From the NCBI GenBank assembly GCA_036511855.1, contig DATCBN010000006.1:1-37079 (forward strand): 37,079 bases of DNA, written 5' to 3'. Both the position numbers and the translations under genes were made by a program. Position 1 is the stretch's first letter; each line of letters opens with the position of its first letter. The DNA is from Candidatus Eremiobacteraceae bacterium. Lineage in GTDB: Bacteria > Vulcanimicrobiota > Vulcanimicrobiia > Eremiobacterales > Eremiobacteraceae. Shown here one piece after another: positions 1 through 37,079 of the stretch. Below the pieces are notes generated by a model. The model was not told where the DNA came from. It did no database searches and worked only from the letters and a program-made list of their open reading frames with translations.

Positions 1-939
1 GCCATCGCCGCCGCACTCACCGCCGTGTCGTGGTCCATATTAGCGCAACCCGTACTAGGGCAAGCATCGCTTGCCCATCCAAACACAACCATTGGCACCT
101 GCAAGATCTTTCCGAACAAAGACCCGTGGAATACCGACATCTCGCAGTACCCGGTGGATCCGCATTCCGCCGACTATCTTGCGAACATGAACTCGGCGAT
201 GCACGTGCATCCTGACTTCGGTTCGAATCCCACATATGGCATCCCGTGGATCACGGTGCCCGGATCGCAGCGCTTCTTGCCGATCTCGTTTGACGATCCA
301 CAAGAGAGCAACGCGGGCCCGTATCCATTCCCGGCGAACGTGCCGATCGAAAACGGGGATCGCCACGCGATCGTCATCGACAAAGGCACCTGCACGCTCT
401 ACGAGACGTACAGCACCGTCTACCTCGGACCGCCGCAGTCGAAAGGGTTCCACGCGTATTCGGGAGCGGTCTTCGATTTGCACGTACGAAATCCGCAACG
501 CACCGACGGCTGGACGTCGGGCGACGCGGCCGGCCTTGCCATTCTTCCGGGCCTTGTGAAGAAATCTGAAGCCGACACGGGCGTCATCGGCCATGCGTTC
601 CGGTTCACGATGGGAAGCACCCAGGCGGCGTTCATCCATCCCGCGCAGCATTGCACGTCGGGATTTCCCCACGGTCAATATCCGTACTACCCGCCGATGG
701 GCCTTCGCTTGCGCCTCAAAGCCGGCTACGATCTCTCGCAATTCACGGGTGACGCGCTCGCGATCGCCGTCGCGCTTAAGAAATACGGAATGCTGCTCGC
801 CGACAACGGGTCCGACTGGTACATCACCGGCGAGACGAACACGAGCTGGGATGACGACAATCTCGACCAGCTGAAGAATATTCCAGGCAACGCCTTTGAA
901 GTGGTTCAGACCGGCCCGGTCATCACCGGCTTTTGTTGA
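1..939 (+). CDS. Conserved extracellular protein, N-terminus cut by window edge
   Basis: The frame is open from base 1, so the true start lies upstream; a GTG at 25 is possible but would cut a hydrophobic stretch (A-I-A-A-A-L-T-A-V) that looks like the core of a signal peptide. The mature part begins near CKIFPNKDPWN. It contains PWNTDISQYPVDP, a GIPW segment, GPYPFP, DRHAIVID, DGWTSGDAAGLAILPGLV, PPMGLRLRLKAGYD and a C-terminal YGMLLADNGSDWYITG. I recognise this motif series from uncharacterised secreted proteins of actinobacteria and soil metagenomes, but know no function. A perfect palindromic repeat (58-76) encodes GQASLAH exactly between the signal peptide and the mature domain. It is convergent with the next gene, one base apart. 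Family assignment is from memory; function unknown. Confidence 0.75.
   Translation, partial: AIAAALTAVSWSILAQPVLGQASLAHPNTTIGTCKIFPNKDPWNTDISQYPVDPHSADYLANMNSAMHVHPDFGSNPTYGIPWITVPGSQRFLPISFDDPQESNAGPYPFPANVPIENGDRHAIVIDKGTCTLYETYSTVYLGPPQSKGFHAYSGAVFDLHVRNPQRTDGWTSGDAAGLAILPGLVKKSEADTGVIGHAFRFTMGSTQAAFIHPAQHCTSGFPHGQYPYYPPMGLRLRLKAGYDLSQFTGDALAIAVALKKYGMLLADNGSDWYITGETNTSWDDDNLDQLKNIPGNAFEVVQTGPVITGFC
58..76. repeat. Palindromic REP-like element, copy 1 (inside a CDS)
   Basis: Arms GGGCAAGC and GCTTGCCC with loop ATC, preceded by CGTACTA. It is the same unit as at 14875, 14959, 15774 and 30254. It lies in frame inside the first gene, near the expected signal peptidase site. Confidence 0.8.
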
Positions 940-940
940 A

Positions 941-1600
941 TCACGTCAGCGAAAACGCGACGATCTCTCCGGCTTCGCGATGGTTCGTCAGGAACTCGGA
1001 ACCGGTCCACACGAGTGAGCGCGCCCGAAAGGGCACCGTCGCCAGATCGAAACCGCCGGCGGCTGTGCCGGACGGATCGAAGCGTTCGAGGTAATAGCTC
1101 TCCGTGCTCTCATCCGACGTCGTGAGCAGCGTCAGCGAGCCATCGACGGCGGCGATGCCGCAGATGCCGCGCTGCGCGGTCAACAGCGGCTCAAATCCGG
1201 AATCACCCGTCAGCTTGAACACGTGCCGATTGTACCACTGGCTGAGATACAGATCGTGCCCGTCATACGTGATGTACGAGCCTGTGCCGTCGGGGCACCG
1301 CACGGGGTCGCGACGCTGACGGCCGTCGAGGTCGTATTCGAACAGGTGCCGGTCCTCGTCTGGGCCGTAGCCGCAAACCGCCCACACTCGATCCTTTGAG
1401 GCTGCAAGGCCTATCGCGGTCTCAGATGTAGTAGTCCAATCTTCGAGATGTGACGACGCGAGATCAAGCGTGTGGATCACCCGGTTCGGGCGAAAACTCA
1501 CCAAGAGCTGCGATCCGAGCACCGCCAGCCCTTGCGGTTCGGGAATGCTTGTCTTATAGCGCCGCAATTCCCGGATCGGGGCCCACGAACGCATGTTCAT
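941..1600 (-). CDS. Beta-propeller-like hypothetical protein
   Basis: 219 residues, no signal peptide or membrane segment, so probably cytoplasmic. The sequence has the rhythm of repeated four-stranded blades: IPEPQGLAVLGSQLLVSF, TAIGLAASKDRVWAV, YITYDGHDLYLSQW, GICGIAAVDGSLTLL and ARSLVWTGSEFLTNH. This resembles SMP-30/NHL-like propellers in pattern only, and I see no catalytic signature. Two ATGs are available (1600 and 1594); the first is used. It converges on the first gene with a one-base gap. Function unknown. Confidence 0.65.
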   Translation of the reverse strand: MNMRSWAPIRELRRYKTSIPEPQGLAVLGSQLLVSFRPNRVIHTLDLASSHLEDWTTTSETAIGLAASKDRVWAVCGYGPDEDRHLFEYDLDGRQRRDPVRCPDGTGSYITYDGHDLYLSQWYNRHVFKLTGDSGFEPLLTAQRGICGIAAVDGSLTLLTTSDESTESYYLERFDPSGTAAGGFDLATVPFRARSLVWTGSEFLTNHREAGEIVAFSLT

Positions 1601-1766
1601 AGGGCGCCGGGTTTACGACGCATCCCGGCTAAAACCTTGGCGCCTCATTTTAGCGCCGGGCTGGGACATTTTTTTCATCCCGATAATGCGACGTTTGGAC
1701 GTGGGTTGGGTCTAGGTAAGGCATGTCTCACGCGCGAACGATTTTTGCCACTGAGGAGATGAAAAT

Positions 1767-2996
1767 ATGCTTTACAGACGATTTTTGTATTCCGCGAGTA
1801 TCGCGATCGCGGGCTTCGCCGCGGCGGTGTTTTTGGTGAGCAGCTCGTCGGCTGCGAGCGATTACGCGGTGTTGTATAACTTCACCGGCGGGAACGACGG
1901 CGGCAACGGGGCAACTGCATTGACGTTCGACGGAGCGGGTAATGCGTACGGCACTACCGTGACCGGCGGCAACGCCGATTGCGGCACGATCTTCAAACTC
2001 GCGCCTCTCGGTCACGGCCAATGGAATGAGACGACGCTCTACAACTTTTCGTGCGGCAATGACGGAAAAAATCCGCACGGCGGTTTGACCTTCGACAGCG
2101 TGGGCAATCTGTACGGCACCACGGTCGCCGGCGGCTCCGGTGGTTTCTGCACGGGCGACGGCTGCGGTGTGGTTTTCGAACTGACGCCCAGCGGCGAGCG
2201 CGTGCTCTACAATTTCACCGGAAACAATGACGGATTCGGTCCGGGCGGCCAAGTGGTCTTCGACCAAGCCGGCAACTTGTTTGGGACCGCGCCGGACGGC
2301 GGATCGCACATGGCAGGCGTGGTGTACGAGCTCACGTTTAGAAACGGCTCGTGGCATCAGAAGGTGATCCACGCCTTCACGGGCGGCGTGGACGGCGCAC
2401 TGGGCTCACTCGGCGCACTGCTCGTCGACGCGAGCGGCAAATTGTACGGCGTGACCGAAATCGGCGGCTTGCATTCGGCCGGCACCGCGTTCAGACTGGC
2501 TCCGCGGCAGGACGGCAGCTACAACTTCACCACGGTGTACGCATTCAACGGTCAACCCGATGCCGGATCTCCATACGGCGGCCTGATTCCCGACGCAGCC
2601 GGCAATCTCTACGGAACCACCTACTTCGGCGGGGCGAGCGGTCAAGGGACTGTCTATGAGCTCACGCCCAAGCACGGCGGTTGGACCGAACAAGTGCTGT
2701 ACAGCTTCAAGGGCGGCAATGACGGCAGTCTGCCGACCTCAACGCTCGTCCTTGACGCAAACGGAAATCTCGACGGCACGACCACGGCGGGCGGCCATCC
2801 CCTATGCGACTGCGGCACCGTCTTCCGCCTAAAGCCCAATCCGTGGCGCGAAGTCATTCTGCACCGCTTTGGAAACTCGCGAGACGGCACAAATCCGCTC
2901 TACGGTCTTGCGTCAAACGGGAGTCGGAATTTCTTCGGAGCTACCCCCGCCGGCGGTCTGCACGGGCAGGGAGCGATCTTCGAGATCGCGCCGTAA
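1767..2996 (+). CDS. Secreted GloVer-type tandem-repeat protein
   Basis: 409 residues. A clear ribosome site (GAGGAGA) sits 7 bases before the ATG. An N-terminal signal peptide (IAIAGFAAAVFLVSSSSAAS) is followed by about seven repeats of 45-55 residues. Each has the plan V-L-Y-x-F-x-G-G-x-D-G, then G-x-L-x-F/D-x-x-G-N-L-Y-G-T-T-x-x-G-G, then G-T-V-F-x-L-x-P. This is the GloVer repeat, annotated elsewhere as choice-of-anchor tandem repeat GloVer-containing protein and thought to form a beta-propeller-like extracellular domain. No membrane anchor is visible at the C-terminus, so it is probably released or attached by partner proteins. A decayed relative lies at 34105. Biological role unknown. 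Confidence 0.85.
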   Translation: MLYRRFLYSASIAIAGFAAAVFLVSSSSAASDYAVLYNFTGGNDGGNGATALTFDGAGNAYGTTVTGGNADCGTIFKLAPLGHGQWNETTLYNFSCGNDGKNPHGGLTFDSVGNLYGTTVAGGSGGFCTGDGCGVVFELTPSGERVLYNFTGNNDGFGPGGQVVFDQAGNLFGTAPDGGSHMAGVVYELTFRNGSWHQKVIHAFTGGVDGALGSLGALLVDASGKLYGVTEIGGLHSAGTAFRLAPRQDGSYNFTTVYAFNGQPDAGSPYGGLIPDAAGNLYGTTYFGGASGQGTVYELTPKHGGWTEQVLYSFKGGNDGSLPTSTLVLDANGNLDGTTTAGGHPLCDCGTVFRLKPNPWREVILHRFGNSRDGTNPLYGLASNGSRNFFGATPAGGLHGQGAIFEIAP

Positions 2997-3031
2997 CGTT
3001 CGGCTGGAAATCATCGCGTGACGTGCGCCGA

Positions 3032-4219
3032 TCAATACTCGGCGTACGTCACGATTTTGACAAGGCCGGTGAGCGCGTGAGTTGGGGGGATCACCGTTGG
3101 GTCGTAGACGATTCCACCGGATGAGCCACGGCCCGCAAAAGTCAACGTTCCGAGCGACATCATCGCTCCCGTGAACGTTCCGTAACCATTGAGCGTCGTA
3201 CCGCCCTTCACTTGCACGTATCCGGCGACATACGATCCATTCGAAAACCTCGCGTTTCCATTCACAACGAGGAGGTTCGGCTTGCTTGAAAACGAGACGA
3301 ATCCCGACCCGGATTCGGTGAGGTTGCCGTTCACAACCATCGTCCACTGCCCGGTGAACGTGACTCCGTGCGTCGAAAGCGTGAGCGGCCCGTCGTAGAA
3401 CAATACGCAACCCACGACAATGCCGAGACCCGGGCACGAATAGTTGCTCGAAAGCGACGATCCGGCCGGCACGTAAATATTGGTCGGGCCGCCGAACGTC
3501 TGCGTCTGGCTCTTGTAGCTCGCGACCATGAAATCGAATTGGCTCACGGTCGGCAGCGGCACCGTCGGCGCATTGATGGTGCCGGGCGGCAACGAATTCA
3601 CGGTCCCGCTCGCCGAAGACGTTCCATCAACACCGCCGCTGATGCTCGCGGTGATATTGCCATTCGCGTGGACCGAAGCGCTGTTCGTGCCGCTCGGATC
3701 CGATATCGAACGTGGACCATAGCTTCCCTGGATGCCCAACCCCGCGGCTAGCGCTAGGCGCGGATACGTCAATTGCGACGTGTCGACGGTGACGGCAGCT
3801 TCGACGGTCGTGGTCCGGCCGCCGCTCGGATCCGATCCGGTGCTGTCGATGATGGCTCCGCCGATCGGCACGAATATTTGGCCACTGCCGTTGATCGGAT
3901 CGAGAATATGCTGCGTCAGAGCGCCGGGGCCGAGATCAAAGTTCGGATAGATCTTGTACGTGAACGTATATCCGTTCGCCAAAGTGGTCGTACGGCTTGT
4001 CGGCGCCAGCAAAGAAACGTCCAGGTCGTCGAGTGCGGCGTTCAGGCCGGCCTCGGCGGCATCGAACACGGAATTCTTGTCCTGCAAGCTATACGTGCTC
4101 TTGCTCGCGTCGCTCGCGCTCTCGAGCAACATCACCGCGATGACCGCGAGCATCGCCGCAAAACTGAGGACGTACGGAAGTACGAACCCGCGCTTGAGCC
4201 GTGGACTAGTTCCGCGCAT
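3032..4219 (-). CDS. PilX-like minor pilin / pilus assembly protein
   Basis: The frame is open from 4279, but the ATG at 4219 gives a prepilin-like start: basic leader MRGTSPRLKRG, then FVLPYVLSFAAMLAVIAVMLLESA, a single membrane helix. Cleavage would follow the Gly before FVLPY. Like PilX and GspK proteins it lacks the Glu at +5. Residues after the helix (SLQDKNSVFDAAEAGLNAALDDL) match the PilX N-domain pattern. The C-terminal half is rich in Ser, Gly and Thr with repeated LxVNGNxxxS strands, suggesting a beta-helix or adhesin-like head. It is the third gene of a three-gene operon and overlaps the PilW-like gene by 14 bases. About 395 residues, longer than typical PilX. Confidence 0.72.
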   Translation of the reverse strand: MRGTSPRLKRGFVLPYVLSFAAMLAVIAVMLLESASDASKSTYSLQDKNSVFDAAEAGLNAALDDLDVSLLAPTSRTTTLANGYTFTYKIYPNFDLGPGALTQHILDPINGSGQIFVPIGGAIIDSTGSDPSGGRTTTVEAAVTVDTSQLTYPRLALAAGLGIQGSYGPRSISDPSGTNSASVHANGNITASISGGVDGTSSASGTVNSLPPGTINAPTVPLPTVSQFDFMVASYKSQTQTFGGPTNIYVPAGSSLSSNYSCPGLGIVVGCVLFYDGPLTLSTHGVTFTGQWTMVVNGNLTESGSGFVSFSSKPNLLVVNGNARFSNGSYVAGYVQVKGGTTLNGYGTFTGAMMSLGTLTFAGRGSSGGIVYDPTVIPPTHALTGLVKIVTYAEY

Positions 4220-4904
4220 ATGCGTCCCCTTCGACCGACAGTTCGGCGGTCGAGCCGCCGCTCTGGTTCTGACCTGCAAGCCTGAGGACGACGCGATCGC
4301 TCGTCACATCGACCATCGACTGGAGATTCTTTATGCCGAGGGCGACGGTCTCTGCGTTTGCCGACGTCATGGCTTGGTTGACGGCTGCGACGACGTCGCT
4401 GTTCAACACCCCCGGATTGACACCCGTCGGGACGTTGGCAGCGCCAAAACCGCTCATCAATGTATTGGTCCCCGACTGATCGGCGGTAAGCCAGTAGACG
4501 CTGAATCCGACCCATGCAGGCCGGCCGCTCGAATCCCATGCCGCGCCGCCGGTGCCGTTCGGCCGCGCGGTGAGCATCGCAAGACAAGAGACGTTGGTCG
4601 GTATCGCCAGATTCGACGCAGGGGAACAATTCAGCGCGCCGCCGGCGCCGGTGCAGACAAAAATTCCGTTCGGATCGCTCTGCCGTGCGTCGCGTTGCAT
4701 CCGATAGAGCGTCGAGTCCATCGTCTGGATCTCTTGGAGCGAAGCATGCTCGGCTTGCGATGCCGACAACATCGGCCGGCAGAGCGCGACGACGAGGCTC
4801 CCGACAATGCCGGCGATGCCGCACACGACGAGGATCTCGATCAGCGTCGCGCCGCGAATGTTAGAACCCGGCTTGCGACGCAATGTAGCTCTCCACGACG
4901 GCAC
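4206..4904 (-). CDS. PilW-like minor prepilin
   Basis: 232 residues. A basic leader of 18 residues ends in R-G, followed by the type III prepilin motif ATLIEILVVCGIAG: Gly at -1 and Glu at +5 are both present, with a hydrophobic N-terminal helix. Downstream (QEIQTMDSTLYRMQRDARQSD) is the amphipathic region typical of PilW/PulJ-type subunits, with a beta-rich Cys-containing head. The ATG at 4904 overlaps the upstream gene by 44 bases; an ATT near 4858 would give a shorter leader but is unlikely. The tight overlaps on both sides indicate translational coupling. It would be processed by a PilD-like peptidase, which is not in this window. Confidence 0.75.
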   Translation of the reverse strand: MPSWRATLRRKPGSNIRGATLIEILVVCGIAGIVGSLVVALCRPMLSASQAEHASLQEIQTMDSTLYRMQRDARQSDPNGIFVCTGAGGALNCSPASNLAIPTNVSCLAMLTARPNGTGGAAWDSSGRPAWVGFSVYWLTADQSGTNTLMSGFGAANVPTGVNPGVLNSDVVAAVNQAMTSANAETVALGIKNLQSMVDVTSDRVVLRLAGQNQSGGSTAELSVEGDAYARN

Positions 4905-5307
4905 TCTGCGCGGGCCCGCTCGGACCCCAAGCCACGGTGACCGTACAATCGTAGCTGAAGAGCGAACGCGCAGTACAATTTGGTATCATGACGAAGTTGA
5001 TGACCGCCGGCGACGTCCTGTCCGACACGAAGCCGTAGCCTTGATCGATCGCGATAACCGGTGCTGCCGGAAGACCCGTGATGGAACCGGACGATTTCAC
5101 GTACTGCCTGATGCTGTCGAGATAGCTTTGTCCTGCGGAGACAGCTTGGACTCGCACTGAATCTTGTTTCGTGAATGCGTACGATGCCGGCACCGAGCCG
5201 ATGAGCATCAAGACCACGATGAGCAGCACGGACATAGCCACCATCGCCTCGACGAGGCTAAAGCCGCGAAAAGACTTCGCGCGAAGCAAAGCCGATGATG
5301 CTCCCAT
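4861..5307 (-). CDS. PilV-like minor prepilin
   Basis: 148 residues. Leader MGASSALLRAKSFRG, then FSLVEAMVAMSVLLIVVLML: Gly at -1, Phe at +1 and Glu at +5, the classic type IV prepilin signature. The body (SAGQSYLDSIRQYVKSSG) resembles PilV/PulI-type subunits. It is the first gene of the pilin operon and is transcribed away from the GGDEF-EAL gene starting at 5413. The 105-base gap must hold both promoters. Minor pilins of this kind prime assembly of a type IV pilus or type II secretion pseudopilus; no ATPase or secretin gene is visible here, so which machine it serves is unknown. Confidence 0.78.
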   Translation of the reverse strand: MGASSALLRAKSFRGFSLVEAMVAMSVLLIVVLMLIGSVPASYAFTKQDSVRVQAVSAGQSYLDSIRQYVKSSGSITGLPAAPVIAIDQGYGFVSDRTSPAVINFVMIPNCTARSLFSYDCTVTVAWGPSGPAQSAVVESYIASQAGF

Positions 5308-5412
5308 ATCTAGTTGACCCTTATGCGGGATACGTTGTTACACGTCACTCATACAGTGTTAGCAGTCATATGCGTTCGTAACGTTCCGGTGGATGCGGCG
5401 TCTAATGCATAG

Positions 5413-7839
5413 ATGAAGAATACACGCAGGCCTTTGGCCGAATTGCGCCGTTCGGCGCAGCAACGTCTGTTGATCGCTTACGCCGGTGTGATCGTCGTCA
5501 CTACCGCCGCGCTCTGGGGCGGCGGCGCGTGGGTGGCCGAATCGCTAGCGCTGCAAGCGGCGAGCCAGTCGAGCGCGGCGTCTGCAAGCTCCGAGCTGAG
5601 CTGCGCCAATCAGATCCTCGGATACGGCGTGGACATCGGTTCAGCGCCGTCCGGTTCGCTGCCGATGCAGTTGGTCGTGGACCTGCAGCAATCCGTACGG
5701 CGCTGCGATGATGCGTTGCAAGAGACGACTCGCGCGGCTGCCGGCATGAGCCTCGATCAGGCCGACCGATCCACGCTCGAACGATTCTCGCTGCAAGTCG
5801 ACGCGTCACACGGCGAGATGTCGGCGACGACAAGTCAAGTCATCGCACAGACGCAGAGCGGCGACCCGGCTCAGCACGCACTGATCGGCGCCGCAGTCAC
5901 GAGGCTTGCGACCAAGGTCGCCACATTCGTCGACGCCGCGCGGGCGCAAGCCGCGTTTTTCAGCGACATCTCCGGAACGGCCCTTGTGAACGGCCGGCTA
6001 CGCCTCGTCACGATCGCGTGCACCGTGATCGGCATCGTGATCTTCGGGTTCATCGCGTTCATCGCACCGCTGCATCGTAGAACCGCAGCGCTGATCGAGT
6101 CGACGTTCCGTTCGCAAGAACAGGACCGGCGCCTGGATTCCGACATCGCACGCCACATCGCCGAGCGCGATCGAAACGAAGCCGAAGCGCAATTCAAAGC
6201 ATTGTTCCAGCAGTCGTCGGTGGGGGTTGTGTTGTGCGGCCTGGATGGCCGTATCATGGAGACGAACGCCGCGCTGCAAGGCATGCTGGGATACACGTCG
6301 CACGAGCTGCGGACCTTGCATTTCAGCGCGCTGACCGGCGACCCGGACGACGGTCCCGCGAATGCAAACGGCGACGGTGAGCGGCTCTTGCGCCGCAAAG
6401 ACGAGTCCCGGCTTTGGGTCGAGCAGACGACGACGCCTGCTATCGCCAGCGATGACCGGATCGTCGCGGTCATCCGCATGATCCAGAACATCGAAAGCCG
6501 CAAGAAAGCCGAAAATCGCCTGCACTTCGACGCGACTCACGACGCTCTCACCGGTCTCCATAACCGCCGGCACTTCGACGACGCTATAGATGAAGCGGTC
6601 AACGTGGGCCGAATGGCTCATGGATCATGCTTCGCCGTGATCATGATCGATCTCGACGGCTTCAAGTACATCAACGATACGCGCGGCCACGCGGTAGGCG
6701 ATGCGGCGCTTGCGGAGGTGGGCCGCCGTTTGGGATCCTGTGATGGGCCAAACGTGCTCATCAGCCGCTACGGCGGCGACGAGTTCACGGCGATCTTATC
6801 GGGCGTCCGCACCGTCGATACGGCGATTGCTCTCGCGCAGGCGATTCAAAGCGCACTGCAGGAGCCGATGGCGATTCAAGGCACGCGAGTGCTCATGTCC
6901 GCGAGCGTCGGCATTTGCCTCTGGAGCGCCGAGTTCGCCGATGGCGACGCCCTCTTGCAAGCTGCCGACAGCGCGGTCTACAAAGCGAAGTCCGCGGGCC
7001 GGGGGCGATGGGCCGTGTACGACACGTCGATGGCGAAGGACGACCGGTACCGCCGCGCGGTGGGCGCTAATCTTCGCGAGGCTTTGGACAACGGACAGCT
7101 CGACATCGCATTTCAACCGATCGTCACACTCCGCGACCGCACGTGCATAGGATTTGAGGCGCTCGCCCGTTGGAACCACCCCACACTTGGACCGGTTCCA
7201 CCGACGGTGTTCATCACGGTCGCCGAAGAGATGGGTCTCGTCGGTGAGGTCGGAGAGTGGATGTTGCGGCAGGCTTGTCAACAATTGGCCGAATGGCGAA
7301 GCCGCTTCGGCGTCACCAACATCAAAGTAAACGTGAACGTCTCTCCGCAACAGATGGCGGATCCGGATTTTGCATCACTCGTGGCTGCAGCGCTACGCCA
7401 AGCCGATCTCGAACCGAAGCACATCGCGCTTGAGCTCACCGAGACGGCGATCTTCGATTCGAGAGGACAGGGCAGCAAAACGCTCGCGGCGCTGCGCCGC
7501 ATCGGCACTCCGATCTTGCTGGATGATTTCGGAACCGGTTTTTCGTCGCTCACGCATCTGCAGAAGGTCCGCATGGATGCGCTGAAGATCGATCAATCGT
7601 TCGTACGCGGCGAGGACGGCGGGTTGGCGTCGCCGCCGATCGTCGAGACTCTCATCGCGCTCGCAAAAACGCTCGGCATCGACGTCGTCGCCGAGGGTGT
7701 GGAGACCGAACAGCAGGCAGCGCAGCTTCGTGCGTTGGGTTGCGAGGCTGCGCAGGGATTTCTCTTCGCACGCCCGCTCTCGGCCGCGGATGCGATCGGC
7801 TATCTATTAGAACGATCCAAGATAGCGGCCGCGTCTTAG
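5413..7839 (+). CDS. Membrane PAS-GGDEF-EAL protein (c-di-GMP turnover)
   Basis: 808 residues. A membrane helix near residues 20-40 and a second near 197-218 bracket a helical periplasmic sensor of about 150 residues. A PAS domain follows (QFKALFQQSSVGVVLCGLDG), then GGDEF and EAL domains. The GGDEF motif is intact at residues 454-458 (RYGGDEF); I see no RxxD inhibitory site before it. The EAL domain keeps EAL at 582-584 and also NVNVSP, ELTE, DDFGTG, LKIDQSFV and AEGVE, so the phosphodiesterase residues look complete. By family knowledge it could make and degrade cyclic di-GMP; which activity dominates cannot be read from sequence. It is divergent from the minor-pilin operon, suggesting a link with pilus control (inference). 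Confidence 0.92.
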   Translation: MKNTRRPLAELRRSAQQRLLIAYAGVIVVTTAALWGGGAWVAESLALQAASQSSAASASSELSCANQILGYGVDIGSAPSGSLPMQLVVDLQQSVRRCDDALQETTRAAAGMSLDQADRSTLERFSLQVDASHGEMSATTSQVIAQTQSGDPAQHALIGAAVTRLATKVATFVDAARAQAAFFSDISGTALVNGRLRLVTIACTVIGIVIFGFIAFIAPLHRRTAALIESTFRSQEQDRRLDSDIARHIAERDRNEAEAQFKALFQQSSVGVVLCGLDGRIMETNAALQGMLGYTSHELRTLHFSALTGDPDDGPANANGDGERLLRRKDESRLWVEQTTTPAIASDDRIVAVIRMIQNIESRKKAENRLHFDATHDALTGLHNRRHFDDAIDEAVNVGRMAHGSCFAVIMIDLDGFKYINDTRGHAVGDAALAEVGRRLGSCDGPNVLISRYGGDEFTAILSGVRTVDTAIALAQAIQSALQEPMAIQGTRVLMSASVGICLWSAEFADGDALLQAADSAVYKAKSAGRGRWAVYDTSMAKDDRYRRAVGANLREALDNGQLDIAFQPIVTLRDRTCIGFEALARWNHPTLGPVPPTVFITVAEEMGLVGEVGEWMLRQACQQLAEWRSRFGVTNIKVNVNVSPQQMADPDFASLVAAALRQADLEPKHIALELTETAIFDSRGQGSKTLAALRRIGTPILLDDFGTGFSSLTHLQKVRMDALKIDQSFVRGEDGGLASPPIVETLIALAKTLGIDVVAEGVETEQQAAQLRALGCEAAQGFLFARPLSAADAIGYLLERSKIAAAS

Positions 7840-8378
7840 GGGCGACCGTAGCGGCCGGTGAGCGTCGTGCTTCCAAGCACGTGTTTGGCGATGAGCGCCT
7901 TTAATCCAGGCCCGTTGGTCTTCGCAGTCGCACTGCCGGCATGCGTTTCATCCAAGGCATAGAGCGTGAAGATATAGTGGTGAGCGCCACTGCCGACCGG
8001 CGGACATGGCCCGCCATAACCTGGTTTTCCGAAAGAAGTGGTGCCTTCCACGCTTGCCGCCGGCGCGGCCGCCTGCTTTGTGCTTCCGGCGCCCTGGGCT
8101 AGTGAATTCGCGGATGCGGGAATATCGAAGAGCACCCAGTGCCACCAGCCGCCCCGAACCGGCGCGTCGGGATCCCAGACCGTCAACGCAAAGCTTTTCG
8201 TTCCGGCGGGCGCGCCGGACCAATGCAGCGCCGGTGAGACGTCGTCTCCCGTGCATGCCATGCCGTTGAAGACGAACGTCTTTCCGAGCGTGCCGCCGTC
8301 GTGGAAATCCGTGCTCGAAAGAGTGAACGGTGAGGCGGCCATGGCGCCGGCTGTCAAAAGGGCGAATAGTGTATTCAT
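7836..8378 (-). CDS. YbhB/YbcL family PEBP-like protein, secreted
   Basis: 180 residues from the ATG at 8378; the longer open frame to 8699 overlaps the opposite gene and is not used. It begins with a short signal peptide (LFALLTAGAMAAS). Family motifs are all present: FVFNGMACTGDDVSPAL, VWDPDAPVRGGWWHWVLFDIP, and GKPGYGGPCPPVGSGAHHY followed by FTLYALD. These form the ligand-binding pocket of phosphatidylethanolamine-binding proteins, sometimes called Raf kinase inhibitor-like. The bacterial role is poorly known. It ends with a 4-base overlap against the GGDEF-EAL gene and shares a 61-base divergent promoter region with the epimerase gene. Confidence 0.88.
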   Translation of the reverse strand: MNTLFALLTAGAMAASPFTLSSTDFHDGGTLGKTFVFNGMACTGDDVSPALHWSGAPAGTKSFALTVWDPDAPVRGGWWHWVLFDIPASANSLAQGAGSTKQAAAPAASVEGTTSFGKPGYGGPCPPVGSGAHHYIFTLYALDETHAGSATAKTNGPGLKALIAKHVLGSTTLTGRYGRP

Positions 8379-8439
8379 AATTCTCGAATCGTTGTACGGC
8401 GCGGCAGGTCGCGCCTTCCACCCGCGGTAATCACGAAAT

Positions 8440-9810
8440 ATGAAAAAAGTCGCGGTGACCGGCGCGTCGGGCTTCGTGGGCCGCGCGGTCGTCCATGCGC
8501 TCGCGCGCCGCGGCGACAGCGTGCTGGCGTTGGGCCGCTCGGCGAATATTGCAGGGCTTCCGCCAAGCGTCCGAACCGCCAAATACGATCCTAACAATCC
8601 CGCGTCGCATCCGGAGATATTCGAAGGCATGGACGCCGTGGTCCATCTCGCCGGCGAAACCGTCGACGGGCGCTGGAGCCCAGCGAAAAAACGTGCCATC
8701 TATGATTCGCGCGTTCTCGGCACGCGGAATCTCGTCGCGTCGCTTGCCAAGTGTTCGCTCGCGCGGCCGACGGTGCTCGTAAGCGGCTCGGCCATCGGGT
8801 ACTACGGCTCTCGCGGCGACGAAGTGCTCGACGAATCGTCATCGCCCGGCACCGACTTCATGGCCGATCTCGTCAAGCGTTGGGAAGCGGAGGCCGACGG
8901 CGCCGAAGCGCTCGGCTTGCGCGTCGCCAAGATCAGAGTGGCATTTGTGATCGGTGACGGCGGTGCCGTGAAAAAGCTCTTGCCGCCGTTCAAGGCGTTC
9001 ATCGGCGGTCCGTTCGGCAGCGGCGGAATGTGGTTCCCATGGATGCATCTTGAAGACACCGCCAACTTATTTCTTCTTGCGGTCGATCGCGACGATGCGC
9101 GCGGCCCGATCAACGCCGTCTCCCCGGATCTCGCGACCAACATGCGATTCGTGCAGGCGCTTGGCCACGCCATACGGCGGCCGGCATTCATGCCGGTGCC
9201 GCCGCCGGCGCTCAAACTCATCGTTGGAGAGTTCGCCGACACCGTGCTCGGCAGCCAGCTCATCCTGCCGCGCAGAGCATCGGAACTCGGCTTTGTTTGG
9301 AAACACGAGATGTTGGAGGAGGCCTTGCTCGATGTTCTTGCGCCGGCCGAGCACCGGACTCCGGCCACGCACGAACTCACTTCCGAAATCGTCGTGCAGC
9401 GCCCGCTCGCGCAAACGTGGCAATTCTTTTCCGACCCAGGTAATCTCGCGCAGATAACGCCGCCGGCCACGCAGCTCGAATTGATGGACGCTGTGCCGCA
9501 ATTGCGGCAAGGCGCTACCCTCGACTATACGATGAAGGTTCGCGGTCTGTGGGTGAAATGGAGGACGTTGATCACCGTTTGGGATGTCGAACGGCGTTTT
9601 GTCGACTATCAGGTGCGGGGACCGTATGCGCTATGGCGTCATACCCACGAATTTGAGTCCGGTCCGGATGGAAGCACCGTGGTGCGCGACCGAGTGCGGT
9701 ATTCATTGCCGTGGGCGCCGATCGGGAACGTCGCATTGCCGTTCGTGCGCCGCAGCCTCGCGGAAATCTGGTCCTACCGCCGACACAAGATTTCCGAGCT
9801 GTTCTCGTGA
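8440..9810 (+). CDS. TIGR01777 epimerase fused to SRPBCC domain
   Basis: 456 residues. Residues 1-300 are an extended SDR of the YfcH/TIGR01777 type: NAD(P)-binding TGASGFVG, VHLAGE, then SGSAIGYYGSRGDE and WEAEA, ending in the DUF1731 segment (PRRASELGFVWKH). From about residue 310 (HELTSEIVVQRPLAQTWQFF) a SRPBCC/ligand-binding domain follows, with FSDPGNLAQITPP and a later YQVRGPYALWRHTHEFE. Both halves are known separately and this fusion order recurs in other bacteria. The substrate is unknown; the second domain probably holds a hydrophobic ligand. It stands alone, with a divergent PEBP gene upstream. Confidence 0.88.
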   Translation: MKKVAVTGASGFVGRAVVHALARRGDSVLALGRSANIAGLPPSVRTAKYDPNNPASHPEIFEGMDAVVHLAGETVDGRWSPAKKRAIYDSRVLGTRNLVASLAKCSLARPTVLVSGSAIGYYGSRGDEVLDESSSPGTDFMADLVKRWEAEADGAEALGLRVAKIRVAFVIGDGGAVKKLLPPFKAFIGGPFGSGGMWFPWMHLEDTANLFLLAVDRDDARGPINAVSPDLATNMRFVQALGHAIRRPAFMPVPPPALKLIVGEFADTVLGSQLILPRRASELGFVWKHEMLEEALLDVLAPAEHRTPATHELTSEIVVQRPLAQTWQFFSDPGNLAQITPPATQLELMDAVPQLRQGATLDYTMKVRGLWVKWRTLITVWDVERRFVDYQVRGPYALWRHTHEFESGPDGSTVVRDRVRYSLPWAPIGNVALPFVRRSLAEIWSYRRHKISELFS

Positions 9811-9825
9811 AGAGTGGACGGCGTG

Positions 9826-9924
9826 TTAGCCGATGCGGACGCCCCAACCCATGAAGGAACCGGCGCTCGCCGAAGTCATGATCACAGTAGATTTGGTGTT
9901 CGTCACGATCAGGGGATTCGTCAT
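9826..9924 (-). CDS. Possible 32-residue small protein
   Basis: On the minus strand, between two plus-strand genes, an ATG at 9924 follows a near-perfect ribosome site (GAGGAGA, 5 bases upstream of the ATG) and opens a 32-codon frame ending in TAA at 9826. The product starts MTNPLIVTNTKSTVIM, contains a small-residue run (SASAGSF) and ends MGWGVRIG. There is no clear membrane helix. The case rests on the strong ribosome site and on the fact that it fills an otherwise empty 150-base gap. No family recognised. Confidence 0.4.
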   Translation of the reverse strand: MTNPLIVTNTKSTVIMTSASAGSFMGWGVRIG

Positions 9925-9960
9925 CTTGTTCTCCTCGCCCGGTCTCTGCCGGAGCCTCAT

Positions 9961-11217
9961 GTGCGTTACGTAAATCATTACTCATTCGACTTCAAAAAGT
10001 TACAAGCCGTTACCGCAGCAGCATTGTGCCTTTTCTCGAGTGCATGCGGCGTTCACGGCAATTCAGCTGGGACGACAGAGAAAACGGTCGTGATCGGCGC
10101 GGATTTCGCCACAAGCGGCACCGATGCCGCAGCGGGCGTTCCCACACAAAATGGCGTCGAACTGGCGGTGGAAGACGAGCAAAAGAAGGGATTGCCGGGC
10201 GGATATTCCTTGCGACTAGACACGCTTGACGACAGCATCGGCGGCGTGCACAACCCGGAACAAGGTGCGTTAAACGTTCAGACCTTTGTCGCAGACCCGG
10301 ATGTCCTTGCCGTCATCGGACCGCAGAATTCGAACGTCGCACGGGCTGAGATACCCGTCTTGAACGCGGCAAAACTCGCACTCATCTCGCCGTCCTCCAC
10401 ATCTATCAGTCTGACCGACGACGCTTCAGGCGCGAGCTCGCTGCGCCAGACACATCCCGAACTTCGCAATTTCTTCCGCACGGTGATGCGCGACGATATG
10501 CAGGGCGCGGCCGATGCCCAATTCGCGTATCGCACGCTAGGTGCGCGCCGGGCGTACGTCATCGACGATAACGAATCGTACGGCAAAGGTCTCGCCGACG
10601 TCTTCGTGCCGTCGTTTCAAAAGCTCGGCGGCACGGTCGTCGATCGTGCCCATCTCACAAAAGGTCAGCAAGATTTCATCGCGTTGCTGACGTCTGCCGC
10701 TTCCAACAAACCAGACCTGATTTTTTATGGCGGCGTGGTGAGCACGGGCGGCGCGCAGTTGCGCCGCCAGATGTTGAAGTTAGGCATGACCGCGAAGTAC
10801 ATGGGCGGCGACGGCTTGAAAGACCCCGGCTTTCTCGCCGCCGGCGGAGCTGCGGCCGACGGCACCTACTGCTCGCAAGGCGCACCGAATCTTTCAAAGC
10901 TTCCCGAGGCGAAAGATTTCCTAGCGGCATACGCAGCTCGTTTTCCCGGCCAACTCCTGGGGACGTATAGTGCCAACGCGTACGCGGCCGCCGAAGTGGC
11001 CATCGATGCCATTCGCGGATTGATGGAGCGAAACGGCGGCGTGGCTCCGTCGCGCGAGGAAGTGCTGCGCGCCATCGCGTCGTCGACCACCTCGAATACG
11101 CCGATAGGGCCGATCTCGTTCAACAAGCTCGGTGACGTGACCACGCCGGTGGTGAGCATGTGGGTTGTGCGCAACGGTCAGTTCGTGTTCTTGTCACAGG
11201 AACGGGCCCAGCTATGA
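9961..11217 (+). CDS. Branched-chain amino acid-type ABC substrate-binding lipoprotein
   Basis: The frame is open from 9814, but the GTG at 9961 has GGAG six bases upstream and starts directly before a lipoprotein signal (AVTAAALCLFSSACG, lipobox Cys at about residue 30). The 418-residue product has the Leu/Ile/Val-binding periplasmic fold pattern: VVIGADFATSGTDAA, NGVELAVEDE, ALNVQTFVADPDVLAVIGPQ, RAYVIDDNESYGKGLADVF and PDLIFYGGVVSTGG. No permease or ATPase genes adjoin it, so it is an orphan binding protein. It overlaps the next small gene by the ATGA arrangement, indicating coupled translation. Confidence 0.85.
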   Translation: MRYVNHYSFDFKKLQAVTAAALCLFSSACGVHGNSAGTTEKTVVIGADFATSGTDAAAGVPTQNGVELAVEDEQKKGLPGGYSLRLDTLDDSIGGVHNPEQGALNVQTFVADPDVLAVIGPQNSNVARAEIPVLNAAKLALISPSSTSISLTDDASGASSLRQTHPELRNFFRTVMRDDMQGAADAQFAYRTLGARRAYVIDDNESYGKGLADVFVPSFQKLGGTVVDRAHLTKGQQDFIALLTSAASNKPDLIFYGGVVSTGGAQLRRQMLKLGMTAKYMGGDGLKDPGFLAAGGAAADGTYCSQGAPNLSKLPEAKDFLAAYAARFPGQLLGTYSANAYAAAEVAIDAIRGLMERNGGVAPSREEVLRAIASSTTSNTPIGPISFNKLGDVTTPVVSMWVVRNGQFVFLSQERAQL

Positions 11218-11477
11218 CCGGCGACAAGCTCGCTTCCGTTCGCCCGGTGATGGAGAAGCTTGGTTTCGCGCCGGAATTCGTCGAAAAAAACGTTTTGGCG
11301 CGCACGGGCAACGTCACGGTGTCGGAAATCGCGATGCTCTGGCAGGGCATGCCGAACAAACACGATCGCAAACGCACGAGGGCGATGTTCGACGCGCTTG
11401 CGGAAGCGGGATTCCTTCAATTGCAAGACGATGACGGCGGCGTGTTCTCGGTGGTCGAATCAACGCCTGAGCGCTAG
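11214..11477 (+). CDS. Small hypothetical protein coupled to binding-protein gene
   Basis: 87 residues from the ATG at 11214, which overlaps the stop of the binding-protein gene (ATGA). No signal peptide. It is helical and charged: VRPVMEKLGFAPEFVEKN, VTVSEIAMLWQG, KRTRAMFDALAEAGFLQL, then a short beta hairpin (DDDGGVFSVV). The order helix-helix-helix-hairpin resembles a winged-helix fold, so a small DNA-binding protein is possible, but this is pattern only. Its stop overlaps the stop of the convergent peptide-binding gene at a shared CTAG. Confidence 0.65.
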   Translation: MTGDKLASVRPVMEKLGFAPEFVEKNVLARTGNVTVSEIAMLWQGMPNKHDRKRTRAMFDALAEAGFLQLQDDDGGVFSVVESTPER

Positions 11478-13096
11478 CGGCGCAGACTCCATTGCCACGC
11501 GTTCCACGTCGGCGAAAAAGGACTTGGCGACAGGCCTTGTAATGCAGGTTGCGCGGCGAACCCGTACTTGGGCGCGTAGAGAAAATCGTACGGGACATCC
11601 TGCGCTAACGCGTGCTGGACACGCGAGTACAGCGACGTGCGAATGGCTTGGGATGTTGCCGCGAGTGCCCGCCTTTCCAAATCATCGACTTGGGCGCTGC
11701 AATAGCCGGCGTAGTTCGACACGCCACCGCAGGCCACGATATTCGAATCGTCGGGATCCGCGCCTGTGCGCCAGGCGATGTACGCCATATCGAACGTACC
11801 GGAGAGAAGCAATCCGCCTTCGGTCTTCGGCAGATAGAATTGGGCGACGGAGATCTTCTTCACGTCCACCGATATCCCGCGGTCGCGCAGCATGGCCTGG
11901 ACGTATTCGGCGGTGCGCACGGCGGTGTCACCTTCGGGAAACGTCACGAATTCCAGGCTGAGGAGCGCGCCGTTCTTGCGCCGGAGGCCGTCGGCACCGC
12001 GCAGCCACCCCAGCGCGTCGAGCGAGCGATCGGCCGACGAGGTGTCAAATGCCGGAAGCTTTGCGGTGGCGTCGTAAGCCCACGAGAAGAGCGGCTGGTC
12101 GCTGTCGGTCACCGGGTATTGCCCGCTCGTGATCCCAGCGCTCAATCGTCTGCGATCGATCGCCATCGCCACCGCGCGCCGCATGCGGACATCATCGAAC
12201 GGCGCTTTGCGACAGTTGAACGCGATCGCGCCGAAGCCGGCAAACGGCGCGTAGACGATCTTCAAGTTCGAGTCCGGCCCGAGCGCTAAGCGCTGCGCCG
12301 GCGACAACAGCGACCAGTCGAGCTGACCGCCTCGCAGCATCACGAGATCGGTGTTGATGTCCGGCACCTCGCGCGCCACGATTGTCTTCGCCCGAGGCAC
12401 GCCTCTGAAGTAGCGTGGATTGCTTCTAAATGTCAGTTCTTCGCCACGCTTCCATGTCGTGAGCGCGTACGGCCCGGTTCCGATCGGATGCTGATTGAAG
12501 GATGACGTGCGCAGCGGCCCCTTGCCTTCGAGGAGGTGCGCGGGCAGTATCTCCATCGGCGTTGCGCCGTACGTGAAAAGCGTCGCGACCGCCGGCGCCC
12601 ACGCATGACGCAGATGGACCACCGCCGTAAATGTATCCGGCGTGTCGACCTCGGTGATGAGATCGTAGCCGTGAGTTGAGGGCACGTCATTTCGTTTGTC
12701 GACGATGGCCTGCGCCGTGAAGCGCACGTCGCGTGCCGTGAAAGGCGCGCCGTCCTGCCACACCACACCGCGCCGCAAGCGATAGACGATCGTCCGGCCG
12801 TCGGCGCTCACGCCCCCGTTGGCGACGGTCGGCACGGATGTCGCCAAATCCGGGATCAGCTTGCCTTTGTCATCCACATCGAGCAAGAGATCGAACATGA
12901 GGCGCGCGATTTGATGCTCGTCGTCGTTCTGCGCGAGGATAGGGTTGAGCGAGTGCGGATCTTCGGAGATGTTGAACGCGATCGTCTGGCCGCCGTGGCG
13001 CCCGCCGTTGTGCGCTCGCAGCGACGACGGCGCGCGGGCGCATCCTGCCGTCATCACGACAAGGATGAGCGCGGCGAAGATACGCCATGTTCTCAC
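11474..13096 (-). CDS. Peptide/oligopeptide ABC substrate-binding lipoprotein (SBP family 5)
   Basis: 540 residues, the normal size for the family. Lipoprotein signal: IFAALILVVMTAGCARA with Cys at about residue 19. Family 5 landmarks follow: FNISEDPHSLNPIL, LIPDLATSVP, YRLRRGVVWQDGAPFTARDVRFT, HPIGTGPYALTTWKRGEELTF, AIAFNCRKAPFDDVRMRRAVAMAIDR and a C-terminal FLYAPKYGFAAQP. It would capture peptides or similar solutes at the cell surface or in the periplasm. No permease genes are adjacent, so it is a second orphan binding protein. It is divergent from the MFS gene. Confidence 0.9.
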   Translation of the reverse strand: MRTWRIFAALILVVMTAGCARAPSSLRAHNGGRHGGQTIAFNISEDPHSLNPILAQNDDEHQIARLMFDLLLDVDDKGKLIPDLATSVPTVANGGVSADGRTIVYRLRRGVVWQDGAPFTARDVRFTAQAIVDKRNDVPSTHGYDLITEVDTPDTFTAVVHLRHAWAPAVATLFTYGATPMEILPAHLLEGKGPLRTSSFNQHPIGTGPYALTTWKRGEELTFRSNPRYFRGVPRAKTIVAREVPDINTDLVMLRGGQLDWSLLSPAQRLALGPDSNLKIVYAPFAGFGAIAFNCRKAPFDDVRMRRAVAMAIDRRRLSAGITSGQYPVTDSDQPLFSWAYDATAKLPAFDTSSADRSLDALGWLRGADGLRRKNGALLSLEFVTFPEGDTAVRTAEYVQAMLRDRGISVDVKKISVAQFYLPKTEGGLLLSGTFDMAYIAWRTGADPDDSNIVACGGVSNYAGYCSAQVDDLERRALAATSQAIRTSLYSRVQHALAQDVPYDFLYAPKYGFAAQPALQGLSPSPFSPTWNAWQWSLRR

Positions 13097-13152
13097 GGCG
13101 AGGGCGTTCGACCAGGGAAGGCCAGCTTCTTTGCGCGCGCGAACGGGCGGCC

Positions 13153-14370
13153 ATGACGCCGCAAACGCGTGAGCCTAATGCGCTGCCGGAAACTCCCTGG
13201 CTTACGCGCACCGTCCTTGCGCTCAGTATCGCAAGCCTGCTGTCGGACGCGTGTTACGAATCCATCATCCCATTGCTGCCCGCGCTCGTCGCTTCGTTGG
13301 GCGGCGGTGCGCTTGCGCTCGGAGCCATCGAAGGCCTCGCGGACGCTCTCGCAGCCGGATTCAAATTGTGGGGCGGCCAGCTCGCCGACCGCACGAAATA
13401 TCGGCGCCTGCTCGCCGGATCGGGATATCTCGGCGTCGGAATTTTCATGCCCGCCATCGCGCTTGCGCACTCGATCGTCGGGGTCGGCGCATTGCGCGCC
13501 GCAGCGTGGCTCGCGCGCGGATTCCGAAGCCCGATCCGAGATACGCTGCTCGTCGACGACACGAACCAACGCTTTGTGAATCGCGCCTTTGGCTTTCAAC
13601 GTGGCCTCGACTCGGTCGGCGCGGTCATCGGACCCGCGGTCGCGATGATATTGCTGGCGAATCACGTGGCAATCGCAACAGCCATCGGATTTGGGATCAT
13701 TCCTGGCGTGCTCGCGGGATCGATGTTTCTCTTCGTGCGCGAAAAACCGCGAACCGTGCCGCCGCGCGAGCCGTTGCACCTCGTGCTCGCAGGATTGCCG
13801 CAAAGATTCAAGCTCTATCTGCTCGGAGCCGGCGTCTTCGGTCTTGGAAACTTCTCAGCCACACTTCTCGTGCTCGCCGCCATCCGTGCGCTGACGCCCG
13901 CAGTGGGCGTCGGCCCGGCGCTCGTGTACTCGAGCGCGATGTACTTGGGCCACAACATCATCAATGCATCGCTCACGTATCCGCTCAGCGTGCTGAGCGA
14001 GCGGCTGGGAAGCGGACGCCTGCTCGTGCTCGCGTTCGCGCTCTACGTTTGCGTCTGCGGAGTATTGGCAGTCGGGTCGGCTTCCGTTGTCGCGATCGGC
14101 GTCTGTTTTGCGCTTGCCGCAGTCGCAATATCGATCGTCGAACCGATGGAAGGCACCTTCGCGACCGAGCTCTTACCCGCAGCAACCCGTGGGACGGGGT
14201 TTGGAGCGCTCGCCGCCGTGAACGGTATCGGCGATTTTGTGTCAAGCGCGGGGGTCGGAGCGCTCTGGCAGCTCGCAGGCCCGTTGGTCGCATTCGTCGC
14301 AGCAGGCCTCGTCTGCACCGTTGGAATCGTCCTCGTGGCGCCGGTCGCTTGGAAGCGCTCTGCCGCATGA
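13153..14370 (+). CDS. MFS transporter
   Basis: 405 residues from the ATG at 13153. An upstream ATG at 13087 would overlap the divergent lipoprotein start and add a basic, non-membrane tail, so it is not used. About 12 membrane segments are visible, beginning VLALSIASLLSDACYESIIPLLPALV. The loop after helix 2 carries the MFS signature in the form GGQLADRTKYRR, and RGFRSPIRDTLLVDD follows helix 4, as in drug or metabolite exporters. A central charged loop (REKPRTVPPREP) separates the halves. The substrate cannot be told from sequence. Confidence 0.88.
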   Translation: MTPQTREPNALPETPWLTRTVLALSIASLLSDACYESIIPLLPALVASLGGGALALGAIEGLADALAAGFKLWGGQLADRTKYRRLLAGSGYLGVGIFMPAIALAHSIVGVGALRAAAWLARGFRSPIRDTLLVDDTNQRFVNRAFGFQRGLDSVGAVIGPAVAMILLANHVAIATAIGFGIIPGVLAGSMFLFVREKPRTVPPREPLHLVLAGLPQRFKLYLLGAGVFGLGNFSATLLVLAAIRALTPAVGVGPALVYSSAMYLGHNIINASLTYPLSVLSERLGSGRLLVLAFALYVCVCGVLAVGSASVVAIGVCFALAAVAISIVEPMEGTFATELLPAATRGTGFGALAAVNGIGDFVSSAGVGALWQLAGPLVAFVAAGLVCTVGIVLVAPVAWKRSAA

Positions 14371-14457
14371 ATTAAACGTGAAAGCACGACGTGTTTGACG
14401 GAATGATGAACCGTCCGCAGCCGCCGAAACGTATAGCACTTGAAAGGAGACGCCCAC

Positions 14458-14859
14458 ATGTCCGATTCTCGCAACCCGATGCGCGCCGCGCTCGCCGCGA
14501 CGGCGATCGTCGCCGCTGTACTGACCTTCGCGGTCACCGGTCGCACCGATCCAATGAGTCAGGCCACCGCCACCCCAGGGCCCACGGCCGCGCCGGTCGC
14601 CGTGAAAATAACCAACTTCGCGTTTTCACCGCAAAAGGTCGTCATTCCGGTCGGCGGGTCGGTGACATGGACCAACAACGACGACGTCGCTCACACGGCC
14701 ACCGCAACCGACAGCAGCTTCGATTCCGGAAATTTGGCCAATGGCCAATCGTGGACCAAGACGTTTACCAAGGCCGGAAAATACTCGTACATCTGCACGT
14801 ATCATCCTAATATGACCGGCACGATCATCGTACAGGCGCCGGCTTCGCCGTCTCCGTAG
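14458..14859 (+). CDS. Amicyanin/plastocyanin-like cupredoxin, exported
   Basis: 133 residues from the ATG at 14458, preceded by AAAGGAG. An N-terminal hydrophobic segment (AALAATAIVAAVLTFAV) is a signal peptide or anchor, followed by a Pro/Ala/Thr linker. The domain starts VKITNFAFSPQKVVIPVGG and contains WTNNDDVAHTAT and YICTYHPNM. His79, Cys113, His116 and Met119 form a complete type 1 copper site with spacing C-x2-H-x2-M, as in amicyanins. It is expected to carry electrons outside the cytoplasmic membrane. A terminator follows at 14899. Confidence 0.9.
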   Translation: MSDSRNPMRAALAATAIVAAVLTFAVTGRTDPMSQATATPGPTAAPVAVKITNFAFSPQKVVIPVGGSVTWTNNDDVAHTATATDSSFDSGNLANGQSWTKTFTKAGKYSYICTYHPNMTGTIIVQAPASPSP

Positions 14860-14867
14860 CGCGGCTT

Positions 14868-14914
14868 GTAGGAAGGCAAGCATCGCTTGCCCATCTGTGG
14901 GGCCGACCTTTATG
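14868..14914 (+). repeat. Composite repeat, copy A (palindrome plus second hairpin)
   Basis: 47 bases that match 30248-30294 with one mismatch. It contains the palindrome GGCAAGC-ATC-GCTTGCC (14875-14891), a spacer ATCTGT, and the 5' arm and loop of a second hairpin (GGGGCCGACC, TTTAT). Identity with the other copy stops inside the second hairpin, yet a complementary 3' arm is present in both copies. Confidence 0.85.
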
Positions 14915-14936
14915 GTTGGCCTCGCGTTTTTTATTT
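14899..14936 (+). terminator. Rho-independent terminator after cupredoxin gene
   Basis: Stem GGGGCCGACC with GGTTGGCCTC (G-T wobbles), loop TTTAT, followed by GCG and a T-rich tract (TTTTTTATTT). It lies 39 bases after the cupredoxin stop and is built partly from the repeat. Confidence 0.7.
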
Positions 14937-14958
14937 GCGCCACCGGCTTCTCGTACTA

Positions 14959-14977
14959 GGGTGAGCATCGCTCACCC
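14959..14977. repeat. Palindromic REP-like element, covariant copy
   Basis: Arms GGGTGAGC and GCTCACCC, loop ATC, preceded by CGTACTA as in copy 1. Two positions differ from the GGGCAAGC type and both are compensated in the opposite arm. Confidence 0.8.
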
Positions 14978-15016
14978 AGTTATTGCTTGGCAGTAGTTTG
15001 CGTCACGCTGCGCGTG

Positions 15017-17179
15017 CTAGAACGACCACGCGCGCAACGTTTGCGTCAAGTGCCACGCTCCGCCGTTATCGCGCTGCCACCGCTCGGTATCGCCATGACC
15101 GCGCAGCGGCGCCGACCACACGGATCGCACAACCACCAAAAAATCGCCGTCGATCGACGCAGTCACGACGCCTAGCGGGAGCGGTTGCGCGCCGAACTCT
15201 GCTTGCCACACACGCTCGCCCGCCAGAGAGCGTATCGTTGCGGAACTCGCGAAGTTCTTGGCGCCCGAAATATTGGTGGCCAATGCCGGGAGCCGATCGC
15301 CCGTTGACGATTCAAGCTCGCGTACGGTTTTTTCTAGCATCGCCGGATCGCCGAGCGACTCCGTCGCCGACGTGCCTGAATCGCCGGCGGCCCGAACCCG
15401 GGTATATGCATTTAATCCCGCACCGTCCATCGCGAATAACGCCGTCGCATCGAGCCGGAATGCGGACAACGCGCCTTGGTCTGCCTGCGAGCGACCCGGT
15501 GTCGCGCCCCACACCAAATAAGTTCCCGACGACAACCGTGCGAAAAACATCTGCTCGCCATCGTACGAACCGCCGGTCGGATAGCTTACCGGACTTGATT
15601 CATCGCCAAGCGCGGCAATGCAGATCATCGACGTGCCGCGCCACGATTTAGTGAGTGCAACCCAGAGGCCCGATTGATCGGCACCGACCGCGCCGGGTGA
15701 GCCGTCCAAGGCGTATCGAACGTGCCAGTGCGAGCCGTCGCCTGAAGCCCAAAGGGTTGCAACGGTAGGGCCGGGGCGAGCGATGCTCGCCCTAGTACTT
15801 AGAACGCCCGCACTTAGAACGCCCGTACTTGGAACGCCCGCACTTGGAACGCCCGCACTTGAAGTACTCACCGGGGAGGCGCCCCAAAGAGTGCCGTCAT
15901 CGGAGCGCGTGAGCACTGCGAATGGGAAAACGGGTGGTTGCGCTATCGTGAACACCGCGTTCGAATCGCCGCGATACACGCGTCCGAGATACGACGCGAT
16001 CCATCCCGAGTTCGAACCTTGCCCTGCTGGATACACCCGCCACTGAAGCAACGCCGAATCGAGCGCGCCGGCGTCAGGCTGAAGCGGCGGCCATAAAGCG
16101 GCCTGACCGTCGTGAGCGGACGATGCAAGCGATGACAGCAGGCGCTTCGGGTCGCTATATCCCGGCGGCATACGCATTTGCAGGGTCACGAACCGGCCGC
16201 CGCGCCGCACGGTGAGCAGTAGGTTCTCCGGCCACGCGAGAAAGAGCCCGCCGTCGTCGAGCGCTCCCAAACCGTCGCCGACGGAGTACGCAGGATCGTC
16301 GGGCATCGGCGGATAGAAATACGAGACCAAGTCGTGCGTCGCCGCGACGACGCGCGTCAACCCGTGCGAGAACGCGAAGTATGCAGTGCCATCGCGATAC
16401 GCGCCTTGATATACCGTGCTCGCAAGCGGATGAATGGCGACGAGCTGCCGTCCAAATGCATCGTCGAATCGCGGCGCGAGCGCGTCAGACGCACCGGCTC
16501 TATCCATCGTGGCAGATCCATTCGCGTGCGAATCGACCCACGCCAGATTCTCGCCCAGCAGTGCGAATCGTCCGCCCGGTGCTACGCCCGTCACCCGCAA
16601 CCGTCGCGCGCCGATCTCGCGGGCCACGAAGCGGCCGTCGCTTTGACGATACACCGTCAATCGATCGGAGGTCTCGGGAGAAACCGCAGTCAGGTCGCCG
16701 CGCACCGATTGATCGGTCGAAAACCGGAATGTCGAGGGTGCGGGGACACGCGCTTGCGACACATTCACATCTACTAGATCGTCGCCGTCGCGGAACTCGA
16801 TGGAGTCGGATCCCGTCCAGCGCACGCTTCGCACCACGCCATCGATGCTCAGCTGCGTGAGTCTGAGTCGCGGTACATCGAGCAAGAACGCTTGCGTAGG
16901 ATCCATTCGTTGCGGATCGCCGAAGACGGCGCTCCCAGGAAACACCACGACGAAGACCGCGCGCGTTCCGCTCGCGTCGAACGCTGCGTCTCCCACGATC
17001 GCACCGGGCGCGAGGCCGAGCGGCAGCGCATATAGATGAAGATAGGCGCCGCCCGCAAGCCGGAGCGTCGTCTGCGGCGAAAGCACTGCCGCCCAGGCTG
17101 CGCCGCTGCCGGCAAGTGTAAGAGTAGTTGCGACGAGCGCAACGCAAACCGCCCGTAGTTGGCCGCTGCCGGGATTCAT
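15017..17179 (-). CDS. Large secreted protein of unknown function, probable propeller
   Basis: 720 residues with a signal peptide (VALVATTLTLAGSGAAWAAV). No family recognised. Many short strand-turn patterns (WVDSHANG, YRDGTAYFAFSHG, GGLFLAWPENLLLTVRRGG, DGTLWGASPV, SHWHVRYALDGSPG) suggest one or more beta-propellers. Near residues 440-470 there is a low-complexity insert of five-residue repeats (SAGVP / STGVL) followed by TRASIARPGP. At the DNA level this insert is four 15-base tandem repeats plus a copy of the palindromic element, so the coding sequence has absorbed repeat DNA. It is divergent from the MOSC gene. Function unknown. Confidence 0.75.
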   Translation of the reverse strand: MNPGSGQLRAVCVALVATTLTLAGSGAAWAAVLSPQTTLRLAGGAYLHLYALPLGLAPGAIVGDAAFDASGTRAVFVVVFPGSAVFGDPQRMDPTQAFLLDVPRLRLTQLSIDGVVRSVRWTGSDSIEFRDGDDLVDVNVSQARVPAPSTFRFSTDQSVRGDLTAVSPETSDRLTVYRQSDGRFVAREIGARRLRVTGVAPGGRFALLGENLAWVDSHANGSATMDRAGASDALAPRFDDAFGRQLVAIHPLASTVYQGAYRDGTAYFAFSHGLTRVVAATHDLVSYFYPPMPDDPAYSVGDGLGALDDGGLFLAWPENLLLTVRRGGRFVTLQMRMPPGYSDPKRLLSSLASSAHDGQAALWPPLQPDAGALDSALLQWRVYPAGQGSNSGWIASYLGRVYRGDSNAVFTIAQPPVFPFAVLTRSDDGTLWGASPVSTSSAGVPSAGVPSTGVLSAGVLSTRASIARPGPTVATLWASGDGSHWHVRYALDGSPGAVGADQSGLWVALTKSWRGTSMICIAALGDESSPVSYPTGGSYDGEQMFFARLSSGTYLVWGATPGRSQADQGALSAFRLDATALFAMDGAGLNAYTRVRAAGDSGTSATESLGDPAMLEKTVRELESSTGDRLPALATNISGAKNFASSATIRSLAGERVWQAEFGAQPLPLGVVTASIDGDFLVVVRSVWSAPLRGHGDTERWQRDNGGAWHLTQTLRAWSF
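15774..15792. repeat. Palindromic REP-like element inside a CDS, reverse orientation
   Basis: On the minus strand: GTACTA, then GGGCGAGC-ATC-GCTCGCCC. It encodes RASIARP in the large secreted protein, a different reading frame of the element from that used in the first gene. The arms covary again relative to the other copies. Confidence 0.8.
15797..15860 (-). repeat. 15-base tandem repeat (4 copies plus 4 bases)
   Basis: Units ACTTAGAACGCCCGC, ACTTAGAACGCCCGT, then ACTTGGAACGCCCGC twice, ending in a partial ACTT. Being a multiple of three, it adds five residues per unit without breaking the host frame. It begins four bases from the palindrome. Confidence 0.9.
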
Positions 17180-17242
17180 ACGTGCGCCTACGACTGCCGT
17201 CCGGCGAGGCCCTTTGCGCGCCTGCGCGGAATCGCAGTCGTC

Positions 17243-17938
17243 ATGCGCGTTACGCAGTTGTGGCGCTATCCGGTCAAATCCATGCGCGGCGAACTACTCT
17301 TGTCCACACGTTTCGAGCGCGGCGGCATTCCGTTCGACCGCCGCTATGCGCTTCTCGACGAAACCCCGCAATCGGCCCATCGCGGCAAAGCCACTACCGC
17401 AACCCAATTTCCGGCTATGCTCGGATACGGAGCTCGCGTCACTGACGACTCGGTCGTCGTTCGCCTGCCGGACGGCGCTGTGACCGGCATCACCGAGGCG
17501 GCGGTTGCGGAGCGCCTCTCACAGGACACCGGTCTTCGCTTGGCGCTGATCGACGCACCGGACGGCACTAACCACGACGAAGCCGATGTCCTGGTCATCA
17601 ACGAAGCCTCGGTCCGCCAACTCGCGCTCGAGTGGGGACAGCCCGTCGACGCGCGCCGGTTCAGGCCGAACGTCGTCGTCGGTGGCGGCAGCGCGTTTGA
17701 GGAAGAAGCGTGGGTCGGACGCAAGCTCCGTGTGGGCAGCACCGTGCTGGACGTCGCATCGTCGTGCGTCCGCTGCTCGATAACAAACGTGGATCCCGAA
17801 ACGCTTGCCTCCGATCCCTCGTTTCTAAAGATGATAGCGCAGTTGCACCGCGCATGTTTTGGTGTGTACTGCGCGGTCTCCGAGCCGGGATATGCCGGCG
17901 TCGGCGACGAGTGCGCGCTGTTGCCCGCAGGGGCATAA
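17243..17938 (+). CDS. MOSC domain protein
   Basis: 231 residues from the ATG at 17243 (MRVTQLWRYPVKSMRGE), the canonical start of MOSC N-terminal beta-barrel proteins; the longer frame to 17159 overlaps the divergent gene's start. Motifs: FDRRYALLDE, the MOSC core (VLVINEASVRQLALEWG, RFRPNVVVGGG) and the conserved cysteine loop SSCVRCSITNVDPET. MOSC proteins bind the molybdenum cofactor or transfer sulfur to it (for example YiiM, mARC). No 2Fe-2S domain is fused here, so the redox partner would have to be separate. Confidence 0.88.
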   Translation: MRVTQLWRYPVKSMRGELLLSTRFERGGIPFDRRYALLDETPQSAHRGKATTATQFPAMLGYGARVTDDSVVVRLPDGAVTGITEAAVAERLSQDTGLRLALIDAPDGTNHDEADVLVINEASVRQLALEWGQPVDARRFRPNVVVGGGSAFEEEAWVGRKLRVGSTVLDVASSCVRCSITNVDPETLASDPSFLKMIAQLHRACFGVYCAVSEPGYAGVGDECALLPAGA

Positions 17939-17960
17939 CTGCCGCACGGAAAGACGTGAT

Positions 17961-18461
17961 ATGATAGGTAACTTCGAACGAGTATCATTCAGGAGAACGA
18001 TCACCGCGCTCGCCGCGACCTGCGCGATGTTGGCGCCATTTTCGGCCGGAGCACAAGACCTGCCGTTCAAGCCGCCCAAGGGATGGGTCGAGGTAGCTGT
18101 GCCCAAGGGCCTCATCGGGAAATGGGTCCAGCCGGGCACCGACACCTTTCATCAGAACCTGAGCGTGTACGCGCATACGTATAGCGGAACGCTCGCGCAA
18201 TACTACGCCATCGACATCAAATCTCTGAAATCGCACTATCCAGGCGGCGATCTCGCGGTCAGCCAAGATACGACCGTGTGCGGATATCACGCAGCGAAAT
18301 ACATCTCGTACGGGCTTGACACGTCGGCAGGGGCGCTGATCATCGAGCAGATGATAACGGTGAACAATTCGGTCGCGTACGTCGTCACCTACGTCCGTCT
18401 GGCGAGTGAGGCCTCGGACCCGGCCGCCCGCCAATCGATGACGACGATGTGCGGGATCTAG
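17961..18461 (+). CDS. Small secreted protein of unknown function
   Basis: 166 residues from the ATG at 17961; the frame extends upstream but would overlap the MOSC gene. Signal peptide: ITALAATCAMLAPFSAGAQD. The mature part starts LPFKPPKGWVEVAVPKG and reads like a single alpha/beta domain with two Cys (DTTVCGYHAAKYISYG and C-terminal MTTMCGI) that could form a disulfide. Similar layouts occur in PsbP/DUF1795-like secreted proteins, but I cannot assign it. It probably shares a transcript with the MOSC gene (22-base gap) and the next gene. Confidence 0.65.
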   Translation: MIGNFERVSFRRTITALAATCAMLAPFSAGAQDLPFKPPKGWVEVAVPKGLIGKWVQPGTDTFHQNLSVYAHTYSGTLAQYYAIDIKSLKSHYPGGDLAVSQDTTVCGYHAAKYISYGLDTSAGALIIEQMITVNNSVAYVVTYVRLASEASDPAARQSMTTMCGI

Positions 18462-18474
18462 ATTGAGGTTCACG

Positions 18475-18966
18475 GTGAGCATGCATGTCCGATCGGTCTT
18501 GGGGATTTGCGCCGCTGCAGCCCTCGCGTCGGCAAGCGCCGCGGCCGCTGCTGCGGACCCCACACCGGTGCCCGTTCAGTCGGCCCCCGCGAGTCCATAC
18601 AGTCACGTTCCCATCCCCGGCAATCGGGTCACGTTCGACGGCACGGTCGGCGGACAGAAAACCGCGTGGGCGTACTACAGTAAATTTTGGCTCGAGCACT
18701 ACATCTCAGTCACAGTCGATGCGTCCGAGTTCGCTATCCAAGGCGGCCAACTCGACGACGAATTGGGTCGCATCTCAAATCACGTCATCACCTTTCCCAA
18801 CGGTACGCACGCGACCGTGGATTCCATCCAGCCTTTCAAGTACAGAGACAGACTCGATCTTGAAGTGAGAGTCACCGTGTCCGACGGTTCGCTTCGCGGC
18901 AAAGACGTGTGGACCACGGCCGCAGAGCTGGTCGATGGCGCCGGGCTCCCATACGTGAAGATCTAA
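18475..18966 (+). CDS. Small secreted protein of unknown function
   Basis: 163 residues from a GTG at 18475, chosen because GAGG lies six bases upstream; an ATG at 18481 is the alternative. Signal peptide LGICAAAALASASAAAAA, then a Pro-rich linker (PTPVPVQSAP). The mature domain has beta-rich segments: GNRVTFDGTVGG, LEHYISVTVDASEFAI and FPNGTHATVDSIQPF. No Cys in the mature part and no family recognised. It follows the previous secreted gene after 13 bases, suggesting co-transcription. It overlaps the convergent GMC oxidoreductase by four bases. Confidence 0.65.
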   Translation: MSMHVRSVLGICAAAALASASAAAAAADPTPVPVQSAPASPYSHVPIPGNRVTFDGTVGGQKTAWAYYSKFWLEHYISVTVDASEFAIQGGQLDDELGRISNHVITFPNGTHATVDSIQPFKYRDRLDLEVRVTVSDGSLRGKDVWTTAAELVDGAGLPYVKI

Positions 18967-20909
18967 AGCGCTGAAATCAAGCTCGCCGTCCTGTGCGCCA
19001 GCGCCATGATTGTGAGCATGGGATTCACCCCCGACGACAACGGAAAGACCGACGCGTCTGCCACGAACAACCCGCGCGCGCCATGGACGGCGCCGCTTGC
19101 GTTCACCACGCCGCGTGCCGGGTCGGCATGCATCCGGCACGTCCCCATTTGATGCGCGGAGAACACGCCGAGCCGATTTGGCCCGGCGCCGCGGCGCGCG
19201 ATCGCATCTCCGAACGCGCGACGCCCGGCGGAGTCGGCGTGTTCGATCGAGAGTTCGAGCGGATCCGTGTGCAACGTCGTCACTTTCGTCGCGCCCGCCG
19301 CGAAGAGAATGTCGGTGACACCGGCCAGCGCGCGAAGCATGTGGCCGGCGTCGTACGGCGACAGGCTATACGTCACATCGTCGCGGCCGTCGAGCGAGAC
19401 CGAGCCTTCGCCGCGATCGCGTGTCAATGCGATCAGGGCGGCGTCGAAGCGCGAGTCACGCATCAACGCAGAATGTGCCGCTCTTCCTCGCCACGGTAGA
19501 GCGAGTCCCATGAGTCCCGGATGCGCGGGCGCGGCCTCGATCATCGCGCCGTAGCCGTCGTCGAGATCGGCGAACGCGTCGGAATAGGCGGACTGCATCG
19601 GCCCGTTCCAACACTGCACCGGATGTTCGAACTGCCCGAACGCGGCGGTGGTCGGGTGCAGGTACAGATGCCGGCCCAGATGTGCGGACGACACACCGCT
19701 GCGGGCTAAGATGCCCGGAGTCCGCAAGCTGCCGGCCGCCACAACGACGATAGGGGCGTTGACGCGCAACGATTTGCAAAGCATCCGGCCGCCGGCCTCT
19801 GACTCATAGGAGATGATCGCCTCCACACCGCGCGTCATCCCGTCGCCCACGAGCACGCGCTCGACCTGCGCGCCGGCGACGACCTTGGCGTTTGCCGCGA
19901 CCGCATCGAGCAGATACGTTGCGGCGACGGAACGCTTGTAGCCATATGCGCAGCCGAAGCCGCAATAGCCGCAACCTTCGCCGCATCCGGAACGGTTGCA
20001 CGGCACGACCCCGGCGCGCAGATCCGCAGCTCGGCACCCTCGCAGCAGCACCGCGTTGTTCTCGTTGTGCGATGCCGCCGGCTCCACGCGCAGCCTCGCC
20101 GATACGGCGTCGTAGTGCGCGGCCAGCCCGAGATCGAAGTCCACACCGCCGCTAGCCAAACTCCACTGTTGCGCGATCATCTCGGGCAGCCGCAGACTGG
20201 TGCACCAGTTGATGACGGTGCCGCCGCCCACGCATGCACCCGCCAAGACGGCGACACTAAGGTCTTCCGACGAGCAGAGCGCCGCCTCCAAGTAGAAGCG
20301 GCCGAACGCGTTGGCCTCAAGCTGATCGAATTGCGCCGGATCCGATGACGGCCCCGCCTCGAGCACGACGACGCGCCTGCCGGCTTGCGCCAAAACGGCG
20401 GCCGCAACGCCGCCTCCCGCACCGGAACCGACGACGACGACGTCCGCATCGATGACGCCGGATTCTACGGCGAAGAGCGGCAACGCCGTGGGTGCAGGCC
20501 GCCGGTCCGATCGCGGGCCGGCGTAGCCGATCTGCGGCCACATCGGATTGCGATTGTTTTCGTCGGGCGCGCCGTACGCCATAAAACCGGCCAATCGCTT
20601 AAAAGCCTGGAATCCCGTGCGCAGCGGCGCGATCGGGTTGTCGGACATCGCCAGCAGCAGTCGTTCGCGCTGGTCCTGCGTCAACGCGGCAAACCGTGCC
20701 GGCCTTCCGATAAGCAACAGCGAGAGCCACGGGCCGTCGAGCAGCCTCAGCAACGCGCGCAGTTTGGCGAGGCGATGCGGCGCGAGAAGCAGGAGCGCTC
20801 GTTCGACGGCGGCTGCGGCTGTCGCGAAATCTGAGTCTTCGGGCGCAAATGTGCTCTGCAGCGTCACGAGCACGCTGCACTCGGACTGAGAGAGCGAAGG
20901 GCCGGCCAT
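18963..20909 (-). CDS. GMC-type FAD oxidoreductase, long-chain alcohol oxidase-like
   Basis: 648 residues from the ATG at 20909; a TTG at 20927 is possible. The N-terminal 150 residues are helical, as in long-chain alcohol oxidases. The FAD-binding motif DVVVVGSGAGGGVAAAVL lies near residue 160. Then come the GMC signature region (VLAGACVGGGTVINWCTSLRLP) and a Cys-rich stretch (SGCGEGCGYCGFGCAYG) typical of the alcohol-oxidase branch. The C-terminus has the active-site pattern SAHQMGTCRM and later SGVNPMLTIMALAHR, giving the expected His and Asn. It should oxidise an alcohol with FAD; the substrate is unknown. It ends against the small secreted gene. Confidence 0.9.
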   Translation of the reverse strand: MAGPSLSQSECSVLVTLQSTFAPEDSDFATAAAAVERALLLLAPHRLAKLRALLRLLDGPWLSLLLIGRPARFAALTQDQRERLLLAMSDNPIAPLRTGFQAFKRLAGFMAYGAPDENNRNPMWPQIGYAGPRSDRRPAPTALPLFAVESGVIDADVVVVGSGAGGGVAAAVLAQAGRRVVVLEAGPSSDPAQFDQLEANAFGRFYLEAALCSSEDLSVAVLAGACVGGGTVINWCTSLRLPEMIAQQWSLASGGVDFDLGLAAHYDAVSARLRVEPAASHNENNAVLLRGCRAADLRAGVVPCNRSGCGEGCGYCGFGCAYGYKRSVAATYLLDAVAANAKVVAGAQVERVLVGDGMTRGVEAIISYESEAGGRMLCKSLRVNAPIVVVAAGSLRTPGILARSGVSSAHLGRHLYLHPTTAAFGQFEHPVQCWNGPMQSAYSDAFADLDDGYGAMIEAAPAHPGLMGLALPWRGRAAHSALMRDSRFDAALIALTRDRGEGSVSLDGRDDVTYSLSPYDAGHMLRALAGVTDILFAAGATKVTTLHTDPLELSIEHADSAGRRAFGDAIARRGAGPNRLGVFSAHQMGTCRMHADPARGVVNASGAVHGARGLFVADASVFPLSSGVNPMLTIMALAHRTASLISAL

Positions 20910-21015
20910 GGCGGTTCGTGCGGGCAAGCCTCGACGGCTTCCTGCGATGGATCGCGGGCAACGTCGCGGTCCGGCTCAGGAAAAGGGGAGGCGCATGCCG
21001 TAGCGACCCAAAGAC

Positions 21016-21906
21016 ATGACCAACATCGCCGATTTTCTCATCGCGCGCCCTCATCTCCAACGGCGGCTGTTCTTTCTCGCACGGCGCTTCGTGCCCGGTG
21101 AGACGATCGAGAGCGCGGTCGGCGCGGTCCGCTCGCTCAACGCCGACAAGCTCTCCGCCACGCTCGATTTTCTTGGTGAAGACGTCTTCAACGAGGCCGA
21201 CGCCGCGCACACCACCGAGACCTACATCAACATGATCGACGCCATCGGTCACGCCGGCGTCGACTCCAACGTCTCTGTCAAGCTTAGCGCGATCGGGCAA
21301 GCGATGAGTGAGGATCTCGCCGTCGCAAATCTCAATCGAATCATCGAGCGCGCCAGACCTTCGAACATGTTCGTCCGTCTCGACATGGAGGGCTCGAAAA
21401 CGGTCGATTCCACGTATCGCATCATGGAGCGCGCCCGTGCGGACTACGAGCACGTCGGCCCCGTCGTGCAGGCTTATCTTCGCCGAGCTTCAGGCGACGT
21501 CGATCGCCTGATCAGCGCGGGCGTGCGGGTGCGCCTTTGCAAAGGCGCGTACGGAGAGCCGGAGGACGTGGCGATTCAGGAGATGCCGCTCATCCGCCGC
21601 AACTACGCGCAGCTTGCCGAAAAGCTGCTCGGACAGGGCACGTACCCGGGCATCGCCACGCACGACGACTATCTCATTGACGCCGTCCGCGCGTTCGTCG
21701 AGCGCGAGAACATCCCGTCGGACCGGTTCGAATATCAGATGCTCTACGGCATCCGCCCGGAAAAACAGAAGGCGATCGTCGCCGGCGGCTATCGGATGCG
21801 CGTATACGTGCCGTTCGGCACGCACTGGGCGGGCTATTTCGCGCGTAGGCTCGGCGAGCGCAAAGAGAACGTCTATTTCGTCTTGCGGAGCTTGTTCAGC
21901 CGTTGA
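21016..21906 (+). CDS. Proline dehydrogenase, monofunctional
   Basis: 296 residues, the usual size of stand-alone PRODH enzymes of Gram-positive and Deinococcus type. It carries the conserved series SVKLSAIG, FVRLDMEGS, VVQAYLRRA, RVRLCKGAYGEP, IATHDDYLI, FEYQMLYGIR and the C-terminal RVYVPFGTHWAGYFARRLGER. These residues bind FAD and proline in the (beta/alpha)8 barrel. It oxidises proline to pyrroline-5-carboxylate. No P5C dehydrogenase gene is in the window. The following gene overlaps its stop, and an APC amino acid permease lies just beyond in the opposite orientation. Confidence 0.95.
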   Translation: MTNIADFLIARPHLQRRLFFLARRFVPGETIESAVGAVRSLNADKLSATLDFLGEDVFNEADAAHTTETYINMIDAIGHAGVDSNVSVKLSAIGQAMSEDLAVANLNRIIERARPSNMFVRLDMEGSKTVDSTYRIMERARADYEHVGPVVQAYLRRASGDVDRLISAGVRVRLCKGAYGEPEDVAIQEMPLIRRNYAQLAEKLLGQGTYPGIATHDDYLIDAVRAFVERENIPSDRFEYQMLYGIRPEKQKAIVAGGYRMRVYVPFGTHWAGYFARRLGERKENVYFVLRSLFSR

Positions 21907-22484
21907 CGGTCGGCTTTCACTTCGGATCCGTCTACGTGCGCGGGCAGTCGATGCCCGACGTTTTGCGTGCGCTGGCCGAATTCATGGATGAATCGGACCA
22001 CGAACGGCTCGACGAGCGCGGGCTCGAACCCACTCCGGATGAGGTCACGAGCGAGAAGATCGTCCGCAGTTTCGCGGTGCTTCCGGCACACGGCGAATGG
22101 ATCGCGGTGCTTGAAGACGGCCACTCGTTCGACGACGGCGGCGTGGCCGAGGGACTGAGCGACCTATTACAGACCGAAACGCTGCACCTGGCGTATAGCG
22201 ATAGCGAGGCGCATTGGCACTACGAGTTGTTTTTGGACGGTCACGCGCTCGAATCCGGCGGCGCGGACGACCTCGACTACGACGTCACGGCTTTGGACTT
22301 CGTCGATCAGTACGAACTGCCGCACTTCGGAGTCTACTACGAAGAGGTGGCCGCCGCCGCCGGTCCCGACGCGCCCGCGCTCGCGGGTTCATTGGAAGTG
22401 ATCGGCGATATCCGTCCGACCGTACCGATCGGAACCGAGATACGGACGTTCGCCCGCCCGCCGATAGCGCTACCCGCGTATTGA
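21903..22484 (+). CDS. Hypothetical protein translationally coupled to proline dehydrogenase
   Basis: 193 residues starting from a TTG at 21903 that overlaps the PRODH stop (TTGA). It is acidic, with no signal peptide or membrane helix. Segments: FHFGSVYVRGQSMPDVLRAL, HGEWIAVLEDGHSFDDGG, LLQTETLHLAYSDSEAHWHY, ELFLDGHALE and FVDQYELPHFGVYYEEV. The pattern resembles small cytosolic domains in which a residue stretch monitors or binds another protein, but I recognise no family. The coupling suggests a role with proline oxidation (inference). Its end overlaps the APC permease by 15 bases. Confidence 0.65.
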   Translation: MTVGFHFGSVYVRGQSMPDVLRALAEFMDESDHERLDERGLEPTPDEVTSEKIVRSFAVLPAHGEWIAVLEDGHSFDDGGVAEGLSDLLQTETLHLAYSDSEAHWHYELFLDGHALESGGADDLDYDVTALDFVDQYELPHFGVYYEEVAAAAGPDAPALAGSLEVIGDIRPTVPIGTEIRTFARPPIALPAY

Positions 22485-23906
22485 AGGCCCGGCGTGCGCC
22501 GGGGTACCTCGCGCCCGCAACCAGTACACGGGTACGGCGAGCGCGATGATTCCAAGCCCGATCAGCGAGCGCAATGGAGCCGCGATGATCACCTCCGCGA
22601 GCAGCCACACCGTCGTCGCCACGAAAAGGGCGGGGACCACCGGATAGCCGCTCACCCGATATGGCCGGTCAGCGTCGGGCTCCTTGCGGCGCAAGACGAA
22701 CACCGACAACCCGGTCAATCCGTAGAAGACCCAGCCGGTGAAGATCTCAAAATCGCTGAGCGAGTCGAACGAACCTAAAAGGACGAGCACCGCCGCCAAG
22801 ATTCCAAGGGCCAATACCGAGCGGACCGGTACGCGGCCGCCCTCCGACACGCGCGCAAGCCACGGCAGAAAAAAACCATCGCCGGAATAGGCGTAGACGA
22901 TTCGCGCGATGGTCATGACGGAAACGTGCAGTGTCGCGATGACGGAAACGACTAGGAGCGCCGCCGCGATGCCCCGCGCAGCCGGACCGAAGAGCGTTCC
23001 GACCACCTCGATGCCCACCGACGACGCCGGCGACAGACCGGCGATCGAAGCTGATGAGAGGATGTAGAAGTACGCGACGTTTGCCGCCGCATACAAGAAA
23101 ATGACGATCATCATGCTCGCGATCAGCGCGACGGGTATCGCCCGCCCGGGATTTTTCACTTCTCCCGCGACATAGGTGAGCGCCGCCCAACCGTTATAGG
23201 CGTACAGCGCTCCGACCATCGCGGCGGCAAAGCCGGTCGCACCGCCGCGCGCCGACGCGGCGATGCCCGCACACGAACCGCCGAATCCGCTCGCCGCGAA
23301 ATGGTGCCAATCGCCGTGCCCCAAGGCAAACGCGGCGACGGTGAGACCGCCAACCATCAGCACTTTCAAGATGGTGAGGAGCGTGGCGATCGTGCCGTTC
23401 ACGTGCACCGGCGCGCAGTTGATGAGGGCGACCACGGCGAGAATGGCGATACCCGTACATTGGGTGCCGGTCACGGCGATCTGCCAGTGCATGAGCGGAA
23501 TGTGGATCGCAAACGTATCGAGCGCTCCACCGGTCAACAGGTTGATGAAGATCGCGGCGCCCGCGGCGAGCGCCGCGCACGTGGCAGGACCATACAAGAA
23601 GAAGATGGTCCAGCCGTACGCGAACGCCAGCGGTTGGCCGAATGCGCGGCGCAGGAAGGCATACGGACCGCCCGAGTGCGGTGTCAACGCGCCAAGTTCG
23701 GCAAACGTCAGAGCGCCGCACAACGCGAGAATCCCGGCGGCCACCCAGGCGACGACGACGAGATCCGGCGATCCGACATTGCACGTCATGGCGCGCGCTT
23801 TGAGGAAGATACCCTGGCCGATGATGTTGCAGATGATGAGCGACGCCGCAGCGGTGATTCCCAGCGCTCGGATGAGTTCAGGGCGACTGGAACTTGCGGC
23901 CGGCAT
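22470..23906 (-). CDS. APC-family amino acid permease
   Basis: 478 residues with about 12 membrane helices. The first helix carries ASLIICNIIGQGIFLKA, the unwound Gly-rich substrate site of the APC superfamily (compare G-S-G-I-F). Further hallmarks: CGALTFAELGALTPHSGGPYAFLRRAFG, NGWAALTYVAGEVKNPGRAIPVAL and a C-terminal RRKEPDADRPYRVSGYPVVPALFV. It is most like the basic/neutral amino acid or polyamine antiporter group. Lying tail to tail with the PRODH pair, it could import the amino acid fuel, but specificity cannot be read from sequence. The DUF2269 gene ends 3 bases upstream of its start, in the same orientation. Confidence 0.92.
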   Translation of the reverse strand: MPAASSSRPELIRALGITAAASLIICNIIGQGIFLKARAMTCNVGSPDLVVVAWVAAGILALCGALTFAELGALTPHSGGPYAFLRRAFGQPLAFAYGWTIFFLYGPATCAALAAGAAIFINLLTGGALDTFAIHIPLMHWQIAVTGTQCTGIAILAVVALINCAPVHVNGTIATLLTILKVLMVGGLTVAAFALGHGDWHHFAASGFGGSCAGIAASARGGATGFAAAMVGALYAYNGWAALTYVAGEVKNPGRAIPVALIASMMIVIFLYAAANVAYFYILSSASIAGLSPASSVGIEVVGTLFGPAARGIAAALLVVSVIATLHVSVMTIARIVYAYSGDGFFLPWLARVSEGGRVPVRSVLALGILAAVLVLLGSFDSLSDFEIFTGWVFYGLTGLSVFVLRRKEPDADRPYRVSGYPVVPALFVATTVWLLAEVIIAAPLRSLIGLGIIALAVPVYWLRARGTPAHAGPSIRG

Positions 23907-23909
23907 CGG

Positions 23910-24389
23910 TCAGTGAAAGGCGGGAAGGTGGGGTTTCAGCACCATCAAGCAGACCGCAACGACGGGTGCCAGCAGCGCGATCATTCCCCAAACATTCCAG
24001 TTCGCGGATAATCTCTTGTAGCGCGCCTCGTCAAGTGCGCCCGTCTTCACGGCCTCCGACGCGGCCACTTCCATCGCGCGCTGCGCGCGCGCGATCGGCC
24101 CGAACGCGATTCCAGAGATGATGAACAAGATTATCGACCACAGTATCCAGCCCGTGGCCAGAATCGGGATGTGTTCTGCGATTGCGGTCGCAATGCCGCC
24201 GGCCAACAGCACGATCACCGACGGGATCGTGAACCAGCGATCGGCCACAATGATCGAGCGCAGCGTGTGCGCCATGATGCGCGGATCGCGGGTTCGATCG
24301 GCGGCATCTTTCCAAAACACCCCAAGCGAAATATTTCCGAGGAACACGATAACCGCGGCGACGTGGATGAGCTTGAACCAGAGATACAT
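23910..24389 (-). CDS. DUF2269 family membrane protein
   Basis: 159 residues from the ATG at 24389; the longer frame upstream runs over the opposite gene. Four membrane helices, starting YLWFKLIHVAAVIVFLGNI. The motif LGVFWKDAADRTRDPRIMAHT followed by DRWFTIPSVIVLLAGG is characteristic of DUF2269. The function of the family is unknown. It lies just upstream of the APC permease gene, so the two may be co-transcribed; it is divergent from the TMEM175-like gene. Confidence 0.85.
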   Translation of the reverse strand: MYLWFKLIHVAAVIVFLGNISLGVFWKDAADRTRDPRIMAHTLRSIIVADRWFTIPSVIVLLAGGIATAIAEHIPILATGWILWSIILFIISGIAFGPIARAQRAMEVAASEAVKTGALDEARYKRLSANWNVWGMIALLAPVVAVCLMVLKPHLPAFH

Positions 24390-24513
24390 CGGGGCGTCGT
24401 TCCGCTTGGAGAGCACTCGGTTCCTTTCAGCAGACAGGGGAACGCTTTGCGGCAACGCCAACACTCGTTCGATGCAATCGAGCGTTCCGCAAGAGACGCA
24501 CCGGTTGGCGCCG

Positions 24514-24927
24514 ATGCGCGGCCTGCATCTCAACCGGGTGGAAAGTCTGACCGACGGCGTGTTCGCCATCGCCATGACGATCCTCGTCTTCGACTTGAAG
24601 AGCACAGCATCCGGCCATGGCGATTCGGGCGCGCTGCTCGCCTATCTCGGCTCGATCACCGGCAACTTCATCATCTATGTCATCGGCTTTTTTCTGCTCG
24701 GATTGTTCTGGTTCTACTATCACAAGCAATTGCATCGCATCGTACGCACCGACGACGGGCTCGTCTGGCTCAACCTGTGTTTCCTGTTCACGGTGACCCT
24801 CGTGCCGTATACGGCGTACGTCTACGGCGCCTACTATGGCGCGCGGCTTGCTAGCCTGATCTATTGCGCCAAATATCTTCGCAGTCGGTCTCTTCCAACT
24901 GTGGCATTGGCTGCACGCCGCGAATAA
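24514..24927 (+). pseudogene. TMEM175/DUF1211 channel-like protein, N-terminal part (frameshifted)
   Basis: From the ATG at 24514 (alternative 24472) it begins with the family signature RVESLTDGVFAIAMTILVFDL, then helices at ITGNFIIYVIGFFLLGLFWF and LCFLFTVTLVPYTAYVYGAYYG. Bacterial TMEM175 proteins are potassium-conducting channels with six helices. After GARLASLIYCAK (24871) this frame gives YLRSRSLPTVALAARRE, which is not membrane-like, whereas the +1 frame from 24872 continues sensibly. One extra base in the AAA at 24871-24873 explains this. Either a real mutation or a sequencing error. Confidence 0.8.
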
Positions 24928-25348
24928 GGACATGCTGGATTTGCGGGTGACGCCCCTCATGCGCGCCGAAACGACGGCGCGTTCTTTTGTCGTGTTGGGC
25001 TGTTACGCATTAGCCTTTGCCATCGCGCTCGTGAACCAGTACGTCTTTTTTGTGGCGTTCTGGTTCATCCCGATCGCATTGATCGTGACCTCGCGCGTGA
25101 TGCGGCGGAGGTATGCCGGCGCAGCACCGCCGCTGAGCTCACGCGTTTTACCGCGTTGTCGGCGTGCACCAAAACGCCGACTGCAACAGGCCGGAAGTGC
25201 CGCTGCTAGTCGTCTGAACACCGATGGCCCACACGTCCTTTGGAGAGATGTCCACGACGGCGCGATATATGCCGGTTCCCATCTCTTCGGGTCGTTGGAC
25301 AGCATTCCAGGATATGCCATTCCAATGCAAACCCAGAGGGCCACGTAA
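24872..25348 (+). pseudogene. TMEM175/DUF1211 channel-like protein, C-terminal part
   Basis: From 24872 the frame reads NIFAVGLFQLWHWLHAANKD and continues through the ATG at 24932 with DLRVTPLMRAETTARSF and two more helices (VVLGCYALAFAIALV, FFVAFWFIPIALIVTS). These are helices 4-6 and the linker expected of the family. The natural end should be near RVMRRRYAG (about 25120). The remainder up to 25348 overlaps the opposite propeller gene by 200 bases and looks non-coding, so the original stop may also have been lost. Confidence 0.7.
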
Positions 25349-26344
25349 AGCGGCACCGCTGACGACATATCCAACTGCCCAGATATCCTTTGTACTGGAA
25401 CCACTTACAGCGGTAAGATAATTGTCTTGATGTCTTGCGCCGACGCTGGGACTAGGAACGTAGGACCAAATAGATCCATTCCAGTGCGCTGTGTATGTGA
25501 GTGATATTTGGCCGTTCGGGTTGTTTGCGGGAATGGAATAGGACCCCACAACCCAAGCGTTGGATGGAGATTTCGCGTAAATACCCGCTAGATCCGGGTC
25601 GTGATAAAGATGCGGATTGGGCTGAGCGGGATTGGGCACGATAGACCATTTATTTCCGTCGAAATGTTCGATAAATACGTGAGAACGATTGTGAAAGATA
25701 TAGAAACCAAGAAGCCAAACGTCCGATCCGGACGTGCCGCTGACATCGTAGATCATGAGCTCGTCCAACCCGTTCGGGCCTTTCGGCGGAAGTATCTTCA
25801 CTGAGTTCCAGGTAGTGCCGTTCCACCGGTCGACAAACGACCCGATAGTATCACTCGGAGTGTAACCCCATCCGATCGCCCAAACATCATTAGCCGAGAA
25901 CGCTCGAACGTGCGTCGCAAATGCCGGCTCAATCAAACTCGGGTCCAATGGTAGAAAATCTTGAGTCCAGCTAGATCCATCAAAATGTAATGCGTAAGGC
26001 CCGGTCGAGAAACGATGACTTCCCCACCCAACTGCCCAAATGTTGTTGTCGGCGGTGGCCGATATCGACTCCTCAAACCCAAGATAATCGAAACCGGGAA
26101 CAGGTAAAATTGACCATCGGACGCCGTCCCAATGCCCAAAGCCGGGAGAGAGCGCATCCCCGGCGGCCCAAACATCGTTTGGACCGATGGCGGTAACTGA
26201 ACCGATAGTTTCTCCGTCTTTAGGAATATGACCGGGCCACATCGGGAACGACGCCCAAGAACAAACGTTGGACGCCATGCTGGGACCCGTCGGCCACAAG
26301 AATAAGACCGCAAGCACTCCAACTAACGTATGCGCAATACGCAT
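25148..26344 (-). CDS. Secreted WxG-repeat propeller-like protein, AT-richer
   Basis: 398 residues from the ATG at 26344, which has AAGGAG eight bases upstream; the frame continues to 26512 but without a ribosome site. Signal peptide: AHTLVGVLAVLFLWPTGPSMAS. The body is six or more repeats of the form S-x-N-D-V/I-W-A-V-G, then H-W/F-D-G-x-x-W-S, then V-P-x-P (for example NDVWAAGDALSPGFGHWDG, KDIWAVGYVV). Such repeats form beta-propellers in exported proteins of soil bacteria. Base composition is visibly lower in GC than its neighbours, hinting at foreign origin. Role unknown. Confidence 0.8.
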   Translation of the reverse strand: MRIAHTLVGVLAVLFLWPTGPSMASNVCSWASFPMWPGHIPKDGETIGSVTAIGPNDVWAAGDALSPGFGHWDGVRWSILPVPGFDYLGFEESISATADNNIWAVGWGSHRFSTGPYALHFDGSSWTQDFLPLDPSLIEPAFATHVRAFSANDVWAIGWGYTPSDTIGSFVDRWNGTTWNSVKILPPKGPNGLDELMIYDVSGTSGSDVWLLGFYIFHNRSHVFIEHFDGNKWSIVPNPAQPNPHLYHDPDLAGIYAKSPSNAWVVGSYSIPANNPNGQISLTYTAHWNGSIWSYVPSPSVGARHQDNYLTAVSGSSTKDIWAVGYVVSGAALRGPLGLHWNGISWNAVQRPEEMGTGIYRAVVDISPKDVWAIGVQTTSSGTSGLLQSAFWCTPTTR

Positions 26345-26368
26345 TGGCAAACTCCTTAGCGGGCCGCA

Positions 26369-26416
26369 ATTGAAATGAGGAATTGCGAGTTCGAGCGACC
26401 GTTCGCGCATTTCAAT
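26369..26416. promoter_or_regulatory. Inverted repeat in divergent intergenic region
   Basis: A perfect 9-base inverted repeat, ATTGAAATG (26369-26377) and CATTTCAAT (26408-26416), encloses a smaller one (GCAATT at 26366 with AATTGC at 26381). It lies 25-72 bases upstream of the propeller gene start and about 84 bases before the reductase GTG, a plausible operator or leader hairpin. No binding protein is identified. Confidence 0.35.
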
Positions 26417-26499
26417 CACTTTACTGCACTCGAACACGTGCACGATCACCTTTTTGCATCTTGGCATGAGGACCGCGCCGAGAATCAAAACACCCGGGT

Positions 26500-27414
26500 G
26501 TGAAGATAGCAATCTTTGGTGCGGGCGTTCAAGGGACGCTCTACGGCGTTCGTCTCGCGCGCGCAGGTCATGACGTCACGCTGATCGCCAGGGGAAAGCG
26601 GGCGGTCGAGCTGAGCAGCCAGGGAGCCGTCGTCGAAGAGGCGCTCTCCGGTCGAACCGATACCATGAAACTCCCTATCGTTGAAGCGCTGACGCCGAAC
26701 GTGGCGGCCGATCTTTGTTTTATCACCGTCCGCCGCGAGCAGTTGATGGACGTGCTCCCCGCGTGCGCGGCTGCGCACGAAATCAAGCGGTTCGTCTTCA
26801 TGGTCAATCACGCAAACGGCTCGGACGCTTTCTTCACCGCAATCGGACGCGACCGAGTGGTGCTCGGGTTTCCAGGGGCGGCCGGTGGCATCGAAAATGG
26901 CGTGGACTATTATGTCGAGGTCGCGGAGCAAGCCACGGCGATAGAGGCCATTGCGCCCGACGTCGCAGCCGTTCTCAAGGGCGCCGGCTTTCGGGTCGAG
27001 CTCGTCGGCGACATGGACTCTTGGTTGAAGCGCCACGCAGTGTTCGTGACCGCGATCTGCGGTGGGATCTACACGGCGGGGGGCGACGCGCATCGCCTTT
27101 CCACCGATCCCGCTCTCGTGCGTGAAATCATCTTGGCGGTTCGCGAAGGCTGGAGCGCACTCGACGCGCACGGCGCCGCCCCGGCGCCATTGCCTTTGCG
27201 CGTGATTTTCTGTTGGATGCCGCTGCCGTTTGCGGTCAAGTACTGGTGCCGGCTTTTTGGCTCAGAACGCGGCGAACACTATTTCGCCCGGCACGCGCGA
27301 CATGCCGCGCTCGAGATGCGCGCGCTCGCGGCCGACGTCCGCGCACTTAGCGGAGATTTCGCGATGCCGCACTTGCGGGTCTTATACGCCGCCATCGACC
27401 GGGCCGCGACGTGA
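26500..27414 (+). CDS. Ketopantoate reductase-like oxidoreductase
   Basis: 304 residues from a GTG at 26500. A Rossmann motif opens the protein (IAIFGAGVQGTLYGVRLARAGHDVTLIARG), with CFITVRREQ and a conserved HANGSD region as in ApbA/PanE enzymes. The C-terminal helical domain starts at DSWLKRHAVFV, keeping the catalytic-type Lys, but the Asn that normally follows in PanE is not evident. It is therefore better called a 2-dehydropantoate reductase family member than true PanE. NADP(H)-dependent reduction of a keto acid is expected. It converges on the DUF5916 gene with a 13-base gap. Confidence 0.8.
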   Translation: MKIAIFGAGVQGTLYGVRLARAGHDVTLIARGKRAVELSSQGAVVEEALSGRTDTMKLPIVEALTPNVAADLCFITVRREQLMDVLPACAAAHEIKRFVFMVNHANGSDAFFTAIGRDRVVLGFPGAAGGIENGVDYYVEVAEQATAIEAIAPDVAAVLKGAGFRVELVGDMDSWLKRHAVFVTAICGGIYTAGGDAHRLSTDPALVREIILAVREGWSALDAHGAAPAPLPLRVIFCWMPLPFAVKYWCRLFGSERGEHYFARHARHAALEMRALAADVRALSGDFAMPHLRVLYAAIDRAAT

Positions 27415-27427
27415 GCGCGAGCCGATA

Positions 27428-29551
27428 TCAAGCACCCTTTTCCGCGCCGATATACCGGATCCACTTCAAGAAGAGCGCCGGCTTCGTGGACAAGCTGTTC
27501 GGGTCGCCGTAGACCGCGTAGAACTCGTTCTTCGAGGTCAAGATGTGAAACGCCACGCTTATGTTAGCCGCGTTGAGCGGCGTGAAATCCGGCGGCGCGA
27601 ATGAAACGGGAAGATTTGGCCCGATAAGCCGGCGCGCTCCTAGATCGAACGACGCATTGCGGCTTATCTGCCAGTCGAGACTCGCGCGTTCGAGCCACTG
27701 ACGTCCGGATTGTTCGCCCGGATACGACGTCGCATATTGATTCTCGTCGGACTCGAGCGTGATGTGCAGGTCGCGTGCCATCGGTTGCGTGGTGACATAC
27801 GTCCAGCTATCGAGTCTTCCATGATAGTAGGCGCCGGAAAGATTCTGCACGTAGGTCGGCGTCGTCGTGTTGGACTTGTAACCCAAGAACTCGCCGTTCG
27901 TGTTGAACGGCAGTAGTTGATTGGAGGTGGTCAGGATATTCGCCGAGCCCATGAACACGTTGAGGCGAATCTGATCGCGGAAGTCAACCGTGAACGTCTG
28001 GCTTGCGTTGACCTGCGCAAGTTCGCCCGTGTGAGTGCGGAAGTTCGTGGAATACCAGTTGAACGAGGCGTCGCGGATCGGGGCTGATGGGGAGAAATTC
28101 CAATTCCGCGTGACGCTGCTCTCGAGGCCCGCGGTATCCGATTGTGCGACAAAGCCATCCGCGGGCAAATATTGCGCGCCGACCGCTTGGTACGACAAGA
28201 CTGCGGTTGTGAGAGGGCTTGCGTATCCGGTCCCGATCTCAAAGTAGTTGGCCAAGCTCGGATCGGTCACGTCGGTGCCGCGATCCTGGCCATTGTTGGC
28301 ATAGAGGAACAGGTCCGATCTCTTGCTCACGTAGCCGGTGGTGAACGTGTCGACGCGATCGTGAAAACCCGGCGCGTCCACTCCGACTTGCTGAAAGTCC
28401 GCGCCATACGTAGACGAAGGTCCCCGCACGAAGTAATTGAGCGCGCTCGCCTGATCATTCCGCTCGAAACCCGAGGTATCGTACGAGCCGAAGGAAATCG
28501 GGCCTTGCGTTCCCTCCACCGCGTAACCGTCGCGAAATGTCGGGATTATCGGCGTGTACAGGCTGGTCGGACAGTTGATGCAGCCGATGGCAACATTGTA
28601 ATACTGTGTGAGTTGCGTGAAAAAAGGCCGCACTTCGGCGAATTGGCGTTGGAACGCGTTCGGGGCGATCGTCTGCTGATCCACTTCGACGTTGGAATAG
28701 TCGGGGTGGAGGGTCGACACGAACGATGCGGTTGGCGTGACCGGAAGCGATAGGTCCGCGCCCACGCGTGATGTGCTGCCACCTTGTTTGGGCGTCGTCA
28801 TCTCGCTAAGTCCGTAGAGTTGGAGGCGCGGTCTCGGCGTCGCCGGCGCCATCGCAGACTTCACGCGCTTCGCCACATCCAGCATCGTGCCGGCGTACGA
28901 CGGATCGCCGATGCTGCGCTGACCGGGCAGGTACGACCACAGCGCCGTGCTGCCGGTCGAGACTGCGGTCCGCGTGAATTCGGCCCTCCACTGGGTGGAA
29001 CCGCCCGTGCGCATCAAGTTGAACGGGATTCGCATGGTCACGGAATAGCCGGTCGGCGTGATTTTCGCCGCGGCAGTCCATTGCGGCGAGTACGCGGTGT
29101 TTTCGCTCGACGTCTGGTAGCGAGCGCCGCGCGGATTCGCGCTGAAGGTATAGACGAAGCCGCCAGTGCCTTGGGGGAATAGGTAGACCGTGACGTTGTC
29201 GTCGTTGTCGACGCCCGGTCCATTTGTCTCCTGAGCAGCGGTGAGGCTTTCCTGTTGCGTGACGACGAATCCGATGTCGAGCGCGCCGTCGTCCTGCGCC
29301 GCGTAGATAGAGGTCGGCTCGGTCGCGGCACGACGATACGAGAAGTCGTAGTCGAGCGAAAGCTTTGCGGCCGTGGACCAACTCGCATCGATGTCGCCCC
29401 GCATCGCCGGCGCTTGTTCGACCAGCGGAAGCGTGAAACGGGGCAAGCCGTCTGCTAGTGCGGCGCACGGCATTGCGAGCGCGATCACAATGGCGGTCAT
29501 CGAAACTAACGAATTAGTTTTCATGCGCCGTAGATTGCCGCGCTTCGCCAT
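27428..29551 (-). CDS. DUF5916 outer-membrane protein with CBM9-like N-terminus
   Basis: 707 residues from the ATG at 29551, selected for its strong GGGAGGAG ribosome site; an inner ATG at 29524 is weaker. Signal peptide VSMTAIVIALAMPCAALADG. Residues about 50-230 resemble a CBM9-like carbohydrate-binding domain (DIDASWSTAAKLSLDYDF, YSVTMRIPFNLMRTG). The DUF5916 hallmark follows: TLHPDYSNVEVDQQTIAPN and QFAEVRPFFTQ, then many alternating strands ending in LFLKWIRYIG, typical of an outer-membrane beta-barrel. It implies a diderm cell. Substrate and partners are unknown. Confidence 0.87.
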   Translation of the reverse strand: MAKRGNLRRMKTNSLVSMTAIVIALAMPCAALADGLPRFTLPLVEQAPAMRGDIDASWSTAAKLSLDYDFSYRRAATEPTSIYAAQDDGALDIGFVVTQQESLTAAQETNGPGVDNDDNVTVYLFPQGTGGFVYTFSANPRGARYQTSSENTAYSPQWTAAAKITPTGYSVTMRIPFNLMRTGGSTQWRAEFTRTAVSTGSTALWSYLPGQRSIGDPSYAGTMLDVAKRVKSAMAPATPRPRLQLYGLSEMTTPKQGGSTSRVGADLSLPVTPTASFVSTLHPDYSNVEVDQQTIAPNAFQRQFAEVRPFFTQLTQYYNVAIGCINCPTSLYTPIIPTFRDGYAVEGTQGPISFGSYDTSGFERNDQASALNYFVRGPSSTYGADFQQVGVDAPGFHDRVDTFTTGYVSKRSDLFLYANNGQDRGTDVTDPSLANYFEIGTGYASPLTTAVLSYQAVGAQYLPADGFVAQSDTAGLESSVTRNWNFSPSAPIRDASFNWYSTNFRTHTGELAQVNASQTFTVDFRDQIRLNVFMGSANILTTSNQLLPFNTNGEFLGYKSNTTTPTYVQNLSGAYYHGRLDSWTYVTTQPMARDLHITLESDENQYATSYPGEQSGRQWLERASLDWQISRNASFDLGARRLIGPNLPVSFAPPDFTPLNAANISVAFHILTSKNEFYAVYGDPNSLSTKPALFLKWIRYIGAEKGA

Positions 29552-29795
29552 GCGTCTCCTCCCGCCGGCCCGGACTGGCGCAGTTAGTGAAGCGATCGTA
29601 CGGAATATGTCTCGAATCAATAAATGAATTTTGAGTTCGAATTGTCGATCATTAAGAGTTAATTCAATATCCTCGGACGCTAGCCGGACGGTCCCATGAT
29701 AGCGTTGACTCAGGAGTCAGCCGGCGGATCCACGCGTTCGCGCAATGGAATCGAAGGCAAGCTCCATCCACCAACTAAGAAAGGTAAGGCAGCTC
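29552..29795. other. Divergent intergenic region with small palindrome
   Basis: AT-richer than its flanks and without a gene. It must hold the promoters of the DUF5916 gene and the secreted protein at 29796. A short inverted repeat TGACTC-AG-GAGTCA (29706-29719) is the only operator-like feature I see; no convincing -35/-10 pair. Confidence 0.3.
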
Positions 29796-30221
29796 ATGTC
29801 AATTCGGATTAAGAGTTTGGGATTCGTCGGCTCTGCTTTGTTGGCCGTCGGCGCCACCATGGCGATGCAGGCGTCACCGACTCTTGCAGCCCAACCGGCC
29901 GTCTACGCTCGGCCCACGATCATCAACGCGGGTCCCGCTCGCGTCATGCCGGACTCGCAAGTCCCGTGCGGCGTACAATTCACGTTCACGTTGAACCCGA
30001 ATCAAACAGCGCAATTCTTCACATTTGGCTGGGATCCGGCCAATTTCATACAGTGGACCGTTATGAACGATACCAACAATTCGAGCGGTCCTATCGTGTC
30101 CCTCACAAACGTCGCCACGCAGCGCACATCCTCGACCGCTGTGACCTATTGGCTGACGGTCCAAAACCTGACGGCGTCAAGCCAGAACATCGAAGGACGA
30201 TTCTGCACGATGCATCGCTAA
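29796..30221 (+). CDS. 141-residue secreted protein, paralogue A
   Basis: ATG at 29796 preceded by AAGGTAAGG. Signal peptide VGSALLAVGATMAMQASPTLAA. The mature domain of about 95 residues contains VPCGVQFTFTLNPNQTAQFF, WTVMNDTNNSSGP, VSLTNVATQRTSSTAVTYWL and ends NIEGRFCTMHR; the two Cys could form a disulfide tying both ends. The pattern suggests a small beta-sandwich. It is nearly identical in layout to the gene at 31053, so the pair arose by duplication. No family recognised. A composite repeat follows the gene. Confidence 0.75.
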   Translation: MSIRIKSLGFVGSALLAVGATMAMQASPTLAAQPAVYARPTIINAGPARVMPDSQVPCGVQFTFTLNPNQTAQFFTFGWDPANFIQWTVMNDTNNSSGPIVSLTNVATQRTSSTAVTYWLTVQNLTASSQNIEGRFCTMHR

Positions 30222-30247
30222 ACGACCAACACTGCAAGGCCGACCCT

Positions 30248-30304
30248 GTAGGAGGGCAAGCATCGCTTGCCCATCTGTGGGGCCGACCTTTATGCGGGGT
30301 CGGC
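30248..30304 (+). repeat. Composite repeat, copy B, with terminator-like hairpin
   Basis: Bases 30248-30294 match copy A at 14868 with one mismatch. Palindrome GGGCAAGC-ATC-GCTTGCCC (30254-30272), spacer ATCTGT, then a second hairpin with arms GCCGACC (30282) and GGTCGGC (30298-30304). It lies just after paralogue A and could end its transcript, although no T-tract follows. Confidence 0.82.
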
Positions 30305-30367
30305 TACCTGGCGGCCACCCTTCCAAGCGTCATGGACCATCCGGTTTCGCGGTGCTTCTGCGGCGGC

Positions 30368-30643
30368 TCATGGGTTCGGATGATTCGACCATGCTTCGTT
30401 TCTGTTCGGGTCGAACTTCACGCGACCTCCGCCGAGCATTTTGACGAGGATCTTTGCGAGAAGGTCGTCGTAGTCGGTCGCCGGGCTCAAATCAAACGAG
30501 AAATCAAAGCTTGGACTGGCGGGGTTGGCTGCTGCGATGTTCTTGGGCGGTCCGACGTGGATGCCGCCGCCGCTGATCACGTGATCCGTGTCCGTGATTA
30601 TCGCCGTGCGAACGGCGTTGAATACATTGTAAGCTCGCGCCAT
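30368..30643 (-). CDS. Small hypothetical protein, 91 residues
   Basis: From the ATG at 30643 without an evident ribosome site. Segments: YNVFNAVRTAIITDTDHVIS, GGGIHVGPPKNIAAANP and DYDDLLAKILVKMLGGGRVKFDP. No signal peptide. It overlaps the next upstream small gene by 46 bases in another frame. Either the two are coupled genes or one gene split by a frameshift in the region 30598-30650. The coding-like use of residues such as VISGGGIHVG supports reality. Unknown function. Confidence 0.5.
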   Translation of the reverse strand: MARAYNVFNAVRTAIITDTDHVISGGGIHVGPPKNIAAANPASPSFDFSFDLSPATDYDDLLAKILVKMLGGGRVKFDPNRNEAWSNHPNP

Positions 30644-30789
30644 GTATGCGCTTGGATGCCGGCGGCGGAAGCCGTCGCTTTGCCATCATCGCGCGATCGC
30701 TTCGCAAGCTGATAGCCGACTTCGGCGACGCCGAGTACGACACCGGCGACGATCAATCCAAGAAGCCGTGAATCGATGCCGTTGAACAT
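30598..30789 (-). CDS. Small single-helix membrane protein, 63 residues
   Basis: ATG at 30789 with GAGG upstream (GAGGAAGACCGT before the ATG). It begins MFNGIDSRLLGLIVAGVVLG and continues VAEVGYQLAKRSRDDG, a single membrane helix with a positive cytoplasmic end, then a short tail. It is the upstream member of the pair with 30368-30643 and lies between the two secreted paralogues, antisense to them. Confidence 0.5.
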   Translation of the reverse strand: MFNGIDSRLLGLIVAGVVLGVAEVGYQLAKRSRDDGKATASAAGIQAHTWRELTMYSTPFARR

Positions 30790-31052
30790 ACGGTCTTCCT
30801 CGCGAATTCGATTCCAATGTCGCACGTGTTCGCGAACATTCTGTTCGTTTCGTGGCAGAGGAAAGCGGGTCGCATAAAGTCTCCGTGGACGAGTCGGTCC
30901 ACGGCCGGACGTTTGCCGTCTGCGATTCGTACGCCGGCGGCACGGCGGCGTGTTAGCGTGTCGTGGAGAGTGAGGCACCGCTTTGGGCGGACCACATGCC
31001 GAAGCTGGTGGCGCGCTCCTCCAATTGCATATCGAGAAGGGAGAATTATCTC

Positions 31053-31478
31053 ATGTCACATCAAATCAAGCGGGTCGGTCTCTTCGGCAGCGCTCTGCTG
31101 GCCGTCGGCGCCGCCATTGCGATGCAAACGGCACCGTCATTGTCGGCGCCGATCAGCAACAATCCACGACCGTTGACCATCAACGCCGGACCCGTTCGTC
31201 CTCAGCCCGACGCCCAAGTTCCATGCGGCGTGCAATTCACGTTCACGCTGAACCCGAATCAGACGGCGCAGTTCTTCACGTTCGGCTGGAATCCGGCTGA
31301 TACGACGGTGTGGACGGTCATGAACGACACTATCAATTCCAGCAATCCGGCCGTTTCGCTCACAAACGTCGCCACGCAACGCACATCCTCGACAGCCGTG
31401 ACCTATTGGCTCACGGTCCAGAATCTCACGTCAAGCAGCCAGAATATTGAGGGGCGCTTCTGCACACTACATCGCTAA
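31053..31478 (+). CDS. 141-residue secreted protein, paralogue B
   Basis: ATG at 31053 preceded by AAGGGAGA. Signal peptide FGSALLAVGAAIAMQTAPSLSA. The mature domain repeats that of paralogue A almost residue for residue: VPCGVQFTFTLNPNQTAQFF, VATQRTSSTAVTYWLTVQNL and a closing RFCTLHR. Differences concentrate after the signal peptide and around residues 85-100 (NPADTTVWTV against DPANFIQWTV). Same length, same two Cys. The start codons are 1257 bases apart in direct orientation. A hairpin follows at 31506. Confidence 0.77.
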   Translation: MSHQIKRVGLFGSALLAVGAAIAMQTAPSLSAPISNNPRPLTINAGPVRPQPDAQVPCGVQFTFTLNPNQTAQFFTFGWNPADTTVWTVMNDTINSSNPAVSLTNVATQRTSSTAVTYWLTVQNLTSSSQNIEGRFCTLHR

Positions 31479-31505
31479 ATGAGCGAGCAGTGGCTTATGA
31501 TGGCA

Positions 31506-31534
31506 AAGGGGCGGCGCAGATCGGGCCGTCCCTT
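31506..31534. terminator. Terminator-like hairpin between convergent genes
   Basis: AAGGGGCGGC (31506-31515) pairs with GCCGTCCCTT (31525-31534), one wobble, 9-base loop. It sits between the ends of paralogue B and the COG4705 gene and could serve both strands; no clear T-tract. Confidence 0.5.
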
Positions 31535-31544
31535 CGCGATCGCG

Positions 31545-32354
31545 TCACGCACGTACGTCGTCGGGCTCGGCGATAAAATCCTTATGCGTAATGGTGAGAT
31601 AAATCACGAGGCTTGCTATCACGAGTAGGAAGATGGCACTTGTGGCAGTGGTTCCGAGTCCGATGCCGCCATCCTGGGGTGTCTGCGATAGGAGGTCGCC
31701 CATCGACGCCCCGAGCGGGCGAGTCAGGACGTATGCGATCCAAAACGCGAGAACGCCGTCTATCTTGAAGACGTAGTAGCCAAGCGCTGTTATGGCGATA
31801 AGCGCGGCGAACACGAGCGCCGACGCTCCGTAGCCGAGGCCTGAAGCCTCCCCGAGAAGATCGCCTGCCGACGTTCCGAGGGCGAATGTGAAGAGGATCG
31901 CAGCCCAGTAGAATAGCTCCCGCTTCGTCGTGCGGATGGAATGCACCGACAGATTTTGTTCGCTTTGCCACCATGTGAAGAACACGATCGCGAGCGCAAT
32001 ACTGAAGGCAATCGTTGTCGTCTGCAAGCTGATGCCCAAATTGTCTACCAAGTTGTCGGAGATCAGCGTTCCGACGACGCTCACCAACACCACGACCGTC
32101 CAATAGACGGCCGGGATGTACCGGTTTCGAGTGAGTTGGATGACGAGGGCGATGAGAAAGAGCGCGCTCATGACCAGCGACGTCTTACCGAGGCCGAAAC
32201 CCATCCGATCGTTCAAGAAATCGGCGACAGTCTCGCCGACGGTTGTGGACAATATCTTGATCACCCAGAAGATCAGCGCGATCTGCGGGACCTTATTAAA
32301 AATCAACAGCGCCCTCTCGGGCGCCGATGATTGAAGAGGTATCGTCGTCATCAT
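31545..32354 (-). CDS. COG4705/DUF347 membrane protein
   Basis: 269 residues; a second ATG three bases later is equally possible. Eight or so membrane helices carry four DUF347-like repeats, recognisable by a small-residue motif with Gly and acidic residues: VIKILSTTVGETVADFL, SVVGTLISDNLVDNL, FALGTSAGDLLGEA and TRPLGASMGDLLSQT. COG4705 proteins are described as uncharacterised membrane-anchored proteins, and some are linked with metal tolerance. The conserved Asp/Glu in each repeat could form an ion path (inference). It is convergent with paralogue B. Confidence 0.85.
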   Translation of the reverse strand: MMTTIPLQSSAPERALLIFNKVPQIALIFWVIKILSTTVGETVADFLNDRMGFGLGKTSLVMSALFLIALVIQLTRNRYIPAVYWTVVVLVSVVGTLISDNLVDNLGISLQTTTIAFSIALAIVFFTWWQSEQNLSVHSIRTTKRELFYWAAILFTFALGTSAGDLLGEASGLGYGASALVFAALIAITALGYYVFKIDGVLAFWIAYVLTRPLGASMGDLLSQTPQDGGIGLGTTATSAIFLLVIASLVIYLTITHKDFIAEPDDVRA

Positions 32355-32425
32355 TTGTTATTTCGCTGACGTCGACGCGTTCTCCACCTGAGGCACATTC
32401 ATGCACGGTTCATCTGTAGCGACAA

Positions 32426-32629
32426 TTATACGTGTTGATCGACGTAAATCGGATTTCCGTCCGGATCTTCAAGTATAAAAAATGCGAGCGCGTCGTCGTC
32501 AAATAATGCCGTGGCGTCTGTCTTGAATGGTGGCAGCCCCAACGCCTTCACGGTAACTGCGGTCGGCGCAGGTTCCGCAGTAATCACGGTCGCGGATTCA
32601 AGACAGAATTCGTTCCCGGTTAACGTCAC
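32426..32629 (-). pseudogene. Relic of a VOC (glyoxalase-like) domain
   Basis: A 67-codon frame from a GTG at 32629, with a stop four to seven codons upstream. It contains two phrases typical of VOC C-terminal strands: GNEFCLES near its start and FFILEDPDGNPIYVDQH at its end. A complete VOC protein needs about 110-130 residues, and the N-terminal strands are missing, so this is probably a truncated remnant. No ribosome site seen. Confidence 0.35.
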
Positions 32630-32823
32630 TGTGCCGTAATCGATAAGCTATCTTGGCTCTAGCACGCAAACCCGAGCGGAGTCCAGCTGCGCGATGGAGT
32701 CAGCGGGGCTTTGGCCCCAGCCTGGTCACTTCACCGCGCGAACGCTGCGTGGTATGATTCTGCTAACGTCGACGCAGAATATGCGTCGGCTGGCAGCGTC
32801 TTTTTATGAGGGAAGGCAAAAAC

Positions 32824-33852
32824 ATGAAATCGATCCATGGTTTGGTATTGCGCGTTGCCGCGCTTGTCGTCGGGTCCGCAATCGTAGGCGCGAGCATCGC
32901 TTCCAATCCAGCTACGGCTCAAGACGTCAATTCAATGCTCAAGGCGCTCAGCATCACGACGTGCTCGACGTCGGGTGCTTGCAAGCAGTTCAAGAACACC
33001 GGTTCGGGTGCCGGCGTCAAGGGTGTCGCAGGCAGCGGGAATGGCGTCATCGCCCAGTCGACGGGCGGAAGCGCCACCCTCTCGACCTCGACGAATGGCG
33101 ATGGCGTTCAAGCCTACTCAAGCAACCATAACGGAATGGATTCCGGCACCGACAACAATAGCACGACACATCCTGGCCGCTCGGGCGTCTATGGCCATGA
33201 TGATTCGACGGACGGAGGCGCCATTAATGCAGGCGTCTTCGGTCTCTCATCCTTCGGCACCGGCGTCTACGGTTTCTCATCCAACGGCACGGGGGGCGCC
33301 TTCGAGAACGACAGCGACGGCAGTTACACGCTCTTTGCACGGGCCGAATCGACCGATGGATTTCCATTCGGTGCGTACAGTCCGAATGGTGATTTCTATA
33401 TCGATAATGTGGGCAACGCGGTCGCGAGCGGCGCGATGTACGCGACCGCGTTCATCGTCAATAGCGATGTGGTCACCCAAGACGGGCGACATGTCATGTC
33501 CTACGCCTCGCGATCGGCTGACGCTGAAATGTCCGACGTCGGCACGGGCAGCATCACGGATGGACACGGGATCGTCCAACTCGATCCGGCATTCGCACGG
33601 ACGTTAGACATGCGGTCCGGCTACCATGTATTCTTGACGCCGATGGGCGACAGCAAGGGGCTTTATATCGCTTCGAAGTCGCCGGCTAGCTTCGAAGTGC
33701 GCGAGTCGCAAGGCGGCCAGTCGACGCTTTCGTTTGACTACCGAATCATCGGGCGAGCGGCGGGGGTCAAATCGGGCCGACTCCCGGCCGTCAGACTCTC
33801 GGCGCCTGGAATCCTTCGCCAGCACGCGCCAGGCCACGTTCCAACTCGCTAG
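32824..33852 (+). CDS. Secreted fibre-like repeat protein with conserved C-terminal domain
   Basis: 342 residues from the ATG at 32824, with GGAAGG upstream. Signal peptide LRVAALVVGSAIVGASIASN. Then come loose repeats of the type GxGVxGxxxxGxGV (GSGAGVKGVAGSGNGVIAQ, AGVFGLSSFGTGVYGFSSNG), the pattern of trimeric beta-helical stalks of tail fibres and adhesins. A segment NGDFYIDNVGNAVASGAMYA follows, as in proteins with a bacteriophage-like fibre end. The C-terminus (GYHVFLTPMGDSKGLYIASK, FEVRESQGGQSTLSFDYRI) is a domain I have seen at the ends of such exported proteins. Possibly cell-surface structure. Confidence 0.72.
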   Translation: MKSIHGLVLRVAALVVGSAIVGASIASNPATAQDVNSMLKALSITTCSTSGACKQFKNTGSGAGVKGVAGSGNGVIAQSTGGSATLSTSTNGDGVQAYSSNHNGMDSGTDNNSTTHPGRSGVYGHDDSTDGGAINAGVFGLSSFGTGVYGFSSNGTGGAFENDSDGSYTLFARAESTDGFPFGAYSPNGDFYIDNVGNAVASGAMYATAFIVNSDVVTQDGRHVMSYASRSADAEMSDVGTGSITDGHGIVQLDPAFARTLDMRSGYHVFLTPMGDSKGLYIASKSPASFEVRESQGGQSTLSFDYRIIGRAAGVKSGRLPAVRLSAPGILRQHAPGHVPTR

Positions 33853-33874
33853 CGACAACGACATCACAACGCAA

Positions 33875-33899
33875 CGATCGCCGCACCTCGCGGCGGTCG
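33875..33899 (+). terminator. Terminator-like hairpin after fibre-like gene
   Basis: CGATCGCCGC pairs with GCGGCGGTCG (one wobble, 5-base loop), 22 bases after the stop, followed by TTTGCTTG. The rest of the gap to 34105 shows nothing recognisable. Confidence 0.5.
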
Positions 33900-34104
33900 T
33901 TTGCTTGCGTACGCGCGCCCTTGCAATTCTTGCCTCGCACGGCGTCAGATTAAGTCCGAGAACGGACATCTTGCCCCAGCGAGGTCAAGATAGACAGTGT
34001 CCACGTACACAATTCATTTAACTGCGCCCTGGCCCAACCGCGCGTGAGCCAGACACGCCGGACACATTTCGTTCTCCCAAATATACGGGGCATCACTATA
34101 CCGC

Positions 34105-34725
34105 GTGACAAATTCGCCCGGCCAACTGCCTAAAGTGGGCGAAAAGCGCGGCATCGGGTACGTTGAGTTGGGTCTGCAGAACTATGCAGAGCATGAGCGT
34201 GTCCGTTACAGTTTTCAGGGCGGAAATGACGGGTCGGATCCAACGGGCAACCTCATTGCAGATTCGAGCGGCGCTCTCTACGGCACGACGGCCGACGGCA
34301 ACGCCTTGGGATACGGTATCGTGTTCAAACTTACGCCATCGGGATCCGGCTACGTCGAGAGTATCCTTTACGCTTTCGGGGGTGGAACCGACGGCCAACG
34401 TCCGATGGCGGGTCTGATCGCCGATTCGACTGGCGCGCTGTACGGCACGACCTATGTGGGCGGCAACGGCCTTCCATTATGCGGCACCAGTATTGGCTGC
34501 GGTACTGTATTCAAGCTCACGCCATCTGGGAACAGCTACACAGAAAGTATTCTTTATCGCTTTCAATACAATCCCCCCGGGCCAGGAGTTTGGGATGGCG
34601 CATTTCCCTATTCCGGCGTGGTTGCCGATGCAAGTGGCGCACTGTTCGGCACAACGTACGGCGGCACACAATCAACGCGGCGAACAGCAAGAGCCAGAGA
34701 TTGGCGAGATACGCCAAAGCAATAG
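34105..34725 (+). pseudogene. Truncated GloVer-repeat gene
   Basis: The frame holds about two and a half GloVer repeats: YSFQGGNDGSDPTGNLIADS, SGALYGTTADG, FKLTPSGSGYVESILYAFGG, ALYGTTYVGGNG and ALFGTTYGGT. It has no signal peptide, and its first 35 codons do not look like a repeat. After GTTYGGT (about 34668) the sequence switches to the opposite-strand PDZ gene and the reading becomes basic and meaningless (STRRTARARDW). So both ends are decayed. The intact relative lies at 1767-2996. Confidence 0.7.
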
Positions 34726-35104
34726 TCCAGCGCCGCGCAGGATCAAGCACCGGACCGGGAACGAGCGTGACGTGTTTCGTCTGCGCGTCCCGGCGAACCG
34801 AAAGAGCGATCGGCCGGCCGTTAAGTGGTTGAAAGATCTCTTCAAACCGCTCGAAGAGCGTGTTCGGCCTTATGTCGATGAGATCACCGTTATGAAGGCC
34901 AGCACGATCGGCCGGGCCACCGGGATCGACCGCGAGGACTGAGACGTGATATGGCTCCGCTGACGCGCCGAAGTATGCACCGCATAACCCGTACCAAGGC
35001 GGAGCGCCGCCAGCCCCAAGCGTATCAAAAACGGACGCCACGGTGACGAGCGCCGTGACCGCGCACAATGTCAAAAGCGCCAAGCGCCATGCAGCCGGTG
35101 TCAT
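34517..35104 (-). pseudogene. Truncated PDZ-domain membrane protein
   Basis: From the ATG at 35104: membrane helix (LALLTLCAVTALVTVASVF), then a PDZ domain (VSVLAVDPGGPADRAGLHNG, DLIDIRP, PIALSVRRDAQTKHVTLVPG) and a second helix WTIALAYLANLWLLLFAALI. In relatives I know of this layout, further helices and a signalling domain follow. Here meaningful sequence ends at about 34671, where it meets the GloVer remnant; the last 50 or so codons are read from the antisense of that gene. Confidence 0.7.
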
Positions 35105-35338
35105 GGGGAGTTGTTATACGGGCCGGGCACTGGTTCGCCGCCTCTGCGACGCTCCGTAAATCCCTAATCCTGTGTTCCTTCATCTGGTCCGCGCCGTCTT
35201 CCCACACCGTCTCACATCGTGTCACACAGAGTCTCTTGAAGTGGGGACTAAGCGATGTCGTCGCGCTCGAAGTGAGAATAAGAAATCGGGGGTGCTGAAC
35301 GGGCCAACTCGCCGCACGTCGGCTGTCTACAACGAGGA

Positions 35339-35362
35339 GGCCACCGCAATGATACGGTGGCC
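35339..35362 (-). terminator. Terminator-like hairpin downstream of the propeller-cupredoxin gene
   Basis: Perfect 8-base arms GGCCACCG and CGGTGGCC with an 8-base loop, 26 bases beyond the stop of the minus-strand lipoprotein gene. No strong T-tract. The remaining 230 bases up to the PDZ start hold nothing recognisable. Confidence 0.5.
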
Positions 35363-35387
35363 TTCCCCCTGGAAAAACTATCGATCC

Positions 35388-36743
35388 CTAATGGACGACA
35401 ATCACCGTTCGCATCTTGTTCGTATTGTAGTGATACTGGCAACCGATCATGTAGAAACCGGGCGAGCCAGTCTCGTAGACGGGAGACTTTTTGCTTGGAT
35501 TAAGGCTACCGGTCGCCCATCCCGTTGTTCCGATGGCGGTACCGGCAGGCGATTGAGTTGTGGAACCGTTGAACGATCCAGGCCACGGAGCATTGTTCGC
35601 AGTCGCGTTCCCGAGGAAGGCGGCCGAGTGCGGAAGTGTGTCGACATTTTGAAACAGAACCAATTCGCCCATGTTGAGACTAATCGTTTGTGTTTGGGTC
35701 GATTGAGTGCCGACTGCGTAGCCTAGCTCGAACCCGTAGTTTGGATCGTTGAAGGAAATTTCACCGTTGAGGCGGATCCCGATGGTGGTGGTGAAAAGTT
35801 CTAACGCCACACCAGCGGCACCGCTGATTCCTGCAGTGATCGTGGGAGTGGTCTGTGTTCCATTCTTTGTGAAGGTTGTTATGCTGTTGGTGTAACTGTT
35901 CGAGACGTAGATCTTACCGTTCCCGTCGACCTTCAGGCTGTTGGGCCCGCTCAGCCCGGCAGTGATCGTGGGAGTGGTCTGTGTGCCGTTTTTCGTGTAG
36001 GTTGTCACGGTGCCGTTGGCACTGTTCGCGACGTAGATCTTGCCGTTCCCGTCGACCGCCACGTCCTGCGGCCCGCTAATCCCGACGGTGATCGTCGGAG
36101 TGGTCCGTATTCCATTCTTCGTGTAGGTTGTCACCCTGTTGCTGCTCTGGTTCGTGACGTAGATCTTGCCATTCTTATCGACCGCCACCCCGGCGGGAAC
36201 GCTCACCCCAGCGGTGATCGTTGGAGTGGTCTGTATTCCGTCCTTCGTGTAGGTTGTAACGCTGTTACTGAAATACTGCGACACGTAAATCTTGCCGGCC
36301 GCATCGACCGCCACGCCGACGGGATAACTCATCCCTGCAGTGATGGTCGGGGTGGTCGGCGTTCCATCCTTCTTATAGGTATTCACACTATAGTTTTCCG
36401 AGTTCGCGACGTAGATCTTGCCGGACAAGTCAACCGCCGCGAGGTGTGGACTATTCAGCCCAGTAATGGTCGGAGTGGTCTGTGATCCGTTGCCGGTATA
36501 CGTCGTTATGCTGCCGGTGGTATAGCTCGTGACGTAGATCCGCATGGGTCCACTTGCGGTATTGGAAATCTCGTCGAATGTTGGGGACGTTAGGCTGAAC
36601 TGCCACAGCGCCGGAGCCGGCTGGAGTGCTCCGCCACCCGCTGCCGGCTTACTCGAAATGGGGGCGATGCCACCGCTTCCGCTGCACGATGCGAGCAGAA
36701 CAACTCCCGCCAGTGCCGGCCAAAAAATCCGAAAATGTTTCAT
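35388..36743 (-). CDS. Lipoprotein: NHL-like propeller fused to a cupredoxin domain
   Basis: 451 residues, ribosome site AAAGGGA. Lipobox ALAGVVLLASCSG. From about residue 65 there are six tandem repeats of 42 residues (126 bases): xVAVDxxGKIYVxNxxxN, SVTTYTKNG, then QTTPTITAG. Their close similarity makes an NHL-like six-bladed propeller. The last 100 residues form a cupredoxin: NMGELVLFQNVDTLPHSAAF and FYMIGCQYHYNTNKM. His372, Cys435, His438 and Met444 make a complete type 1 copper site (C-x2-H-x5-M). The protein would be anchored outside the cytoplasmic membrane and could pass electrons. Base composition is lower in GC than the window average. Confidence 0.85.
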   Translation of the reverse strand: MKHFRIFWPALAGVVLLASCSGSGGIAPISSKPAAGGGALQPAPALWQFSLTSPTFDEISNTASGPMRIYVTSYTTGSITTYTGNGSQTTPTITGLNSPHLAAVDLSGKIYVANSENYSVNTYKKDGTPTTPTITAGMSYPVGVAVDAAGKIYVSQYFSNSVTTYTKDGIQTTPTITAGVSVPAGVAVDKNGKIYVTNQSSNRVTTYTKNGIRTTPTITVGISGPQDVAVDGNGKIYVANSANGTVTTYTKNGTQTTPTITAGLSGPNSLKVDGNGKIYVSNSYTNSITTFTKNGTQTTPTITAGISGAAGVALELFTTTIGIRLNGEISFNDPNYGFELGYAVGTQSTQTQTISLNMGELVLFQNVDTLPHSAAFLGNATANNAPWPGSFNGSTTQSPAGTAIGTTGWATGSLNPSKKSPVYETGSPGFYMIGCQYHYNTNKMRTVIVVH

Positions 36744-36812
36744 GACTAATCCCTTTCAATCTTAGGTTGCAATTATCAAGTATTGGTGGCTGTGGGATGA
36801 GCCCCGTCAGCT

Positions 36813-36870
36813 AATCGTGGGAGGTGTTCTGCGTGCCATCTCGGTTGTACTTCGTTACCGTGTTTTCGGG
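36813..36870 (-). pseudogene. Relic of an NHL-like repeat
   Basis: On the minus strand one frame reads NTVTKYNRDGTQNTSHD then stop, matching the repeat phrase of the lipoprotein gene (TVTTYTKNGTQTTPTI). The DNA also aligns with its repeat units. Nothing else of the gene remains. It lies 74 bases from the IS end, so insertion or associated deletion may have destroyed a second copy. Confidence 0.5.
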
Positions 36871-36962
36871 CGGGTACGGGACCACCAAAGGGAATAAGCC
36901 GGCCGCCAAAAGCGATTAGCGCGCCAATGAAAGAAGGTCTGGAGTGACCCCCGCCGGAGCTG

Positions 36963-36999
36963 GACACCCTATTAGCGAAAGCATCGCTAGGAAGGTGTC
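36963..36999 (+). promoter_or_regulatory. IS leader hairpin covering the OrfA ribosome site
   Basis: Two nested stems: GACACC (36963) with GGTGTC (36994), and TAGCGA (36973) with TCGCTA (36984), loop AAGCA. The OrfA ribosome site AGGAAGG (36989-36995) lies in the 3' side of the structure. Transcripts entering from outside would fold and hide it. Confidence 0.5.
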
Positions 37000-37001
37000 A
37001 G

Positions 37002-37079
37002 ATGCGCAAGCAGCAGCAACTCCCGTCACCCGAAGCCGAGAAGTTCGATCGGTGGACCGCGCAGCGTAAGGCTGCGATC
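37002..37079 (+). CDS. IS3-family transposase OrfA, N-terminal fragment
   Basis: 26 codons to the window end, from an ATG six bases after AGGAAGG. The peptide has LPSPEAEKFDRWTAQRKAAI, matching the start of IS3-family OrfA proteins with a DUF1153-like helix-turn-helix (RWTARRKAAIV). OrfA binds the element's ends; the catalytic OrfB should follow by frameshift outside the window. Confidence 0.7.
   Translation, partial: MRKQQQLPSPEAEKFDRWTAQRKAAI

Follow-up and report, generated by a model that had tools for sequence, protein, structure and literature searches.

A very probable RAYT-type REP family in a Candidatus Eremiobacterota genome, located mainly after gene ends and occasionally carried in frame within genes

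The palindrome at positions 15774-15792 is one copy of a dispersed REP family, a repeat of the mobile type. The family very probably consists of RAYT-type REP sequences, non-autonomous elements of approximately 25 nt that lie mostly after the 3' ends of genes, with a minority inserted in frame inside genes. This assignment is based on unpaired heads, outward-paired geometry and REP-flanked genes for a REP-associated tyrosine transposase (RAYT, Y1), features by which RAYT/REP systems are defined (PMC3733652, PMC8266576). The window analysed is a whole contig of 37,079 bases (G000:C6) of a Candidatus Eremiobacterota genome of 3.07 Mb in 112 contigs. Its features are listed in Table 1.

The family consensus is composed of a GTAC or GTAG head followed by TA or GA and by GGGCAAGC-ATC-GCTTGCCC, and aligned copies read GTA[C/G][T/G]A-GGGCAAGC-ATC-GCTTGCCC-A. 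This corresponds to a head that stays unpaired, a two-base spacer, and a stem of 8 bp closed by a loop of 3 bases. Folded as single-stranded DNA, the hairpin reaches -10.2 kcal/mol (z -3.5). With no more than two mismatches, 520 strand hits are obtained in the 3.07 Mb against 1 for the reversed control, and the window contains 6 pattern matches where 0.07 are expected from shuffles. Five family positions were identified in the window. The two palindromes described in the initial annotation, at 58-76 (plus strand) and 15774-15792 (read on the minus strand), are indeed present, and both lie in long open frames, although in different ones (GQASLAH and RASIARP). The three others, at 14874-14892, 14959-14977 and 30254-30272, had gone unmentioned; all are intergenic and located shortly after gene ends. 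Among intergenic copies of the genome, GTACTA heads (116) outnumber GTAGGA heads (50). Adjacent copies in 1.39 Mb are oriented ++ (52), -- (38) or +- (27) and never -+, so that inverted pairs carry their heads outward, the geometry of REPINs and BIMEs. At up to three mismatches, the query genome gives 907 strand hits and two other genomes of the same genus give 157 and 135. Within its taxonomic family the REP family is limited to this genus, eleven genomes from other genera of the host family being at background (0-6 hits).

Table 1. Coordinates of the repeats and associated features in the window
Feature	Position	Strand	Remarks
Contig-start overlap, exact, 77 bases	1..77	+	identical to G000:C4:124359-124435; sequences diverge at base 78
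REP copy at contig start	58..76	+	GGGCAAGCATCGCTTGCCC; upstream 57 bases from another locus (C4 permease)
Intergenic REP	14868..14892	+	GTAGGA head; 8 bases after the stop of ORF 14440-14859
Intergenic REP	14953..14977	+	GTACTA head; stem variant GGGTGAGC/GCTCACCC; located between convergent genes, ahead of the one at 15017-17179
Host gene, 720-aa predicted exported protein	15017..17179	-	no match to Pfam or NCBIfam; conserved in the family
REP hairpin	15774..15792	-	GGGCGAGCATCGCTCGCCC; read in frame as TRASIARP within the 720-aa ORF, in the sense orientation
GTACTA head, unpaired	15793..15798	-	5' of the hairpin on the minus strand
15-nt tandem repeat, five units	15795..15869	-	encodes SAGVP/SAGVL/STGVL; abuts the REP head
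Intergenic REP	30248..30272	+	GTAGGA head; ~26 bases after the stop of ORF 29745-30221

Other repeats were noticed in the window. A second REP-like family, GTGGGGCCGACCTTTATGGTYGGCC, occurs at 14900-14921 and partially at 30279-30294 (42 copies in 1.39 Mb); in the sister genome G005 (L150), the RAYT gene is surrounded by arrays of nearly identical palindromes. One REP of the first family and one element of the second make up a 48-base unit found at 14867-14914 and 30247-30294 (98% identical). The minus-strand ORF 35388-36743 includes six tandem units of ~126 bp at 35800-36540, 70-83% alike, and ORFs 1767-2996 and 34105-34725 have in common a protein motif that occurs repeatedly (LYGTT...GG), the DNA repeats being spaced by 162-168 bp.

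The genome encodes two RAYT genes (PF01797 and NCBIfam NF047646, above cut-off), and each is flanked by REP sequences of the same family in inverted order. Those surrounding the gene on contig C109 are mostly GTAGGA-headed and those surrounding the gene on contig C4 are GTACTA-headed. The C109 gene is uninterrupted and its protein exceeds the NCBIfam cut-off for REP-associated tyrosine transposases. The C4 gene (G000:C4:15078-15338, L010), located between GTAC-headed REP sequences, has a frameshift ahead of the catalytic Tyr motif, reflecting either genuine decay or an error of the draft. A single-sequence search of the RAYT protein against the PDB returned no match at E 0.01. The flanked RAYT genes, together with the known biochemistry, suggest that the elements would most likely spread as single-stranded DNA through a REP-associated Y1 (HUH) transposase encoded by the genome.

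The location of the copies was surveyed in 1.39 Mb (45% of the 3.07-Mb genome), sampled by stretches, with genes called using a home-made codon model. This survey includes 260 copies in 143 loci, 123 of which are intergenic at a coding fraction of 0.904. Convergent gaps carry 52 REP loci per 101 gaps compared to 9 per 185 for divergent gaps. In unidirectional gaps, the REP is found at a median distance of 21 nt after the upstream gene, in the sense orientation at 33 loci and antisense at 11. A TTTT stretch follows within 14 nt for 57 of 208 copies (4% at random intergenic spots). Most surviving copies are situated shortly after gene 3' ends, usually sense and often followed by a T-run, which suggests that most of them likely serve as 3'-end RNA hairpins.

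Copies inside genes are in the minority. The largest insert is found in an ArsP-like permease gene (G000:C4:124029-125129; L053, L022), which carries nine in-frame REP sequences with a 42-bp spacing, the REP sequences having been masked when genes were called around this array. The array accounts for ~126 extra residues, absent from all 8 aligned homologues. The C-terminal linker of NrdJ contains two in-frame REP sequences and a loop of PNP one full and one partial copy, all of them missing in sister orthologues. WhiA, whose identity is supported by Pfam, exhibits three compared with its sister orthologues. As judged from these alignments, the REP sequences of NrdJ, PNP, WhiA and the permease are clean in-frame inserts with intact flanks. 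GpmI, CoaD and an LptA-like protein have REP-bearing N-terminal extensions, for which the start codon could be misplaced, and an aminotransferase has a REP-bearing C-terminus. As a separate observation, the NrdJ-type ribonucleotide reductase (G000:C15:47397-51965) appears to carry an intein besides its two linker REP sequences.

All nine convincing in-gene loci are in the sense orientation and eight of them read VLGQASLA, only the copy at 15774 using the other open sense frame. Given two open sense frames, this preference is modest (8/9, p 0.02); it fits selection for a benign peptide devoid of Cys or Pro. The sense bias, counted on nine loci, may be a general feature of how copies insert or are retained, since sense copies dominate outside genes as well. 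The spacing of in-gene tandem copies is divisible by 3 in 13 of 13 cases, compared to 24 of 69 in intergenic arrays, a triplet spacing that within open frames is partly imposed by the reading frame itself. A minority of copies would survive in genes where the sense strand, stop-free in two frames, is inserted in a loop, a linker or a terminus. According to the open frames, such elements would then be read into the protein, in most cases as VLGQASLA(Q/H), and could be amplified as tandem units of 36-42 bp whose length is in every case divisible by three.

The two in-frame copies of the window had led the initial annotation to a comparison with the Rickettsia palindromic elements (RPE). The presence of a dispersed palindrome read through in frame is retained from this proposal. 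That the family is a true RPE analogue, adapted to protein-coding genes and supplying them with peptide segments, is nevertheless improbable. Its occurrence in unrelated conserved genes (NrdJ, PNP, WhiA, GpmI, CoaD and the permease) and its bias towards one frame and one orientation are what such an element would produce. However, convincing intragenic cases make up only ~9 of the 143 loci in a sequence that is 90% coding, which represents a strong avoidance of genes, and the sense bias extends outside them (33:11). Moreover, the element has the size of a REP, carries a GTAG or GTAC REP head and is linked to RAYT genes. In a related proposal, a GTAC-headed REP subfamily would be partly gene-dwelling, entering the transcribed sense strand, being retained in one preferred frame (VLGQASLA) and growing by in-frame tandem duplication in conserved enzymes and regulators (NrdJ, WhiA, GpmI, CoaD, PNP), as an independent RAYT-driven counterpart of the coding palindromes of Rickettsia. 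This is conceivable but rather unlikely.

Compared with the main consensus, the copy at 15774 shows two paired changes in its stem. Eleven homologues of the 720-aa protein align well on either side of a hypervariable loop, and the REP lies inside this loop. The protein is 23 residues longer than its homologues, mostly as a result of the five 15-nt tandem units next to the REP head. The orthologue from the same-genus genome G004 carries its own full REP, TGTAATAGGGCAAGCAACGCTTGCCC, in the same loop and the same frame (RASNACP), with one paired stem change and one loop change relative to the 15774 copy; in the orthologue from G005 the loop is about as long but contains no recognisable REP. No clean empty site is therefore observed at 15774. 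The alignment with homologues put forward in the initial annotation thus gives a mixed picture: in-frame inserts with intact flanks are observed for the permease, NrdJ, PNP and WhiA but not at 15774. The shared site may represent either one old insertion that has changed since, or two insertion events at a position that tolerates them. At 15774 there is thus a REP carried in frame by a loop that tolerates it, and not a clean insertion relative to an empty site. It would correspond to the in-frame copies described above, here in a variable loop where one sister species also has a REP, and probably makes no selective difference to the protein.

The hypervariable context, the adjacent 15-nt tandem repeat and the two paired stem changes might suggest that this inverted repeat arose by chance or from constraints of the protein within a low-complexity loop, and has no relation to the dispersed family. 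This is scarcely credible given that the 15774 copy retains a GTACTA head and an ATC loop, both common to other copies, that an identical 19-mer of this copy is also present in G004 and that family matches in the window far exceed the shuffled expectation. An origin of the in-gene palindromes as assembly artefacts of a repeat-rich draft is likewise highly improbable. REP arrays may be misassembled in a draft of 112 contigs, and the first 77 bases of the window are an exact duplicate of another locus. The 15774 copy, however, lies 15.8 kb inside the contig and has a stem that differs from the consensus, a sister genome from a separate assembly carries a REP at the corresponding codon, and the frame is preserved across all 13 spacings of the in-gene arrays.

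The situation is different for the copy at 58-76. The matching C4 segment is the middle of the ArsP-like permease gene (PF03773) holding the nine-copy REP array. Homologues of the first ORF of the window are lipoproteins with another N-terminus, and similarity starts after the REP. A length of 77 is a common k-mer size. Since the 77-base match lies at the contig end and stops one base past the repeat, window positions 1-77 look like a contig-end overlap of the de Bruijn-graph type and not like a genuine gene start. Among the contig starts examined, only that of C6 shows a 77-base match to another contig. The true gene start was not found when the genome containing the window was searched with the upstream sequence of the sister gene. 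In view of the identity with C4 and of the lipoprotein-type N-termini seen in the homologues, this copy is rejected as evidence of an insertion near a signal peptide: what had been taken for a signal peptide is a piece of the permease, and the gene of the first ORF can include no more than the sequence beginning with the REP. Of the two in-frame copies attributed to genes for exported proteins, the one at 15774 is confirmed, in a predicted exported protein, while the one at 58-76 is unreliable as it lies at a contig edge. Repeat-flanked contig ends of draft genomes can thus mimic in-frame insertions, which calls for caution.

The analysis extends RAYT/REP elements, and their rare in-frame insertions in genes, to Candidatus Eremiobacterota. 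Within the collection of papers searched, none named such repeats in Eremiobacterota, and none treated GTAC together with REP-associated tyrosine transposases. The existence of conserved enzymes with fresh REP peptides and of sister orthologues without them makes neutral versus functional peptide insertion directly testable.

Among known systems, the closest are the GTAG-superfamily REP sequences and REPtrons associated with RAYT/TnpAREP, in particular the group of short perfect palindromes that includes REP-Sm of Stenotrophomonas maltophilia, with its 8-bp stem and 3-nt loop (PMC8266576). The present family shares with them an 8-bp perfect stem, a 3-nt loop, an unpaired four-base head, hundreds of copies, pairs with outward heads, REP-flanked RAYT genes and a mainly intergenic location near gene ends. 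It differs in its host, Candidatus Eremiobacterota, in a head two bases away from the stem and in the predominance of GTAC over GTAG, a variant of the GTAG/GTGG-type RAYT-REP head motif. In another system a change to a GTAC head shifts cleavage in vitro (PMC8266576). RPEs are 100-150 bp long elements of Rickettsiales, as opposed to 25 nt here, and orthologues of sister species can carry the insert at the same place (PMC3767692); RPE-4 and RPE-6 belong to the CGTC superfamily, a group lacking associated transposase genes (PMC3733652). Both are palindromic repeats found in frame in protein genes, here at other loci of the genome and not cleanly at 15774, but the frequent genic location of RPEs is not observed. 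Intragenic GTAG REP sequences were described in 2013, for example in Opitutus terrae and Thauera, as translated in many proteins, and their neutrality in loops and linkers was suggested (PMC3733652). Like those reported here, they lie wholly inside ORFs of known proteins, singly or in clusters; their larger regions span 43-82 residues, fewer than in the permease, and a uniformly sense orientation with one dominant frame distinguishes the present loci. Intragenic translated REP sequences are thus already known; the host group, the prevalence of the GTAC head and the sense, single-frame pattern are new.
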